A stretch of DNA of 64,000 nucleotides from an uncultured SAR86 cluster bacterium (lineage in GTDB: Bacteria > Pseudomonadota > Gammaproteobacteria > Magnimaribacterales > D2472), in the NCBI GenBank assembly GCA_902630885.1, contig CACOWI010000003.1, positions 1 to 64,000 on the forward strand, in the 5' to 3' direction. How positions within the stretch are numbered: position 1 is the first letter of the stretch; each line of letters starts with the position of its first letter. The position numbers and the translations under genes are program-made. Shown here piece by piece: positions 1-64,000 of this stretch. The notes under the pieces were generated by a model, which was given only the letters and a program-made list of their open reading frames with translations, was not told the origin of the DNA and searched no databases.

Positions 1-3000
1 TGGTTGATTTTGAGGTGGCTGCTTCTAGTGGACTAGAATCCGTATCTTCTAAATCTATTACTGTCGATTTATCATCAGTCTCAGCTCAAAACGTTACTGT
101 TGACTACGCTGTTACTGGAACAGCAACCGGATCAGGCACTGATTACACTCTAGCTAATGGAACTCTTACCATAAATGCAGGATCATCAACTGGAACTATT
201 ACAGTAGCCGGGATTGTTAATGATGGAACTGATGAAGGAAATGAGACTGTTGTTTTGACTTTATCAAGTCCCAGTAATGCAACAGTCGGTAGCAATGATG
301 TTCATACATTCACAATTTTAGATCCTCTAGTTGCTCCAGATATAGAATTTGCAAATGCTAGCTCGAGCGGAGCTGAATCAGTATCCTCTAAAGATTTAAC
401 TATTGAACTGGATGCGTCAACCGGTTCTAACGTAACAGTTGATTATGCTATTACAGGTACAGCCACAGGATCAGGTACCGATTTTACTCTTGCAAACGGT
501 ACTGCAACTATAACAGCTGGCTCAACATCAACGACAATAACTATTGCTGGAATTGTTGATGACTCTCTGGACGAACCTAACGAGACAGTAATTGTTACTT
601 TATCTAATCCGTCTAATGCTAATCCAGGTTCTACTCTTGTTCACACCTATACCATTACTGATAATGATAATGCACCAGTGGTTGACTTTAATGATACCAG
701 TTCAAGTGAAGCTGAGTCAGTTTCCTCTAAAGATCTTACAGTAGATTTATCTGCAGCCTCAGGAAAAAATGTGACAATTGATTATGCTGTTACTGGTTCT
801 GCTTCAGGCTCTGGAACTGATTATACCCTTGCTAACGGCACCTTAAGTATTAACGCGGGCTCAACAAGTGGAATCATCAGTATATCAAGTATTATCGATG
901 ACTCGATTGATGAGTCTAATGAAACAGTTATTGTTACTTTATCAAATCCAAGTAATGCAACTCTTGGTAGCGATGATGCTCACACTTACACCATTATTGA
1001 TAATGATAATGCTCCAGTAGTTGATTTTAATGCCACTAGCTCAAGTGGAGCTGAATCAGTTACTTCTGCCGGTTTGACTGTTGATTTGTCTGCAGTCTCA
1101 GGACAAAATGTGACAGTTGATTATGCTGTAACTGGAACAGCAACTGGATCTGGTACCGATTACACCTTAGCCAATGGAACCCTAACTATTAATGCAGGTG
1201 AAACCAGCGGTACTATTACAATTGCTAGCATTGTTAACGACTCTTTAGATGAATCAAATGAGACTGTTATCGTCACTTTATCGAATCCAAGCAATGCAAC
1301 ACTCGGCAGTGATGATGCTCACACTTACACTATCACTGATAATGATAATGCTCCAGTAGTTGACTTCAATAGTACCAGTTCTAATGGTGCTGAATCCACC
1401 TCATCTAAACCTCTAACTGTAGATTTATCTGCAGCTTCAGGACAAAACGTAACAGTTGATTACGCAGTTACTGGAACAGCAACTGGATCTGGTACCGATT
1501 ATACCCTGGCTAACGGTACATTAACTATCAATGCGGGAGCAACAAGTGGGACTATTACGATTGCAGGTATTGTTGATGATGCGGCTGACGAAGCAAATGA
1601 AACCGTCATTTTAACTCTTTCAAATCCAAGTAATGCAACTTTGGGTAGTGATAGTGTTCACACATATACCATAAATGATAATGACAATGCACCAGTAGTT
1701 GATTTTAATACCACTAATTCAAGTGACGCTGAATCAGTATCTTCTGTAAGTTTGACTGTTGATTTGTCTGCTGCATCAAGTCAAGATGTTACAGTTGATT
1801 ATGCCGTAACGGGTACAGCGACTGGATCTGGCACAGATTACACCTTAGCTAATGGAACTTTAACAATTAGTGCTGGATCAACAACTGGGACTATAACAAT
1901 TGCAGGAATTATTGATGATTCTCTAGATGAGCCAAATGAGACTGTTATTGTTACATTATCGAATCCAAGTAATGCAACACTCGGAAGTGATGACACTCAC
2001 ACTTATACCATCACTGATAATGAAAGTACTCCAACTATTGATTTTAATACCACTAGCTCAAGTGGAGCTGAATCTGTTTCTTCCAAAGCTATAACGATAG
2101 ATTTGTCAGGTACGTCCAGTCAAAACGTTACAGTTGATTATGCTATTACAGGAACGGCGACTGGATCGGGCACTGATTACACCTTATCTAGCGGAACTTT
2201 AACTTTAAGTTCTGGATCGACATCAGGTACTATCACTATTGCCAGTATCGTTAACGACACCCTAGATGAAAACAATGAGACTGTGATCCTGACTCTATCA
2301 AATCCAAGTAATGCCATCTTGGGTAGTGATAGTGTTCACACATATACAATTTTTGATAATGACAATGCTCCAGTGGTTGACTTCAATGCTACTAGTTCCA
2401 ATGGGGCTGAGTCTGTACCAAGTAAAACTATCACAGTAGATCTCTCTGCAGTTTCAGCAAAAAATGTTTCGGTTAATTATGCTATCACCGGAACAGCAAC
2501 CGGATCGGGTAATGATTATACTTTAGCTGATGGAACGCTTACGATAAATGCTGGTGGAACTTCTGGTACGATCACTATCGCTAGTATTGTTGATGACTCT
2601 ATTGATGAAACAAATGAAACGGTTGTACTTACATTATCTAGCCCAAGTAATGCAACTTTAGGGAGTGATAGTATTCACACATACACTATTACTGATAATG
2701 ATAGTACTCCTACAATTGATTTCAATACTACTAGCTCAAGTGGTGCCGAATCTATTTCATCTAAAGCCATTACTGTTGATTTATCTGGATCATCTGGCGA
2801 AATAGTAACAGTCGACTATGCAGTCACAGGAACAGCCACTGGATTAGGTACAGATTATACTCTCGTAAATGGTACTTTAAGCATTCCAGCCGGCAACACT
2901 TCAAGTACAATTACAATTGCAAATATCATTAATGATACTACAGATGAGCCGGATGAGACGGTGATCATTACATTATCAAGTCCAAGTAATGCGACATTAG

Positions 3001-6000
3001 GTTCTAATACAGTTCACACTTACACAATTACTGATGATGATGATCAACCTGCAATCGAATTTGGTAACACAAGTTCGTCTGGTGCTGAATCTATTTCCTC
3101 GACAGCTATAACTGTAGATTTATCTGCAGCTTCAAGTAATAACATCACGGTAAATTACTCGGTTTCAGGTACAGCTTCAGGTTCAGGCACAGACTATACT
3201 TTAGCAAATGGAACCTTAACTATTAACGCTGGTGAAACAAGTGGCACCATTACTATAGCTGGTATTATTGATGACTTGCTTTCAGAAGGTAATGAAACTG
3301 TGATTTTAACCTTGTCAGATCCAAGCAACGCCACACTTGGCGATGACAGCGTGCATACTTACACTATCAATGACAATGACGGCACTCCAACAATAGGATT
3401 CTCTGCAACATCATCCTCTGATTTAGAATCAGCTTCTTCAATATCAATTGAAATTGTAATTCCATTTTCATCTGAAACTGATATTCAAGTTGATTATGTT
3501 GTAACTGGAACCGCGACTGGATCAGGAACCGATTATACACTTGATAATGGAACGGTCACAATAAGCGCTGGAGCCACTTCGGCAGCTATTACAATAAATA
3601 ATATCGTTGATGATTCGTTAGATGAAAATAATGAAACGATAGTTATCACATTGTTAAATCCAACTAATGCTAACCTAGGTGCAGATATTGTTCATACTTT
3701 AACTATCAATGATGACGACAGTCCTCCAGTTATAGATTTTAATTTAACAAACTCAAGTGGAGATGAAGCTACAACATCAAAGGCAATAACTGTTAATTTA
3801 TCAACACCATCAAGTAAGGACGTAACGGTAAACTATGCTGTTACAGGTACAGCAACTGGATCAGGTTCCGATTATATTTTAGACGATGGAACTCTTACTA
3901 TAAATGCTGGCACAACATCTGGAAGTATCATCATAGACAGTATTGCTGATGATTCTTTGGACGAACCAAACGAGACTGTAATTATTTCTTTATCAAATCC
4001 TAACAATGCAACTTTAGGAAGTGATAGCGTTCATACATATACCATAAATGATAATGATATTGGACCAGAGGTTGATTTCAATATCACTAGCTCAAGTGGA
4101 GCTGAATCAATTTCTTCTGTGGGTTTAACCGTAGATCTATCTGAAGTTTCAGGTCAAAATGTAACAGTTGATTACACTGTGACTGGAACAGCAACTGGAT
4201 CTGGCACAGACTTCACCTTAGCAGATGGAACACTCACAATTAATGCGGGTGAAACTAGTGGCACTATCACCATTAGCAATATTGTAGATGATTCAATCAC
4301 TGAAATTAATGAGACAGTAATTGTTACTCTATCAAATCCAAGCAATGCAAACTTGGGCATTGATAGTGTTTATACTTACACTATTAACGACAACGACAAT
4401 CCAACCATTGAATTCAATACCACTAGCTCAAATGGAGCTGAATCTGTCTCGTCAGCAGCTATAACTGTAGATTTATCAGGTGCATTTAGTCAAACTGTGA
4501 CAGTTAATTATACCGTCACCGGAACTGCAACAGGTTCAGGTACCGATTACACCTTATCTGATGGTACGCTTACGATAGATGCTGGTGAAATAGCTGGAGT
4601 TATTTCAATAACTGATATTGTTGATGACTTGTTAGATGAAGATAATGAGTCAGTTATTATAACCTTATCAAGTCCAAGTAATGCAATCTTGGGAGCTGAT
4701 ATTGTTCACACATACACCATTAATGATAATGATAATCTACCTGTAATAGATTTTAATGATATCAGCTCTGCTAGCGATGAACCTTCATCCGACATAAGTA
4801 TAACGGTTGATGTATCTGAGTTATCTGGTAGAGAAATTTCAGTGGACTATCAATTGACAGGTTCAGCAACCGGTTCAGGTATAGACCATGATTTAGAGGA
4901 TGGAACATTAATAATTAAACCTGGCGAAAATACTGGCATCATAACAATTCCCAATATTATTGATGATGATCTTGCAGAGGAAGATGAAACAATTGTCATA
5001 ACATTATCTAATCCAACTAATGCAACTCTAGGTGATGACTATACTTTTACTCATACAATATCGGCAAATGACGATGATAAAAGACCGATATTAATATCAA
5101 CCAGCCCGCAAGATGATAGTACAAGGGTTCCAATAGATAGCGATATAATTTTGACATTTGATAAAATTGTGAATTGCGTATCAGGCACCATTAATATTGA
5201 ATCAGAGGATGATTCTTCATCTTTTGCTGTAAGTTTGCCAAATGAAATTGTGACCGGTTGTGGGACAGAGACTATAACAATTAACCTACCTGTGGATCTT
5301 GAGTATGAAACCGATTATTACGTACTAATTGAAAATACAGTATTTGAAGACATATTAGGCAATTCTTTTAAGGGTATCAGTGACAAAAAAGAGTTTAATT
5401 TTAAAACTCCTATTATATTGACTGATCCAACTTTAAAGCAGCCTGTAATTGATAATGCAAAAGCTATGACACAGATTGCTACACGATGGGTTGATCGAAA
5501 TATTGATGTAATATCCAAAAGGATGAAGCTTTCATCGCGACAAGGCATGAGAGTTAATTTCAACAATAATATTATTGATTCAATGAGAACTATTGGTGTT
5601 AGCAATCTTGATGATAACAATGTTGAGTTGCCAATAGTTGAATTATGTACGATTAATTCTAGCGGTCCTAAAACCGATGAATCCCTAAAAATTAAAGTAC
5701 ATTTATCTAAAATTGCAGCTGAAAATATTATTGTAGATTTTGAAGTTACTGGCTCATCAGACATACAAAAATTTTCATATGGTGAGGGGATATTGAGTAT
5801 AGATGCCGGACTTAAATCTGCAATCATCACTATTGATGATATTCCACAAGATAAATATAGCTTTATACAGGGTGACAGAAAAATTATTGTTACTCTTTTA
5901 GAATCTTCTAATTCACTATTAGGCGACAATTTGGTATATACCCATACATTAACAGATGATGAAAAAATGTGGACAGACCCAAACACAAATTATTTCTGTA

Positions 6001-7133
6001 TATCAGATTTTGATAATCCAAAATCGTCAAAACCATCCATTGCAAAAACGTCTAATAAATTCGATATAGAAGAAGCTAATTGGCAAATTAATGATTCAGA
6101 GAAAGATTTTGAAGATACTAATTCTGAAATCAAAATTTCGAATACAAATGATGATATTGAACAGGCCGACAATACTCAAAATTTAGAAGAATTTAAATCA
6201 ACTATAAAAGATTGGGTATCAGACCCTATAAAAGTAACCGCTGATGGAGAACTTAAAGAAGTGATTGGTGATTGGACTGTATGGATTGATGGTGAATTTG
6301 GAGAATTCACTTTAGGAAAAACTAAACCTAGTCCAAGAATTCTTGATGAAAGATCCTTTCATATAGGTACTGATAAGTTATTAAGTAATGATGGGGATAT
6401 ATTTGGCTTTGCCTTGGGCTTGGGTGAAAGCAAACCAATAGACAGAAATTTTGACTCTCATGTAGAGTCCAGGAATTATAGCCTTTCAAGTTATGGAAAA
6501 TTTGATGGCTCAAGAGATGATTTACAATATATTTTTGGTATCAGCAAGTTAGAATTTAATACAGACAGATTAGATGGAGAAGAACTCTTGAAGGGTGAAC
6601 GAGAGGCGAATCAGCTTTATGGATCACTTGCTCTAATTGGCTCTGCAGCTAGGGAATCAAGTAATTGGCAAATTTCTCCTTATCTCAGAATCGATGGATC
6701 ATACACCGAGTTTGACAAATATAGTGAAATCGGAGGCGAGACTGCTTTAACTTTTGATGAGTTAACATTATCAAATGCTAAGGCATCAGTTGGAACAGAT
6801 ATTAGTTATCTATTTAAGAGATCAAAATATAATGTAATGCCATATATAACCATAGAATACGGCTTAGATTACTCAAAAACTACTAGCCAGAATATGTATT
6901 ACACTGTTGAAGGAGCTAATAAAAATTATGTGTTGGAGCTAGATGATGGAATGAAGGCTCATAATTGGGAAGTTGACATAGGATTGATGCTCGAAATCTT
7001 TTCTGCCATGAATACTAATATTGGTTGCAGATGGAATGGAAGATCAAGCTACTTTTCTGATTATTCAAGCATTTCTAATGATGATATCTCTTCGTCAGAA
7101 GTTTGTTTTCTTGAACTAATGTGGAATTTTTAA
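1..7133 (+). CDS. Calx-beta repeat autotransporter (type V secretion), 5' end missing
   Basis: The reading frame is open from the first base (in frame from base 3), so the gene starts upstream. The GTG at 15 lies inside a repeat (VDFE before it) and is not a real start. The visible 2,376 or so codons hold fifteen Calx-beta repeats (about 3-5078), each with a DD-x-DE-NET core and a closing DNDN-like acidic turn, as in calcium-binding beta-sandwich adhesins. Next come an SbsA-like Ig domain (about 5082-5406), a linker, a diverged sixteenth Calx-beta unit (about 5629-5960), an acidic linker and a C-terminal beta-barrel of about 290 residues (from about 6260) ending in aromatic Trp-Asn-Phe. The architecture is that of an autotransporter: a passenger displayed on the surface through an outer-membrane barrel. 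A role in adhesion or calcium-dependent surface structure is inferred from the family. The signal peptide cannot be seen. No transporter gene for type I secretion lies nearby. Confidence 0.88.
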   Translation, partial: VDFEVAASSGLESVSSKSITVDLSSVSAQNVTVDYAVTGTATGSGTDYTLANGTLTINAGSSTGTITVAGIVNDGTDEGNETVVLTLSSPSNATVGSNDVHTFTILDPLVAPDIEFANASSSGAESVSSKDLTIELDASTGSNVTVDYAITGTATGSGTDFTLANGTATITAGSTSTTITIAGIVDDSLDEPNETVIVTLSNPSNANPGSTLVHTYTITDNDNAPVVDFNDTSSSEAESVSSKDLTVDLSAASGKNVTIDYAVTGSASGSGTDYTLANGTLSINAGSTSGIISISSIIDDSIDESNETVIVTLSNPSNATLGSDDAHTYTIIDNDNAPVVDFNATSSSGAESVTSAGLTVDLSAVSGQNVTVDYAVTGTATGSGTDYTLANGTLTINAGETSGTITIASIVNDSLDESNETVIVTLSNPSNATLGSDDAHTYTITDNDNAPVVDFNSTSSNGAESTSSKPLTVDLSAASGQNVTVDYAVTGTATGSGTDYTLANGTLTINAGATSGTITIAGIVDDAADEANETVILTLSNPSNATLGSDSVHTYTINDNDNAPVVDFNTTNSSDAESVSSVSLTVDLSAASSQDVTVDYAVTGTATGSGTDYTLANGTLTISAGSTTGTITIAGIIDDSLDEPNETVIVTLSNPSNATLGSDDTHTYTITDNESTPTIDFNTTSSSGAESVSSKAITIDLSGTSSQNVTVDYAITGTATGSGTDYTLSSGTLTLSSGSTSGTITIASIVNDTLDENNETVILTLSNPSNAILGSDSVHTYTIFDNDNAPVVDFNATSSNGAESVPSKTITVDLSAVSAKNVSVNYAITGTATGSGNDYTLADGTLTINAGGTSGTITIASIVDDSIDETNETVVLTLSSPSNATLGSDSIHTYTITDNDSTPTIDFNTTSSSGAESISSKAITVDLSGSSGEIVTVDYAVTGTATGLGTDYTLVNGTLSIPAGNTSSTITIANIINDTTDEPDETVIITLSSPSNATLGSNTVHTYTITDDDDQPAIEFGNTSSSGAESISSTAITVDLSAASSNNITVNYSVSGTASGSGTDYTLANGTLTINAGETSGTITIAGIIDDLLSEGNETVILTLSDPSNATLGDDSVHTYTINDNDGTPTIGFSATSSSDLESASSISIEIVIPFSSETDIQVDYVVTGTATGSGTDYTLDNGTVTISAGATSAAITINNIVDDSLDENNETIVITLLNPTNANLGADIVHTLTINDDDSPPVIDFNLTNSSGDEATTSKAITVNLSTPSSKDVTVNYAVTGTATGSGSDYILDDGTLTINAGTTSGSIIIDSIADDSLDEPNETVIISLSNPNNATLGSDSVHTYTINDNDIGPEVDFNITSSSGAESISSVGLTVDLSEVSGQNVTVDYTVTGTATGSGTDFTLADGTLTINAGETSGTITISNIVDDSITEINETVIVTLSNPSNANLGIDSVYTYTINDNDNPTIEFNTTSSNGAESVSSAAITVDLSGAFSQTVTVNYTVTGTATGSGTDYTLSDGTLTIDAGEIAGVISITDIVDDLLDEDNESVIITLSSPSNAILGADIVHTYTINDNDNLPVIDFNDISSASDEPSSDISITVDVSELSGREISVDYQLTGSATGSGIDHDLEDGTLIIKPGENTGIITIPNIIDDDLAEEDETIVITLSNPTNATLGDDYTFTHTISANDDDKRPILISTSPQDDSTRVPIDSDIILTFDKIVNCVSGTINIESEDDSSSFAVSLPNEIVTGCGTETITINLPVDLEYETDYYVLIENTVFEDILGNSFKGISDKKEFNFKTPIILTDPTLKQPVIDNAKAMTQIATRWVDRNIDVISKRMKLSSRQGMRVNFNNNIIDSMRTIGVSNLDDNNVELPIVELCTINSSGPKTDESLKIKVHLSKIAAENIIVDFEVTGSSDIQKFSYGEGILSIDAGLKSAIITIDDIPQDKYSFIQGDRKIIVTLLESSNSLLGDNLVYTHTLTDDEKMWTDPNTNYFCISDFDNPKSSKPSIAKTSNKFDIEEANWQINDSEKDFEDTNSEIKISNTNDDIEQADNTQNLEEFKSTIKDWVSDPIKVTADGELKEVIGDWTVWIDGEFGEFTLGKTKPSPRILDERSFHIGTDKLLSNDGDIFGFALGLGESKPIDRNFDSHVESRNYSLSSYGKFDGSRDDLQYIFGISKLEFNTDRLDGEELLKGEREANQLYGSLALIGSAARESSNWQISPYLRIDGSYTEFDKYSEIGGETALTFDELTLSNAKASVGTDISYLFKRSKYNVMPYITIEYGLDYSKTTSQNMYYTVEGANKNYVLELDDGMKAHNWEVDIGLMLEIFSAMNTNIGCRWNGRSSYFSDYSSISNDDISSSEVCFLELMWNF
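3..5078 (+). repeat. Fifteen tandem 339-bp Calx-beta coding repeats
   Basis: Repeat units begin at the VDF/IDF/IEF codons at 3, 342, 681, 1020, 1359, 1698, 2037, 2376, 2715, 3054, 3393, 3732, 4071, 4407 and 4746. The spacing is exactly 339 bp (113 codons) except between 4071 and 4407, which is 336 bp, one codon shorter. Neighbouring units share long identical runs of DNA, for example around GGAACAGCAACTGGATCTGG in the units at 1020 and 1359. The last two units and the first are more diverged. The constant length points to amplification by unequal recombination, with units kept in register by the protein fold. Assemblers may collapse or expand such an array. Confidence 0.95.
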
Positions 7134-7152
7134 TAGCTCACTCTAAGGCTAT

Positions 7153-7263
7153 CTAATTGATTATCCCAAAGTATAAAAACACAAACCATAAACTATAATA
7201 AACTATTGCTCCTCCCATTAATCCTATTACTACCATCAAAAGTCTTGTTGTTAATTTTTTCAT
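7153..7263 (-). CDS. Possible 36-residue single-span membrane protein
   Basis: This small open frame starts with ATG at 7263, five bases after the stop codon of the flavin monooxygenase on the same strand, and ends with TAG at 7153. The peptide begins MKKLTTRLL, then has one hydrophobic span (about residues 8-34, with GLMGGA, two Tyr and a Trp) and ends GIIN. A basic N-terminus followed by one span predicts an N-in membrane peptide. There is no clear Shine-Dalgarno sequence, only an A/T-rich lead, but few genes here have one. It fills most of the space between the monooxygenase and the autotransporter. No family is recognised, and it could be chance coding in AT-rich DNA. Confidence 0.45.
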   Translation of the reverse strand: MKKLTTRLLMVVIGLMGGAIVYYSLWFVFLYFGIIN

Positions 7264-7268
7264 TTTAA

Positions 7269-8726
7269 TTAATTGTTAGTTTTTTTTGAGCTATAGAAGT
7301 TTAGATTATTATCATTTATTGAAAATAATCTTACAGCAAAAATATCTCTTAAATAGTTTTGATAATTTTTCCAAGGTGCTTTATTTCCTTGTCTTGGCAT
7401 ATGGTGAAGCCCTCTCTTAAAGTACCCTGATGTAAAGTCAATTAACTTGTCATCTCCATAAGCGTCTTCATCATCTAAAGGCTCGCAACAATCGACTCCC
7501 TTTTTATCCATTAAATTGATTAATCTACAAACATACTCACATGTAAGATCAGCTCTGAGGGTCCAAGAAGCATTTACATATCCAAATGAAATTGCAAAGT
7601 TTGGCACACCACTTAACATCATGCCTTTATATGTGAGCCTATTATGCGGTTCAACTTTAATATTATCGATAGTTACATTTATATCATTTAATGAATTAAG
7701 CTCAATTCCTGTTGCTGTGATAATAATATCTGCTTCAACTTTTTCTCCAGAATTAAGCAGGACCCCATCTGACTGAAATTCATTTATAGTATCTGTAATT
7801 ATTGAAGCTTTATTATTGTTTATTGCTTCAAATAAATCGCTATCAGGAACTAAGCATATTCTTTGGTCCCATGGCTTGTATGACGGAGTAAAGTGTTTAT
7901 CTATATCATAATTTGAACCAAGTTCATTTCTTGCTAGATCTAATATTTTGTTTTTCGTTCTTTCAGGATATTTTCTTGCCATAAAAAAAGTAAAACTTTG
8001 CCAAAGAATATTTTTCCATCTAATTAAAAAATATGTAAATTTAACAGGAAGTATTTTTCTTAAAAATTTGTTAATACTATCTTCACTGGGTCCAGATACT
8101 ACATAAGTAGGAGATCTTTGTATCATAAAAACGTGATTCGCTTTTTGTGCAATAGCTGGAACAATTGTAATTGCAGTAGCACCGCTGCCAATGACGGCAA
8201 TCTTTTTATTTTCATATTCAATCGAGTCATCCCAAAATTGTGGATGTATTATTTGACCTTTAAAATTATCTTGATTTTTAAAATCAGGTTTATGAGGTTT
8301 TGTATAGCTATAATATCCGCCACATAGAAATAAAAAATTACATGTCATATTTATTTTCTTATCATTAAAATTTACCTCAAGCTCCCAAATAGAATTCTCT
8401 GAATTCCAATTTGCAGAAGTTACTTTATGACTTAGTAGAATATTTTCATCAAGTTCATTTTCATTAACCGTTTCATGAAGATATTCCATTATTGATGGAC
8501 CGTCTGCAATAGATTTATCGTGTATCCATGGTTTAAATCTAAATCCAAGTGTATGCATGTCTGAATCAGATCGTATTCCAGGATATTTAAACAGATCCCA
8601 AGTACCACCAATATTTTCTCTGCCCTCAAGTATTGAGAAAGATTTATTTTTACAAGATTTTTTTAAATTATAACCGGCAGCAATACCAGAAATACCAGCT
8701 CCGACTATGATTACATTTTTATGCAT
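7269..8726 (-). CDS. Flavin-containing monooxygenase, type I Baeyer-Villiger class
   Basis: A 485-residue cytoplasmic flavoenzyme. The N-terminal FAD Rossmann motif is GAGISG (residues 9-14), followed by GGTWDLFKYPG (40-50), which is typical of the class. The Baeyer-Villiger fingerprint F-x-G-x3-H-x3-W-D is complete: Phe155, Gly157, His161, Trp165, Asp166. A second dinucleotide motif, GSGATA (180-185), would bind NADPH. The family inserts one oxygen atom from O2 beside a ketone to give an ester or lactone; some members oxidise heteroatoms. Length is close to the usual 490-550. The substrate cannot be predicted. It is divergent from the SGNH hydrolase gene, with 50 bases between starts, and is followed at five bases by a possible 36-residue membrane protein. 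Confidence 0.92.
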   Translation of the reverse strand: MHKNVIIVGAGISGIAAGYNLKKSCKNKSFSILEGRENIGGTWDLFKYPGIRSDSDMHTLGFRFKPWIHDKSIADGPSIMEYLHETVNENELDENILLSHKVTSANWNSENSIWELEVNFNDKKINMTCNFLFLCGGYYSYTKPHKPDFKNQDNFKGQIIHPQFWDDSIEYENKKIAVIGSGATAITIVPAIAQKANHVFMIQRSPTYVVSGPSEDSINKFLRKILPVKFTYFLIRWKNILWQSFTFFMARKYPERTKNKILDLARNELGSNYDIDKHFTPSYKPWDQRICLVPDSDLFEAINNNKASIITDTINEFQSDGVLLNSGEKVEADIIITATGIELNSLNDINVTIDNIKVEPHNRLTYKGMMLSGVPNFAISFGYVNASWTLRADLTCEYVCRLINLMDKKGVDCCEPLDDEDAYGDDKLIDFTSGYFKRGLHHMPRQGNKAPWKNYQNYLRDIFAVRLFSINDNNLNFYSSKKTNN

Positions 8727-8776
8727 ACCTTAAATATTAGTAACCTTATGTGTTTGTGATGAGTTAAAATTTAATT

Positions 8777-9556
8777 ATGAAAATCATTTTACTATCAATA
8801 TTACTATTTTCTAATACTTTATTTTCATTAGATATCAAAGTTGACTCATTAAATAACAAAACACCTGAAAGGATTTTATTTGTAGGAAATAGTTACCTAT
8901 ATTATAACGATAGTTTGCATAACCATGTCAGAAGAATGCTTGAGGAACTATACTCATATAAGATTGATACTAGTAATTACAAAATGGTAACAATAAGTGG
9001 TTCAAGACTTGAACATCATGATATAAAACATTCTTTAAATCATTCAAAGCTTGGTGCAGAAAAACCCTTTGAATTGGTTATTCTTCAAGGTGGCAGTGGA
9101 GAAACCAATTCTCTATTGGAAAGAGAAGTATTTGCTGATAAAGCAAATGAAATGATAAACAAAATTCATTTAACAGGAGCCGAAGCTGCGTTATACATGA
9201 TTCATGCTTATGTAGAACCTCATAAACATACAAATCCCCAAATGATCAAAGATATTAAAAAAATGTATATTGATGCGGCTAACAAAAACGATGTCTTAGT
9301 AATTCCAGTAGGTGTTGCTTTTGAGAATGCTTATTTTAAAAACCCAGATATTAAACTTCATAAAGAATATGATGGATCGCATCCTAGTTTGCTTGGTACA
9401 TATTTAGCAGCATGTGTAGTCTACTCAAGCATTACACAAGAATCACCTATGAAAATAAACTATAACTATTTTGATAATATTAGCGATGAGGATAGAAAAT
9501 TTCTCCAAAAGATTGCTCATCAAACTGTTGAGAGTTTTTATAATATAAAATTATAA
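8777..9556 (+). CDS. Secreted SGNH/GDSL-fold hydrolase (DUF4886-like)
   Basis: A 259-residue protein with an N-terminal signal peptide (about residues 1-18, MKIILLSILLFSNTLFS). The SGNH block I is GNS-Y with nucleophile Ser39, and block V is DGSH with Asp199 and His202, giving a plausible Ser-Asp-His set. The LQGGSGE stretch (103-109) sits where the family has its oxyanion-hole Gly. Members are periplasmic or secreted esterases, lipases or carbohydrate deacetylases; the substrate is unknown. The 3' end overlaps the alternative oxidase gene on the other strand by six bases. It is divergent from the Baeyer-Villiger-type monooxygenase, whose products would be esters, but the two proteins are predicted to sit in different compartments. 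Confidence 0.75.
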   Translation: MKIILLSILLFSNTLFSLDIKVDSLNNKTPERILFVGNSYLYYNDSLHNHVRRMLEELYSYKIDTSNYKMVTISGSRLEHHDIKHSLNHSKLGAEKPFELVILQGGSGETNSLLEREVFADKANEMINKIHLTGAEAALYMIHAYVEPHKHTNPQMIKDIKKMYIDAANKNDVLVIPVGVAFENAYFKNPDIKLHKEYDGSHPSLLGTYLAACVVYSSITQESPMKINYNYFDNISDEDRKFLQKIAHQTVESFYNIKL

Positions 9557-10153
9557 TTTGTCAGCGTAATTATGATTTGTTTCGCTATGATGTTCTTCAT
9601 CAGCTCTGACACATCTTATCAAATCGGAGAGCTTTGAATCTGAACCTAACTTATAGTACTGAATAGCAAGTTCTGGTGCTTGAATATTTTTAACTTTTCC
9701 TGATTCAACTAGTTCAAGATATTCTGTGTAACTTTTGACTGCTTCATCTTCAAAGTATCCAATCATTCTATGAGCTGTTCGTGTAAAAAAAACATACATA
9801 AATAAATAAAAAAGACCAAATATTATTTGTGCAAACAAAACAATAAGCCTCTCAAAAAAATTAGGCTTAGCTATTTCAATAAAAAACATTAGATGCATTC
9901 TTTCGTTTTCAGCTTCTGCAAGCATCTCTCTAATTTGTTCTCCATAACCAGCTTTCATAGCTCTTAAGCTTTTAAAATGCATCCAAACACCAGCAACCAT
10001 ACCTGGAACACCAGCCACAGTTTCTAATACGACAGCTCTATGCCCATAACGTTTGGCAAAAAATGTATCTGCTATGACTCTGAAGAACTTTGTCATTGAT
10101 AGGGCAAAGGTATCAGATATATTATCTTTATTGATCTTATCTAGTATTTGCAT
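9551..10153 (-). CDS. aox: Alternative oxidase (diiron quinol oxidase)
   Basis: A 200-residue membrane-associated quinol:O2 oxidoreductase that would accept electrons from the quinone pool and reduce O2 to water without pumping protons. All diiron motifs are present in order: LET with Glu44, NERMHL with Glu84 and His87, FEDEA (Glu135-Asp-Glu137), and RADEEHH with Glu186 and His189. A hydrophobic segment at about 103-124 fits the interfacial helices. It is shorter than plant enzymes, with no organelle targeting extension and no regulatory N-terminal Cys, as in other bacterial members. It is divergent from a phzF-like gene across an AT-rich 89-base region with an 11-bp inverted repeat. Cyanide resistance and a stress or redox-overflow role are inferred from the family. 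Confidence 0.95.
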   Translation of the reverse strand: MQILDKINKDNISDTFALSMTKFFRVIADTFFAKRYGHRAVVLETVAGVPGMVAGVWMHFKSLRAMKAGYGEQIREMLAEAENERMHLMFFIEIAKPNFFERLIVLFAQIIFGLFYLFMYVFFTRTAHRMIGYFEDEAVKSYTEYLELVESGKVKNIQAPELAIQYYKLGSDSKLSDLIRCVRADEEHHSETNHNYADKL

Positions 10154-10158
10154 ATATA

Positions 10159-10222
10159 AATTTTAGTTATAATATATTATATATATTATTGATATTATAT
10201 TCAAACTATCTTAACTAAAATT
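10159..10222. promoter_or_regulatory. Inverted repeat in the aox/phzF-like divergent promoter region
   Basis: AATTTTAGTTA at 10159-10169 is matched by its exact reverse complement TAACTAAAATT at 10212-10222, 42 bases apart. Each copy lies next to one of the two divergent genes (aox starts at 10153, the phzF-like gene at 10243). The arrangement fits two operator copies facing opposite ways, or a long-stem structure. No known regulator box is recognised. In such AT-rich DNA chance is possible, though 11 of 11 matches is a lot for so short a region. Confidence 0.3.
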
Positions 10223-10242
10223 AAATAAGTTAATATTAATAG

Positions 10243-11025
10243 ATGGACTTAGATATTTATTTTGTAGATGCTTTTTCAAACAGAACTTTTGCAGGTAATC
10301 CTGCGGCAGTTATTTACACAAGTCTAAATGACGATAATCTTATGCAGAATATTGCAGCTGAAAATAATTTATCAGAAACAGCTTTTATTAATATTTCAGA
10401 CAGTGGAAATTTTATTAGATGGTTTTCTCCCACCAAAGAAGTTGACCTTTGTGGACATGCAACCTTAGCATCTGCTTTTATTTATTTTAATTTTATAAAC
10501 ACCAACACAGATATAATTGAGTTTGAATCAAATGGTGGTTTATTAAGGGTAAACAAAAATGATAATTTTCTTGAATTAGATTTTCCTAAAGACACTTTTT
10601 CTATTACAGATTATGAAAATGCTGTTTGTAATGCAGTTGGATTGAAGCCTATTGAAACATATAGGGGTGAAATCAATTTAATGGCTGTATATGAAAATGA
10701 AGAGCAAATTTTAAACCTTGAACCAAATTTTAAGAAAATTATTGAACTTGAAGGGCAGGGATTAATTGTTACAGCACCAGGTACCAATCATGATTTTGTG
10801 TCTCGATATTTTTGTCCAAAATATGGTGTAAACGAAGATCCAGTAACTGGATCTGCCCACACAACCTTGATACCTTATTGGTCAGATAAATTGGCAAAAA
10901 AAAAGCTACTTGCAAAACAAGTATCCAAGAGAGGAGGAGAGTTGTTCTGTGAAGATAAAGATGAAAGAGTTTTAATTGGAGGCAATGCTGTTTTATATAT
11001 GAAAGGAAGAATTAATATTTCTTAA
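10243..11025 (+). CDS. PhzF-family isomerase/epimerase-like protein
   Basis: A 260-residue protein of the PhzF fold (two diaminopimelate-epimerase-like halves). The family signature AFSNRTFAGNPAAV is at residues 10-23. The general acid/base Glu is at position 45 in LSETAF, the same number as in Pseudomonas PhzF. CGHATL (70-75) and DPVTGSAH (199-206) form the rest of the active site. Phenazine genes are absent nearby, so phenazine synthesis is not implied; most PhzF homologues in non-phenazine bacteria have unknown substrates. The 3' end overlaps the MDR oxidoreductase on the other strand by four bases. Confidence 0.85.
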   Translation: MDLDIYFVDAFSNRTFAGNPAAVIYTSLNDDNLMQNIAAENNLSETAFINISDSGNFIRWFSPTKEVDLCGHATLASAFIYFNFINTNTDIIEFESNGGLLRVNKNDNFLELDFPKDTFSITDYENAVCNAVGLKPIETYRGEINLMAVYENEEQILNLEPNFKKIIELEGQGLIVTAPGTNHDFVSRYFCPKYGVNEDPVTGSAHTTLIPYWSDKLAKKKLLAKQVSKRGGELFCEDKDERVLIGGNAVLYMKGRINIS

Positions 11026-12035
11026 ATCTCAATTATTTGCTTTCCAAAATTTCTTCCAGTTAATACATCTCTTAATGCTTGAGGAGCATTCTCAAATCCT
11101 TTAGTAATAGTTTCTCTATATCTCATTTTGCCCTCAGATACTAATTTAAGGATTTCTTGTGTTGCCTTTTCCCATTCATTCATCCATTCTGTTACGACGA
11201 AAAATCTATGTTCAGGTTTAGGCTCCAGTGAGCCAAAGACATGAAAAGGTGTCTCAATTTTCATCATATCCTGTTCATTATATTGAGATATAAATCCACA
11301 AATAGGTACTCTTGAACCATTATTAAGTAAGGGTGCCACAGCTTGAGAAACTGGACCACCTACATTTTCAAAATATATGTCTATACCATTAGGACATACT
11401 TTTTTGAGATCATCATCTAAGTTACCTGATTTATAATCTATACATTCGTCAAACTGCAGAACATCTTTGACATAAGAACATTTTTCTTGACCACCAGCAA
11501 TACCCACTACATAACATCCATATATTTTACCTAACTGACCGACCACTGTTCCAACAGCACCAGATGCTGCGGAAACAACTAATGTTTCACCAGACTTAGG
11601 TTTTCCAACTCTATTTAGACCAAAATAAGCAGTTCTTCCTGGCATACCCAAAGTTCCTAGAAAAGAGGATAATCCGATATCAGTCTCAGGTACTTTAAGT
11701 AGAGCAGGATCTGTATCCTTTGCCTTTATATAGGTTTGCCAACCTTTATGAGCACAAACCTTATCACCAATGTTAAAAAGTTTAGAATTGCTCTCAACAA
11801 CAACACCTGCGGTTTCCCCAGTCATAGGCTCACCAATTTTTGCTGGCGCGGCATATGATCTTGAGTCATTCATTCTTCCCCTCATATATGGATCAATTGA
11901 TAAATATTTAACTTCAATTAAAATTTCATTCTTATTGAGATTAGATATTATTTCTTCATTCATTTTCCAACAATCATCTTCAGGCATTCCCACCGGTCTT
12001 TTATCTAATAAATATCGTTTATTTTTATATTCCAT
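11022..12035 (-). CDS. NADPH-dependent medium-chain oxidoreductase (CurA/prostaglandin reductase-like)
   Basis: A 337-residue zinc-independent MDR enzyme. SIDPYMRGRM (46-55) is a hallmark of the leukotriene B4 dehydrogenase/prostaglandin reductase/CurA group, and AASGAVGTVVG (156-166) is the nucleotide-binding loop. No zinc-binding Cys set is present. The family reduces the C=C bond of alpha,beta-unsaturated ketones and aldehydes using NADPH, so detoxification of lipid-derived enones is a reasonable but inferred role. It lies 14 bases behind thymidine kinase on the same strand and is probably co-transcribed with it. Confidence 0.88.
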   Translation of the reverse strand: MEYKNKRYLLDKRPVGMPEDDCWKMNEEIISNLNKNEILIEVKYLSIDPYMRGRMNDSRSYAAPAKIGEPMTGETAGVVVESNSKLFNIGDKVCAHKGWQTYIKAKDTDPALLKVPETDIGLSSFLGTLGMPGRTAYFGLNRVGKPKSGETLVVSAASGAVGTVVGQLGKIYGCYVVGIAGGQEKCSYVKDVLQFDECIDYKSGNLDDDLKKVCPNGIDIYFENVGGPVSQAVAPLLNNGSRVPICGFISQYNEQDMMKIETPFHVFGSLEPKPEHRFFVVTEWMNEWEKATQEILKLVSEGKMRYRETITKGFENAPQALRDVLTGRNFGKQIIEI

Positions 12036-12049
12036 TTTTACTCCAACTT

Positions 12050-12631
12050 TTATATTAAATTTGTTAATTCTCTAAAATGTTTTCTGCATACAGTTTTATA
12101 GATATCGTTTCCACCCACAAGAACTTTATCTCCTTCCAATAGTACATTTCCATTTTTATCAAGCCTAACAACCATAGTGGCTTTCTTATCACATTCACTA
12201 CATATTGTTTTTAATTCAATAAGATTGTCTGCAATGGCAAGTAGGGCAGAACTTCCTTCAAATAAATTTCCTTGAAAATCTGTTCTAATTCCATAACACA
12301 TAACTGGAATATTTAGTTCATCTGATATCTTGCCTAGACTATTGACTTGTTCTCTTGATAAAAATTGGGCTTCGTCTACAAAAATGCAGTTTATATCATT
12401 AAGATTATTTTTATTAATTTGATTAAAAAAATCATAATTTTTATCAATTACAATAGCGTTTGCCTCTAGTCCAATTCTAGATATGATTTTACTATCTGAT
12501 ATTTCTTTTAACTCCTCAGGAATAAATAACATTGTTTTAAGATTACTCTCTATATAATTATGATTTGACTGAAGAAGAGCAGTTGATTTACCTGCATTCA
12601 TTGTTGAATAAAAGAAATGGAGTTTTGCCAT
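12050..12631 (-). CDS. tdk: Thymidine kinase
   Basis: A 193-residue ATP:thymidine 5'-phosphotransferase of the salvage pathway. The start is set at the ATG at 12631 (MAKLHFFYSTMNAGKST), which matches the start of the E. coli family; the frame is open upstream to 12700, but that extension would run into the divergent Smr gene. P-loop NAGKST at 12-17, DEAQF (86-90) for Mg/catalysis, and a structural zinc site of Cys144, Cys147, Cys182 and His185. It shares a 36-base divergent promoter region with the Smr-domain gene and is followed at 14 bases by the MDR oxidoreductase. Confidence 0.95.
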   Translation of the reverse strand: MAKLHFFYSTMNAGKSTALLQSNHNYIESNLKTMLFIPEELKEISDSKIISRIGLEANAIVIDKNYDFFNQINKNNLNDINCIFVDEAQFLSREQVNSLGKISDELNIPVMCYGIRTDFQGNLFEGSSALLAIADNLIELKTICSECDKKATMVVRLDKNGNVLLEGDKVLVGGNDIYKTVCRKHFRELTNLI

Positions 12632-12667
12632 ATAATTATTATATAACTTTAATATAGTTTCTTGCTT

Positions 12668-12901
12668 ATGAATGTTTTTGAAGATAAGGGCATTACTCAT
12701 TTAGATCTGCATGGAGTCAGGCATCTTGAAGCTTTTGATGAGGTTATTGACTTTATTTATCAGTACCAGTCAAAAATTCCTTTAATTATTATCTGTGGAA
12801 ATTCTAATAAAATGATTGAGATTGTCGAAACATCACTTAATTCGAATTCTATTGTGTTCTCAAAGCCAAGATTTGGTATTATTAGGGTCGAAAAATTATG
12901 A
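12668..12901 (+). CDS. Small Smr-domain protein
   Basis: A 77-residue protein consisting of little more than an Smr domain. LDLHG at residues 12-16 is the N-terminal Smr motif, followed by [10 protein letters not shown] and a beta strand LIIICGNSN, where the family usually has I-x-G-x-G-x-H-S. Smr domains bind or nick nucleic acids. The loss of the canonical GxGxHS loop (here CGNSNKM) makes nuclease activity doubtful. The start is taken at ATG 12668; a TTG at 12662 is possible. Its stop overlaps the glutaryl-CoA dehydrogenase start (ATGA), which suggests translational coupling. Confidence 0.65.
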
Positions 12902-14055
12902 ATAATACTGATTTACTACTTTTTGAAGAACAATTATCGGATGAAGAATTAATAATTCAGAAATCTGCAAGAGAATATTGCCAATCTGAATTGATGCCAA
13001 GAATATTGGAAGCCAACCGAAATGAAATATTCGACAAGTCTATATATAAAGAAATGGGATCCATGGGTTTTCTTGGGGCACCAATTCAAGGTTACGGCTG
13101 CGCAGGTGTTAATTATGTATCCTATGGACTAATAGCAAGAGAAATAGAAAGAGTTGATTCTAGTTATAGATCTGCTTTCAGCGTTCAAACTTCTCTTGCC
13201 ATGCATGCTATATATAAGTTTGGATCAGATAATCAAAAGGAATATTATCTTCCTGAAATGGCAAAAGGTAATTTAATTGGTTGTTTTGGATTAACTGAAC
13301 CTGATGCTGGTTCTGATCCTGGATCAATGAAAACTAATTGCAAGGAAGTAGATGGAGGTTATTTATTGAATGGATCAAAAACATGGATAACTAATTCTCC
13401 TATTGCCGATTTAATGATTATATGGGCAAAAGATGAGCAGGGAATTTTAAGGGGACTTATTGTTGAAAAGGGCGCAAAAGGTCTTGATGCTCCAAAGCTT
13501 GAAGGTAAGTTTTCTTTGAGAGCATCAGTTACAGGTCAGATTTTTATGGATGATGTTTTTGTTCCCTCAGACAAGATTCTTCCAGATGTATCAAGTTTTA
13601 AAGGCCCATTTTCATGTTTGAATATGGCGCGCTATGGGATTTCATGGGGAGCAATGGGTGCAGCAGAATTTTGTTTAGATGCAGCTTTAGAATATGCCTT
13701 AAATAGAGATCAATTTAGTGCACCTCTGGCGTCTAAGCAGCTTGTTCAAAAAAGATTAGTTGATATGCAGACAGATATCATCCTTGGTCTGCAAGGCAGT
13801 CTCAGAGTTGGGAGATTGATTGATGAGGACAAATTTAAACCAGAAATGATTTCACTTGTTAAAAGAAACAATTGTCAAAAAGGTCTTGAAGTAGCAAGAA
13901 TGTCTAGAGATATTCATGGTGGAAATGGTGTTAGCGACGAATATCACGTCATAAGACACTGTATGAATTTAGAAGCTGTGAATACCTATGAAGGTACAAG
14001 TGATATTCACAGCTTAATATTAGGTAAAAATCTTACCGGTATAGAATCCTTTTAA
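12898..14055 (+). CDS. gcdH: Glutaryl-CoA dehydrogenase
   Basis: A 385-residue FAD acyl-CoA dehydrogenase. It matches the glutaryl-CoA branch: Arg91 in [10 protein letters not shown] corresponds to the Arg that holds the distal carboxylate, and the catalytic base is Glu365 in [22 protein letters not shown] and KTWITNSP are the flavin-binding signatures. The enzyme oxidises and decarboxylates glutaryl-CoA to crotonyl-CoA in lysine and tryptophan breakdown, passing electrons to ETF. Its ATG overlaps the Smr stop codon by four bases. It ends one base before the stop codon of the convergent S9 peptidase gene. Confidence 0.93.
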
Positions 14056-14056
14056 C

Positions 14057-16051
14057 TTAGCTACTTTGTTCTAAGTATCTGCCGAAGAATTCCTCAAGCT
14101 CTGTATAAAGCTCTATTTTGTTTGCTTCACCAACAAACCCATGACCTTCATCGGTTTTTACTAGCCACCAAAAGTCCTTTCCTTCTTTTTTACCATTTTT
14201 TTCTAATTCTCTTCTTAACTTTTGAGCATGTTTAATATCTACTCTCCAGTCCCTGACTCCATGAACAATGTATAGCGGAGTAGTAATTCTATCTACTAAT
14301 TTAATAGGAGAAACAGCATCAAGATATTCTTTCTCATTTTCATAATCACCAATTTCTATTTTTTGTTGTTCATCCCAAATTTCCCAAACTTTGGGCCTTT
14401 CACTGAAAAGAAGTTCCATATCAGTAACACCTACATAATTTACTGCACACTTATATAAATCTGGTGTTTTTGTAATTCCTGCCATGACAGCGTAACCACC
14501 ATAACTTGCTCCGTATATACATACGTTATCTGGATCAGCTATGCCTTGTTCAACTGCCCAGTTGACAGAATCTGTCACATCATCTTGCATTTTTCTGCCC
14601 CATTGTCTGTTAGCATCCTTCACATGCTTTCTACCATAACCCGTTGAACCTCTAAAATTCATACTTAGGACAGCATATCCTCTAGATGCTAAAAATTGAT
14701 GTTCTGGATTGTATCCCCAATAATCTCTTGCATTTGGACCACCATGAGGGTTAACAATCAACGGTAGATTTTTTCCATTTGAATTTTTTGGAACTGTTAA
14801 ATATCCCTCTACTGTAAGACCATCTCTTGCCACGAATGAGATTGGAAGCATAGGAGACATTTTTGCTTTATCAATCCAAGGTCTTGATTTTGCAATGAAT
14901 GCGATATTACCTTTATTTCTATCATAGAAATACATCTCACCAGGATTAGTGTCACTCCATGTGGTAATAATGGCTTTATCTTCATTTTTAGTCCAACTTC
15001 CTATACTCACTTTGTCGTTAGGGAAGCTTGCCTCAATGGTATCGTATATTTGTTTTAGTTCATCATCCAACCAAACTCTCTCTGGCTTCTCACCAACATA
15101 GGTAATATAGACAGGTTTTTTTGTTTTTTCGGATATTGCAATTCCTCCGACATCATACTTTGGATGTTCAAAGATTTTTTCAACAAACTTATCTTCATAA
15201 GCATCATACAGCCATAGAGCATCTGTATTTGAATCATCAATAACAGTTCCGTCTTTTGCAACAGCTTGTCCTCTCATATATACATATCTTGGATCATATG
15301 AGTAGGCAGCTGGTGAAAATGACGGTTCTTGAAATTTAAACTTTCTAAGTAATTTGAAGTCTGCATCAGCATCATTTCTATGATAAAGGTAATAATAAAG
15401 TCCTTTTACCGCAAAATATCCTCTTACCACACCTTGTTGATCAATTGCCCATCCAAGACTGGTCTGTCCATCTATCACAGGATCTTTTGCAATTATTGTT
15501 GTTCTTCCAGTGTAAATATTAAGTTTATGAATATCCCTGTATTTTGGTCTTCTTTGATTGTATGAAATCAAAACATGGTCATCATCTTCTTCCATAAGGT
15601 CTGTTATGGATGCGTATGTGAAATATCCATCCTCAACTTCACCTGCAACAAGTTGTTTTGGTTTAGTTCCATCAATATTTATAGCCCACATACTATAAGT
15701 ATCTACACCTCTGGATGGCTGTCTGTAAAAAGCTATTCTTGAGTTATTGAGCCATTGAAATCCTACCAGTCTTGATTTACCTTTGGTTCCACTGAGAACA
15801 TTTGGTGTATTTGTTTCAAGATCAATTACTAATAAAACTCTTGCAGCTTGAGGATCATCATCCTCTTCGATTGAACACTTAGCTCCAGTTGCTGGTACCA
15901 TTGCTGCAAAATACTTACCATTTGGTGATAAAGTCCCGCTAGTCATAGCAGAATCGCAGAAAAAGTGTTGCACAGGAATCTTCTGATCAGAATATACATC
16001 TTCTGATATGAAAAAAGATCCTACAATTAAAATAGATAGTAATTTCTTCAT
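14057..16051 (-). CDS. Secreted S9 prolyl-oligopeptidase-family peptidase
   Basis: A 664-residue serine peptidase with a signal peptide (about residues 1-21). The N-terminal part is the seven-bladed propeller that screens substrates by size; the C-terminal alpha/beta hydrolase domain has the triad Ser516 (GASYGG), Asp601 (GVRDWRVD) and His637 (EGHGF). The layout resembles acylaminoacyl-peptidase/dipeptidyl-peptidase members acting on short peptides in the periplasm or outside the cell. It is divergent from a TonB-dependent receptor, and a perfect TyrR-type palindrome lies between them, so peptide uptake and cleavage may be co-regulated. That link is inference. Confidence 0.92.
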   Translation of the reverse strand: MKKLLSILIVGSFFISEDVYSDQKIPVQHFFCDSAMTSGTLSPNGKYFAAMVPATGAKCSIEEDDDPQAARVLLVIDLETNTPNVLSGTKGKSRLVGFQWLNNSRIAFYRQPSRGVDTYSMWAINIDGTKPKQLVAGEVEDGYFTYASITDLMEEDDDHVLISYNQRRPKYRDIHKLNIYTGRTTIIAKDPVIDGQTSLGWAIDQQGVVRGYFAVKGLYYYLYHRNDADADFKLLRKFKFQEPSFSPAAYSYDPRYVYMRGQAVAKDGTVIDDSNTDALWLYDAYEDKFVEKIFEHPKYDVGGIAISEKTKKPVYITYVGEKPERVWLDDELKQIYDTIEASFPNDKVSIGSWTKNEDKAIITTWSDTNPGEMYFYDRNKGNIAFIAKSRPWIDKAKMSPMLPISFVARDGLTVEGYLTVPKNSNGKNLPLIVNPHGGPNARDYWGYNPEHQFLASRGYAVLSMNFRGSTGYGRKHVKDANRQWGRKMQDDVTDSVNWAVEQGIADPDNVCIYGASYGGYAVMAGITKTPDLYKCAVNYVGVTDMELLFSERPKVWEIWDEQQKIEIGDYENEKEYLDAVSPIKLVDRITTPLYIVHGVRDWRVDIKHAQKLRRELEKNGKKEGKDFWWLVKTDEGHGFVGEANKIELYTELEEFFGRYLEQSS

Positions 16052-16145
16052 TTTTTATCCTTATTTGATTTGAAAATTAAAGGTTTAGTAAAAATTATTA
16101 TATTTAAAAAATATAACAAATCAAAGTATACATATTTTATTATAT

Positions 16146-16165
16146 ATGTAAAGTAAACTTTACAT
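16146..16165. promoter_or_regulatory. Perfect palindrome matching the TyrR/PhhR box
   Basis: ATGTAAAGTAAACTTTACAT is a perfect 20-bp inverted repeat (9-bp arms, AA centre). Its core TGTAAA-N6-TTTACA is identical to the published TyrR box consensus of gammaproteobacteria; PhhR in Pseudomonas reads a similar site. It lies between the divergent S9 peptidase (start 16051) and TonB receptor (start 16286), about 100 bp upstream of the proposed receptor transcription start. That position suits activation of the receptor and repression or activation of the peptidase. No tyrR-like gene is in the window, so the regulator is inferred. Confidence 0.6.
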
Positions 16166-16221
16166 GCATTATATGTCTTAAAATTAACTGTTTTATTGAT
16201 ATCTTTTAGTAATTAAAATGA

Positions 16222-16250
16222 TTGCACATTTACACTATTTAATGAATAAT
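16222..16250 (+). promoter_or_regulatory. Probable sigma-70 promoter of the TonB receptor
   Basis: TTGCAC (16222-16227) and AATAAT (16245-16250) are separated by 17 bp. Transcription would begin near 16257, giving a 5' leader of about 30 nt that carries GGGGAT shortly before the ATG at 16286. The rest of the 234-bp intergenic space is AT-rich and holds the TyrR-type palindrome at 16146-16165. No small reading frame was seen in it. Confidence 0.45.
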
Positions 16251-16285
16251 AGTCTGAATTACATATTTTTTATGGGGATAATATT

Positions 16286-19200
16286 ATGTTAAATGTAAAA
16301 AATACTTTTTTAGCGGCTATTTTAGCTGTAGGGTTTTCATCGTTAATCTATGCTGATAATCCAGGCGAAGTCGTTTCTGAACCAGCTGAAGTAGTTGAAT
16401 CAACTGAAGAGGTTGCTTCTGAAGCAGTTGTAGAATCAAGTTCTTCAGAGTCTAGTTCTGCAAGTGCATCTGCTAGCGGTGATGAAGTTGAATTATCAAA
16501 AATAAGTGTTACTGGTTCGAGAATTAAAAGAACTGATATAGAGGGACCTCAACCACTTGTTGTTATTACAAGTGATGATATTGATCAAGGTGGTTTCTTA
16601 TCAGTTTATGAAGCAGTTGCTTCTGTGGCTCAGAATACAGGTCAAACGGTTATGGATGGTTTAGGTGGAGGTAATAACAACGCTTCAAACAATCAACTTA
16701 ACCTCAGAGATTTTGGACCTGGCAGAACCTTAGTTTTAGTTAATGGTAAAAGAAGAGCCAATTATCCTTATCCTCAGGGTGATGGAGATGCTTCATTTAA
16801 CTGGAATAGAATACCAATTGGTATTGTTGAAAGAATCGAGATTTTAACATCAGGGGCTTCCGCTGTTTATGGTGCAGACGCTGTTGCTGGTGTTGTTAAC
16901 GTAATATTAGTAGACGGTATGGAAGAGTTTGCTGTGCAGGCAAGAGTTGGAGCACATCAACCATTTACAAATAGATCTGCAGGTGAGTCTGTAAATATTG
17001 AAATAAGTGGTGGTAAATACTTTGATAACGGTAGTATGGTCTATGGTATAGATTTATCCACAGTAAATCCCCTACGTGGAACAGACAGAGAACAACTTGA
17101 TGACATTTATGATGAGCCTGTTGGGTATTATCATTATGGTACTTGGGCTGGTTATCTAGGAGCCAGAGGTTATTCTGGTTATGCACTATTACCAACTAAT
17201 TCTGGTGCAACAACAACTTGTGAAGATCTCAATATGAGAACAGATTCAATGCAGAACTATGGTTGGGGCGCTAGTGACTATACTGATCCTATTACTGGAA
17301 AAACATGGGATGCTCTAGGAAGATCCACATATGGTGATAACTTTAACTACTGTAATCTTGATAATGGCAAATGGTCTACTATAAGAAATGGATCAGACAA
17401 TGCATCTGTATATGTTGCAGGTACATATAATTTTGATAACGGTGTTCAAATAACAGCTGATGTTCACTATTGGGAAACGGAAGTTGATAGTGTAAGCAGG
17501 CCAAAATTTGTAATACAAAACTATTATGCAACTGGTGGTGTTGTTCTTGAAGACGGAACACTTGCTGCTGATGGTGCTGGAAACATTTACTACACAGGCA
17601 CTGATAGAACTTTTTCACCTGCAATGTTTAGATTTGGTGGTGCATACCTTCAAGGACAAAGATTTTTCCCTGAAAGTGAGTGGCAAGGAGTATATGACGA
17701 AGATACTCTTTCATACACTATAGCCGCAAGCGGTAATTTTGATTTCAGAGATGCAATTTGGGATTGGGAATTAGCCATTGTAAATGATGAATATACTTTT
17801 ACTCGTGGTGGTCTTGAAGTAACAGAGTCAGGCCTTGAAAGATGGTCATGCGGTGCTGCCGCAAATACAGCATATGCAAGTAGTTGTGTAAGTTCAAGAT
17901 TTGGATTTGGTATATTTAACCCAGATACTTTCTGGGGTGATGTCAAACTTGCAGAATCTTACGGACTATGGAAAATGGCATACATCAATGGTGATTCAGG
18001 CTCAGAATCAGTTCAGTTTAATGTAACTGGTGATTTATTTACATTACCTGCTGGACCAGTAGGTTTTGCTCTTCACTTAGACGATACAACAACTGATTAT
18101 GATATTTCACCTGATCAGACATTCCTAGATGATGATATCTGGGGAAGATCTACTACGAGAGGTGGTGGTGAAAGAAGTAGAGAATCTTATGCTGTTGAAT
18201 TTTCAATTCCTGTAACAGCTGATTTTAATATGTATGCAGCTAGAAGATACGATAGCTATGATGAGCTTTCCACTCAAATTGGTGATAGAAGTACTGACCA
18301 ACTCTCTTTCACTTGGAACGCATCTGAAAACTTGATGATTAGAGCAGGTTGGGGTGAGTCATTTGCTGCACCAAGTTTGCCATATATTTATAAAGGTGAG
18401 TCTGGTTCTTTTGGAACACCTTGTGACTACTATGGTAGATATTATAACGAAGGTGTTGTAAATCTTGACGGCACAAACTGTCTAGCTGATAAATACACAC
18501 AGCTAAACGCTACTCTAAGTTCATCTGGTAATCTAAATCTTAGAGCTGAAGATGGTGAACAATATAACTTAGGTTTTGTTATTGATTTAGTTGATTCATC
18601 AAAGGTTAAAATGGATATGACATTAGACTTTGTTGAGTTGGAACTTGAAAATATTGTTGTTTCTACAAGCTCAACTCAAGTTTTAATCGATGAGATGATT
18701 TGTAAAGCACAAGAAGATGGCATTAATACACCTGGATACTCCTATGGAGCATCATATTGTGCTGATATATATGCGAGTGTTATTCGTGGTGCTGAGTGGC
18801 AACCACAAGGTGGCGGAACATTCACAGGAGAGACACCTCCAGAAGGTGGTATCGATACTGTTAAATATGGATATATTAACGGTGCAACAAGATACTACAG
18901 AGGTGCTGACCTAGCTCTCAGCTCAAGGTTCTTAACAGACAATGCTGGTGATTTCTTTGTGTCTTTATCAATTGCTTATGTTGATGACGAAAGAAGAGCT
19001 GTAGACGCATCTGCTCCACTTGAATCAATTATGGATCAAGAGAGAAGATTAAGATCAAGAAGTTATTTGTCATTTAGTTGGACAAAAAATGACTGGGCAG
19101 CAGGAATTAGTACATCTAGAATAGGTTCTATGAACTATTCAAGTACTTGGAATAATAGAGGACCAAATAGTTACGGTAATCCAAGAAAAATAGATCCTTA

Positions 19201-19384
19201 CTATGACATTGGATCATTCGTTAGATATGACTTTGACGATGGTCATTTTGTTGCCTTGAGTGTTTCAAACTTAATGGATGATATTCCTGAGAAGAATGTT
19301 GACCTTGGTTGGCCTTGGTTTGCTACTTACTACTATTCACCAGTAGGTAGAGAATTATTCTTAACTTATAGGTACACATTCTAA
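16286..19384 (+). CDS. TonB-dependent outer-membrane receptor with acidic/serine N-terminal extension
   Basis: A 1,032-residue receptor. Signal peptide at about 1-23, then a low-complexity stretch rich in Glu, Val, Ser and Ala (24-68), a TonB-box-like ELSKISVTGSR (69-79), a plug domain with GSRIKRTD and the DFGPGRTLVLVNGKR signature, and a 22-strand barrel ending in YRYTF with the C-terminal Phe needed for barrel insertion. The plug sequence is of the IKR/oligopeptide or polysaccharide type found in xanthomonads, alteromonads and marine relatives. The ligand is not known; the divergent S9 peptidase suggests peptides. A strong terminator follows and then the TonB2 energiser operon on the same strand. 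Confidence 0.95.
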   Translation: MLNVKNTFLAAILAVGFSSLIYADNPGEVVSEPAEVVESTEEVASEAVVESSSSESSSASASASGDEVELSKISVTGSRIKRTDIEGPQPLVVITSDDIDQGGFLSVYEAVASVAQNTGQTVMDGLGGGNNNASNNQLNLRDFGPGRTLVLVNGKRRANYPYPQGDGDASFNWNRIPIGIVERIEILTSGASAVYGADAVAGVVNVILVDGMEEFAVQARVGAHQPFTNRSAGESVNIEISGGKYFDNGSMVYGIDLSTVNPLRGTDREQLDDIYDEPVGYYHYGTWAGYLGARGYSGYALLPTNSGATTTCEDLNMRTDSMQNYGWGASDYTDPITGKTWDALGRSTYGDNFNYCNLDNGKWSTIRNGSDNASVYVAGTYNFDNGVQITADVHYWETEVDSVSRPKFVIQNYYATGGVVLEDGTLAADGAGNIYYTGTDRTFSPAMFRFGGAYLQGQRFFPESEWQGVYDEDTLSYTIAASGNFDFRDAIWDWELAIVNDEYTFTRGGLEVTESGLERWSCGAAANTAYASSCVSSRFGFGIFNPDTFWGDVKLAESYGLWKMAYINGDSGSESVQFNVTGDLFTLPAGPVGFALHLDDTTTDYDISPDQTFLDDDIWGRSTTRGGGERSRESYAVEFSIPVTADFNMYAARRYDSYDELSTQIGDRSTDQLSFTWNASENLMIRAGWGESFAAPSLPYIYKGESGSFGTPCDYYGRYYNEGVVNLDGTNCLADKYTQLNATLSSSGNLNLRAEDGEQYNLGFVIDLVDSSKVKMDMTLDFVELELENIVVSTSSTQVLIDEMICKAQEDGINTPGYSYGASYCADIYASVIRGAEWQPQGGGTFTGETPPEGGIDTVKYGYINGATRYYRGADLALSSRFLTDNAGDFFVSLSIAYVDDERRAVDASAPLESIMDQERRLRSRSYLSFSWTKNDWAAGISTSRIGSMNYSSTWNNRGPNSYGNPRKIDPYYDIGSFVRYDFDDGHFVALSVSNLMDDIPEKNVDLGWPWFATYYYSPVGRELFLTYRYTF

Positions 19385-19401
19385 TATAGAAATATGCTTT
19401 T

Positions 19402-19429
19402 AAATCCCCTCATTTGAGGGGATTTTTTT
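19402..19429 (+). terminator. Rho-independent terminator after the TonB receptor
   Basis: AATCCCCTC pairs with GAGGGGATT (9-bp stem, loop ATTT) and is followed by seven T. It lies about 18 bases after the receptor stop codon and separates it from the downstream DUF3450-TtpC-ExbBD-TonB operon. Confidence 0.93.
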
Positions 19430-19476
19430 ATGAGACTGAAGTTTTTATTAATATCTAATATAATTAAGAAAACATT

Positions 19477-20250
19477 ATGGATATAAAAAAAATATTTATT
19501 GCTTTATTAATAGTTCCCATTCTGATTGGACAAGAAGTAAATCAGGATGAATCAATTAATGAAAGAGAGTTAATGGAAAAGGCTATCGAAATTGAGGCCT
19601 CATCATCTAATGCAGCAGCTGAAAGACAATCATATATAGATAATATTGATAATCAAATTATTATACTTATTGGAGATATTCAGTTTTTATCTCAGCAGCT
19701 TGACTTAACCAATATATATAATAGGCAACTGCAAGAGTTAATTGAATCTCAGGAAGCTGAGATTATTTCCATTAACGAACAGATGGCTGAACTTGATAAG
19801 ACTAATAGGGGTATCCTTCCTAAGCTTGAAGAAATGGTAAACACTTTAAGCTCAATTGTTGAAAATGACACTCCATTTTTAATGACTGAAAGACTTGCTC
19901 GAATTGATGATCTAAAAGATATTCTTGTTCAATCTAATGTATCTACTTCTGAAAAATTTAGAAGAGTTTTCGAAGCTTATCAAATAGAAAATGAATACGG
20001 AAGAACAATTGAAGCTTATAGGGATGAAATTGTTATTGATTCAGAAACATTTAATGTAGAAGTATTTAGGCTTGGAAGAGTCGGTTTATACGCTAGAACC
20101 TCAGATGGAAAAAATACTGCAATGTTCAGCAAAAGTGAGAATAAATGGATTAAGAAAAGAGGAATAGATAATGAATTAGTTGTTGCTTTGAAAATTGCAA
20201 GAAAAGAGTTGCCACCCTCATTGCTTAAACTCCCAGTGGAGAGAATATAA
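19477..20250 (+). CDS. DUF3450 coiled-coil periplasmic protein of the TonB2 operon
   Basis: A 257-residue protein with a signal peptide (about residues 1-18) and a long predicted coiled coil (about 25-125, many heptad Leu/Ile with Glu/Gln), then a compact C-terminal domain (VFRLGRVGLYARTSDGK region). It matches the DUF3450 family, which regularly heads TonB2/TtpC operons in Vibrio, Shewanella and other marine gammaproteobacteria. Its stop overlaps the start of the TtpC-like gene by one base. The function is not settled; a periplasmic partner of the TtpC N-terminal domain is a reasonable guess because both share a coiled coil followed by a similar RLGR/RIGT strand. Confidence 0.85.
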   Translation: MDIKKIFIALLIVPILIGQEVNQDESINERELMEKAIEIEASSSNAAAERQSYIDNIDNQIIILIGDIQFLSQQLDLTNIYNRQLQELIESQEAEIISINEQMAELDKTNRGILPKLEEMVNTLSSIVENDTPFLMTERLARIDDLKDILVQSNVSTSEKFRRVFEAYQIENEYGRTIEAYRDEIVIDSETFNVEVFRLGRVGLYARTSDGKNTAMFSKSENKWIKKRGIDNELVVALKIARKELPPSLLKLPVERI

Positions 20251-21608
20251 TGAATAAATATCTATTATTTTTACCATTATTAATTCTCAATCTGAATATA
20301 TTTTCTCAAGAATCTAATGTAGATTCTATTGAAGAAATTCCATCTAAATTAGAACAACTTATTATTGATATTGAATCTGAAATAGATGTTGAAAAAAGAT
20401 TTGATTTCAGTAGATCAAATTCCAAAGAAAAACAACTTAATGATCTAAAAAGAATAAATAAAAAACTTAAATCTGATCTAAAAACAGCAGAGGACCTTTC
20501 AGTAAGACTTATCGCAGAATTTGATGATAATGAAAAACAACTTGCTGAGCTTGAAGAAAAACTAACTTTGAAATTAGGAAATCTTGGTGAGATGTTTGGT
20601 GTTGTAAAGCAAGTATCAGGTCAAACAAGAGGAGAGTTTAAAAACTCAATAACCAATATTGATAATCCCGATAGAGACTCATTCTTAAAAAACTTATCTG
20701 AGTCTAAAAAATTACCTGATTTATCTGATATCTCATCATTATGGGTTGAACTTGTTAAAGAAATTAGAAACGCTGAAACAATAACTACTTTCAAGACAAA
20801 AGTGTTATCCGCTGATGGAGATAACAGTGAGCTTGAGGTCTTAAGAATTGGAACATTTTCGCTAACTCAAGATGGTAGTTTTTTAAAACACTTGATAGAC
20901 ACTAATCAAATTGAATTTTTACCTTCCCAACCAGCTGGTGTTAGTAAAAGGAAGTTAAAACAGTTACAGAATAGTTCTGATGGGGTTTACGAAGTTGACA
21001 TTGATCCAACTAGGGGAGCTATTCTAGACAAACTTATACAAAAGAAAACTTTTTTCCAGAGAATAGCCGATGGTGGCTTTGTAGGATATGTAATTATTCT
21101 ACTGGGATTAGGCGGCGTTGCATTGGCTAGTGAGAGAATTTATGTTTTGAGAAACACACTTGAAAGCATCCAAAAACAAGAAAAAAGCGAAAATATTATA
21201 GAGGGCAATCTTTTAGGAACCTTGCTCAAAACTGCAAAAGATAATGTTAATGAATCGCTTGATTCACTTGAATTAATATTGGATGAGAAAATCCAATCAA
21301 TAACACCATCAATTGAAATTAGAGTTAAGGCAATAAAACTTATTGCCACAGTTGCACCATTACTTGGGCTTCTTGGTACTGTTATTGGTATGATTGAAAC
21401 TTTCCAAGCTATTACGTTATTTGGTACCGGTGATCCTAAATTAATGGCTGGAGGAATTTCTCAGGCATTAGTTACAACAATGTTGGGATTGATTGTTGCT
21501 GCGCCTTTATTATTTATGCACTCTTATGCTGAAAATTATTCTAAATCAATTATTTCATTCCTTGAGGAAAAGGCATCTGGCATTGTTGCTAATAAAACAA
21601 AAAAATGA
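20250..21608 (+). CDS. ttpC: TtpC-like MotA/TolQ/ExbB family proton-channel protein
   Basis: A 452-residue inner-membrane protein: signal peptide, periplasmic coiled coil (about 25-120), a globular part that echoes the C-terminal domain of the preceding DUF3450 protein, then a MotA/TolQ/ExbB domain with spans near 275-292, 365-386 and 405-425 (LLGLLGTVIGMIETF is the family core). In Vibrio anguillarum TtpC is needed for TonB2 to energise receptors, in addition to ExbB2 and ExbD2. It is coupled to both neighbours (one-base overlap upstream, four-base overlap with exbB downstream). Confidence 0.9.
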   Translation: MNKYLLFLPLLILNLNIFSQESNVDSIEEIPSKLEQLIIDIESEIDVEKRFDFSRSNSKEKQLNDLKRINKKLKSDLKTAEDLSVRLIAEFDDNEKQLAELEEKLTLKLGNLGEMFGVVKQVSGQTRGEFKNSITNIDNPDRDSFLKNLSESKKLPDLSDISSLWVELVKEIRNAETITTFKTKVLSADGDNSELEVLRIGTFSLTQDGSFLKHLIDTNQIEFLPSQPAGVSKRKLKQLQNSSDGVYEVDIDPTRGAILDKLIQKKTFFQRIADGGFVGYVIILLGLGGVALASERIYVLRNTLESIQKQEKSENIIEGNLLGTLLKTAKDNVNESLDSLELILDEKIQSITPSIEIRVKAIKLIATVAPLLGLLGTVIGMIETFQAITLFGTGDPKLMAGGISQALVTTMLGLIVAAPLLFMHSYAENYSKSIISFLEEKASGIVANKTKK

Positions 21609-22096
21609 TCAGTGAAGTTTTTAAAACTTATTCAAATTTTATCAATCAGGGTGGACCTGTTGTTTTAATTTTATTTCTTATAAGTATCTATTTATTTATT
21701 TTAATTTCTGCAAAATTCAAATTTTTATTTTCAGACATTGAGTTACTTAAATCAGAATATAAACAAAATCTTCGGGAGTTAAAAAAAGACCAATTTTATT
21801 CATTAAATTTGTCAGCCCTAAAGTGCGATTTTAAAAATCTTATAACCAAAGATTTTTATATTATTCAAACGCTTATTGCCCTATGTCCAGTACTTGGATT
21901 ATTAGGAACAGTAACAGGAATGATTGAAGTTTTTGATGTTGTTTCATTTTTTGGAACGGGTAACGCAAGAGCTTTAGCCTCAGGAATCACCAAAGCCACT
22001 TTACCGACTATGACTGGTATGGCCATAAGTATTGTTGGCTTGTTGACCTATACAGTGCTTAACAGCAAGTCACAATCGTTAATTTCAGAATTATGA
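21605..22096 (+). CDS. exbB: ExbB2-type proton channel subunit
   Basis: A 163-residue MotA/TolQ/ExbB protein with three membrane spans, about 15-35, 82-105 (LCPVLGLLGTVTGMIEVF) and 120-150. It is shorter than E. coli ExbB, as is usual for the ExbB2 form in TonB2 operons. With ExbD it would form the proton-driven motor that powers TonB. Start and stop overlap the flanking ttpC and exbD genes by four bases each, a tight translational chain. Confidence 0.92.
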   Translation: MISEVFKTYSNFINQGGPVVLILFLISIYLFILISAKFKFLFSDIELLKSEYKQNLRELKKDQFYSLNLSALKCDFKNLITKDFYIIQTLIALCPVLGLLGTVTGMIEVFDVVSFFGTGNARALASGITKATLPTMTGMAISIVGLLTYTVLNSKSQSLISEL

Positions 22097-22494
22097 GACG
22101 AAGAAAAAAAATATATCAAGAAGAATCTGGATTAGATTTAACACCAATGCTTGATATTGTTTTCATAATGTTAATTTTCTTTATTGTTACAACTTCATTT
22201 GTAAAAGAATCTGGTATTGAGGTAAACAGACCAAATGCTGAAACAGCAGAAAGAAATGAAAAAGGTAATATTCTTGTTGCAATATCAGAAAATAATGAGA
22301 TTTATATCGATAGAAGAAAAGTCGAGTTAAGAGCAATTAGACCAAATATTATTAGATTACGTGCAGAAAATCCTGAAGGTGCTGTTATCATTCAGGCTGA
22401 TAAAGCGTCTCAAACTGGATTGCTTGTTGAAGCCATGGATCAAATAAGATTAGCTGGAGTGCTTGAAATTTCAATAGCAGCAGAAAATGATTAA
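22093..22494 (+). CDS. exbD: ExbD biopolymer transport protein
   Basis: A 133-residue protein with a cytoplasmic basic N-terminus (RRRKK), one membrane span (about 17-37) and a periplasmic domain. LTPMLDIVF carries Asp21, which corresponds to the proton-translocating Asp25 of E. coli ExbD. It overlaps exbB by four bases and tonB by eight. Confidence 0.95.
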   Translation: MRRRKKIYQEESGLDLTPMLDIVFIMLIFFIVTTSFVKESGIEVNRPNAETAERNEKGNILVAISENNEIYIDRRKVELRAIRPNIIRLRAENPEGAVIIQADKASQTGLLVEAMDQIRLAGVLEISIAAEND

Positions 22495-23098
22495 AAAGTA
22501 TTCAGGACAATTGATTGGGTTTTTCTCAGCAATTATTTTTTTCATGCTTTTGGCTTATATAGTAAAACCAAGTTCTGAAGCATTAAAAAATGAAAATTCA
22601 TTTAGAGTTGTTGATTTCATAAGACTTAAAAAAGATACATCCCTCAAGGAGAAAACAAGAGCTATTCCAGATAAACCAGAACCGCCAAAAAAACCACCTC
22701 CACCAGATTTACCAACTCCTGAGCTTCAAGCTCCACCGCAGGCACCAAACCTTGACATTGAGTTTCCAGATATTTCCATTCCAACTGATTTTAAAGGTGC
22801 TTTTTTGGGTCCTCAAAATCAAGGAGGTAACTCACAGGTAATTCCATTGGTAAGAATTAATCCTCAATATCCTAGAAATGAATTACTTGCAGGTGTTGAA
22901 GGTTGGGTAAAGGTTAGATTTACTGTCGAGCCTGATGGTTCTGTGTCATCACCTAAAGTTGTTGAGTCAAAACCTCCAAGAGTCTTCGATTCATCAGCAT
23001 TAAGAGCAATAAAAAAATGGAAATTCAAACCTAAAGTTGTTAATGGTGTTGCAGTTTCTCAGGATGGGACTCAGATCATAGAGTTTAAATTATTTTAA
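22487..23098 (+). CDS. tonB: TonB energy transducer (TonB2 type)
   Basis: A 203-residue protein: one N-terminal membrane span (about 9-27), a proline-rich periplasmic stretch (about 61-88, with PEPPKKPPPP) and a C-terminal TonB domain (about 120-203) with YPRNELLAGVEGWVKVRF and the AIKKWKFKP motif. It couples the ExbBD motor to the TonB box of outer-membrane receptors, presumably both receptors in this window and others elsewhere. The short proline region is typical of TonB2. Confidence 0.95.
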   Translation: MIKKYSGQLIGFFSAIIFFMLLAYIVKPSSEALKNENSFRVVDFIRLKKDTSLKEKTRAIPDKPEPPKKPPPPDLPTPELQAPPQAPNLDIEFPDISIPTDFKGAFLGPQNQGGNSQVIPLVRINPQYPRNELLAGVEGWVKVRFTVEPDGSVSSPKVVESKPPRVFDSSALRAIKKWKFKPKVVNGVAVSQDGTQIIEFKLF

Positions 23099-23099
23099 T

Positions 23100-24308
23100 A
23101 TGAGAACACTTAGCATACTAATTTTTACATTTTTTATATCTATAAATATTTATAGTGAAGAAGTTCTTAATGAAACTGTATATTGGGAATTAACAAGAGT
23201 TGATACAAAAATTGAAGAAAAAAAATACGATGAAGCAGAGGATATTCTTAGATATTGGTATAAGAAAAACTGGCGCTCAAGATCATATAATAAAGCTGTT
23301 ATTGCAAGAACATATGGTTTTTTTCTTTATCAAAGAGAAAGATTTGATGAAGCTCTAGAAAAACTTCAAACTGCTTATGATGAAAATGCTTTACCCTTAG
23401 CTGAAGCTACTTCCCTTGTTCAAGCCATGGCCCAACTTTATTCTGCTCAAGGACAGATTTCAAAAGCAAAAGAACTCCTATTAAACTTTATTGAAAAAGC
23501 GGAATCTAATGCAAAACCAGTTCCTGGTATGCACAATGTATATGCAATAACAGCACTTATTTATGCTTCTGAAAAAAATTATGATGTTGCATATGACTAT
23601 ATCAATTTAGCAATCTCTCTTTCAACCGCCTTTAGAGAAGACTGGTATCAATTAAAATTCGCTATTGAATATAATAGAGAGGATTACTTAAATGCTGAAA
23701 TATCCGCAAAAGAACTTTTATTGAACAAGCCTGAAAATAAAAGGTACTATGTTCAGCTTTCTGCGATATATAACATACTTGAGAAGTATGATCTCTCTCT
23801 TGCAACAATTGAAGTAAGCTATATGAAAGGATTGCTAGAGAAACCTGAGGAATTTCAGAATTTAGCAAGTTTTTATTTATATAAGCAAAATCCAGCTATG
23901 TCAGCACGAGTTTTAGAGACTGCTTTGTCCAATAAAAATATCGAATTTGATAAAGCAAATGCAAAGTTGTTATCAGATGCCTGGTTGTTTGCTAAAGAAA
24001 GATCTAGATCTCTTGAGGTGATTGAAAAATCATTAAATGCCGATCCAAAAGACCAAAAGCTTGTTAAGCAATATATCAATATCGCTTTTAGTGCATTCAA
24101 ATGGGATGAAGTAATAAAAGGTATTAATAAAGCTGAACAAATAGGTGTTGAGGATGATGGTAAGCATGCGTTGATGATTGGTATTGCATTCTTTGAAAAA
24201 AAGAACCTTAAAAGAGCCGAGGATTCATTTATTGAAGCATCACAAAGTAAGAAATATGCTGACCAAGGCAAAGCTTGGTTAGATTATTTAAATGCTTTAA
24301 GAGGCTAA
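23100..24308 (+). CDS. TPR-repeat periplasmic protein of the TonB2 operon
   Basis: A 402-residue protein with a signal peptide (about 1-19) and helical repeats throughout, consistent with about eight TPR-like units (for example YDEAEDILRYWY, FDEALEKLQTAY and LKRAEDSFIEASQ). It starts one base after the tonB stop codon. A TPR gene closes TonB2 operons in Vibrio and Shewanella as well; its product is thought to help TonB2-dependent uptake, but its partner is not known. Confidence 0.88.
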   Translation: MRTLSILIFTFFISINIYSEEVLNETVYWELTRVDTKIEEKKYDEAEDILRYWYKKNWRSRSYNKAVIARTYGFFLYQRERFDEALEKLQTAYDENALPLAEATSLVQAMAQLYSAQGQISKAKELLLNFIEKAESNAKPVPGMHNVYAITALIYASEKNYDVAYDYINLAISLSTAFREDWYQLKFAIEYNREDYLNAEISAKELLLNKPENKRYYVQLSAIYNILEKYDLSLATIEVSYMKGLLEKPEEFQNLASFYLYKQNPAMSARVLETALSNKNIEFDKANAKLLSDAWLFAKERSRSLEVIEKSLNADPKDQKLVKQYINIAFSAFKWDEVIKGINKAEQIGVEDDGKHALMIGIAFFEKKNLKRAEDSFIEASQSKKYADQGKAWLDYLNALRG

Positions 24309-24353
24309 AAAGTCAATATTGAACTAGACTTAATAAATATTGTCACATTATAG

Positions 24354-25031
24354 ATGATTATCAAAACTGAAAACTTAACTAAAGAATATGTAGCTGGATC
24401 TCAAGTCGTAAAGGCTCTTAAAGGTATTGATCTCTCAGTAAAAAGAGGAGAGTTTGTTTCGATAATGGGCCCATCTGGATCTGGCAAAACTACATTAATG
24501 AATATAATTGGATGTTTAGATTCTCCTACAAGCGGCTCATATCACCTAAATGATAAATCAGTTAGCTCATTAGAAGATGATGAGCTTGCAAAAATTAGAA
24601 ATGAGGAGATTGGTTTTGTATTTCAGTCATTTCATTTATTAGCAAGAAATACTGCTTTTGAAAATGTAATGTTGCCACTTAAGTATGCTGGAGTTAATAA
24701 AGAGGAAGCTACAAAAAGATCAAATGATGTACTTGACCTTGTTGGTCTATCAAGCCGATCAAAACATACTCCATCAGAGTTATCTGGTGGTCAACAACAA
24801 AGGGTTGCTATTGCAAGGGCTCTTGTTAATAGGCCAAGTATTTTATTTGCAGACGAGCCAACAGGAAATCTTGATTCAAAGACTGGACAAGACGTAATGA
24901 AAATTTTTAAAGACCTAAATGAGAACGGACAAACAATTATATTGATAACACACGAAGATAGCGTTGCAAAACAATCTAACAGAATTATAACAATTATGGA
25001 TGGTCTGATAAAATCAGACATAAATGAATGA
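24354..25031 (+). CDS. ABC exporter ATPase, MacB/LolD type
   Basis: A 225-residue nucleotide-binding protein. Walker A GPSGSGKT (39-46), Q-loop in VFQSFHLL, signature LSGGQQQR (143-150), Walker B ILFADEP (163-169) and the H-loop ITHEDS. The sequence belongs to the MacB/LolD/FtsE group. The next genes are a MacA-like adaptor and a separate FtsX-type permease, so here the MacB functions are split into two proteins. It overlaps the adaptor gene by eight bases. Confidence 0.93.
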   Translation: MIIKTENLTKEYVAGSQVVKALKGIDLSVKRGEFVSIMGPSGSGKTTLMNIIGCLDSPTSGSYHLNDKSVSSLEDDELAKIRNEEIGFVFQSFHLLARNTAFENVMLPLKYAGVNKEEATKRSNDVLDLVGLSSRSKHTPSELSGGQQQRVAIARALVNRPSILFADEPTGNLDSKTGQDVMKIFKDLNENGQTIILITHEDSVAKQSNRIITIMDGLIKSDINE

Positions 25032-26223
25032 TATGAAAAATTTAAAGTATATATTTACATCATTATTAATCGTCTCTTCCTGTGGTGGAGGCGGTGATAA
25101 TAAAGATACCCAGTTTTACAAGAAAGAGCAGACTACGCCTCAAAAACTTGAAGTATCAATAGATGCTTCTGGTGTTATTGAAGCTATTTCATCAGTTGAA
25201 ATAAAATCTAAGGCATCAGGCGAGGTTCTTTTTCTTGGCGCTGAGGTAGGAGACTTTATCGATAAAGGTTTTATGTTGGCGCAGATTGATCAAAGAACTG
25301 CTAATAACATAGTTGATCAGACTGAATCAGATCTTGAAGCTGCAAAGGTTCGTCTTTTGAATGCAGAGTCTCAATATGAAAGAGGAATTGAGCTTCATAA
25401 AAATTCGAGTATATCGGACAAAGATTTTGAGGATATAAAGGAAAACTTTGCTCAAGCCAAATCAACATTAGTAAGAAATCAGGTTTCATTCGAAAATGCA
25501 AAAATCGCCTTGGATGACACAATAGTAAAATCACCTATTGACGGAACAGTTATATCAAGGCCTGTTGAGGTAGGGCAGGTAATTTCATCTCCTACTTCTG
25601 CTTTTGGAGAGGGCAGTATTATCATGACTATGGCTGACTTATCAAAAGTCAGAGTAAGAGCTTTAGTTGATGAAATTGACGTTGGAAAGGTAGCGATTGG
25701 TCAAAAAGTATCAATTAAAGTTGCGGCATACAGAGATAAAGAATTTATAGGAACCGTATCTAAAATAGAGCCAAGGGCTTACGTTCAACAAAATGTTACA
25801 ACTTTTCCAGTATTAATTGATATTAACAATGAAGATAACCTTTTATTGATAGGTATGAATACTGATGTTGTTATTCAAATATTAAAAAAAGACGTTAGCT
25901 TGAGTGTTCCAACAATGTCATTAAGAACTAGACAGGATATTTATACAGCCGCTGCTGTCTTGGATATCGACAAAGAGGACATCGACACATTTTTGAACGA
26001 AAGAGTTGATGGCGAAAATTTCAATAGATTTATTGTTATTAAAGATTCAAAAAACGGTCCGTTTTTATCTTGGGTAAAAGTTGGAGAATCAGATTTATAT
26101 AATGTTGAAATTGTTGAGGGTTTAACAAAAGGTGACGTAGTTTATATCCTTCCAAGTAAAAGCCTTTTCGATTATCAAGAGCGCTTTAAAGAAAGAGTTA
26201 GTGGTTCATTCAGTTTTGGATAA
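25024..26223 (+). CDS. MacA/HlyD-type periplasmic adaptor, predicted lipoprotein
   Basis: A 399-residue membrane-fusion protein. The N-terminus ends in a lipobox (IVSSC, Cys20) followed by Gly-Gly-Gly-Gly, so it is probably lipid-anchored. A biotinyl-lipoyl-like domain (SVEIKSKASGEVLFLG), a coiled-coil hairpin (about 95-160), a second half-motif (IVKSPIDGTVISRPVEVGQVI) and beta-barrel domains follow. It links an inner-membrane ABC permease to an outer-membrane channel such as TolC. No tolC gene lies beside it. It overlaps the permease gene by one base (TAATG). Confidence 0.92.
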   Translation: MNDMKNLKYIFTSLLIVSSCGGGGDNKDTQFYKKEQTTPQKLEVSIDASGVIEAISSVEIKSKASGEVLFLGAEVGDFIDKGFMLAQIDQRTANNIVDQTESDLEAAKVRLLNAESQYERGIELHKNSSISDKDFEDIKENFAQAKSTLVRNQVSFENAKIALDDTIVKSPIDGTVISRPVEVGQVISSPTSAFGEGSIIMTMADLSKVRVRALVDEIDVGKVAIGQKVSIKVAAYRDKEFIGTVSKIEPRAYVQQNVTTFPVLIDINNEDNLLLIGMNTDVVIQILKKDVSLSVPTMSLRTRQDIYTAAAVLDIDKEDIDTFLNERVDGENFNRFIVIKDSKNGPFLSWVKVGESDLYNVEIVEGLTKGDVVYILPSKSLFDYQERFKERVSGSFSFG

Positions 26224-27431
26224 TGTTAGTCGAAGAATCAATAAAATCTGCTATATCATCTATAAAAACAAATGGAGTAAGATCTTTTTTAACAGCTTTA
26301 GCCATAATAATTGGAACAGCTGCCGTAATTACTGTAATAGGTATTGGATCAAGTGCTGAGAAGGCTTTAGAAGCAAGCATTGATGATTTGGGTCCAAGAA
26401 CCTTATCAATATTTCCCAGTCAGCGAAAAAGGGGTGGAATATCATCAGGTTTTAATCCATTAGTAATAAAAGATGCAGAGGCTCTAGCTGATAATAAAGA
26501 ACACAACTGGATGATTGCTCCTGCTATGTCTGGCAGTAGACAAATTAAATTTAGAAATTCAAATATTAGTGGTGAAATCAATGGATATTTACCTGTTAAT
26601 TTTGAAGTAAGAGGATTTGAAATTGGGCAAGGACGTATTTTTACTGAAAAAGAAAATCTAGGAAGAAAAAAAGTAATTATTCTTGGATCAAAAGTTCCCG
26701 GAGAACTTAAAACATCAGCAAAACAAATATTAAATAATGAAATATTAGTTGCTGGAACTTCTTATAAAGTCATTGGAATTCTAAAAGAGGAAGGTTCAAC
26801 AGGCTGGCAAAATCCAGATGATGATTTGTATGTTCCATTGTTAACGGCATCGCAAAGAATATTTGGAACAGATAGGCTTGGATGGATTAATGTAGGAATT
26901 TCAAATGAAACCAATGTTGACTATGTCATGATGACAATAGAACAAATCTTAAGACAAAAGCATGATATTGGTCCTGGAGGAGAAAATGATTTTAGGATCA
27001 ATGATTGGAGTCAATATTCAGACCTCAGAAGACAAGCTACTGGAATATTTACTGCGCTAATTGCTGGTATAGCGGGGATAAGTTTAATTGTTGGAGGGAT
27101 CGGTGTCATGAATATCATGTTGGTATCTGTGACTGAAAGAACTCGTGAGATAGGTCTCAGAAAAGCACTAGGCGCAACTCAAAGATCTATAATGATGCAA
27201 TTCATTATAGAAGCGGTCCTTCTTTGTATACTTGGTGGATTATTGGGTGTAATCATTGCAACAACATTACTTTTTCTATTTACATCATTAAATGATTGGA
27301 TATTTTATATGCCTTTCAGTGCAATTATTGGATCAATAACTTTTTCGGCACTTGTAGGTTTGTTTTTTGGTATATGGCCTGCAAAAAGAGCAGCTAAATT
27401 AGATCCAGCTGTTTCTTTAAGATATGAATAA
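26223..27431 (+). CDS. FtsX/MacB-type ABC permease
   Basis: A 402-residue permease with the MacB topology: a first span near residues 19-42, a large periplasmic domain (about 45-275) and three C-terminal spans (about 280-300, 325-350, 365-385). VTERTREIGLRKALGA is the characteristic FtsX-family loop motif. With the preceding ATPase and adaptor it would form a tripartite exporter for a peptide, macrolide-like compound or lipid. It overlaps the glycosyltransferase gene by eight bases, which places that gene in the same operon and hints at export of a glycosylated product. Confidence 0.93.
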   Translation: MLVEESIKSAISSIKTNGVRSFLTALAIIIGTAAVITVIGIGSSAEKALEASIDDLGPRTLSIFPSQRKRGGISSGFNPLVIKDAEALADNKEHNWMIAPAMSGSRQIKFRNSNISGEINGYLPVNFEVRGFEIGQGRIFTEKENLGRKKVIILGSKVPGELKTSAKQILNNEILVAGTSYKVIGILKEEGSTGWQNPDDDLYVPLLTASQRIFGTDRLGWINVGISNETNVDYVMMTIEQILRQKHDIGPGGENDFRINDWSQYSDLRRQATGIFTALIAGIAGISLIVGGIGVMNIMLVSVTERTREIGLRKALGATQRSIMMQFIIEAVLLCILGGLLGVIIATTLLFLFTSLNDWIFYMPFSAIIGSITFSALVGLFFGIWPAKRAAKLDPAVSLRYE

Positions 27432-28524
27432 ATTAAAAGTAATCCAACTTTTACCAGAATTAAATATTGGAGGCGTTGAGAGAGGAACAAAAGACTTTTC
27501 TAAAGCATTGGTTGAGAGAGGTCATGAATCAATAGTTATCTCAAATGGGGGTCTTTTTGAACAAGATATTGAAAAAGATGGTGCAAGGCATATTAAATTA
27601 CCAATTCATAAGAAAAGTCTGTTTTCATTGTTTTTATCAAAAAAGTTAGAATCTATATATAAAATAGAGAAACCAGACATAGTTCATGTAAGGTCAAGAA
27701 TGCCAGCCTGGATAAATTTCTATGCATTCAAAAAATTATCAAAAAAACCTATTCTTGTATCTACATTTCATGGTTTATATAGCACACCAATATATAGTCA
27801 GATAATGTCCAAGGTTGACCACATGATTGCCATATCAAAAACTGTAAAAGAATACATTACAAATACTTACGACATAAAAGATGAAAAGATTTCAGTTATT
27901 CCGAGAGGATGCGACATGAATCAATTTAATAATGATTATGTAAGTGATGAATGGATTAATACTTGGTTTAAAGAATTTCCCCAAACAAATAGCAAGATTA
28001 TCCTTACTTTGCCTACAAGAATATCGAAATGGAAGGGTGTTGATAACTTTATTGAACTTATTTCTAAGTTAGACGGTGATATATTTCATGGATTAATTGT
28101 AGGACCAACTTCAAATTCTAAAATAAGATACCTCAATTCACTAAAAAAGAAAATTCAAGATCTTGGTCTTAACAAACATATAACATTTACAGGATCAAGA
28201 AATGACATCAGTAATATTTATAAAATTTCTGAAATTGTTTTTAATCTCTCAATTGAGCCTGAACCATTTGGCAGGACCACTATTGAAGCAATAAGTTGTG
28301 GAGCAAAATTTATAGGATGGAATCATGGAGGAACGCAAGAAGTTCTTGAGGAGCTATTTCCTGATGGATTAGTTGAGCTAGGTAATATCAATGCTCTAAA
28401 AGAAAAAGTAATAAAAGTCTCTGACAAGCATCATCCTATTCCAAAGGAGAATGTATTTACCTCAAATAGAATGATTGATGAAACGATGAATTTATATCAT
28501 CAACTTATAAACAAAGAATCATAA
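27424..28524 (+). CDS. GT4-family glycosyltransferase
   Basis: A 366-residue GT-B fold glycosyltransferase. N-terminal LLPELNIGGVERG is the acceptor-side loop typical of GT4 enzymes, and EPEPFGRTTIEAISCG is the E-x7-E nucleotide-sugar motif. A role in lipopolysaccharide or surface glycan synthesis is likely from the family. It is coupled to the ABC permease upstream (eight-base overlap). Its 3' end overlaps a second, convergent GT4 gene by 25 bases. Confidence 0.9.
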   Translation: MNKLKVIQLLPELNIGGVERGTKDFSKALVERGHESIVISNGGLFEQDIEKDGARHIKLPIHKKSLFSLFLSKKLESIYKIEKPDIVHVRSRMPAWINFYAFKKLSKKPILVSTFHGLYSTPIYSQIMSKVDHMIAISKTVKEYITNTYDIKDEKISVIPRGCDMNQFNNDYVSDEWINTWFKEFPQTNSKIILTLPTRISKWKGVDNFIELISKLDGDIFHGLIVGPTSNSKIRYLNSLKKKIQDLGLNKHITFTGSRNDISNIYKISEIVFNLSIEPEPFGRTTIEAISCGAKFIGWNHGGTQEVLEELFPDGLVELGNINALKEKVIKVSDKHHPIPKENVFTSNRMIDETMNLYHQLINKES

Positions 28525-29471
28525 ATAAGATTTATTTCACTTATTTTTTTGTCTATTGAATATTCTTCTGTGATGAAATTAAAAATAGCTTCTTGATTTA
28601 ATATATCTATATCATCAACATATTTCTCTAACAGATTTTGTAGGGATTCTTGATCATTTTTCTTAGCTAATAATTCCTTTGGTAATATATTTTCCATATG
28701 TCCAACATTTGTGGATAGCACTGGAATTTCAAGAAATAACGCTTCAAGTGCTACCCTAGGTCCACCTTCATCTCTTGATGAAACAATTAATACGGACGCA
28801 TCTTTGTAAAATTCTCTGAGATTATCTTTGCTCACACCTTCAAGTATTTTTACTTTTCTTGAGAGTCCATTCTTATCAATAAGTGACAATAAATTATTTT
28901 TTTCTTGACCAGATCCAATTATTAAAAGTTCTGTATTTATGTTTTTCCATGACGAAATAAGCAGGTCAAAACCTTTTATTTTTTCAAGTCTGCCAATTGC
29001 AATAGCATACTTAGGATTTTTTTTCTGAAATTTTATTAAGTTAGGATTCCACCAATTGGAAATAACTTTTGAATTATTATTTATACCTTCAATGGCTTTA
29101 TTACTTACACCAATAATGAAATCTGGTTTTTCAAAAATGGTTTTATTTTTTTTAACCCCATGAACTGAAGCAATATGTTTAAAATTTTTATGTTTAATTT
29201 TTGAAATGATCTCTGTTGTTTTAGATCCATGTGTGTGCACAATATCTGGATTTATCTGTTTTAGTAATTTTTTAATCTTATATTTACCAATTATGGATTT
29301 TCTTCCATAATTTTTTATTTTAAAAATTTTAATATTCTCAGCAAAATTATTCTCAATAGATTCATTGCATATCAATATTGGATTATCAATTAGATTACTT
29401 GATAAAAGCTCATCAACGTGTTGTTCTATTCCCGCAAAAGAATTACTCATTACAAAATGAACAGTTTTCAT
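28500..29471 (-). CDS. GT4-family glycosyltransferase (second copy, diverged)
   Basis: A 323-residue glycosyltransferase. AIGRLEKIKGFDLLISSW and SRDEGGPRVALEALFLEIPVL (split here: SRDEGGPRVALEA at the E-x7-E position) mark the donor-binding half. The N-terminal half is short. It overlaps the ELM1-like gene by four bases (same strand) and the other glycosyltransferase by 25 bases (opposite strand). Probably acts in the same surface glycan pathway; sugar and acceptor are unknown. Confidence 0.88.
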   Translation of the reverse strand: MKTVHFVMSNSFAGIEQHVDELLSSNLIDNPILICNESIENNFAENIKIFKIKNYGRKSIIGKYKIKKLLKQINPDIVHTHGSKTTEIISKIKHKNFKHIASVHGVKKNKTIFEKPDFIIGVSNKAIEGINNNSKVISNWWNPNLIKFQKKNPKYAIAIGRLEKIKGFDLLISSWKNINTELLIIGSGQEKNNLLSLIDKNGLSRKVKILEGVSKDNLREFYKDASVLIVSSRDEGGPRVALEALFLEIPVLSTNVGHMENILPKELLAKKNDQESLQNLLEKYVDDIDILNQEAIFNFITEEYSIDKKISEINLIYDSLFIS

Positions 29472-30382
29472 AATAATTGTTGTAATTTATATGAAACTTT
29501 TTCAACTTCTGCATAAATTTCATTATGAACATTTTGTTTTTGTAACTTCATCTTAGACATGTCATTAACAATATTATCGCAATCAATGAAACCAACTTTT
29601 TTGTTCTTAATTAGATCATCTACAATCTTAACAACCTTATTTGAACTTTGATTTTCTTTCATATCTATTAGATATGTTTTACCTTTACATGAAAGACTTT
29701 CAAATATCATATTAACACTATCTCTTGTGATTAATTTAGATGATGCTTTTTCTAAAATTTGCTCAAAGTTATTTGAGCCTATATTTAAATCACAAAATAT
29801 CACATTTTCATAAATACTTTTTAAAGATGCTAATTTTTGATTTGTTGAGCTTGGCGTTCTTCTTGAATTGAAAATATAACAATTTTTATTTGGATGAATA
29901 GATATAAAGTAATCTATTTGAGAAATTATATGATCTTCATCAAAGGCAAAATGTTTATTTTTACCACCAACTGCAATCATAACTGTATTTTCATCGGTAT
30001 CCTTATCTGAAACTCTAGCAAGAGATCCCTCAAAAAAAATTACATTATTTATTCTTTTAAATTTATCTTTATCATGAGAAGGCGAGCAGATAATATCAAA
30101 TTTATCCTTATGAAAAGTTGGTGACAGAATTGCAATTGATTTTGTATTTTCTTTTTGATTTTTTTTAATTCTCAGTATCAAAGAATAAGTTTTATGACCA
30201 GCTCCAATAATAAAATCATATTTTTTTTCGTCAATGTCGTCCAAATAGGTAAAAAGTGGATAAAATCCTTTTACATGTCTCTCATCGATATCTAAATCAA
30301 TGTTTTTGTTCAATTCATCAAGTAAAATCTTTACTTGTTTCTCATGACCAATATTATTATCTTTAATCCACAAAACTTTCAT
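29468..30382 (-). CDS. ELM1-family (DUF1022) protein
   Basis: A 304-residue protein of the family named after plant mitochondrial fission factor ELM1. Visible family motifs are IKDNNIGHEKQ at the N-terminus, IAVGGKNKHFAF, NSRRTP and TRDSVNMIFE. Bacterial members have a GT-B-like fold and usually sit in lipopolysaccharide or cell-envelope clusters, as here, next to two glycosyltransferases. A glycosyltransferase-like activity is likely but not proven. It overlaps the following glycosyltransferase by four bases and starts 52 bases from the divergent 63-residue gene. Confidence 0.82.
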   Translation of the reverse strand: MKVLWIKDNNIGHEKQVKILLDELNKNIDLDIDERHVKGFYPLFTYLDDIDEKKYDFIIGAGHKTYSLILRIKKNQKENTKSIAILSPTFHKDKFDIICSPSHDKDKFKRINNVIFFEGSLARVSDKDTDENTVMIAVGGKNKHFAFDEDHIISQIDYFISIHPNKNCYIFNSRRTPSSTNQKLASLKSIYENVIFCDLNIGSNNFEQILEKASSKLITRDSVNMIFESLSCKGKTYLIDMKENQSSNKVVKIVDDLIKNKKVGFIDCDNIVNDMSKMKLQKQNVHNEIYAEVEKVSYKLQQLL

Positions 30383-30434
30383 GAAATTTAATTATACATT
30401 GGATAAAGTTATCAATATTAGTTAACCTAAAAAT

Positions 30435-30626
30435 ATGGAAGATAGAAAAACTATCAAATCAATAGCTATCACATTAATATCTCAATATGGTGATGATGCT
30501 CAGGCTATAGCAATGTTAAGAGCTGCAGAATTTGCTGCAAATTTAAATAATGATGAATGGATTAAATGGGAAAAAATTATTAAAGAAATTGAAACAATAG
30601 ATAGTTCGTCAATCTTAGACGGATAA
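30435..30626 (+). CDS. Small conserved-looking hypothetical protein
   Basis: A 63-residue soluble, helix-rich protein (QAIAMLRAAEFAANLN, then NDEWIKWEKIIKEIE). No signal peptide or membrane span. The composition is normal for a real protein and the gene has its own intergenic space on both sides. The pattern of a helical repeat of Ala/Leu with a Trp pair is like small proteins of unknown function in alphaproteobacteria, but no family is claimed. Confidence 0.6.
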   Translation: MEDRKTIKSIAITLISQYGDDAQAIAMLRAAEFAANLNNDEWIKWEKIIKEIETIDSSSILDG

Positions 30627-30664
30627 CATTGATAATTTGTATATAGAGAGTTAGTTTATAAAGT

Positions 30665-31123
30665 ATGAAGTTTAAAAATTTATTAAAGAATTATCAAAAT
30701 ATTTTAATCTCATCGCTTGGAGCTTTTTTGTGCATATTTTTGATCGCATATTTTAATTCAGTCGATGAAACAAATATTTGGTTAATACCACCATTTGGAG
30801 CTAGTCTAGTGCTTGTAATGTCAGTCCATGATAGTCCGTTAGCTCAACCAAGAAATGTTTTTTTTGGTCATATCCTGTCTGCTTCATCCGGTGTTTTCTT
30901 GTTTTACCTTCTTGGAAATTCACCTATTTCAATATCTTTGGCTTTATCATTGGCAATAATTCTTATGATGATTACAAAAACTATTCATCCGCCAGCTGGA
31001 GCAAATCCTATAATTGCAATACTAGGAGCAAAATCTTTTGAATTCGTTATAATGCCAGTTGCAACAGGGGCTCTATTTATAGTTATTTTTGCTTTTATAT
31101 ACAATAAAATTTGGAAGAGGTAG
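30665..31123 (+). CDS. HPP-family integral membrane protein
   Basis: A 152-residue protein with four predicted membrane spans. It has the family core: PPFGASLVLV near the first loop, SPLAQPRNVFFGH in the second and the name-giving HPPAGANP (about 108-115) in the third. Some HPP proteins transport nitrite in chloroplasts and cyanobacteria; the substrate here is unknown. The length is typical of single-domain bacterial HPP proteins without CBS domains. BolA follows 25 bases later. Confidence 0.85.
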   Translation: MKFKNLLKNYQNILISSLGAFLCIFLIAYFNSVDETNIWLIPPFGASLVLVMSVHDSPLAQPRNVFFGHILSASSGVFLFYLLGNSPISISLALSLAIILMMITKTIHPPAGANPIIAILGAKSFEFVIMPVATGALFIVIFAFIYNKIWKR

Positions 31124-31148
31124 CTAAATTTTTATTTATAGATGACAA

Positions 31149-31454
31149 ATGGGAAAAATAGAAAGTACTATTAAAAATTTATTGATTGATAAATTCAATC
31201 CCTCACTATTATCTATTACTAATGAAAGTTATATGCACAATGTGCCTGAGGGGTCTGAAAGTCATTTCAAAATCGTTTTAGTAAGTGACTCATTCAAAAA
31301 CATACCAAAGATAAAGCAACATCAAAAAATATATAAAGTTCTTGGAAAACTAATGAATTCTATCCATGCTTTATCAATTTATTCTTTCGATGAAATGGAA
31401 TATGAAAACAATCCTGTAATTATTGAATCACCTAATTGTGCAAATAAGAAATGA
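31149..31454 (+). CDS. bolA: BolA-family protein
   Basis: A 101-residue protein matching E. coli BolA rather than the shorter IbaG: ESYMHNVPEGSESHFKIVLVSD carries the class I BolA loop (motif HNVPEGSESHFK), and the conserved His in SIHALSIYSF is present. BolA proteins pair with monothiol CGFS glutaredoxins to handle [2Fe-2S] clusters, and one such glutaredoxin is present in this window (57704-58018). It overlaps the RND transporter gene by four bases. Confidence 0.92.
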   Translation: MGKIESTIKNLLIDKFNPSLLSITNESYMHNVPEGSESHFKIVLVSDSFKNIPKIKQHQKIYKVLGKLMNSIHALSIYSFDEMEYENNPVIIESPNCANKK

Positions 31455-33916
31455 GAATAGATTTAAAAAACGTTGCATCTGTTCTTATAGATAAGAATCT
31501 AATAATTTTATTTTTGGTTGCAGCTCTAACACTATTCTCAGGACTAGGATTAAATAATTTTAAACTTGATGCCTCATCAGATGCATTAGTTTTGGAAAAT
31601 GATGAATCTCTTAAAACATATAGAGAAGCAGAAGATGAATTTGGTGATTCTAGTTTTTTGATTGTAACCTATGAACCAAATACCGAATTATTTTCAGATT
31701 ATTCATTAAACAGAATTGCAAATTTAGAAAATGAATTAAAAAATATTGATGGTGTTGATTCTGTACTATCACTATTAGATGCTCCTATTTTTTTTCAACC
31801 TAAGGTTGGTCTTACTGAAGTTGCTGACAACTTGAAAGATCTTACCTATGAAGATATAGAGCTAGATCTTGCCAAAGAAGAAATCATTAACAACCCAATA
31901 TATAAAGAATTAATTGTCAGTAAAGATGGCAAAGTTACAGCTATGCAAGTTGTACTAAAGGGAAACAATGAATATAACTATTTAATTAATAATAGATATG
32001 AAATTTTGGAGAAACTTGATGCAAAAGAGGTGCTCACAAGCAAAAATCGGTCAGAACTTCAAAATGAATTAAGTGAAATTAATTCTAGAATAAGTGAAAT
32101 TAATGATTCAGAATCAGATTTCAATAAGATTCTCATTAAAAATATTAGAAATACTTTAGATAAGTACAGAGAAGATGCGACCATTTATCTTGGTGGCCCA
32201 TCAATGATAGCAACTGACATGATGGAATATATTGAATCTGATTTAACTATATTTGGTGCAGCGGTGGCAGTAATTTTTGCAGTAATGCTTTATCTTTTTT
32301 TTGGTTCGATTTGGCTTGTAATTTTGCCTTTAATGAATGCATTCTTGGCAACTTTTATAACAGCTGGTTTTCTTGGATTTATGGATTGGAAAATTAGTGT
32401 AGTGTCATCAAATTTTATTGCACTTTTATTAATCTTAACAATTTCATTAACAGTTCATCTACTTGTAAAGATCACTGAATTAAAAGAAAATCATGACTTC
32501 AGAACGGCGGTTTTAATGGGTTATGAGCAAATGTTTGCGCCATGCTTCTTTGCAGCTTTAACAACAGCTGTAGCATTCTTATCACTAACATTTGGCGAAA
32601 TTAAGCCAGTAATTGAATTTGGTAAGATGATGGCTTTTGGTATTTCAATAGCATTTATTCTAACGTTTACATTTTTACCTTGCTTGATATATCTTTTAAC
32701 AACTGACAAAACAAAAGATTATTTATCCATTCATAAAGTTACAAAAGCATTATTAAAATTTTCTCAAAAAAACGTTCGCAAAGTCTCATTTGTATTTGGT
32801 GCTTCGTTTTTACTTTTATGTTTTGGAATATCAAAATTGGAAGTAGAAAATAGGTTTATTGATTACTTTAATCCTGATACAGAAATTTACAAAGGAATGT
32901 ATGAGATTGATTCTAAGCTGGGTGGTACTGCAACTCTTGATATTATTATTTCTCAACCAGAAGATTCGTTTGAATCAATTGAAATAGATGATGAGTTCTT
33001 TGATGATGATTTATTTGAGGACGAGTCAAGTTCTGCAGCAGGTTATTGGTGGAATATATATTCTTTGAATGAACTTGAAAAAATTCATGATTATCTGGAC
33101 TCAATTCCTGAGATTGGTAAAGTTCTTAGTGTTGCTAGTGGTTTAAAATTAGCAAGACAGATAAATGATGGTGAGGATCTAAATGATCTTGAATTAGCTT
33201 TACTAAGATCTGTCTTACCTGAGGATATTCGAGAGTCTCTTTTATATTCTTACATTAATAAAGATGATTCAGTAGTAAGAATATCAACAAGAGTTAATGA
33301 ATCTGCGTCAAATTTAAACAGAGATGATTTACTAAATAAAATAGATAACGATCTTCAAAATAAATTCAATTTAGATAAATCTCAATATGAAATTACTGGC
33401 TTAGCAGTTTTATATAACAATATGCTACAGTCCCTGTTCCAATCTCAAATAGGCTCATTAATTATTGTATTTGCTGTTATTTCTTTAATGTTATTTTTAA
33501 TTTTTAGATCTTTAAAAGTAATGCTAATTGGTTTAATACCAAATATATTCGTAGCTTCATCAGTAATGGGATTATTGGGATTGTTTAATATCCCTTTGGA
33601 TATTATGACAATTACTGTTGCCGCTATTAGTGTTGGTATGGCAGTGGATAATACCATCCATTACATTTATAGATATAAAAAAGAACTTAAAAAAAATGAA
33701 CCAAGCCAGGCGCTTAAAAATGCGCATAGTTCCACCGGTAGAGCAATATTTTATACTGCTACAACTATTTCAGCGGGTTTTTGTATTCTTATACTCTCAA
33801 ACTTCTTTCCAACACTTTTGTTTGGACTTTTCACATCAATAGCTATGATCTTGGCTTTTTTAAGTTCATTAACTTTATTACCAAATCTATTAGTAAAATA
33901 CAGGGTTTTTCAATAG
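31451..33916 (+). CDS. RND-superfamily (MMPL-type) exporter
   Basis: An 821-residue inner-membrane transporter with the RND pattern: one span at about 18-36, a first periplasmic loop (37-255), a bundle of spans (about 260-420), another span near 440-460, a second periplasmic loop and a last bundle (about 670-815). Conserved GMAVDNTIH marks the second bundle. Relatives export lipids, hopanoids or hydrophobic compounds. The second loop contains a strongly acidic tract (about 32959-33033, Asp/Glu-rich) not expected from the family core. It overlaps bolA by four bases and is followed after nine bases by a CoA-transferase-family gene. Confidence 0.88.
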   Translation: MRIDLKNVASVLIDKNLIILFLVAALTLFSGLGLNNFKLDASSDALVLENDESLKTYREAEDEFGDSSFLIVTYEPNTELFSDYSLNRIANLENELKNIDGVDSVLSLLDAPIFFQPKVGLTEVADNLKDLTYEDIELDLAKEEIINNPIYKELIVSKDGKVTAMQVVLKGNNEYNYLINNRYEILEKLDAKEVLTSKNRSELQNELSEINSRISEINDSESDFNKILIKNIRNTLDKYREDATIYLGGPSMIATDMMEYIESDLTIFGAAVAVIFAVMLYLFFGSIWLVILPLMNAFLATFITAGFLGFMDWKISVVSSNFIALLLILTISLTVHLLVKITELKENHDFRTAVLMGYEQMFAPCFFAALTTAVAFLSLTFGEIKPVIEFGKMMAFGISIAFILTFTFLPCLIYLLTTDKTKDYLSIHKVTKALLKFSQKNVRKVSFVFGASFLLLCFGISKLEVENRFIDYFNPDTEIYKGMYEIDSKLGGTATLDIIISQPEDSFESIEIDDEFFDDDLFEDESSSAAGYWWNIYSLNELEKIHDYLDSIPEIGKVLSVASGLKLARQINDGEDLNDLELALLRSVLPEDIRESLLYSYINKDDSVVRISTRVNESASNLNRDDLLNKIDNDLQNKFNLDKSQYEITGLAVLYNNMLQSLFQSQIGSLIIVFAVISLMLFLIFRSLKVMLIGLIPNIFVASSVMGLLGLFNIPLDIMTITVAAISVGMAVDNTIHYIYRYKKELKKNEPSQALKNAHSSTGRAIFYTATTISAGFCILILSNFFPTLLFGLFTSIAMILAFLSSLTLLPNLLVKYRVFQ

Positions 33917-33925
33917 TATTAACTT

Positions 33926-35026
33926 ATGGGACCTTTAAAAGACATAAAAGCTATTGAATTTTCTGGTATTGGTCCAGGTCCATACTGTGGAATGCTTCTT
34001 GCTGATCTGGGTGCAGATGTAATAAGAGTTAGTAGAAAAGAAACTGAAGGGTTACAAAATAAATTTGATATTCACAATCGTTCGAAACGAAGTATAACTG
34101 TAGATTTAAAAAATAAAGAATCAGTTGATGAATTGCTTAAACTAATAGCTCAAGTTGATGTTGTTATTGAGGGATTTAGACCTGGCGTTATGGAAAAGTT
34201 AAACTTAGGTCCAGATGATTGCCTAAAAGTAAATCCTAAATTAGTGTATGGTCGAATGACGGGTTGGGGTCAAGATGGACCAATGTCAAAATTAGCGGGA
34301 CATGATATTAATTATATAAGCCTTTCAGGCGCTCTTAATTCAATTGGTAGAAGAGATTCAAATCCAATTCCACCCTTAAATTTAATTGGTGATTATGGAG
34401 GCGGTGGTATGCATTTAGCTTTTGGAATTGTTTCTGGACTAATACATTCTTTAAAAACTGGTGAAGGGCAAGTAGTTGATTCTGCAATGGTGGACGGATC
34501 ACTTTCATTGATGTCATTTTTTTATTCATTAAAAGAAATGGGTCATTGGGAAGACAAAAGAGAATCCAATCTGCTGGATGGTTTTGCACATTTTTATGAT
34601 ACTTATGAATGCTCTGATAATAAATTTATATCAGTAGGATCGATAGAACCTCAATTTTATTCTGAACTTTTAGATAAACTTGAAATAGACGATAAAAGAT
34701 TTCAAGACCAACATAATAAAGACTTATGGCCTGAATTAAAGGAAATCATGACGTTAAAAATTAAATCTAAGTCTAGATCTGAATGGGTGGATATTTTTTC
34801 TGATAGTGATGCTTGTGTTTCACCAGTTCTAAGTATGGAGGAGGCTCAACAGCATCCACATAATCTTGAAAGAGAAGCCTTCATCAACATTGACGGGTTT
34901 AATCAACCAAATGCATCTCCAAGATATTCTAAAACTACACCAAAAATTAAACACAATGCTAAAGACGTAGGAGTTGATCTTGATGATATTTGTAAAGAAT
35001 TTAATTTATTAAGAGACGCTTTTTAA
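33926..35026 (+). CDS. Alpha-methylacyl-CoA racemase (family III CoA-transferase fold)
   Basis: A 366-residue enzyme. The three active-site residues of the Mycobacterium racemase MCR are all present, even at the same numbers: His126 (GHDINY), Asp156 (IGDYGGGG) and Glu241 (GSIEPQF). This separates it from true CoA-transferases, which use an Asp thioester nucleophile. It would interconvert (R)- and (S)-2-methylacyl-CoA so that branched-chain or sterol side-chain acids can enter beta-oxidation. The stop codon directly abuts the stop of the convergent tatD gene. Confidence 0.9.
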   Translation: MGPLKDIKAIEFSGIGPGPYCGMLLADLGADVIRVSRKETEGLQNKFDIHNRSKRSITVDLKNKESVDELLKLIAQVDVVIEGFRPGVMEKLNLGPDDCLKVNPKLVYGRMTGWGQDGPMSKLAGHDINYISLSGALNSIGRRDSNPIPPLNLIGDYGGGGMHLAFGIVSGLIHSLKTGEGQVVDSAMVDGSLSLMSFFYSLKEMGHWEDKRESNLLDGFAHFYDTYECSDNKFISVGSIEPQFYSELLDKLEIDDKRFQDQHNKDLWPELKEIMTLKIKSKSRSEWVDIFSDSDACVSPVLSMEEAQQHPHNLEREAFINIDGFNQPNASPRYSKTTPKIKHNAKDVGVDLDDICKEFNLLRDAF

Positions 35027-35824
35027 TTATTGGTTTTGGCTTTCAAAAAAACGCAAAGTATTTTTAAAAGATTCTTTCCTAATTTCATCTTCGTTTAGAT
35101 CTAAAAGTAAAGATATTTCTTTCACTATATGATTCAAGTTGCTTGGCTCGTTGCGATTATTTTTAGGTTTTGTAGGAAGATTTTTTGGAATTAAATAAGG
35201 ACAGTCAGTTTCAACCATTAATTTTGATAAAGGTATATTTTTGATAGTTTTTCGAAGTTCAACATTCCTTTTTTCATCACATATCCACCCGGTGATGCCA
35301 ATATAAAAACCTAACTCTAAATAATCATCTAATTGTTCTTGGGTTCCTGTGAAACAATGAACAACTGCTTTATTTATATCAGATGAGTATTTTCTCAAAA
35401 TTCTTATAAAATCATCATGCGAATCTCTTTGATGAAGAAATAGAGGTTTGTTTGTATTTATTGCTATCTTAATTTGTTCTTCGAATGCGAATATTTGTTC
35501 CTCATAAGTAGATAAGTTTCTAAAGAAGTCTAAGCCTGTCTCACCAATAGCATGAGGATTATTATTAGCTATCTTCTCTTTAAGAATGTTTAAATATTCG
35601 CTATTGATTTCATTTGCATGATGAGGATGAACTCCAATAGTGAAAAACATATCACTTTGATATTCATCATATATTTTCAACAATTTATCAAGATCACTTA
35701 ACTGACTACATATAAGCCCAAATTTTGTTATTTTATTAGTTAAAGCTCTACTTATGACTTTGTTTAAATCATTATCAAACCTGTTACTCGTAAAGTTGCA
35801 AGCTATGTCAGCTATTTCGTGCAT
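35027..35824 (-). CDS. tatD: TatD-family metal-dependent DNase
   Basis: A 265-residue TIM-barrel hydrolase. Its N-terminus (ADIACNFTSNRF) has Asn where YcfH-type relatives have the second His of H-x-H, as in E. coli TatD itself (DIGVNLTS). Other metal ligands are Glu95 (GETGLDF), His131, His156 (HCFTGT) and Asp207 (VETDCPYL). TatD has 3'-5' exonuclease activity on single-stranded DNA and RNA and helps repair oxidative damage. No tat secretion genes are adjacent. Confidence 0.92.
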   Translation of the reverse strand: MHEIADIACNFTSNRFDNDLNKVISRALTNKITKFGLICSQLSDLDKLLKIYDEYQSDMFFTIGVHPHHANEINSEYLNILKEKIANNNPHAIGETGLDFFRNLSTYEEQIFAFEEQIKIAINTNKPLFLHQRDSHDDFIRILRKYSSDINKAVVHCFTGTQEQLDDYLELGFYIGITGWICDEKRNVELRKTIKNIPLSKLMVETDCPYLIPKNLPTKPKNNRNEPSNLNHIVKEISLLLDLNEDEIRKESFKNTLRFFESQNQ

Positions 35825-35878
35825 GTCTATCTTTATTAATTTCTAATAATATAAATTATGAACTAAAATTAACTTATC

Positions 35879-36733
35879 ATGAATCAATTTGAAAGATTTC
35901 AAGAGGCTCTTAAATTAAAGAGTACTGAAAATAACACATTTACAGTTAATCCAGATACTAACTATTTTGTAGGCAACACGCCACATGGTGGATATTTAAT
36001 GGCGTTGATGCATAAAGCTCTAACAACCATATTGCCGCATTCAATAGCTATAAGCTCGTCAGTGCAATATTTGGATAGGATTAATGCTGAACCTTTTGAC
36101 CTAGATGTTGAAATTTTTAAAATAAGCAAAGGTAGTTCGTCAGGAATAGTAAGATTAAAGCAAGAAAATAAAACCTGTACTACCTTTACTGGTACCTGTT
36201 CTGATTTTGAACATATGAAAGGATATGATGACCTTCAAAAACCTTTACCAGATATTTTTAATCAAAGTGACAAGAAAGATTACGTAAAAATGAACTATGA
36301 CAAAATTTCAAAAGGTTTTACACCAGCATTTATTAAACAATTGGAATGTTTAATCCATCCAGATCATGCCTGGTGGAATCGGGGACCTGAAACTGAAATT
36401 AGCAACAATGAAGCAAGATGTTCAGCATTTTTAGAAATGGAAGGAGGAACGCCAGATCAATTTTGCCTATCTTTTTATTCAGACATATTACCACCAGTTG
36501 TTTCCAATAAATACGGACCTCTTGGATGGATACCAACAATTACTTTAACTACTCATATCAGACAAATGCCGACTACATCAGAAGTCTATGCTGACTTTAA
36601 GGCATCTGATATCAATAAAGGATACTTCGAGCAGGATTGTAATATATGGGATTTAAATGGAAATTTAGTTGCTTCGAGCCGCCAACTAACTAGAATACTA
36701 AAATCAGAAGAAAAATTATCGAACAATATTTAA
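35879..36733 (+). CDS. Acyl-CoA thioesterase family protein (double hotdog)
   Basis: A 284-residue protein with the two-hotdog TesB-like fold. The N-terminal half contains TPHGGYLMALMHKAL, the usual G-G-Y-L helix of this family, and the C-terminal half has GPLGWIPTITLTTHIRQMP. Catalysis in this group relies on an Asp/Gln/Thr set that cannot be assigned safely by eye. It would hydrolyse acyl-CoA. It stands at the head of a run of co-directional genes, 13 bases before the MoxR gene with an AAAGGA ribosome-binding site between. Confidence 0.8.
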   Translation: MNQFERFQEALKLKSTENNTFTVNPDTNYFVGNTPHGGYLMALMHKALTTILPHSIAISSSVQYLDRINAEPFDLDVEIFKISKGSSSGIVRLKQENKTCTTFTGTCSDFEHMKGYDDLQKPLPDIFNQSDKKDYVKMNYDKISKGFTPAFIKQLECLIHPDHAWWNRGPETEISNNEARCSAFLEMEGGTPDQFCLSFYSDILPPVVSNKYGPLGWIPTITLTTHIRQMPTTSEVYADFKASDINKGYFEQDCNIWDLNGNLVASSRQLTRILKSEEKLSNNI

Positions 36734-36746
36734 AAAAGGATATCTA

Positions 36747-37598
36747 ATGCAATTTAAAGGTACAAAGAACTATATTTCAACAGAAGATCTCAGCATGGCA
36801 GTAAATGCTGCAAGAGCTCTAGAAAGACCTTTGTTAGTAAAAGGTGAGCCTGGAACAGGTAAAACTCTACTTGCTATTGAGGTTGCCAATGCACTTGGAA
36901 TGGATTTAATAGAATGGCATATCAAATCTACTACTAAAGCTTCACAAGGTTTGTATGAATATGATGCTGTAACAAGACTCAGAGATTCACAGCTAGGTGA
37001 TGAGAGAGTAAAAGATATATCTAACTATATTAAAAAGGGAAAGTTATGGGATGCTTTCACATCAGATAAACAAGTAGTCTTGCTGATAGATGAAATTGAT
37101 AAAGCAGATATAGAATTCCCAAATGATTTACTTCAAGAATTGGATAGGATGGAGTTTTTTTGCTATGAGACAGGAGAGACAATAAAAGCAAAACATCGCC
37201 CATTAATAATTATGACTTCAAATAATGAAAAAGAATTGCCTGATGCTTTTTTAAGAAGATGTTTCTTTCATTATATTCAATTCCCTGATAGGGAAACAAT
37301 GAATAAAATCGTTTCTGTTCATTATCCTAAAATAAAGAAAAAACTTGTAAGTGAGGCGCTAGAAATATTTTTTGACTTACGCAAAATTCCTGGTCTTAAG
37401 AAAAAACCATCAACGTCTGAACTAATTGATTGGCTTAAACTTTTACTTTCAGATGATATGCCAGATGAAATTCTTAAAAATGCAGATTCATCTAAAGCCA
37501 TTCCTCCCCTGTATGGAGCTTTGCTAAAGAATGAACAAGATGTTCAATTACTCGAAAGGTTAGCATTTATGTCGAGGAGAGAATCAAACTCTAAGTAA
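36747..37598 (+). CDS. MoxR-family AAA+ ATPase
   Basis: A 283-residue AAA+ protein with Walker A GEPGTGKT (33-40), Walker B VVLLIDEIDKAD and sensor 1 IMTSNNEKELPDAFLRRC. MoxR ATPases act with VWA-domain partners to mature or load cofactors into enzyme complexes. The very next gene, starting at the following base, encodes a VWA protein, as in CoxD-CoxE pairs. No molybdenum hydroxylase or other obvious client lies nearby. Confidence 0.93.
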   Translation: MQFKGTKNYISTEDLSMAVNAARALERPLLVKGEPGTGKTLLAIEVANALGMDLIEWHIKSTTKASQGLYEYDAVTRLRDSQLGDERVKDISNYIKKGKLWDAFTSDKQVVLLIDEIDKADIEFPNDLLQELDRMEFFCYETGETIKAKHRPLIIMTSNNEKELPDAFLRRCFFHYIQFPDRETMNKIVSVHYPKIKKKLVSEALEIFFDLRKIPGLKKKPSTSELIDWLKLLLSDDMPDEILKNADSSKAIPPLYGALLKNEQDVQLLERLAFMSRRESNSK

Positions 37599-38774
37599 AT
37601 GTTAATAAATTTATTCCAAACAATAAGATCTTCTGGAGTACCCTGTACAGTCAGAGAGCTTTTAGACCTATTAGGAGCACTTGAAAATCAATTAGTTTAC
37701 GCAAATATTGATGACTTTTATTATCTTTCAAGAGCAACTCTTGTTAAAGATGAAAAATACTATGATAAATTTGATAAAGCTTTTGAAATATATTTTAAAG
37801 GTATTGAGCGAATGGAGGATGTTTTTCAGGCATTAATCCCAGAAGATTGGCTTAGAAAAGCATTTGAAAAAGAACTTGATCCGGAAGAGTTAAAGAAAAT
37901 TAAGTCGCTAGGAGGGTTAGAAAAACTTTTAGAAGAATTTAAAAAACGACTCGAAGAACAAAAAGAGCGTCATGAAGGTGGAAATAAGTGGGTTGGGACT
38001 AATGGAACATCCCCATATGGTCATGGGGGTCAAAATCCTGAAGGTATAAGAATAGGTGGTCCTGGTGGGCAGAAGAAAGCTGTAAAAATATGGGAACAAC
38101 GTCAATATTCTAATCTTGATGATTCAGTAATAATTGGGACTAGGGATATCAAAATGGCATTGAGACGATTGAGAAAATTTGCAAGACAAGGAAATGATCT
38201 TGAGCTTGATATGGATGATACGATTAAGTCAACAGCAAAAAATGCAGGTTATTTAGATATTAAGATGGTTCCTGAAAGATTAAATTCTGTAAAAGTTATT
38301 GTCATGTTTGATGTTGGTGGTTCAATGGATCCATACGTAAAATTATGTGAAGAATTATTTTCTGCAATAAAAACTGAATTTAAAAATTTAGAATATTTTT
38401 ATTTTCATAACTCTATTTATGAATCTGTTTGGAAAGATAACAGAAGAAGGTCTCAAGAACGTTTCTTGGTCCAGGATATTATTAATAAATTTTCATCAGA
38501 CTATAAGGTAATTGTTGTTGGAGATGCAACAATGGCACCGTATGAAATTACGAATGCAGGTGGAAGTATTGAGCATTGGAATGAGGAGCCAAGTCATGTT
38601 TGGATCAAAAGGTTATCTGATCATTTTGAAAACATGGCGTGGTTAAATCCTGTTCCTGATGATCATTGGGATTACACATCATCTATATGTATCTTAAGAG
38701 ATTTATTTGAAAATAGAATGTATCCTCTTACATTAAAAGGTTTAGAGGAGGGAATGGCGGAGCTATCAAAATGA
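37599..38774 (+). CDS. CoxE-like VWA-domain protein
   Basis: A 391-residue soluble protein. The N-terminal half is helical, followed by a Gly-rich hinge (GGNKWVGTNGTSPYGHGG) and a C-terminal VWA domain with a modified MIDAS, FDVGGSMDP. The second position of D-x-S-x-S is Gly rather than Ser, which is common in this subfamily but may weaken metal binding. It should work with the MoxR ATPase encoded immediately upstream. It overlaps the permease gene by four bases. Confidence 0.88.
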   Translation: MLINLFQTIRSSGVPCTVRELLDLLGALENQLVYANIDDFYYLSRATLVKDEKYYDKFDKAFEIYFKGIERMEDVFQALIPEDWLRKAFEKELDPEELKKIKSLGGLEKLLEEFKKRLEEQKERHEGGNKWVGTNGTSPYGHGGQNPEGIRIGGPGGQKKAVKIWEQRQYSNLDDSVIIGTRDIKMALRRLRKFARQGNDLELDMDDTIKSTAKNAGYLDIKMVPERLNSVKVIVMFDVGGSMDPYVKLCEELFSAIKTEFKNLEYFYFHNSIYESVWKDNRRRSQERFLVQDIINKFSSDYKVIVVGDATMAPYEITNAGGSIEHWNEEPSHVWIKRLSDHFENMAWLNPVPDDHWDYTSSICILRDLFENRMYPLTLKGLEEGMAELSK

Positions 38775-40135
38775 ATAATGAACCTATAAAACAAAACGGA
38801 ATAAAATGGGGTCCTTTTACACTAAGAATTCCTTTTATACACATGAAGTTTCTTACTGGAGAATTCCTTCAGGGTCTAATAATTGCAGGAGCAACCGCAC
38901 TAGCTGGTGCTCCGGTAGTTATGGCACTTGGATTAAGTTTTGAACAGGCTGTTGCATGTTGTTTTATTGCAAGTATATTGATTACATCTGGACCAATTAT
39001 TTTTGGTGAACCATTGGCTCCAGGCTGGGTTACGCCTGCATTGCCACTTGTAATAGCATTCTTTATTTCAAAAGGATATTTTGATGGTATATATAGAGAA
39101 GAAGCTTTTCAATATATGGCAGCAATGTGTATTGAATTTACAATTATTATATTATTTTTAGGCTTAACAGGACTAGGCAAAGTAATAGTTCAAAAGATAC
39201 CAAATGCTCTAAAATCTGGGATTATTTTAGGAGCTGCACTCGCTGCTTTTTACCAAATTTTCTTTAGTGATTTTGAAAGATATATTGGAGAAACACCGGT
39301 TGCTATGTTAACAATCTTAATAATTTGTACTATCACTACTTTTTCGGAACCCTACAAAAGAATCTCCGAACATAATAAGATATTAAAGATAATTGGATCA
39401 TTGGGGCTACTCCCAGGATTTTTAATCGCAGCCCTTGTTGGGTATCTTGTTGGAGAAATAAATTTTGATATTCAGTCAGGATTTTTATTACCACCAATGA
39501 ATGAGGTTTTTGAATTAACTTCACCATTATCTATAGGAATGCCACCAATTGATTATTATCTCGAAGTTTTTCCACTAGTAATTATAGGATATTTATTGTT
39601 GTTCGGAGACTTTGTTACCGGAATTGAAATTATTAATGATGCTCAAAAAAATAGACCAGATGAACCAATAAATATTGATATTAATAGAGCACATAATAGC
39701 GTGGGTATAAGAAACCTTATTGGTTCATGTGTAAATCCTTTTTTTCCAACTCAAGGAACTTTATGGACAGGAATTCATGTAATTATTGTTGAGAGATGGA
39801 AACAGGGAAGTGGAGTTATGAAGTCTCTATTTGATGGAATTGGTTCATATTATTTAATGGGAATACCTTTACTCTTTTTTGTACTTCCCTTTATTACATT
39901 AATGAAGCCCCTAATGATTTTGGCTCTTGGCGTTACATTGGTATTAACTGGACTGGCTTGCTCTTATGTTGCTATTTCACTAGTTAAAAAAAATAGTGAA
40001 ATAGCAATATCTATAATTACTGCTCTATTTGTTGCATTCGGAGAATTTAATGGTGTTGCAGCACCATGGATTGGTTTAATTATTGGATTCTTTTTAAGTC
40101 TAGTACTTGTTGATAATTCATTGAAAGAGAACTAG
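38771..40135 (+). CDS. SLC23/NCS2-like (UraA-fold) putative permease
   Basis: A 454-residue protein with about 12-14 hydrophobic spans. The repeat of broken half-helices near residues 60-100 (GPIIFGEPLAPGWVTPALPL) and 290-330 (NLIGSCVNPFFPTQGTLW) is what the 7+7 inverted repeat of UraA/SulP transporters looks like. The substrate-site Glu/Gln signatures of uracil and xanthine carriers are not obvious, so the substrate is unknown. It is coupled to the VWA gene upstream and to the ABC ATPase two bases downstream. Confidence 0.65.
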   Translation: MNNEPIKQNGIKWGPFTLRIPFIHMKFLTGEFLQGLIIAGATALAGAPVVMALGLSFEQAVACCFIASILITSGPIIFGEPLAPGWVTPALPLVIAFFISKGYFDGIYREEAFQYMAAMCIEFTIIILFLGLTGLGKVIVQKIPNALKSGIILGAALAAFYQIFFSDFERYIGETPVAMLTILIICTITTFSEPYKRISEHNKILKIIGSLGLLPGFLIAALVGYLVGEINFDIQSGFLLPPMNEVFELTSPLSIGMPPIDYYLEVFPLVIIGYLLLFGDFVTGIEIINDAQKNRPDEPINIDINRAHNSVGIRNLIGSCVNPFFPTQGTLWTGIHVIIVERWKQGSGVMKSLFDGIGSYYLMGIPLLFFVLPFITLMKPLMILALGVTLVLTGLACSYVAISLVKKNSEIAISIITALFVAFGEFNGVAAPWIGLIIGFFLSLVLVDNSLKEN

Positions 40136-40136
40136 A

Positions 40137-41051
40137 TTGGAAAATTTTGCTTTAGAAATATCCAATTTAAGAAAAGTTTACTCTGGTGGTACGGAGGCTC
40201 TTAAGGGCATCTCTCTTAAAGTCAAAGAAGGAGACTTTTATGCACTTCTTGGACCGAATGGTGCTGGAAAATCCTCAACCATTGGTATCATCGGAACACT
40301 GGTTACAAAAACTAGTGGGACAGTAAAAATATTCAATTATGATATTGATCAAAATGTCTCTATAGCGAAGTCAATCTTAGGAGTTGTTTCTCAAGAAATA
40401 AATTTCTCTCAATTTGAAAAAGTAATTGATATTGTAACTACACAGGCTGGATTTTATGGAATAACTAAATCATTAGCAAAGCCAAAAGTAGAGATGATGT
40501 TAAAAAGATTAGGTCTTTGGGATAAAAGAAATGATCAAGCCAGAACATTATCTGGAGGGTATAAGAGGAGGTTAATGATTGCTAAGGCACTTATACATGA
40601 ACCAAAGTTATTAATTCTCGATGAACCTACAGCGGGAGTTGATATTGAATTAAGAAGAGAGATGTGGGATTTTTTAAAAGAAATTAATAATAATGGAACT
40701 ACAATAATTTTAACTACTCACTACCTTGAAGAGGCTGAACAATTATGTAGAAATATTGGAATTATTGATCATGGAGAAATAGTTGTTGATACTTCGATGA
40801 AGGATTTATTAAGAAGATTAGATGTTCAAGGATTTGTTCTTGATCTTGAGGAGCCATTAACCAAAGCACCAAAGATTGAAGGATTTGAATTAAGATTAGA
40901 AGACTCCCTAACTCTTGTAACCGCAGTAAGCAAAGACAGTTCTATAAATAACTTGTTTAGTGAACTCAATAATATTGGTATAAATGTAAAATCTATGCGA
41001 AATGAGTCTAATAGGCTTGAGGAATTATTTATAGAAATGGTAAAAAAATAA
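40137..41051 (+). CDS. ABC-2 type exporter ATPase (TTG start)
   Basis: A 304-residue DrrA/NodI-like ATPase with Walker A GPNGAGKS, signature LSGGYKRR, Walker B LLILDEP and H-loop TTHYLEEAE, plus a C-terminal extension. The only sensible start is TTG at 40137, two bases after the permease stop codon, so translation probably depends on coupling. It pairs with the ABC-2 permease that follows after one base. Confidence 0.9.
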   Translation: MENFALEISNLRKVYSGGTEALKGISLKVKEGDFYALLGPNGAGKSSTIGIIGTLVTKTSGTVKIFNYDIDQNVSIAKSILGVVSQEINFSQFEKVIDIVTTQAGFYGITKSLAKPKVEMMLKRLGLWDKRNDQARTLSGGYKRRLMIAKALIHEPKLLILDEPTAGVDIELRREMWDFLKEINNNGTTIILTTHYLEEAEQLCRNIGIIDHGEIVVDTSMKDLLRRLDVQGFVLDLEEPLTKAPKIEGFELRLEDSLTLVTAVSKDSSINNLFSELNNIGINVKSMRNESNRLEELFIEMVKK

Positions 41052-41052
41052 A

Positions 41053-41838
41053 ATGAATGATATAACCAACAAAACAATTCTAATTACATTATGGACTTTA
41101 ACCTCAAAAGAAATTAGAAGATTTATGAGAATATGGGTTCAAACACTAGTACCGCCTGCTGTAACAATGTCATTATATTTTGTAATTTTTGGTTCTTTAA
41201 TTGGTCCACGCATTGGTGAAATGGATGGTTTTGATTATGTTCAATTTATGATACCTGGTTTAATTATGATGTCTGTTATTACAAACTCATATGCAAATGT
41301 TGTATCTTCGTTTTACGGAGTTAAATTTCAAAAATCCATTGAAGAATTATTAATCTCACCTATGCCTCATTGGGTTATATTACTTGGATTTATTTTAGGC
41401 GGAGTATCCAGGGGAGTGCTCGTAGGAATAATTGTTTATTGTGTAAGTTTAATATTTTATCCAGAATTTGAGATAGCAAACTTAGCCCTAACATTATTAG
41501 TTCTGGTTTTAACAGCTATTTTGTTTTCATTAATGGGCTTTATAAATGCAGTGTTTGCAGATAGTTTTGATGACATATCAGTAATACCAACTTTTGTTTT
41601 AACTCCATTGATCTATCTTGGTGGCGTTTTTTATTCAATTAATATACTTCCTGAATTATGGCGACAAGTTTCTATGGCAAATCCAATGTTATATGTGGTA
41701 AATACTTTTAGAGAAGGAATGTTGGGAATTAGTGATGTATCAATTTCATTTTCGTTAACAATGATTTCTATATTTATATTTATTTTTACATCATTATCTT
41801 TATATTTATTGCATAAAGGCATTGGAATTCGAGAATGA
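41053..41838 (+). CDS. ABC-2 type exporter permease
   Basis: A 261-residue permease with six predicted membrane spans. Its ABC-2 signature is present (WRQVSMANPMLYVVNTFREGMLG near residues 195-218, here named only as the MANPMLYVVNTFREG core). Similar two-component exporters (YadG/YadH in E. coli) have unknown substrates. It overlaps queF by four bases. Confidence 0.9.
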   Translation: MNDITNKTILITLWTLTSKEIRRFMRIWVQTLVPPAVTMSLYFVIFGSLIGPRIGEMDGFDYVQFMIPGLIMMSVITNSYANVVSSFYGVKFQKSIEELLISPMPHWVILLGFILGGVSRGVLVGIIVYCVSLIFYPEFEIANLALTLLVLVLTAILFSLMGFINAVFADSFDDISVIPTFVLTPLIYLGGVFYSINILPELWRQVSMANPMLYVVNTFREGMLGISDVSISFSLTMISIFIFIFTSLSLYLLHKGIGIRE

Positions 41839-42557
41839 AGACGGCATATCTTGGAAAGAAAGTAAAAAAGATAAGAAAGAGCCACAGTAATCTTCTTGAT
41901 AGTATTAGCAGAACAAATGAAGATATAAAACATGGATCAGACATATGGAATGTTTATGATTTTATGTATTTAGATAAAAATAAAATTCCTGCATTAAATG
42001 TATTAGAAATATCCATACCAACAAAATCAGATTTCATAATTGAATCAAAATCTATGAAGCTGTATTTAAATAGTTTTTATAATAAATCTTTTAAATCTAA
42101 GACTGAAATCATAAAAAAAATTAGAAAAGATATTGAATCAAAAATCAAAACAAAGATAAAAATAAAATTTATTAGCACTTTTGAAAAGGAACCTCAACAC
42201 ATTAAATTAAATAACTTAAAATCAAAACAAACACCCAATAAAAAAATAATTAAATTCAATGGATTTAGATCTATATGTCCAGTAACTTCTCAACCTGATT
42301 TCGCAAATATTTATATTTATTCTGATAAATCTATTAATACAATATGGCTAAAAAAATATTTAATGTCTTTTGCTAATCATGGTGGATTTCACGAACAATG
42401 CATTGAACTTATCTTTAAAACGTTAAAAAATGAGTTCTCAATTAATCATTTAGAAGTTTGTGGTCGTTTCCAAAGAAGGGGAGGAATAGACATAAATCCA
42501 ATAAGAGGCACTCACAATAAAAAATTATTTGTAAATTTTAGAGAATTTAATCAATAA
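41835..42557 (+). CDS. queF: NADPH-dependent 7-cyano-7-deazaguanine reductase
   Basis: A 240-residue enzyme of queuosine synthesis that reduces preQ0 to preQ1. The QueF motif ESKSMKLYLNSF is at 70-81, the catalytic Cys148 in SICPVTSQPD forms the thioimide with preQ0, Asp155 is the general acid, and FHEQC (185-189) gives the substrate-binding His/Glu. It is a two-domain (YqcD-like) form somewhat shorter than the 282-residue E. coli protein. Very rich in Lys and Ile, as expected in AT-rich DNA. It ends the run of overlapping genes from the thioesterase onwards. Confidence 0.95.
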   Translation: MKTAYLGKKVKKIRKSHSNLLDSISRTNEDIKHGSDIWNVYDFMYLDKNKIPALNVLEISIPTKSDFIIESKSMKLYLNSFYNKSFKSKTEIIKKIRKDIESKIKTKIKIKFISTFEKEPQHIKLNNLKSKQTPNKKIIKFNGFRSICPVTSQPDFANIYIYSDKSINTIWLKKYLMSFANHGGFHEQCIELIFKTLKNEFSINHLEVCGRFQRRGGIDINPIRGTHNKKLFVNFREFNQ

Positions 42558-42581
42558 TAAGTTATTACATAAGGAGAAACT

Positions 42582-43022
42582 ATGAAAAAAATATTGTTAA
42601 TTATTATTACGTTTTCAGTTTCAAATGTATTTGCAGAAATTTGGAAGGACTATGAGCCATCTGAAAGGCAAATTCAATTGACTGTTATAGATGTGCAAGC
42701 TAATTATCTAGATAACTATTTAGTTAATTTAAAGAGAACATGGGTGAGGTCTGTCGAAATTCAAAAAGAACTTGGACATATTCTTGATTATGGTGTCTAT
42801 GTATCTGACGGAGCAAATAGTCCAAATGTTTGGTTAACAATCGAATATGAAAATATGGCCGCAATGGAACAAACTAAAGAAAAATATGATGCAGTCAATG
42901 CTTTACTTGCTCAAAGATATGGTGATGATGAAGACGAACTTGATAAAATTTCTAAGGGATATGAAGAAATAAGAAAGATGGTTGATAATCAAAGGATTAA
43001 TCAAATAAATTTTAAGATGTAA
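42582..43022 (+). CDS. Secreted protein of unknown function
   Basis: A 146-residue protein with a clear signal peptide (about 1-18, ending VFA) and a good Shine-Dalgarno sequence (AAGGAG, seven bases before ATG). The mature part is acidic and probably alpha/beta. The stretches RQIQLTVIDVQ, YLDNYLVNLKRTW and PNVWLTIEYENMAAMEQT resemble a dimeric alpha-beta barrel (ferredoxin-like) more than anything else. No family is claimed. The predicted location is the periplasm. Confidence 0.65.
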   Translation: MKKILLIIITFSVSNVFAEIWKDYEPSERQIQLTVIDVQANYLDNYLVNLKRTWVRSVEIQKELGHILDYGVYVSDGANSPNVWLTIEYENMAAMEQTKEKYDAVNALLAQRYGDDEDELDKISKGYEEIRKMVDNQRINQINFKM

Positions 43023-43058
43023 TTAATTACATTTTTTATAAAATTAAGGGGCAAAATT

Positions 43059-43143
43059 TGGCGGAAGGTGAGGGAATCGAACCCCCGCGCCGTTGCCGAC
43101 GACACCTTTCCAAGGTGCTGCATTACCGCTCTGCCAACCTTCC
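43059..43143 (-). tRNA. tRNA-Ser (anticodon GGA)
   Basis: An 85-nt class II tRNA. The acceptor stem GGAAGGT (from 43143) pairs with ACCTTCC, followed by discriminator G and an encoded CCA (ending 43059). The anticodon stem CACCT/AGGTG holds GGA, and the long variable arm TCGTCGGCAACGGCG is typical of serine tRNAs. It reads UCC and UCU codons. A TATAAT lies upstream on the same strand at 43157-43162. Confidence 0.97.
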
Positions 43144-43198
43144 AAGTTATTGGATAATTATACTTGTTTCAAACTTTCTTTAAATGTAGAATTTTTAG

Positions 43199-43489
43199 AT
43201 GTCTAGTAGTTACTCAAAAAACCTTATAAGCATTTTAGAAATGCTATGGAATATTGAGAAAGATCTCAATCTTGTTGCTTATAACGAAACTGAAAAAAAA
43301 ATTTATTACATGATTGCTTGGAAAATTTCTAGTTGCGGTTCATGTAATATGTCTGATGTGATTAAATCTTCTGGCTTTTCTAGGTCAACGGTCTATAAAA
43401 CTGTTAAAAAATTTGAATGTGATAACCTAGTTTTAGTTAAACAATCTTTAGGAGATAAAAGAGAATTTAATCTTATATTAGCAAGTTAA
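43199..43489 (+). CDS. Small winged-helix (MarR-like) DNA-binding protein
   Basis: A 96-residue protein with a predicted winged helix-turn-helix. The central part MSDVIKSSGFSRSTVYKTVKKFECDNLV looks like helix-turn-recognition helix (core GFSRSTVYKTVKKF), and the wing is VKQSLGDKREFNLIL. It has four Cys, two of them in SSCGSCN, just before the HTH, which might act as a redox or metal switch. It is followed 19 bases later by a small membrane protein and may regulate or be regulated with it. Confidence 0.72.
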   Translation: MSSSYSKNLISILEMLWNIEKDLNLVAYNETEKKIYYMIAWKISSCGSCNMSDVIKSSGFSRSTVYKTVKKFECDNLVLVKQSLGDKREFNLILAS

Positions 43490-43508
43490 AGAATCTTAAA
43501 ATCAATCT

Positions 43509-44099
43509 ATGATACATCTAATAAAAGTAACTATAACCGTTTACGTATTTGCAATGTTTTGTTATGCGCTTTGGTACCCACTTCAAGTTTTAGATTTAGC
43601 TAATTTAAATCCCAACAACGAATGGTTAGGAAGTCTATGTTATCTACCTCATGGCGCAAGAGTGATGATGTTCTGCTTTTTTAGATACTATTCTCTTCCT
43701 GGTTTATATTTAGCAGAAATAACTGGACCAGCACTTATAAATGATGTTGATTACATTGACGGATGGTCTGTTGCCTCACTTGTTTCACTTTTTTCTGTTG
43801 TAGCATCAGTTGAACTAGTAAAGTGGACAAGAGCAACACCTGGCTTTTTCTCATTTTTTAAAGAGGTAAATTTTGAAAATTATAAATTCTTATATTTAGT
43901 AATAATAGTTTCATCTCTACTAAATGGATTACTTGTGAACTCACTTCTTTCATTAATGAATGAAATGTCAATAAGTGTAATAACTGTTTTTAGATTTGCA
44001 GTTGGTGATTTCCTCGGAGCTTTGGCTGTTGTCTTAGGCCTATGGGTTATATTTAGAACTTTAGTTGATACTAGGCTAATTATAAATCCAGAAGATTAA
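43509..44099 (+). CDS. Membrane protein resembling a MASE1-type sensor without output domain
   Basis: A 196-residue protein with about five hydrophobic spans. YLPHGARVMMFCFF in the first third and FRFAVGDFLGALAVVLGLW near the end match the general layout of MASE1 sensor domains (the G-D-x-x-G motif in a late helix). There is no kinase, GGDEF or EAL domain attached. It lies directly after a small winged-helix gene. Function unknown; a stand-alone membrane sensor is a guess. Confidence 0.55.
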   Translation: MIHLIKVTITVYVFAMFCYALWYPLQVLDLANLNPNNEWLGSLCYLPHGARVMMFCFFRYYSLPGLYLAEITGPALINDVDYIDGWSVASLVSLFSVVASVELVKWTRATPGFFSFFKEVNFENYKFLYLVIIVSSLLNGLLVNSLLSLMNEMSISVITVFRFAVGDFLGALAVVLGLWVIFRTLVDTRLIINPED

Positions 44100-44104
44100 T
44101 AAAC

Positions 44105-44133
44105 TTGTATACTGTATATATATACAGTATAAT
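44105..44133 (+). promoter_or_regulatory. LexA-box promoter (SOS operator) of the 72-residue gene
   Basis: TACTGTATATATATACAGTA at 44110-44129 is the perfect E. coli LexA consensus, within a 24-bp perfect palindrome (44108-44131). It fills the spacer of a sigma-70 promoter: -35 TTGTAT at 44105-44110, 17 bp, then -10 TATAAT at 44128-44133. LexA bound here would block RNA polymerase. The -10 ends six bases before the ATG at 44140, so transcription should start at or next to the start codon and give a leaderless mRNA. Confidence 0.9.
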
Positions 44134-44139
44134 ACTATT

Positions 44140-44358
44140 ATGAGTAACTTAGTATATTTAAATAATGATCCCATCATTTTGGAATTAGAATCATCAGTTA
44201 ATAAGGATGCAGTAAAAAAGACGCTTGCATTTAAGTATTTTAATGGTGATGAAAGTCTTTTAATTGAGTATTTGAGGACCAATCTTTATGAAGATGTTAA
44301 ACCTTCATTTAAAAATCATTATATTGAACCAAAATCTCAATTAGAATTTTCTTTTTAA
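44140..44358 (+). CDS. LexA-controlled 72-residue protein with possible beta-clamp-binding tail
   Basis: A small soluble protein (Met-Ser-Asn-Leu start) with mixed helix and strand and no membrane span. It matches no family I recognise. Its last six residues are Q67-L68-E69-F70-S71-F72, which fit the pattern of the hexapeptide sliding-clamp-binding motif (Q-L-x-hydrophobic-x-hydrophobic). E. coli Pol IV also ends in such a motif. The promoter is a textbook SOS promoter, so the protein should be made after DNA damage. A role at the replication fork (clamp competitor, checkpoint or accessory factor for translesion synthesis) is inferred from these two features only. No ribosome-binding site is present because the transcript is predicted to be leaderless. 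Confidence 0.75.
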   Translation: MSNLVYLNNDPIILELESSVNKDAVKKTLAFKYFNGDESLLIEYLRTNLYEDVKPSFKNHYIEPKSQLEFSF

Positions 44359-44395
44359 TAAACATATTAATACTTTTTTTATTTATACAGACGTA

Positions 44396-44609
44396 TATAA
44401 TCTTAATTGGTGTCTTATTTAGTGATTTTTTAAGGGGATTGCTAAATATTTTATTACTACCCTGAATATGGAGGTGGTCCTATTAGTATTTATTTAAAAT
44501 CAGGAAGCGGAGGATTTGCCTTTTGACAGGGGTAATTTTTTAGTTTCCGGCTAACAAATGTCTTTTACAGGAGTTAGTTCATAACCCCCAATTTATTTGG
44601 GGGTTTTTT
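44396..44609 (+). ncRNA. Candidate structured leader RNA (riboswitch or attenuator) of the EamA gene
   Basis: This 261-bp gene-free region holds a possible -10 TATAAT (44396-44401, weak -35) and ends in an intrinsic terminator 11 bases before the EamA start codon. Alternative pairings can be drawn. TACCCTG (44458-44464) can pair with CAGGGGTA (44527-44534, one bulged G). CCTGA (44461-44465) can instead pair with TCAGG (44500-44504). GGGGT (44529-44533) can also pair with ACCCC (44584-44588), the 5' arm of the terminator, as an antiterminator. CTAAC (44551-44555) can pair with GTTAG (44573-44577). This is how transcriptional riboswitches and attenuators are built. No known riboswitch class (TPP, FMN, SAM, cobalamin, guanidine, glycine, SRP or 6S RNA) was recognised. 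A free-standing small RNA is the alternative. Confidence 0.45.
44583..44609 (+). terminator. Intrinsic terminator just before the EamA gene
   Basis: AACCCCCAA pairs with TTGGGGGTT (9-bp stem, loop TTTAT), followed by six T. It cannot serve the 72-residue gene alone very economically, lying 225 bases past its stop codon. Its place 11 bases before the next ATG suggests it controls read-through into the transporter gene. Confidence 0.9.
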
Positions 44610-44619
44610 ATTACCATTT

Positions 44620-45498
44620 ATGCAAACAAAATACTGGATAGTTTTAACATTCCTTGGTGCAATTTGGGGTAGCGCTTTTATTTTTATTAAAATTGCTGCT
44701 CCAGAATTTGGTGCAATTGGTTTAGTTCAATCAAGACTGATTGTAGCTTCTCTTGTTTTTACTCCTTTACTATTAAGAAAAAAGTATCTAATTTTATTTA
44801 GGTCAGCATGGAAACATTCTTTTCTTTTAGCATTTACTAATAATGCAATTCCATTTGTTTTATTTTCATATGCTAGTTTTGGTGCGGATTCAAATATTTT
44901 GGCAATATTAAATGCAACCACTGCTTTTAATACAATGATTATAGCATTCTTGTGGTTAAACGAATCAGTGACCACAAAACAAGTTTTTGGATTAATTCTA
45001 GGTTTTGTTGGAGTAGTAATCCTTGTAAATCCAGATTCTTCATCAACATCAATCTTCTCTGCCATCTTATGCTTAATTGGTGCGACATGTTACTCATTTT
45101 CTACTGTGTTTATTCAAAAATACTCTTCAGCAACTAATAAATTTGTCTTGGTTGGATGGTCAATCGTATTCAGCGCATTTGTAATGATTCCAATTACTTT
45201 ATTTAATTTGCCATCTGAAATTCCATCATATTCTGCAATACTCTCTGCATTTTGGTTAGGAGGCATATCAACAGGTCTTGCTTTTTTTGGATATGTCTAT
45301 TTAATTGAAAAGATTGGTGCAGTTAAAACATCTACTGTTGCTTATTTTTTACCTGTTTTCGGAATAATTTGGGGGGCAATTTTTTTAAACGAAGTCATAA
45401 CTTTTGGAATTTTATTAGGGTGTATAACAATTTTAATTGGTGTATTCTTTGCAACGTCAAACAATAGAAATATAAAAGGTGAGATACATGCCAATTAA
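44620..45498 (+). CDS. EamA-family (DMT) transporter
   Basis: A 292-residue inner-membrane protein with ten predicted spans in two EamA repeats. IWGSAFIFIKIAAPEFG is the first-repeat signature and PVFGIIWGAIFLNE the second. DMT family members export amino acids, metabolites or drugs; the substrate is unknown. The gene follows the candidate leader RNA and its terminator, and overlaps the rhodanese gene by 11 bases, so the two are probably expressed together. Confidence 0.92.
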   Translation: MQTKYWIVLTFLGAIWGSAFIFIKIAAPEFGAIGLVQSRLIVASLVFTPLLLRKKYLILFRSAWKHSFLLAFTNNAIPFVLFSYASFGADSNILAILNATTAFNTMIIAFLWLNESVTTKQVFGLILGFVGVVILVNPDSSSTSIFSAILCLIGATCYSFSTVFIQKYSSATNKFVLVGWSIVFSAFVMIPITLFNLPSEIPSYSAILSAFWLGGISTGLAFFGYVYLIEKIGAVKTSTVAYFLPVFGIIWGAIFLNEVITFGILLGCITILIGVFFATSNNRNIKGEIHAN

Positions 45499-45874
45499 AA
45501 ATCTTGACATGCTTTTACAAGAAGCTAATAAAAAAATAAAAAGACTTACTTTTGATGAGACTAATGAAATTATTTTGAATAATCACACGGTAATAATTGA
45601 TGTAAGAGAAGAATCAGAAGTTTATAATCTTGGTCTCATTAAAAATGCTATTCACATCCCAAGAGGACTCATAGAATTTAAGCTTGCTCCAAATTCACAA
45701 AACAATCCAGTAGCCATTACAGATGATACAATTTTGCTTGTTTATTGTGCTGGTGGCTATAGATCCGCACTTGCTGCCTTAACACTGCAGTCACTTGGAT
45801 TTAATAAAGTTTATAATATTGGAGGTTTTAAAGAGTGGCTCGAAAACGGAGGAGAGATACAAGCTTCGCCATAA
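45488..45874 (+). CDS. Single-domain rhodanese-like protein
   Basis: A 128-residue sulfurtransferase domain with the active-site loop CAGGYRS (87-93, Cys87) after VIIDVREESE. The start is set at ATG 45488 because GGTGAG precedes it at the right distance; a GTG at 45479 is inside that ribosome-binding site. Rhodaneses carry persulfide sulfur. Coupling to an EamA exporter hints at sulfur or thiol metabolism, but this is only context. Confidence 0.9.
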   Translation: MPIKNLDMLLQEANKKIKRLTFDETNEIILNNHTVIIDVREESEVYNLGLIKNAIHIPRGLIEFKLAPNSQNNPVAITDDTILLVYCAGGYRSALAALTLQSLGFNKVYNIGGFKEWLENGGEIQASP

Positions 45875-45909
45875 TTCTTGTATAATTCTAAAACTTTTAG
45901 GGAGAAGAA

Positions 45910-48348
45910 ATGAAAAAAACTATATTATTATTTGTACTGATTTTTGGTATTCAAAATATTGAATCTCAAGAAATTTCTGTAGAAGAAATTATTGTAACTG
46001 CAACAAAGACTGAAAAAACTCTTCAAGAGGTTCCTGTTGCTGTTTCTGTTGTCACTGCTGATACCATTGAGAAGGCAAACATAAATGACATTCTTGATCT
46101 AAAATCAGTTGTACCATCTTTAGATACTCGTCAAAGAAGCACATCAACACAATCAACTTTTTTTATTAGGGGTTTTGGTAATGGTGACTATAACCAAGGT
46201 ATTGAACCATCTGTTGCTGTCTTTATAGATGGAGTTTATAGATCAAAAATGCAATCCCAAATATCAGATTTACCTTTAATTGAAAGAATAGAAGTTCTTA
46301 GAGGTCCTCAAAGCACATTATTTGGAAAGAATGCGACCGCAGGTGTTATAAATGTAGTAACTAAAAAACCATCATTCGAAAAATCTAGCTTTTTTACAAC
46401 AACAATAGGTAACTATAATTCACAGATAGGTAAAATATATACAACTGGACCGATTAAAGAAACATCTGCATATAGTTTCTATGCAAGTTTTAATAAATCT
46501 GATGGTTTCGCAGAAAATTTGACAACAGGTAACGATTCTAACAACAGAGACAGATTTAATCTAAGGGGTGAGATTTTATTACAACCGTCAGATGATCTCT
46601 CAGTCAGATTAACAGTTGATTATGATGAATATGATGAAACGTGTTGTGCAGTTGGAAGTGCGGCTTATGGAGCAGCAAATTTAATTGTTGCACCCATGGG
46701 TGGAAGAGTTGTTCCTAATGATCCATATACTCAAAAAGTTTTTTATGATTTTGATCCTGACACTTCTGGAGATAATTCAGGTCTTACAGCTCATATCGAA
46801 TATAATTTTAACGATATGGTCCTTGAGAGCATTACATCGTTAAGAAATTCTTACATGACTAATGTTCAAGATGTAGACTTTGATGGCGGTCCTATAGTTA
46901 ATCCAAGTCCAATAACACAAGATCTTGATCAAATAACTCATGAATTTAGACTTTATAACGATGATAATAGTGATTTAAACTGGCTGATCGGTGCTCACTA
47001 CTATAAAGAAGAAATGGATTATGGTGAATCTATATATTATGGACCAGGATTCAGGCCATATATTGGATCATTTCTAGATCCAACTGATCCTGAGGCTGCA
47101 TTTGTTGCAACCGAGGAAGCATTTGGTTTACCAATTGGAACCATATTCCCAGCAGGTGCAGGAACTACGGAAACAGCAACCCAAGAAAATACAAGCACAT
47201 CTATCTTTATGCAGGCTGATTATAATATTACTGATAAGTTAAATATACTTGTTGGTGTTAGTTATCTTGAAGATGAAAAGACAGTTTCATATAGCCAATT
47301 AAATACTGATTTCTTTTCCCAGCTTGATTTTGTTGGTATTGTAGCAGCCAGTTTGATTGGTCAGGGATTACCAGCTGCTGTTGCACAGGCGATTGCATCA
47401 GATCCAGTTCAAAATGAATTACTTGCATTTCAAGCACTTCAACTTCTACCACAATTTGTAAATTTTCCAAATATTGCAAACAATGGAAAAAGTAAAGATG
47501 ACAATGTAGATCATAATATTAAGTTTACATACTCTGTTAATGATCTCGTTTCTATATATGGAGGTGTTTCAACTGGGTTCAAAGCATCAGCATGGAACAT
47601 TTCAAGAGATTCGAGACCAACAGCCAATGAAATTGCTGCATTAGCTGCTGCTGGAACACCAGTAGGAGCAAATACAACAGTTGGTACAAGATATGCAAAT
47701 CCTGAAAAAGCTGAGGTATTAGAGCTTGGAGCAAAGATAGTTTTACCTTCCGGTTATCTAAACATAGCAATATTCGATCAAGAGATTGAGGATTTTCAAA
47801 CAAATACATTTGTAGGAACAGGTTTTGTTCTCGCGAATGCTGGCTCTCAATCAAGTGATGGATATGAATTTGATCTAGTTATGTCACCAACTGAATCTAT
47901 TGACCTAGCTATTAGCGGTTTATTTATGGATCCAATATATGATTCATATGTTGGAGCTGCTGCTGGTGATTTAACTGGAACGGTTCCATCAAATATTCCA
48001 GAAGACACTATATCTTCAACATTAACATACAATTTTAATCTAAATAATTGGGATTCATTCTTAAGAATTTCTCATCTATATTCTAGCGAGGCATTTTTAT
48101 TGGAAAATCCAACTCATCAGGCAATCTTAGAGTCAAGAGGAAATGGTTTTAGAAAACAAGATACACTTAACTTTACCTTAGGATTCAAAAAAGACAATAT
48201 ATCATTAAGCTTATGGGGTAAAAACATTAATGATGATGAATACTTAACTTCTGCTTTTGTTGCTGTTGCTGATTTATCTGAAACGACCTTTTTTGCATAT
48301 CCTAATAGCTTTAAGACTTATGGAATAACATTAAATTACTCATTCTAA
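45910..48348 (+). CDS. TonB-dependent outer-membrane receptor
   Basis: An 812-residue receptor with a signal peptide (about 1-20), TonB box/plug start EEIIVTATKTEKTLQEVP, plug motifs FIRGFGNGDYNQGIEPSV (shortened here) and IEVLRGPQSTLFGKNATAG, and a barrel ending in LNYSF. It has no N-terminal signalling extension. The plug resembles the large pesticin/FyuA-like class common in SAR86 and sphingomonads that take up complex carbon compounds; the ligand is unknown. GGGAGAAG precedes the ATG, and a TATAAT is at 45881-45886. A terminator follows at 48370. Confidence 0.95.
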   Translation: MKKTILLFVLIFGIQNIESQEISVEEIIVTATKTEKTLQEVPVAVSVVTADTIEKANINDILDLKSVVPSLDTRQRSTSTQSTFFIRGFGNGDYNQGIEPSVAVFIDGVYRSKMQSQISDLPLIERIEVLRGPQSTLFGKNATAGVINVVTKKPSFEKSSFFTTTIGNYNSQIGKIYTTGPIKETSAYSFYASFNKSDGFAENLTTGNDSNNRDRFNLRGEILLQPSDDLSVRLTVDYDEYDETCCAVGSAAYGAANLIVAPMGGRVVPNDPYTQKVFYDFDPDTSGDNSGLTAHIEYNFNDMVLESITSLRNSYMTNVQDVDFDGGPIVNPSPITQDLDQITHEFRLYNDDNSDLNWLIGAHYYKEEMDYGESIYYGPGFRPYIGSFLDPTDPEAAFVATEEAFGLPIGTIFPAGAGTTETATQENTSTSIFMQADYNITDKLNILVGVSYLEDEKTVSYSQLNTDFFSQLDFVGIVAASLIGQGLPAAVAQAIASDPVQNELLAFQALQLLPQFVNFPNIANNGKSKDDNVDHNIKFTYSVNDLVSIYGGVSTGFKASAWNISRDSRPTANEIAALAAAGTPVGANTTVGTRYANPEKAEVLELGAKIVLPSGYLNIAIFDQEIEDFQTNTFVGTGFVLANAGSQSSDGYEFDLVMSPTESIDLAISGLFMDPIYDSYVGAAAGDLTGTVPSNIPEDTISSTLTYNFNLNNWDSFLRISHLYSSEAFLLENPTHQAILESRGNGFRKQDTLNFTLGFKKDNISLSLWGKNINDDEYLTSAFVAVADLSETTFFAYPNSFKTYGITLNYSF

Positions 48349-48369
48349 AGTATTACCAATAGATAATTA

Positions 48370-48395
48370 AAGGAGTTCATTTGAACTCCTTTTTT
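48370..48395 (+). terminator. Rho-independent terminator after the second TonB receptor
   Basis: AAGGAGTTC pairs with GAACTCCTT (9-bp stem, loop ATTT) and is followed by a T run. It separates the receptor from the tRNA-Arg gene encoded on the other strand nine bases later. Confidence 0.9.
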
Positions 48396-48403
48396 ATATC
48401 TGA

Positions 48404-48480
48404 TGGCGCGCCCGGGAAGATTCGAACTCCCGACCCCTTGGTTCGAAGCCAAGTACTCTGTCCAACTGAGCTACAGGCGC
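48404..48480 (-). tRNA. tRNA-Arg (anticodon TCG)
   Basis: A 77-nt tRNA with acceptor stem GCGCCTG/CGGGCGC (one G-T pair), discriminator G and an encoded CCA. The anticodon loop CTTCGAA between CTTGG and CCAAG gives TCG, which reads CGA. The T-arm GGGAGTTCGAATCTTCC is standard. Confidence 0.97.
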
Positions 48481-48539
48481 AAAGATGAATATAGAGTAAT
48501 TCAATCTATATAAAGTATCAAAATTATTTTAGATAATTA

Positions 48540-48568
48540 TTGTAAGAAAATGATGCAAAACTTATAAT
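48540..48568 (+). promoter_or_regulatory. Promoter of the DUF3604 gene
   Basis: TTGTAA (48540-48545) and TATAAT (48563-48568) are 17 bp apart. Transcription would start near 48575, giving a leader of about 20 nt that carries GGGGGA, a strong ribosome-binding site, five bases before the ATG at 48596. Confidence 0.65.
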
Positions 48569-48595
48569 CAATTAATCATTACTTTGGGGGAATTA

Positions 48596-50746
48596 ATGAA
48601 ATATCTTAAGAATGCTTTGCTCACATTTATTGGGCTATATCTTCTAACTTTAGGATTGGTTTACGTTGATGTATATGACAGCAGACCGATAATAAGTATA
48701 TTTAAAAATATACAATCTGACTCAGCTCTTGAGATAGTAGATTTCACTGCAGATAAAAAAAATACATCCTCTAAACCTATACCAAAACCCAATAAAGATA
48801 GAAATCCTTATTATGGTGACTTACACGTTCATACAAAATATTCTTTTGATGCTTATGTTTTTGGAGTCACTGCATCGCCTGATGATGCTTATAGATATGC
48901 AAAAGGTGAAGGTGTAAAACATCCTCTTGGTTACGAAATGAAGCTTAGAGAACCCTTAGATTTTTATGCAGTAACAGATCATGGTTTTTATATGGGGATG
49001 ATACAAGCATATGCAGATACGACAACAGACATTTCTCAAAACGACTTCGCAGTACCTTTTCATAATTTAAATAGATTAGATAATTTAACTGTAGAATCTG
49101 CAGGTGAAAGATCAAATATTTTTAGCTCTGTACTAGGAGCAACAATTATTCAACCATACCCAGATTGGCATCCAAAATTACTTAAAGCATATTTAACAAG
49201 AAATACTCAAAGTGCACTTGAATCATTTGATTATGATATTCACAAGTCTGCTTGGGCTGATGTTGCAAGATCTGCAAATGAGCACAATGATCCTGGTCAT
49301 TTTACTACTTTTATTGGATATGAATTTACAACCTCAACTGATATAGAGGGTGGAAATTTGCATAGAAATGTTATTTTTAATTCATCAAAAGCATCTATCA
49401 GGCCTTGGACAAGAATTGATTCAACTAATCCAGAGGATTTATGGACTTGGCAAGATAGATTGAGAGAAAAGGGTATCGATACAATTGCTATGCCGCATAA
49501 CTCAAATGGTTCAAATGGTCAGATGTTTGAAATGGAGACATTCAAAGGTAATGCTTTTAATGATGAGTATGCGAAAAAAAGGATGAGAAACGAGCCACTG
49601 GTAGAGATTACTCAAGTTAAAGGAACTTCAGATACACATCCACTCCTATCACCTGATGATGAATGGGCTGATTTTGAAATAATGGATGTTAGAGTTGGAA
49701 GTAGACCACCAACTTACAGTAAGCCATCTGGATCTTACGTTAGAGAGGCATATCTAAATGGATTAACTCTTGAATTTACCAGACAAGGCAATCCATACAA
49801 ATTTGGTTTAATTGGATCATCAGATACACATGTTGTAGCAGCATCTCTTGATGAATCAAATTTCTGGTCAAAGGTTGGTCTTCTTGATGGCGATCCTGAA
49901 AATAGAGGTTCAGTTCCATTAAAAGAAGAAAATGTTGAAAGACTAGATGAATACATGAGAGCATTTAACCAACCAATAAGCACAGTTAATTTGGAGCAAG
50001 GAGAGTACGCAAACACTGGCTTTACTCAATGGGGCGCTTCTGGTCTTGCTGTAGCTTGGGCTGAAGAAAATACAAGAGAATCTATCTTTAATGCTTTTAG
50101 AAGAAAAGAAACTTTTGCAACAACTGGTACGAGAATTGCTGTAAGATTTTTTGGAGGATATGATCTTTCCTCTATTGATCTTGATTCAGAGTCTCTTGTG
50201 AGTGAAGCATATCAAAAGGGTGTAACAATGGGATCTGATCTTTTACATGATGAGAAGAAAAATCCAGAGTTTTTGGTATGGGCTCAGAGGGATAAAAATG
50301 GAGCTCCACTTCAGAGAATCCAAATTATAAAGGGGTGGATTGATAACAATAGTGGTAGACCAAAAGAAAAAGTTTTTGATGTAGCTTGTTCAGATGGCTT
50401 GCAACCTGATCCAGTAACTAATAGATGTCCTGATAATGGCGCACGTGTAAATATTGAAGATTGCTCAATTAGTGCAAATGTTGGTTCATCTGAATTAAAA
50501 ACTGTTTGGAAAGACCCAGAGTTTGTGCCAGCTGATAAGACTTTTTATTATGTTCGTGTACTCGAAAATCCAACTTGCAGATGGAGTACATGGGATGCAA
50601 TAAAAGCAGGATATAAGCCTCGCGAAGGTCTTCATGAAACAATTCAGGAAAGGGCTTGGTCTTCTCCAATTTGGTATATTCCAGAACAGTCTGATGTTGA
50701 TGTTATTCCTCTTGGAGGAACAATTCGACTAAGAAATACTAATTAG
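48596..50746 (+). CDS. DUF3604-domain protein, membrane-anchored
   Basis: A 716-residue protein. Start chosen at ATG 48596 after the GGGGGA site; an upstream GTG at 48584 would overlap that site. An N-terminal hydrophobic segment (about 7-25) anchors or exports it. The remainder is the DUF3604 domain: GDLHVHTKYSFDA with His77 and His79 resembles the metal-binding start of PHP phosphoesterases, and FGLIGSSDTHV is a later metal motif. The family is abundant in marine bacteria, but its reaction is not known. A periplasmic metal-dependent hydrolase is likely. Confidence 0.88.
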   Translation: MKYLKNALLTFIGLYLLTLGLVYVDVYDSRPIISIFKNIQSDSALEIVDFTADKKNTSSKPIPKPNKDRNPYYGDLHVHTKYSFDAYVFGVTASPDDAYRYAKGEGVKHPLGYEMKLREPLDFYAVTDHGFYMGMIQAYADTTTDISQNDFAVPFHNLNRLDNLTVESAGERSNIFSSVLGATIIQPYPDWHPKLLKAYLTRNTQSALESFDYDIHKSAWADVARSANEHNDPGHFTTFIGYEFTTSTDIEGGNLHRNVIFNSSKASIRPWTRIDSTNPEDLWTWQDRLREKGIDTIAMPHNSNGSNGQMFEMETFKGNAFNDEYAKKRMRNEPLVEITQVKGTSDTHPLLSPDDEWADFEIMDVRVGSRPPTYSKPSGSYVREAYLNGLTLEFTRQGNPYKFGLIGSSDTHVVAASLDESNFWSKVGLLDGDPENRGSVPLKEENVERLDEYMRAFNQPISTVNLEQGEYANTGFTQWGASGLAVAWAEENTRESIFNAFRRKETFATTGTRIAVRFFGGYDLSSIDLDSESLVSEAYQKGVTMGSDLLHDEKKNPEFLVWAQRDKNGAPLQRIQIIKGWIDNNSGRPKEKVFDVACSDGLQPDPVTNRCPDNGARVNIEDCSISANVGSSELKTVWKDPEFVPADKTFYYVRVLENPTCRWSTWDAIKAGYKPREGLHETIQERAWSSPIWYIPEQSDVDVIPLGGTIRLRNTN

Positions 50747-50766
50747 AAATAACTAATTAATTAAAA

Positions 50767-51561
50767 TTGAAGTATAAAATTTTTATTTTTTTTATTATTG
50801 GACTTATCCTTTATCTTATTGATATAGGGTTGAATTATAATGATGATAAAGAAATATACATTAGTGATCAAGAAATTATTAGTCTAGTTAGTGCATGGAA
50901 ATCACAAGTCGGAAGAAATCCTAATGATGATGAAATAACACGTATTATTAATAATCTGGTTGAAGAAGAAATTTTATATAGAGAAGCTCTAAAATTAGGT
51001 TTGGACAGAGAAGATCGAATAATTAAAAGGAGACTAGCTCAAAAAATATCTTTTTTAAAACAGGAGTCAATTCCAAATGCTCCATCAAATGATGATCTTA
51101 TAGAATATTTTAAAAAAAATAGTGATAAATATTTTATTGATTCAACTTATACCTTTAGACATTATTTTTATTCATCAGAGAATAGTTCTAAAGAGAGATC
51201 AGCAAAAGCTTACACAGATTTGATTAATGGTGTTTCTATTAATTCTGACCCTTTTTTCTTGGGAAAAAATTTTGTTGACGCAACTATAAGAAAAATTGAA
51301 AATGAATTTGGTAAAGATTTTAGTTTAAATTTTTTAAATATTGAGCTTAATAAATGGATTGGTCCAATAGAATCTGCATTCGGTCACCACATCATATATG
51401 TAACAAATCATAGAGAGGGATATCTACCTGACATTACCAATGTTATAAAACAAGTCGAAGTTGATTTTTTACAGTCAAAAAGAGATGAAGCGATTGAAAA
51501 TTATCTAAATGAAATTAGATCTGAATATAAAATATATATAAATCCAGATTTACAAATTTAA
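50767..51561 (+). CDS. Parvulin-type peptidyl-prolyl isomerase-like protein (TTG start)
   Basis: A 264-residue protein with one N-terminal membrane span (about 4-22), a SurA/PpiD-like helical region (about 35-95, VEEEILYREALKLGL) and a PpiC-like domain (about 125-225) ending GPIESAFGHHIIYVTNHREG. The catalytic-site His/Cys pattern is incomplete, so activity is uncertain. Translation must start at TTG 50767; the frame has no better start. It overlaps the HupE-like gene by one base and may help fold its large extracytoplasmic domain or the DUF3604 protein. Confidence 0.78.
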   Translation: MKYKIFIFFIIGLILYLIDIGLNYNDDKEIYISDQEIISLVSAWKSQVGRNPNDDEITRIINNLVEEEILYREALKLGLDREDRIIKRRLAQKISFLKQESIPNAPSNDDLIEYFKKNSDKYFIDSTYTFRHYFYSSENSSKERSAKAYTDLINGVSINSDPFFLGKNFVDATIRKIENEFGKDFSLNFLNIELNKWIGPIESAFGHHIIYVTNHREGYLPDITNVIKQVEVDFLQSKRDEAIENYLNEIRSEYKIYINPDLQI

Positions 51562-52511
51562 TGAAAAGACTCTTATTTGCTTTTTTTTTAATAAGTTCAT
51601 TGGATATTTATTCGCACGAATTTAATCCAGCTCATCTTGTAGTTCAAGAATTAAATGACGATCTTTTATATGAAGCTACTTGGATGTATCCATACAAGAA
51701 TATTGGCAAGAGGGCTGAAGTAGTTTTTCCTGATGAATGTTTGACAGAATCAGTTGACATTTATTATCAAGGAAAATATATAAATGAGAAAATATCTCTA
51801 GAATGCACCTTAACTTTAAAGGGAAAGTCTATAGAAATCATAAATCTCAGTGTTTTAACAGATGCGCTCATAACAATAAATTTTAATGATGATGATATAT
51901 ATGAAGGCTTAGTAAATGTTCAAAATAATATTCTTCAAATTCCCTTAGAGAGTAATTATTATCCTTCTTCTTATTTAAAACTTGGTTTTTCTCATTTATT
52001 TGACGGATTAGATCACATTTTATTTATATTTGGTTTGCTTTTTTGTATATCTGGATTAATCAATATTATTAAGACTATAACAGCTTTCACAATAGCTCAC
52101 AGCATCACGCTTGGTTTAACAGTCTTTGGGTTGATATCTCTACCTCAAGGCACTATTGAAGCTTTAATTGCACTTACTATAGTTTACTTGGCATCAGAAA
52201 TTAATCGTAATAAAGGATCTTTAAAGACACCTTGGTTGATGGCATTTGGTTTTGGCTTACTTCACGGACTTGGATTCGCAGGTGCTCTAATGGATATTGG
52301 AATAGCTAACGATAAAATGCTTTTATCATTATTCTTTTTTAATGTCGGCATTGAAATAGCACAAATAGCTTTGATTCCATTACCCTTAATGATTATATTC
52401 ATATCTAAGAAGTTTAATTACTTTGAAATAACAAAAATTTTAATAAGTTTATGTATTGGCGGAATGGGTTTCTATTGGTTTATAGATCGTGTAATTGGTA
52501 TTATTCTCTAA
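51561..52511 (+). CDS. HupE/UreJ-family membrane protein
   Basis: A 316-residue protein. A signal peptide (about 1-18) is followed by an extracytoplasmic domain of about 120 residues and then six to seven spans with the family motifs GFSHLFDGLDHILF, TAFTIAHSITL, FGLLHGLGFAGAL and FNVGIEIAQ. HupE proteins are nickel or cobalt permeases; this His-rich HupE/UreJ_2 subgroup is less studied. No hydrogenase or urease lies in the window, so a metal-transport role is inferred from the family alone. Confidence 0.88.
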   Translation: MKRLLFAFFLISSLDIYSHEFNPAHLVVQELNDDLLYEATWMYPYKNIGKRAEVVFPDECLTESVDIYYQGKYINEKISLECTLTLKGKSIEIINLSVLTDALITINFNDDDIYEGLVNVQNNILQIPLESNYYPSSYLKLGFSHLFDGLDHILFIFGLLFCISGLINIIKTITAFTIAHSITLGLTVFGLISLPQGTIEALIALTIVYLASEINRNKGSLKTPWLMAFGFGLLHGLGFAGALMDIGIANDKMLLSLFFFNVGIEIAQIALIPLPLMIIFISKKFNYFEITKILISLCIGGMGFYWFIDRVIGIIL

Positions 52512-52529
52512 TTAAATATTGATATACAT

Positions 52530-53726
52530 ATGTTTTTCTCTAATAAAAATATACTTATTGGTGTAACTGGTGGCATTGCTGCTTATAAGTCAGCTGAAAT
52601 AATTCGTCTTTTTAAGAAAGAGGGTGCTGATGTAAGAGTTGTTATGACTGAATCAGCTAAAGAGTTCATAACGCCTTTGACCTTACAAGCAGTCTCAGGA
52701 AATGCTATTCATGATTCTTTGCTTGATATAAAAGCTGAGGCCGCTATGGGTCATATAGAGCTCGCCAAATGGGCTGACATAATTCTTATTTCTCCATGCA
52801 CAGCTGAAACAATTGCAAAGATAACGCACGGAAGAGCCGATGATCTAATTGGAGCTATATTATTAGCATCAAAAGCAGATAAATATATTGCTCCTGCGAT
52901 GAATATAAATATGTGGTCAGATAGCAGCACACAAGAGAATTACAATACATTGTTAAAAAGAGACATATCTTTTATCGGCCCAGCTTCTGGTGAACAAGCT
53001 TGTGGTGATGTAGGACCTGGAAGAATGGAAGAACCAAATAATATAATTGAATTTATTAGAAAATCATTTAAAACCGGACCCTTGTCAGAAAAAAAAATAA
53101 CAATAACCGCAGGACCAACCAGAGAACAGATAGATCCTGTAAGATTTATTTCAAATAATAGTTCAGGAAAAATGGGATATGCAATGGCAGATGCAGCAAT
53201 TGAAGCAGGAGCAATTGTAAATTTAATAAGCGGACCCGTATCAATAAAACCCAATAAGCATGTAAATTTAATTAATGTTAATTCTGCTGAAGAAATGCTT
53301 AATAAAGTTATTGATAGTATGAGTGATTCAGATATTTTTATTGGATGTGCTGCTGTTTCAGATTTTAAACCGTCAGATTATTCAGATATAAAAATCAAAA
53401 AGGAAGACATGGATGATATTGATATTCATCTTGAAAAAAATGAAGATATTTTGACGTATGTTGCCTCAGAATTTACATCATCTTATGTTGTGGGCTTTGC
53501 TGCAGAAACTTCAGATGTAAAATCTAATGCTATAAGAAAATTAAAATCAAAGGATTTGGATATGATAATTTCAAATGATGTATCAGATAAATCAATTGGC
53601 TTTGATGTTGATGATAATGAGGTAAATGTTATTACGAATAAAGAAACAATTTTTCTAAAGAAGGACAAAAAGATTAGAATAGCAAGAGAGATTCTAAAAA
53701 TAATATCTTTAAATATTCAAGTTTAA
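52530..53726 (+). CDS. coaBC: Bifunctional phosphopantothenoylcysteine synthetase/decarboxylase
   Basis: A 398-residue flavoprotein that carries out two steps of coenzyme A synthesis. The CoaC half shows His75, the PAMN motif with Asn125 and the lid Cys158 (GEQACGD), all at the E. coli numbers. The CoaB half begins ITAGPTREQIDPVR with Asn210 and has a Lys cluster (288-291) where E. coli uses Lys289. It heads the coaBC-panB-panC-panD run. Confidence 0.97.
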   Translation: MFFSNKNILIGVTGGIAAYKSAEIIRLFKKEGADVRVVMTESAKEFITPLTLQAVSGNAIHDSLLDIKAEAAMGHIELAKWADIILISPCTAETIAKITHGRADDLIGAILLASKADKYIAPAMNINMWSDSSTQENYNTLLKRDISFIGPASGEQACGDVGPGRMEEPNNIIEFIRKSFKTGPLSEKKITITAGPTREQIDPVRFISNNSSGKMGYAMADAAIEAGAIVNLISGPVSIKPNKHVNLINVNSAEEMLNKVIDSMSDSDIFIGCAAVSDFKPSDYSDIKIKKEDMDDIDIHLEKNEDILTYVASEFTSSYVVGFAAETSDVKSNAIRKLKSKDLDMIISNDVSDKSIGFDVDDNEVNVITNKETIFLKKDKKIRIAREILKIISLNIQV

Positions 53727-53728
53727 TT

Positions 53729-54544
53729 ATGTCAACTAAATCAGAAAAAAAACTTATCACTTTGAGCACTATAAATAAACTTAAAAAAGAGGGTGAAAAA
53801 TTTACATGCTTAACTGCTTATGAATCAACAATGGCATCTGTTATTAGTAAATCAGGAGTTGATATTATATTAGTTGGCGATAGCTTAGGAATGGTAATAC
53901 AAGGGCATGATAGTACTCTTCCAGTGACAATGGATCAATTAATATATCATCTTGAGTGCGTTGTTAGGGGAAATAATGGCTCACATATAATGGCTGACAT
54001 GCCCTTTATGAGCTATGCAACAGATGATCTTGGATTAGAAAATGCGAAGAGACTAATGCAAGCTGGTGCTAATTCAGTGAAAATAGAAGGTGGTGAATGG
54101 ATTTCTAAGATGGCACAAGCTCTTTCAGATAGAGGAATACCAGTATGTGCTCATATGGGACTTACCCCACAAACAATTAATAGATTAGGTGGTCATAATG
54201 TTCAAGGCAGAGATCCATCTCAAAAAGAAAAAATAATCAATGAAGCAATTTCACTTGAAAAAGCAGGCGCCGCTATGTTGTTGCTTGAATGTGTGCCTGA
54301 AGATTTAGCTAAGGAAGTAACTAATGAATTAAAAATTCCAGTAATCGGTATAGGAGCTGGTGTTCATACTGATGGTCAAATTATGGTTGTTCATGACATG
54401 CTAGGAATATCATGTTTAGAAAATCCTCCTAAATTTGTAAAAAACTTTATGGAAGAGTCGTCATCGATTGAGCTTGCTATTGTAAACTTCGTAAAAGATG
54501 TCAAAGATCTTAAATTTCCATCAGAAGAACATACCTTTAAATAA
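53729..54544 (+). CDS. panB: Ketopantoate hydroxymethyltransferase
   Basis: A 271-residue TIM-barrel enzyme that adds a hydroxymethyl group from methylene-THF to 2-oxoisovalerate. Metal and catalytic residues are visible: Asp51 (LVGDSLGM), Asp90 (MADMPFMSY), Lys118/Glu120 (VKIEGG) and Glu187 (LLLECVP). It starts two bases after the coaBC stop codon. The next pathway step (panE or ilvC) is not in the window. Confidence 0.97.
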   Translation: MSTKSEKKLITLSTINKLKKEGEKFTCLTAYESTMASVISKSGVDIILVGDSLGMVIQGHDSTLPVTMDQLIYHLECVVRGNNGSHIMADMPFMSYATDDLGLENAKRLMQAGANSVKIEGGEWISKMAQALSDRGIPVCAHMGLTPQTINRLGGHNVQGRDPSQKEKIINEAISLEKAGAAMLLLECVPEDLAKEVTNELKIPVIGIGAGVHTDGQIMVVHDMLGISCLENPPKFVKNFMEESSSIELAIVNFVKDVKDLKFPSEEHTFK

Positions 54545-54550
54545 GAAATA

Positions 54551-55369
54551 TTGAAAATTTATAAATCAATTTCCGAATTTAATTCTTTAAAAGATAAATT
54601 ATCAGAATTATCATTCGTTCCGACAATGGGCAATCTTCATGCTGGTCATATATCACTTATTGATCTTGCAAAACAATATGATAATGAAATTATTTCATCT
54701 ATTTATGTAAACAGACTTCAATTCAATGAAAAAGGTGATTATAAAAAATATCCTAAATCACTAGAAGAGGATATTGAGTTGCTTGAAATGAATGGTTGTG
54801 ATCATCTATTGTTACCAGATGAATCTATATTAGATAATATTGACTTAATAAAAGCATCTCCAAAATCTAATAAACTTTGTGGAAAAAATAGACCAGGTCA
54901 TTTTGATGGCGTATTAACAATATTAAATAAGTTTTTTAAACTTATAAAACCAAAATTAGTAATTTTTGGGAAGAAAGATTATCAACAATTCTTACTAGTA
55001 AAGGAATTTATTGTTGAAAATAATTTTAATATCGAGATTATTGGTGGAAATACTATTAGAGAAGAATCTGGATTGGCTCTTTCCTCAAGGAATAATCTTT
55101 TATCAAAAAAAAATAAATATTTAGCATCTTATATTTATAAGGTACTAAACGAAATCAATTTATCAAAAGAAAACCTTAACGGAGAATTAATTACAAATAA
55201 AAAAAATTATTTAACAAAATTAGGATTTGATGTTGATTATTTAACTGCATGTGATCCTTCTACTCTAGAAGATAGCTTTGAAATCTACAAAAGTGACATA
55301 TTAATAGCTGTTGCTGCAAGGCTAGGTGACGTAAGACTAATTGATAATATTTTGCTTTCAAAACTTTAA
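54551..55369 (+). CDS. panC: Pantothenate synthetase (TTG start)
   Basis: A 272-residue ligase that joins pantoate and beta-alanine with ATP. The nucleotide-binding motif PTMGNLHAGH is at 24-33 (His30 and His33), followed by FGKKDYQQ and ALSSRNNLLS. The start is TTG at 54551, six bases after the panB stop codon. The pathway neighbour panD follows after 33 bases. Confidence 0.96.
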   Translation: MKIYKSISEFNSLKDKLSELSFVPTMGNLHAGHISLIDLAKQYDNEIISSIYVNRLQFNEKGDYKKYPKSLEEDIELLEMNGCDHLLLPDESILDNIDLIKASPKSNKLCGKNRPGHFDGVLTILNKFFKLIKPKLVIFGKKDYQQFLLVKEFIVENNFNIEIIGGNTIREESGLALSSRNNLLSKKNKYLASYIYKVLNEINLSKENLNGELITNKKNYLTKLGFDVDYLTACDPSTLEDSFEIYKSDILIAVAARLGDVRLIDNILLSKL

Positions 55370-55402
55370 TAATCATAAATATTTATCTATACTTTCGTCC
55401 CT

Positions 55403-55792
55403 ATGAATAAAACATTACTGAAGTCAAAACTTCATCGAATAAACGTCACTCAAGTTGAACTTGATTATGAAGGCTCATGTGCGGTAGATAAGGATTTTCT
55501 TGAGGCTGCAGGTATGCAAGAATATGAAAGAGTAGATGTATACAATGTATCTAATGGTGAAAGATTTTCAACATATCTAATTCTTGCTGAATCTGGATCA
55601 AAAACTTTATCAGTTAATGGTGCAGCAGCGCATAAGGTCTCAATAGATGATGTTGTTATTATTTGTACATATGGTTCGTATGATAAAAATGAGGCAAGAT
55701 CTCATCATCCAACATTAGTATATTTTGATAAAGAAAATAATATTATCGACATTAAAAATTCTATACCAGAACAAAAACTAAAATCAGTTTAG
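55403..55792 (+). CDS. panD: Aspartate 1-decarboxylase proenzyme
   Basis: A 129-residue proenzyme that makes beta-alanine for pantothenate. Self-cleavage should occur between Gly24 and Ser25 (YEGSCAVD), the E. coli positions, leaving the pyruvoyl group on residue 25. Tyr at YNVSNGERF and the NGAAAH loop complete the active site. E. coli-like PanD needs PanZ/PanM for cleavage; none is seen here. Confidence 0.97.
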   Translation: MNKTLLKSKLHRINVTQVELDYEGSCAVDKDFLEAAGMQEYERVDVYNVSNGERFSTYLILAESGSKTLSVNGAAAHKVSIDDVVIICTYGSYDKNEARSHHPTLVYFDKENNIIDIKNSIPEQKLKSV

Positions 55793-55848
55793 TATTTATT
55801 TAACTTCTAGATCGTAAACCACATTTTATAGTTTCATTAAGATTGATA

Positions 55849-55926
55849 TGGCGCGCCCGGAGAGATTCGAACTCCCGACCTCTTGGTTCGTAGCCAAGCA
55901 CTCTAATCCAACTGAGCTACGGGCGC
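55849..55926 (-). tRNA. tRNA-Arg (anticodon ACG)
   Basis: A 78-nt tRNA with acceptor stem GCGCCCG/CGGGCGC, discriminator G and encoded CCA. The anticodon loop CTACGAA between CTTGG and CCAAG gives ACG (A34 is read as inosine), for CGU/CGC/CGA. It begins five bases after the stop codon of the ycaR-like gene on the same strand and is probably cut from a shared transcript. Its body is very similar to the tRNA-Arg at 48404-48480. Confidence 0.97.
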
Positions 55927-55931
55927 GATTA

Positions 55932-56102
55932 CTAAACTTTCCGAGCCTCTTCAGGCAACATCACAGGGATACCATCCCTAATTGGATAAGCTAAACCAGA
56001 TTCTTTACAGATTAATTCATTAGAAGTCTCATCATATGATAAAGATTTTTTTGATACAGGACATACTAATATTTCTAATAATGTTTTATCTATGGTTGTC
56101 AT
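55932..56102 (-). CDS. ycaR: YcaR/UPF0434-family small protein
   Basis: A 56-residue protein from ATG 56102 to TAG 55932. It matches E. coli YcaR over its length: [37 protein letters not shown] and a final EAR (quoted in parts). This is the Trm112-like zinc-ribbon family. The second Cys of the usual C-P-x-C is Ser here, so only Cys10 and one later Cys remain and a normal zinc site looks unlikely. In E. coli the gene stands between lpxK and kdsB; here it stands beside tRNA-Arg and a cofE homologue. Confidence 0.88.
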
Positions 56103-56176
56103 AGCTGAAAAGTATACATGATGAATGAATTTTTGTTTATATATGTTATCTTTACCCTAAATATGAGCTAGATACT

Positions 56177-56938
56177 ATGAACAATCTTGAACTTATAGCA
56201 TTAAAAGAATTTCCATTAATTGAACCAGGCCACGACATATCATCAACTATTTTTGATTGTATAGTAAATAATCAATTAATGATTAATGATTCCGACATTA
56301 TTGTAATAGCTCAAAAAATTATATCTAAGGCTGAAAATAGATATATAGATTTGGATAACATTGAAATATCAGAAGAGGCAAAAAATTTATCAAAAAAATT
56401 AGACAAAAATGAAGGATTAATTCAAGCAATTATAAATGAGTCCAATAAAATATTATCTACAAAAAAGAACGTGATTATTGTTGAACACAAACTGGGATAT
56501 ATAAATGTTAATGCTGGAATAGATCTATCAAATGTACCTGGTGAAAATCTTGCATTGTTACTACCTGAAGACCCAAAAAAGAGTGCTAAAAATATTCAAT
56601 CTGATCTATCTAAAAAATTAAATAAAAATATTTCAGTAATTATTACTGATTCAATGACACGACCATATAGATCTGGTGTAATTAATTTTGCATTAGCTAG
56701 TCACAATATTCTAAGCCTTAAAGACCTAAAAGGGCATGAAGATATGTATGGAAGAAAACTTAAAGGTACAGAGGTTGCCATTGCTGATGAATTAGCATCT
56801 GCAGCAGGATTACTGATGGGGCAAAGTAATGAGAAGAAGCCTGTAATTGTAATAAAAGGCTTTAATAATAACACTCAAAAAACCAGCAATGCCTTTGATT
56901 TGATTGTAAGTGAAAATGAAGATCTATACAGACAATAA
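56177..56938 (+). CDS. CofE-family F420-0:gamma-glutamyl ligase homologue
   Basis: A 253-residue protein, the length of stand-alone archaeal CofE. Family motifs run in order: VIAQKIISKAE (43-53), EHKLGYINVNAGID (103-116), LLPEDPKKSA (128-137), IITDSMTRPYRSG (155-167), and DMYGRKLKGTEVAIADELASAAG (189-211, quoted only by its ends here). CofE adds glutamate to the deazaflavin cofactor F420 using GTP. No other F420 gene (cofC, cofD, cofG, cofH, fbiB-like) lies in the window. Either the organism makes F420 elsewhere, or this homologue glutamylates something else. It starts 74 bases from the divergent ycaR-like gene and is followed by pdxJ. Confidence 0.87.
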   Translation: MNNLELIALKEFPLIEPGHDISSTIFDCIVNNQLMINDSDIIVIAQKIISKAENRYIDLDNIEISEEAKNLSKKLDKNEGLIQAIINESNKILSTKKNVIIVEHKLGYINVNAGIDLSNVPGENLALLLPEDPKKSAKNIQSDLSKKLNKNISVIITDSMTRPYRSGVINFALASHNILSLKDLKGHEDMYGRKLKGTEVAIADELASAAGLLMGQSNEKKPVIVIKGFNNNTQKTSNAFDLIVSENEDLYRQ

Positions 56939-56958
56939 TTGAAATATATAATTATCAA

Positions 56959-57702
56959 ATGAAGTTAAGCGTAAACCTAAATAAGATTGCTCTATTAAGA
57001 AATGCACGTGGCGAGAATTATCCTAATATTGAATATTTTGCTAATAAAGCCATTGACATTGGTGTTGATGGATTAACACTTCATCCAAGACCAGATCACA
57101 GACATGCAACTAGCAATGATGTAATTAAACTGTCAAAACTAACAAAGGATAGGGGGGTTGAGTTCAATATTGAAGGTAATCCATTTTCAAAACCTAGTGG
57201 TGATTTCGTTGGTTTTTGTGAATTAGTTGAAGATATAAAACCTGATCAGATAACACTTGTACCAGATACTATTGACCAAATTACATCAGATCATGGATGG
57301 TCTTGTGGGTCACATGACGAAGAATTGAAGAATGTTATATCTTCTCTAAAAGAAAATTCAAATAACGCAAAAATTAGTTTATTTATAGATAATATTGATG
57401 GTGTTGATTATGCATCTGATATGGGTGCAGACTTAATAGAAATTCATACAGGCGCATTTTCTAAAGCAATAAATAATGGAGAATTAGCAACCATAGATGA
57501 AATGAAAAAAATTATAAATCATGCTATGAGTTTAAATTTAAATATAAACGCTGGACATGATTTAAATCTAAATAACTTACATTATTTGGTTGAAATAGGT
57601 AATATTAACGAAGTATCTATTGGTCATGCAATTATTGTGGATTCACTTCAATATGGTTTTGAAGAAACAATATCTAGATATATAGAAATTATTAGGAAAT
57701 AA
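56959..57702 (+). CDS. pdxJ: Pyridoxine 5'-phosphate synthase, Bacteroidota-type sequence
   Basis: A 247-residue TIM-barrel enzyme of vitamin B6 synthesis. The sequence follows the Bacteroidota version rather than the E. coli version: SVNLNKIALLRNARG (E. coli: NIDHIATLRNARG), LHPRPDHRH (E. coli: VHLREDRRH), TLVPDTIDQITSDHGW and INAGHDLNLNNL. Glu, His and Arg active-site positions (FNIEGNP, HRH, LRNARG) are present. It starts 20 bases after the cofE homologue and ends one base before grxD. Transfer from Bacteroidota is possible. Confidence 0.93.
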   Translation: MKLSVNLNKIALLRNARGENYPNIEYFANKAIDIGVDGLTLHPRPDHRHATSNDVIKLSKLTKDRGVEFNIEGNPFSKPSGDFVGFCELVEDIKPDQITLVPDTIDQITSDHGWSCGSHDEELKNVISSLKENSNNAKISLFIDNIDGVDYASDMGADLIEIHTGAFSKAINNGELATIDEMKKIINHAMSLNLNINAGHDLNLNNLHYLVEIGNINEVSIGHAIIVDSLQYGFEETISRYIEIIRK

Positions 57703-57703
57703 A

Positions 57704-58018
57704 ATGGATATAGAAGAAAAGCTTAAAGAACAAATAAAAGAGAATGATGTACTTATCTATATGAAAGGCACTCCATACGAACCAAGATGTGGTTTTTCAG
57801 CAAGAACAGTTCAAATATTAATAGATTGTGAATCACAATTCAGTTATGTAGATATTCTTGAAAATAATGATGTCAGAGCAACACTACCAAAAGTTTCAGA
57901 TTGGCCAACTTTTCCTCAGGTATTTATCAAAGGAGAGTTAGTTGGAGGAGCAGATATTATTGCTCAAATGCATGAGAGTGGCGAGTTAAAAAAACTTTTA
58001 GATTCAATAGAATCTTAA
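57704..58018 (+). CDS. grxD: Monothiol CGFS glutaredoxin
   Basis: A 104-residue Grx4-type protein. Active-site C-G-F-S is at 29-32 with Lys21 upstream and WPTFPQVF and GGADII binding glutathione. It carries or transfers [2Fe-2S] clusters, usually together with BolA, and a bolA gene is present at 31149-31454. Its 3' end overlaps the rnt gene on the other strand by four bases. Confidence 0.96.
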   Translation: MDIEEKLKEQIKENDVLIYMKGTPYEPRCGFSARTVQILIDCESQFSYVDILENNDVRATLPKVSDWPTFPQVFIKGELVGGADIIAQMHESGELKKLLDSIES

Positions 58019-58641
58019 ATATCAAAATTATTAACAATATTACAGAAGACCTCAGCTGTTACCTTTGTGTCATAAGCTGCTGAATGTGCTTCATCATTGT
58101 CATATTCAACTGATAACTTTTCACAAATCCTAGCAAGAACGGTTTGTCCAGTTGCAAGAACTCCTAAAGAGACAGTGTCTATTACCGAAAACTTATGAAA
58201 TGGAGTTTTCTTTATATTATTTCTTAAAACAGATGCATCTAAAAAAGATTTATCAAAATGTGCATTATGTCCAACCAATATAGCTCTTGAGCATTCATAT
58301 TTATTTTTTGCTTTATTAATTATTTTAAATAAATCTTGAAGTGCATCTTTTTCAAGGACTGCATTTCTTAAAGGATGATCTAACTTAATTTTTGTAAATT
58401 CAAGAGACTCCTTTTCTACTATTGATCCTTCAAAAGGTTGAATATGATGTCTATATGTATCTCCTGGAATATATTTATTCTCTTTTTCCTCAATCAAAGT
58501 AATAGCAATTTCTAATATTGCATTTACTTCTGGATCAAAACCTCCGGTTTCAATGTCAACAACCACAGGAAGATATTTCCTAAATCTATTTTTTAACACC
58601 AAGTTTTTCTTGTAATTTTGAATTTGAAGTTGTGTAGCCAA
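58015..58641 (-). CDS. rnt: Ribonuclease T
   Basis: A 208-residue DEDDh exonuclease that trims tRNA and rRNA 3' ends. Exo I is VVVDIETGGFD (Asp29, Glu31), Exo II GHNAHFDKSFLD, and Exo III HSAAYDT with the catalytic His and Asp. The ATG at 58641 gives an N-terminus slightly longer than E. coli and a 56-base overlap with the flavoprotein gene ahead of it. TTG or GTG codons near residues 15-16, just before that gene's stop codon, are plausible alternative starts. Confidence 0.92.
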   Translation of the reverse strand: MATQLQIQNYKKNLVLKNRFRKYLPVVVDIETGGFDPEVNAILEIAITLIEEKENKYIPGDTYRHHIQPFEGSIVEKESLEFTKIKLDHPLRNAVLEKDALQDLFKIINKAKNKYECSRAILVGHNAHFDKSFLDASVLRNNIKKTPFHKFSVIDTVSLGVLATGQTVLARICEKLSVEYDNDEAHSAAYDTKVTAEVFCNIVNNFDI

Positions 58642-59626
58642 ATGGAACTCTTTCTCCAGGATGGATTCGCCTGTATGCTTCTTGAACTGCTAATGTAGTT
58701 TCGTGAAATCCTGATAAAATAAGATCAAGTTTTCCAGGATAGTCATTAATATCACCTACAGCAAATATACCCTCTCTTGATGTTTGAAAATTTTCAGTAT
58801 TAACTTGAATTTTTTTTCCGTTTAAATCTATATTCCAATCTAAAATCGGTCCTAATTTTTTATTTAAACCAAATAAAAATAATAATTCATCTGCTTCAAA
58901 TGATTCAATCTCATTAGTTTCAAAGTTTTTTAAAGTTACTGAATCAACTTTTTTATCACCGACAATAGAATCAATAAGATAGGGAGTTAATAAATTAATT
59001 TTTTTTTCTTTAACAAGATCTCTCATTTGTTCTTCAGTGTGCTGTGCACCTCTAAAAGCGTCTCTTCTGTGAACTAGGCTAATTGATTTTGCAATCTTTG
59101 ATAGTTCAACTGTCCAATCAAGAGCTGAATCACCTCCACCAAATATGAACAAATTTTTATCTTTATACTTTTCAACAGACCTTACAGCATATTCCACACC
59201 TTTCGAAAGAAATTTATCTGGATCATCAATATTTGGAGGTCTTCTGGGTTCAAATGATCCTGCTCCTGCTGCAATAAAAATATTTTTTGAAACAAATTCT
59301 TTATCTTCAGTTGTTTTTATTTTCCAAAATTTTTCATCTTCATGGTCAATTTCTTCAATCGAATCAACCCTTTCTGAAAGGTGTAAATCATAATCAAAAG
59401 GTTTAATCTGATCTAAAAGAGCATCAACATGTTCTTGTGCAGTTTGAAAAGGAACACCTGGAATATCATAAATTGGTTTTTCAGGATATAGTTCAGCACA
59501 CTGCCCACCAGGTTTATCAAGATTATCAATGAGAGTGCATTTTAGACCAAGAAGTCCAGCTTCAAATACAGTAAATAAACCAACTGGTCCTGCACCTATA
59601 ACTAATATATCAGTTTTATTCATCAT
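58586..59626 (-). CDS. Thioredoxin-reductase-like ferredoxin/flavodoxin-NADP+ reductase
   Basis: A 346-residue flavoprotein. FAD motif GAGPVG (11-16), [19 protein letters not shown] (parts), NADPH motif [10 protein letters not shown] and the late GEVGD-like [11 protein letters not shown]. There is no CxxC redox disulfide between the two nucleotide domains, which is the mark of type-2 FNR (YumC-like) rather than thioredoxin reductase. It would pass electrons from NADPH to ferredoxin. Its first ATG overlaps the metG stop codon by four bases; a second ATG follows directly. Confidence 0.9.
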
Positions 59627-61578
59627 CTTACTTTCATTCCTGGCTCTGCTCCTTCATCAGGCGATACTAAATATATGCCGTCATCGTTGCTAGACGCAAG
59701 TACCATACCCTCGGATATACCAAATTTCATTTTTCTAGGTTCTAAATTATTAACTAAAACAATATGTCTATCAGTGAGATCTTCAGGATCGTAAGCACTT
59801 TTAATTCCTGCAAATACATTTCTTTGTCCAAGATCTCCAACATCTAATGTTAATTGAAGAAGTTTATCAGCTCCTTCAACATGTTCTGCTTTAATAATTT
59901 TAGCCACTCTTAAGTCAACAGCTGAAAATTGATCGATATTAATTAGATTTACATTATCCATATCTTCTTCCTCAGGAATTATTATTTGTTCGAGTCTATT
60001 TAGCAATGGTTTATAGTCATTTATTTGTTTAATGTTTGTTTTTTCAACATCAAAAAAAGAAATTTTCTTAATATTTAAGAATTCGAAAGCTTCATTTGTA
60101 ATGTTTGGTATTATTGGATGAAGATACACTGACAGTATATAGAATGCATTTACAGCTGTAGATGCAATTTCAATTGCTTCATCTATATCTTTTTTCCAAG
60201 GGGTTTGGTCATTAATATACTTGTTAACATCATCAGCCAAATCCATTATAACTCTTACTAATTTAGAGTATTCCTTTGCTTCATATAATGAAATTACTTC
60301 ATTCTTTTTTAAAATTAAATTACTAACGACAACGTTATTGATGTTATCAGACAAAATATTTTTATTCTTTTTTAAAAATGATGCTGATCTTGATGCAATA
60401 TTTAGATATTTACCAACTAAGTCAGAATTGATTCTTTGAACATAATCTTCAAAATTTAAATCTATGTCCTCAACTTTATTATTAAGTTTTGCAGCAAAAT
60501 AATATCTCAATGTCTCTGGATTGGTAATATCTGCAAATTCTTTTGCTAATATACCTGTGCCTTTCGATTTAGACATTTTTTCACCATTAATTGTTAAAAA
60601 ACCATGAACATTTATACCATTTGGCAATTTAAAACTTGCTGCACTTAAAAGCGCAGGCCAAAACAATCCATGAAAGTAAGCAATATCCTTTCCTATAAAG
60701 TGATAAATTTCATAGTTTGAATTTTCGGACCATAAATCTTCCATATTAATATTATTTTTATCAGCCCAGTTAGCTATTGATGCTATATAACCAATTGGTG
60801 CATCAACCCATACATAGAAATATTTATCTTTTTCACCCGGTATTTCAAAACCAAAATAGGGTGCATCTCTGGAAATATCCCATTTTTTTAGATCCTCATT
60901 AAGCCATTCATTTAATTTATTTTTAATTGATTTTTGTAAATCGACATCCTTTAAAAATATTTTCAACATTTCATTTTTTTGAGGAAGATCAAAAAATATA
61001 TGCTCACTTTCTTTTTTAATTGGAACAGTATTAGAAACAATTGAAATAGGATTTTTTATATCAAGAACATTATAAGATGCTCCACATACACCACAATTAT
61101 CACCATTTTGATTTTCTGCATCACATTTCGGACATGTCCCTTTGATATATCTATCAGAGAGAAACATCTCTTCTTTTTCGTCATAATATTGTTGAATATT
61201 TGATTTAGAAATTAAATTATTATTTTTTGCACACTCATATATATATTCTGAGTATTTTTTATTTTCATCACTGTGTGTTGTATAAAAATTTGTAAAATTT
61301 ATTCCATAAATTTCATAAGTTGATTTATGGTCTTTATAGACATCATCAATTAATTTTTCAGGTTTAACACCCATCTCATTTGCTTTTAGCATAACTGGGG
61401 TGCCATGTGTGTCATCAGCACAAAAGAATAAACATTCATTACCATTGAGATTATGAAATCTTGACCAAATATCAGTTTGAACAGCTTCAAGAATGTGACC
61501 TAAATGAAGGGGGGCATTTGCATAAGGCAATGCTTGTGTAACAAGTATTTTTCTCTTGGTTTTTTTAGAATTGTCCAT
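59623..61578 (-). CDS. metG: Methionyl-tRNA synthetase
   Basis: A 651-residue class I synthetase. HLGH (25-28) and KMSKS (in [12 protein letters not shown]) form the ATP site. The zinc knuckle CPKC...CGVC is of the E. coli (MetG1) type. The anticodon domain ends with a C-terminal EMAP/Trbp111-like tRNA-binding domain (about 555-651, [20 protein letters not shown] in part, [12 protein letters not shown]) used for dimerisation. It is divergent from the Mrp-like gene with 36 bases between starts. Confidence 0.97.
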
Positions 61579-61614
61579 TTATTATCTGTATTATATGTGA
61601 AAATATTAATTAAT

Positions 61615-62289
61615 ATGGCTATTAAAAAAATTATTGCATTTGGTTCAGCTAAAGGTGGAGTTGGAAAAAGTTCAATTACAGCCGCTTTAGCATTAGCTCT
61701 ATCCAAAGATAAAAAAATTGGGATACTAGATGCTGATGTATATGGTCCAAATCAAAACATATTATTTAATCTCGATTCAAAAAATGAAATAACATCCAAA
61801 GGAATTAAACCAGCTTTACACAACGACATAAAGATTGTTTCAATGGGAAACATCTTGAATTATGAGGACGCAGCTGTTTGGAGAGGACCAATGCTTAGTG
61901 GGGCTATTAAGAAATTAATAAATGATACTCAATGGGGTGATTTGGATTATTTATTAATTGATATGCCTCCTGGAACTGGAGACGTCTATTTAACGATTTT
62001 TAAAGAACTTGCTGTAGATAAATTTATATTAATTACAACACCAAATAAATTAGCAATTTCAGATTTACAAAAAACCGTAACAATGTTGAAAAAATTAGAC
62101 GTCAAAATTTTTGGTTACATTTGTAACAATATCTTTAATGTAGAGGACATTGATAATAATTTCTTTGTTACCAATAAGATAAATCATCTTGGTACCTATG
62201 AATTTGATACTAATCTGCATGATTTTAATTTAGATTATAATTCTTCTATAACTGAGGAAATATCTAAAGTAATTTTGTCGGATATCTAA
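61615..62289 (+). CDS. Mrp/ApbC-family P-loop ATPase, short form
   Basis: A 224-residue protein. The start is the ATG at 61615 (MAIKKIIAFGSAKGGVGKSS); upstream codons would run into metG. The deviant Walker A motif AKGGVGKSS and DMPPGTGDVYLT are those of the Mrp/NUBP35 iron-sulfur carrier family. Two family parts are missing: the N-terminal DUF59 domain and the C-terminal CxxC that holds the bridging [4Fe-4S] cluster (here GYICNNIFNVEDID). The metG-mrp neighbourhood is as in E. coli. Confidence 0.85.
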   Translation: MAIKKIIAFGSAKGGVGKSSITAALALALSKDKKIGILDADVYGPNQNILFNLDSKNEITSKGIKPALHNDIKIVSMGNILNYEDAAVWRGPMLSGAIKKLINDTQWGDLDYLLIDMPPGTGDVYLTIFKELAVDKFILITTPNKLAISDLQKTVTMLKKLDVKIFGYICNNIFNVEDIDNNFFVTNKINHLGTYEFDTNLHDFNLDYNSSITEEISKVILSDI

Positions 62290-62994
62290 TTGATTGTGAA
62301 AAATTTATATTTATTATCTATTTTAATTTTTATAACTTATATATCTGCAGATGAGGTTAGGGATCCATATGAAGATTTCAACAGAAAAACTTTTGAATTT
62401 AACGAAAAGTTAGATGAAAAGATTCTTAGACCAATAGCTCAGACTTATTCAAAATTTCCTCCTAAAGTAAAAAATGGAGTTTCAAATTTCTTCAATAATC
62501 TCGAGGATGTAGAAACTTCAATAAATCAATTACTCCAAGGTAAGCCAAAAAAATCAATAAATGATATTTCCAGATTTATTATAAATTCAACAATTGGTTT
62601 AGGTGGATTTATAGATGTAGCTTCAAAAATAGGTTTAGAGAGGCATGAAGAAGATTTTGGCCAAACACTTGCAGTATGGGGGGTTGGTCAAGGCCCCTAT
62701 ATAATGTTGCCTGGATTAGGGCCTTCAACTTTAAGAGATACCCTTAGCAGACCTGTATCTTCATTTTCATCAGTTACGTTTCATATGACTGATGCCGATG
62801 TTAATATCGCTCTTAAAACAATTGATGCAATTGAAACACGAGAAAGGCTACTTGATGTGGAATCTCTGTTATCTGGTGATAAATATTCATTTGTAAAAGA
62901 TGCATATATTCAATCATTAAATTATGAAATTGCAGACGGAATAGATGTTCAGGATGACTTTATTGATGATATGGAAGACTTTCTAATAGACTAA
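62290..62994 (+). CDS. mlaA: MlaA/VacJ-family outer-membrane lipid protein without lipobox
   Basis: A 234-residue protein of the Mla pathway that removes mislocalised phospholipids from the outer leaflet. DPYEDFNRKTFEFNE, FFNNLEDVETSINQLLQG and GQGPYIMLPGLGPSTLRD are the family landmarks. Usually MlaA is a lipoprotein, but here the signal sequence ends ITYISADEV with no Cys, so the protein seems to be released by signal peptidase I. The start is TTG at 62290, directly after the Mrp-like stop codon; GTG at 62296 is possible. It overlaps dusA on the other strand by 12 bases. Confidence 0.9.
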   Translation: MIVKNLYLLSILIFITYISADEVRDPYEDFNRKTFEFNEKLDEKILRPIAQTYSKFPPKVKNGVSNFFNNLEDVETSINQLLQGKPKKSINDISRFIINSTIGLGGFIDVASKIGLERHEEDFGQTLAVWGVGQGPYIMLPGLGPSTLRDTLSRPVSSFSSVTFHMTDADVNIALKTIDAIETRERLLDVESLLSGDKYSFVKDAYIQSLNYEIADGIDVQDDFIDDMEDFLID

Positions 62995-63951
62995 CAGTTC
63001 TTCAAGTTCATTTTTATGATTCTTCAAATTATTTTCTTTAATAATTTCTAAGATTTTTAATCTGAAGGACTTTGCATACTTATCTCCTCTAGATAAGCCA
63101 AACAAATGTTTCATCATTCTGCTTAGATTGTGTCCATTTTGAATCTGTCTTTCAACATATTCTAAATATTGATTAAGTACCTCTTTTTTTGAACTAGCTG
63201 ATGAATCAACATTATAAAATCTAGGCTCGATATCTTTTAGCATGAATGGATTGTCGTATGCCGCTCTTCCAATCATAACTCCATCAACTTTTTCTAAATG
63301 CATTTGGGAATCGTCGAGATTTTTAATTCCACCATTAATTATTATCTCAAGATCGGGAAAGTCTTTTTTTAATCTATATACATAATCATATTTTAAGGGT
63401 GGAATATTTCTATTTTGACGAGGACTAAGTCCTTTTAAAATTCCATTTCTTGCGTGAATTATAAAAACTTTAACCCCAGAATCTTTAACAATTGAAACGA
63501 AATTATAAAGAAATTCATATTCTTCGTGATCATCGACCCCTAGTCGGCATTTTATTGAAACAGGAATACTTACTGAATTTTTCATAGCAGCCAGACATTC
63601 CGCTACTAGATTAGGTTCAAGCATTAAACAAGCGCCAAATTTTCCTTTTTGAACTCTATCAGAAGGACATCCTACGTTTAGATTTATTTCATCATATCCG
63701 AACTGCTCACATTTTTTTGAGCATTCAATAAGATCAGATATATTAGAACCTCCTAATTGAACCCCAACTGGATGTTCCTCAGTGTTAAATTCTAATTGAT
63801 TAAAACATTTACCAAATATTAAAGAGCCTGTGGCAATCATTTCGGTATATAAAAAAATCCTTTTCGATATTAAACGCAGCAAATAACGATCATGCATATC
63901 GGTGTATTGCATCATTGGAGCTACACAAAATTGCCTATCAAAATTTTCCAT
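62983..63951 (-). CDS. dusA: tRNA-dihydrouridine synthase A
   Basis: A 322-residue FMN enzyme that reduces U20/U20a in the tRNA D-loop with NADPH. The N-terminus VAPMMQYTDMHDR, catalytic Cys95 in NVGCPSDRVQKG, GVQLGGSN and KCRLGVDD match DusA rather than DusB or DusC. The ATG at 63951 overlaps, by one base (TAATG), the stop codon of an open frame running in from the end of the window. Confidence 0.95.
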   Translation of the reverse strand: MENFDRQFCVAPMMQYTDMHDRYLLRLISKRIFLYTEMIATGSLIFGKCFNQLEFNTEEHPVGVQLGGSNISDLIECSKKCEQFGYDEINLNVGCPSDRVQKGKFGACLMLEPNLVAECLAAMKNSVSIPVSIKCRLGVDDHEEYEFLYNFVSIVKDSGVKVFIIHARNGILKGLSPRQNRNIPPLKYDYVYRLKKDFPDLEIIINGGIKNLDDSQMHLEKVDGVMIGRAAYDNPFMLKDIEPRFYNVDSSASSKKEVLNQYLEYVERQIQNGHNLSRMMKHLFGLSRGDKYAKSFRLKILEIIKENNLKNHKNELEELLVY

Positions 63952-63998
63952 TAAAGAAATATATTTATAGCTGTATATCCAACAATTGATAAAACTAT
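63951..63998 (-). CDS. C-terminal end of a possible upstream gene, cut by the window edge
   Basis: Sixteen codons including a stop (TAA at 63951-63953) are open on the minus strand and end in hydrophobic SIVGYTAINIFL. The TAATG junction with dusA is the same kind of coupling seen elsewhere in the window, which favours a real gene. Too little is visible to name it; it may end in a membrane helix. Confidence 0.3.
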   Translation of the reverse strand: MVLSIVGYTAINIFL

Positions 63999-64000
63999 GG

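Follow-up and report, generated by a model that had tools for sequence, protein, structure and literature searches.

A LexA-controlled 72-residue protein of SAR86 bacteria as a predicted two-part sliding-clamp ligand or adaptor

The SOS polymerases of E. coli, which are Pol IV (QLVLGL), Pol V (UmuC, QLNLF) and Pol II, are controlled by LexA and carry a clamp-binding motif, which in Pol IV and Pol II is located at the C-terminus. The SAR86 protein described here likewise combines predicted LexA control with a C-terminal clamp-like motif, but it consists of only 72 residues, has no polymerase domain, and bears the motif attached to a helical domain of no known kind. A terminal hexapeptide is also present in Hda, which in SAR86 has the same aromatic form, QLxFx[FW]; in Hda, however, the motif stands at the N-terminus, ahead of an AAA+ domain, and a two-mismatch search of seven genomes of SAR86 family f1 returned no LexA box for hda. 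In eukaryotes, p21 (CDKN1A) is a small, DNA-damage-induced protein with a C-terminal clamp motif, but the analogy is functional only: p21 is connected with PCNA and p53, and has no homology to the 72-residue protein. The genes sulA, sidA, yneA and sosA are, like this gene, small lineage-restricted SOS genes, while the 72-residue protein differs from their products in having no membrane segment or family match and in ending with a clamp-like tail. The most similar described activities are those of SocB from Caulobacter and RipA from pneumococcus (PMC9690074, PMC12795458), which are small non-polymerase proteins aimed at the clamp, SocB by means of a clamp-binding motif. Both of them are parts of toxin–antitoxin systems, whereas the SAR86 gene is solitary under its LexA box, and the likeness is one of activity. 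No description of the 72-residue protein was found in the literature searched, nor any work there joining SAR86 with the SOS response, and the one paper that names SAR86 and LexA together concerns Novosphingobium. Judged from the comparisons below, the protein is best explained as a LexA-controlled two-part sliding-clamp ligand or adaptor, a reading to which we assign a probability of about 0.8.

The window, which is the whole stretch of 64,000 nt that was analyzed, comes from contig C3 of a 1.06-Mb assembly that is 79% complete. The host is a streamlined marine gammaproteobacterium of SAR86, one of the commonest bacterial groups of the surface ocean, where it is exposed to strong sunlight. 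The open reading frame (44140–44358, forward strand, stop codon included) is preceded on the same strand by a −35-like hexamer TTGTAT (44105–44110), read directly from the sequence, and, at a spacing of 17 bp, by the −10 hexamer TATAAT (44128–44133), which is separated from the ATG by six bases, ACTATT. Between them lies the palindromic LexA operator TACTGTATATATATACAGTA (44110–44129, no strand assigned), which has the exact E. coli-type consensus. The coordinates confirmed the operator, both hexamers, the 17-bp spacer and the six-base gap as given in the initial annotation, except that the spacer had been equated with the LexA box, while the box overlaps both hexamers by one to two bases and slightly exceeds the spacer. 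Hence, the operator overlaps the promoter of the gene. At the position equivalent to the −35 hexamer, TTG[ACT] or TTTAC was found in most relatives from genera g1, g2, g5, g6 and g8. In our reading, the operator is placed inside the −35/−10 spacer in most genera, but downstream of an upstream promoter in g7, g9 and g10, which indicates that it was retained across at least two promoter layouts. In most relatives sharing the spacer layout the distance from the −10 hexamer to the ATG is conserved at 6–9 nt, with six bases as the commonest value, and Shine-Dalgarno-like bases were rare (6 of the 75 regions upstream). Both observations agree with a leaderless mRNA or a very short leader, so that the gene is predicted to encode a leaderless, SOS-controlled small protein; the leaderless transcript that had been proposed stands as a prediction.

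A search with the protein only, among 150 relatives and the genome of the window itself, identified 63 genomes with a homologue, which span ten genera of the single SAR86 family f1. Although the box was not used in this search, TACTGT-N8-ACAGTA was located just upstream of the gene in all 63 homologues. When 369 genomes sampled from the class were searched with profiles, matches were obtained in SAR86 family f1 only, the sampled gammaproteobacteria outside SAR86 contained no relative, and no homologue was detected in the viral contigs, phages and plasmids that were searched. The gene is absent from some f1 genomes, for example the well-assembled relatives G031 and G002, in which the only exact boxes are those of recA and umuDC, and it is thus dispensable. 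In 67 loci an EamA-like transporter gene follows on the 3′ side, and this synteny points to vertical inheritance, while the upstream neighbor, a 196-residue open reading frame with no family match, is present in part of the loci only.

The exact operator 16-mer occurs once in the window, and the pattern TACTGT-N8-ACAGTA has three sites in the 1.06-Mb genome, at recA, umuDC and the 72-residue gene, while the reversed-pattern control has none; hence, the operator is not a chance occurrence. The genome encodes both lexA and recA, each under a LexA box, that of lexA having one mismatch. When two mismatches were allowed, the search, which covered seven f1 genomes, returned four boxes in this genome, those of lexA, recA, umuDC and the 72-residue gene. 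The same four units were found in G016, G034, G039 and G065, and the seven genomes held just two extras, namely another copy of umuDC in G012 and a single weak site in G044. Across 16 well-assembled SAR86 genomes there were 2–5 full boxes per genome and none of the reversed control, and the full boxes were located on recA, umuDC and, where present, the 72-residue gene; two full-box sites without a conserved gene (G016:1169334 and G041:418844) are likely due to chance. The box of lexA is exact in genus g9 and has one mismatch elsewhere. Taken with the box at all 63 homologues retrieved by protein sequence, these data support the proposal of LexA control, and the gene is almost certainly part of the SOS response, with LexA as its predicted repressor. 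The genome-wide box counts also support the earlier suggestion of a reduced SOS set, in which the 72-residue gene is, by its box, one of about four units in SAR86, together with lexA, recA and umuDC. UmuC was the sole type of Y-family polymerase in the 14 genomes checked, and a single one except for the duplicated umuDC of G012, whose two LexA-boxed copies lie about 5 kb apart (L105 and L106; C1 706045 and 710865). In the 59%-complete assembly G064 (L085, L162) the recA and umuC frames look broken, which is probably an assembly or sequencing error.

The proteins of the family are 70–77 residues long and consist of two conserved modules joined by a free linker. A three-helix domain at residues 10–48 (44167–44283, forward strand) is predicted from a structural model and conservation, with modeled helices at residues 11–18, 22–33 and 38–49, and in another model, for which a homologue from g9 was used, the block pLDDT was about 90 over the domain core. 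It is followed by an unconserved, high-entropy linker at residues 49–64 (44284–44331, forward strand), and by the tail QLEFSF at residues 67–72 (44338–44355, forward strand), so that the C-terminus reads PKSQLEFSF. Only three residues, A30, F34 and Q67, are invariant among 67 full-length sequences. In 258 pairs the dN/dS ratio was 0.14 overall, 0.07 in the domain, 0.44 in the linker and 0.01 in the tail, values that are only approximate because synonymous sites are near saturation, although the contrast between the parts is still large. The operator, the regulon, the two-part architecture and the selection on both domain and tail can thus be read from the sequences themselves. The IMS catalytic domain is absent, as the protein has no Pfam hit and the single IMS protein of the genome is encoded elsewhere. 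Searches of Pfam, NCBIfam, PHROGs and PADLOC returned scattered weak matches only, each to one or two members, and searches of the PDB by sequence and by fold, as well as of viral structures, gave nothing above chance, which bears out the view that the protein belongs to no known family, while the missing fold match is no proof of a new fold. A UBA-like resemblance of helices 2 and 3 (D-x-x-x-A-x-x-Y-L), noticed by eye, was dropped as it was unsupported by any search.

The tail resembles the motifs by which proteins bind the clamp. According to a 2024 review, natural motifs follow either Q-phi-x-[LM]-[FL] or Q-phi-x-[LM]-x-[FL], and the clamp binder most often recovered by phage display was LQLELDF (PMC11139829). 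QLEFSF has Phe at position 4, where this pattern has Leu or Met, while the forms QLELPF, QLELF, QLAMF and QLELL found in other homologues fit it fully (PMC11139829). QLEFSF and close variants occur in g1, g2 and g5, with QMEFSF in g5; QLELPF was found in two g1 homologues, QLELFS in g4 and g5, QLELL in g6, QLAMF in g8, QPELI in g7, QPELLH in g9, and QPELF in g10. QPELI resembles QPLLI of MutL, a deviant clamp motif of E. coli, and QPxL tails may bind differently, because the Gln of MutL does not enter its subsite (PMC11139829). The initial annotation had compared the tail to that of Pol IV; its clamp-like character and conservation were upheld, but QLEFSF is closer to QLTFPW, the Hda N-terminus of this genome, than to RQLVLGL of E. 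coli Pol IV (PMC11139829). The phenylalanine at position 4 is also shared by the SAR86 Hda N-termini QLIFPF and QLFFDF (L164–L172). SAR86 DnaN is a standard clamp, in which the cleft segments TDAHRL and YVVMP are retained, and the tail is predicted to be accessible, being C-terminal and placed after an unconserved linker with no predicted secondary structure. As a separate observation, the SAR86 Hda hexapeptides are aromatic, in contrast to the leucine form in E. coli, and SAR86 DnaN ends with LLI; the cleft of the SAR86 clamp may have co-evolved with aromatic hexapeptides.

An accidental resemblance of the tail, in a protein with some unrelated SOS function, would explain why it is missing from most homologues in family f4 (see below), and short motifs arise easily. 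This explanation is very improbable given that Q67 is present in 67 of 67 full-length homologues, that the tail has the lowest dN/dS (0.01), and that the motif was found in 68 of 69 f1 homologues, with QPELSF counted, against an expectation of 1.1% for shuffled proteins; when the residues of the 72-residue protein itself were shuffled, Q[LM]x[FLM]x[FLW] arose at the C-terminus at a frequency of 1e-4. The tail also switches among clamp-compatible forms, and the Hda of the same clade shares its form. In the light of established clamp motifs, it is very probable that the tail binds the DnaN clamp.

The initial annotation had named homologues lacking the motif or the box as evidence against the proposal, and such a case was found in part: box and tail occur together throughout f1 but seldom in f4. 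Family f4 belongs to the same order; its homologues are shorter (49–56 residues) and retain the domain, and the start of the gene directly adjoins the operator (TACTGTATACTTATACAGTATG). Five of the six f4 homologues inspected have box and domain but no Gln motif at the end (NNKNSSISF and similar), and only one (G098, QKDLF) has a clamp-like tail; a profile search gave two further f4 members, and these tail counts refer to the six. The clamp-like tail is thus, by its occurrence, mainly a property of family f1, and the persistence of box and domain where the tail is mostly lost indicates that the domain has a function of its own.

If the protein is a two-part clamp ligand or adaptor, LexA cleavage after DNA damage would free the promoter inside the operator, and the accumulating protein would occupy clamps by placing its tail in the hydrophobic cleft of DnaN. 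It could then act as a brake, competing with Pol III and the other proteins that use the clamp, and also helping the exchange to UmuC, or as an adaptor, whose tail brings a partner of the N-terminal domain to the clamp. A braking role in replication is conceivable, though we hold it with some reserve. Its simplest form, a p21- or SocB-like blocker that fills the cleft and slows replication during SOS, with the N-terminal domain serving for stability or turnover, would fit the small size, the SOS control and the strongest selection falling on the C-terminal motif, and small clamp-directed inhibitors exist, as SocB inhibits elongation through its clamp-binding motif (PMC9690074) and RipA targets DnaN (PMC12795458). 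We regard such a pure blocker as rather doubtful, given that the N-terminal domain is likewise under strong selection (dN/dS about 0.07) and is retained in f4 without the tail. There is also no adjacent antitoxin gene, the neighbors being the 196-residue frame, a noncoding element and the EamA-like gene, and no boxed antitoxin-like partner gene was seen. A clamp-tethered adaptor or polymerase manager, with the N-terminal domain binding, for example, RecA, UmuD/UmuC or DnaE, would account for two conserved modules on either side of a free linker, and for a domain that persists in f4; each genome checked also has a single Y-family polymerase, UmuC, except for the duplicate umuDC in G012. On the other hand, UmuC has a clamp motif of its own (QYSLF in this genome) and does not depend on an adaptor for access to the clamp, so that this role, too, is put forward tentatively. 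The retention of the domain in f4 with the tail mostly dropped leads us to lean slightly toward the adaptor or manager.

The SOS regulons of other bacteria often contain a small division inhibitor, such as SidA/DidA, YneA or SosA (PMC4211646, PMC13396833, PMC6851548), and the 72-residue protein could instead be a division checkpoint protein in the role of SulA or SidA, its tail being recognized by a partner other than DnaN. In family f2 the extra LexA-boxed gene encodes an unrelated protein of 61–62 residues with a single transmembrane segment, which suggests that the extra SOS slot may be a checkpoint slot. We consider this explanation unlikely, because the 72-residue protein has no long hydrophobic or membrane segment and no match to SulA or another family, and because its tail fits clamp motifs in several alternative forms. 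In f2 itself (L223:943, L227:995, L229:922) the 61–62-residue frame begins directly next to a full LexA box, and its product (M[NK]D...WIDRLITS.Y...), which has one C-terminal membrane segment and no Pfam family, is a candidate for a small membrane protein of the SOS response similar to SidA or TisB.

If the SOS response of SAR86 consists of a repressor, an activator, one bypass polymerase and a clamp ligand, then the ligand marks an SOS function that is hard to drop, and with a small ligand induced through LexA, control exerted directly on the clamp would become a primary output of the response. By analogy, the new family might be the only dedicated non-enzymatic effector of this minimal response, a p21-like ligand that halts or re-partitions replication at damaged forks, although we advance this view with caution.

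The locus contains a further conserved feature, an intergenic element of about 200 nt (44395–44613, forward strand) between the 72-residue gene and the EamA-like gene. It matches no Rfam family at the gathering score, has its own TATAAT and terminator, and is highly conserved across SAR86 genera, with compensatory changes in 13 of 44 predicted pairs. It contains several GGA motifs, and our guess is that it is possibly an RNA of the CsrA-sequestering type.
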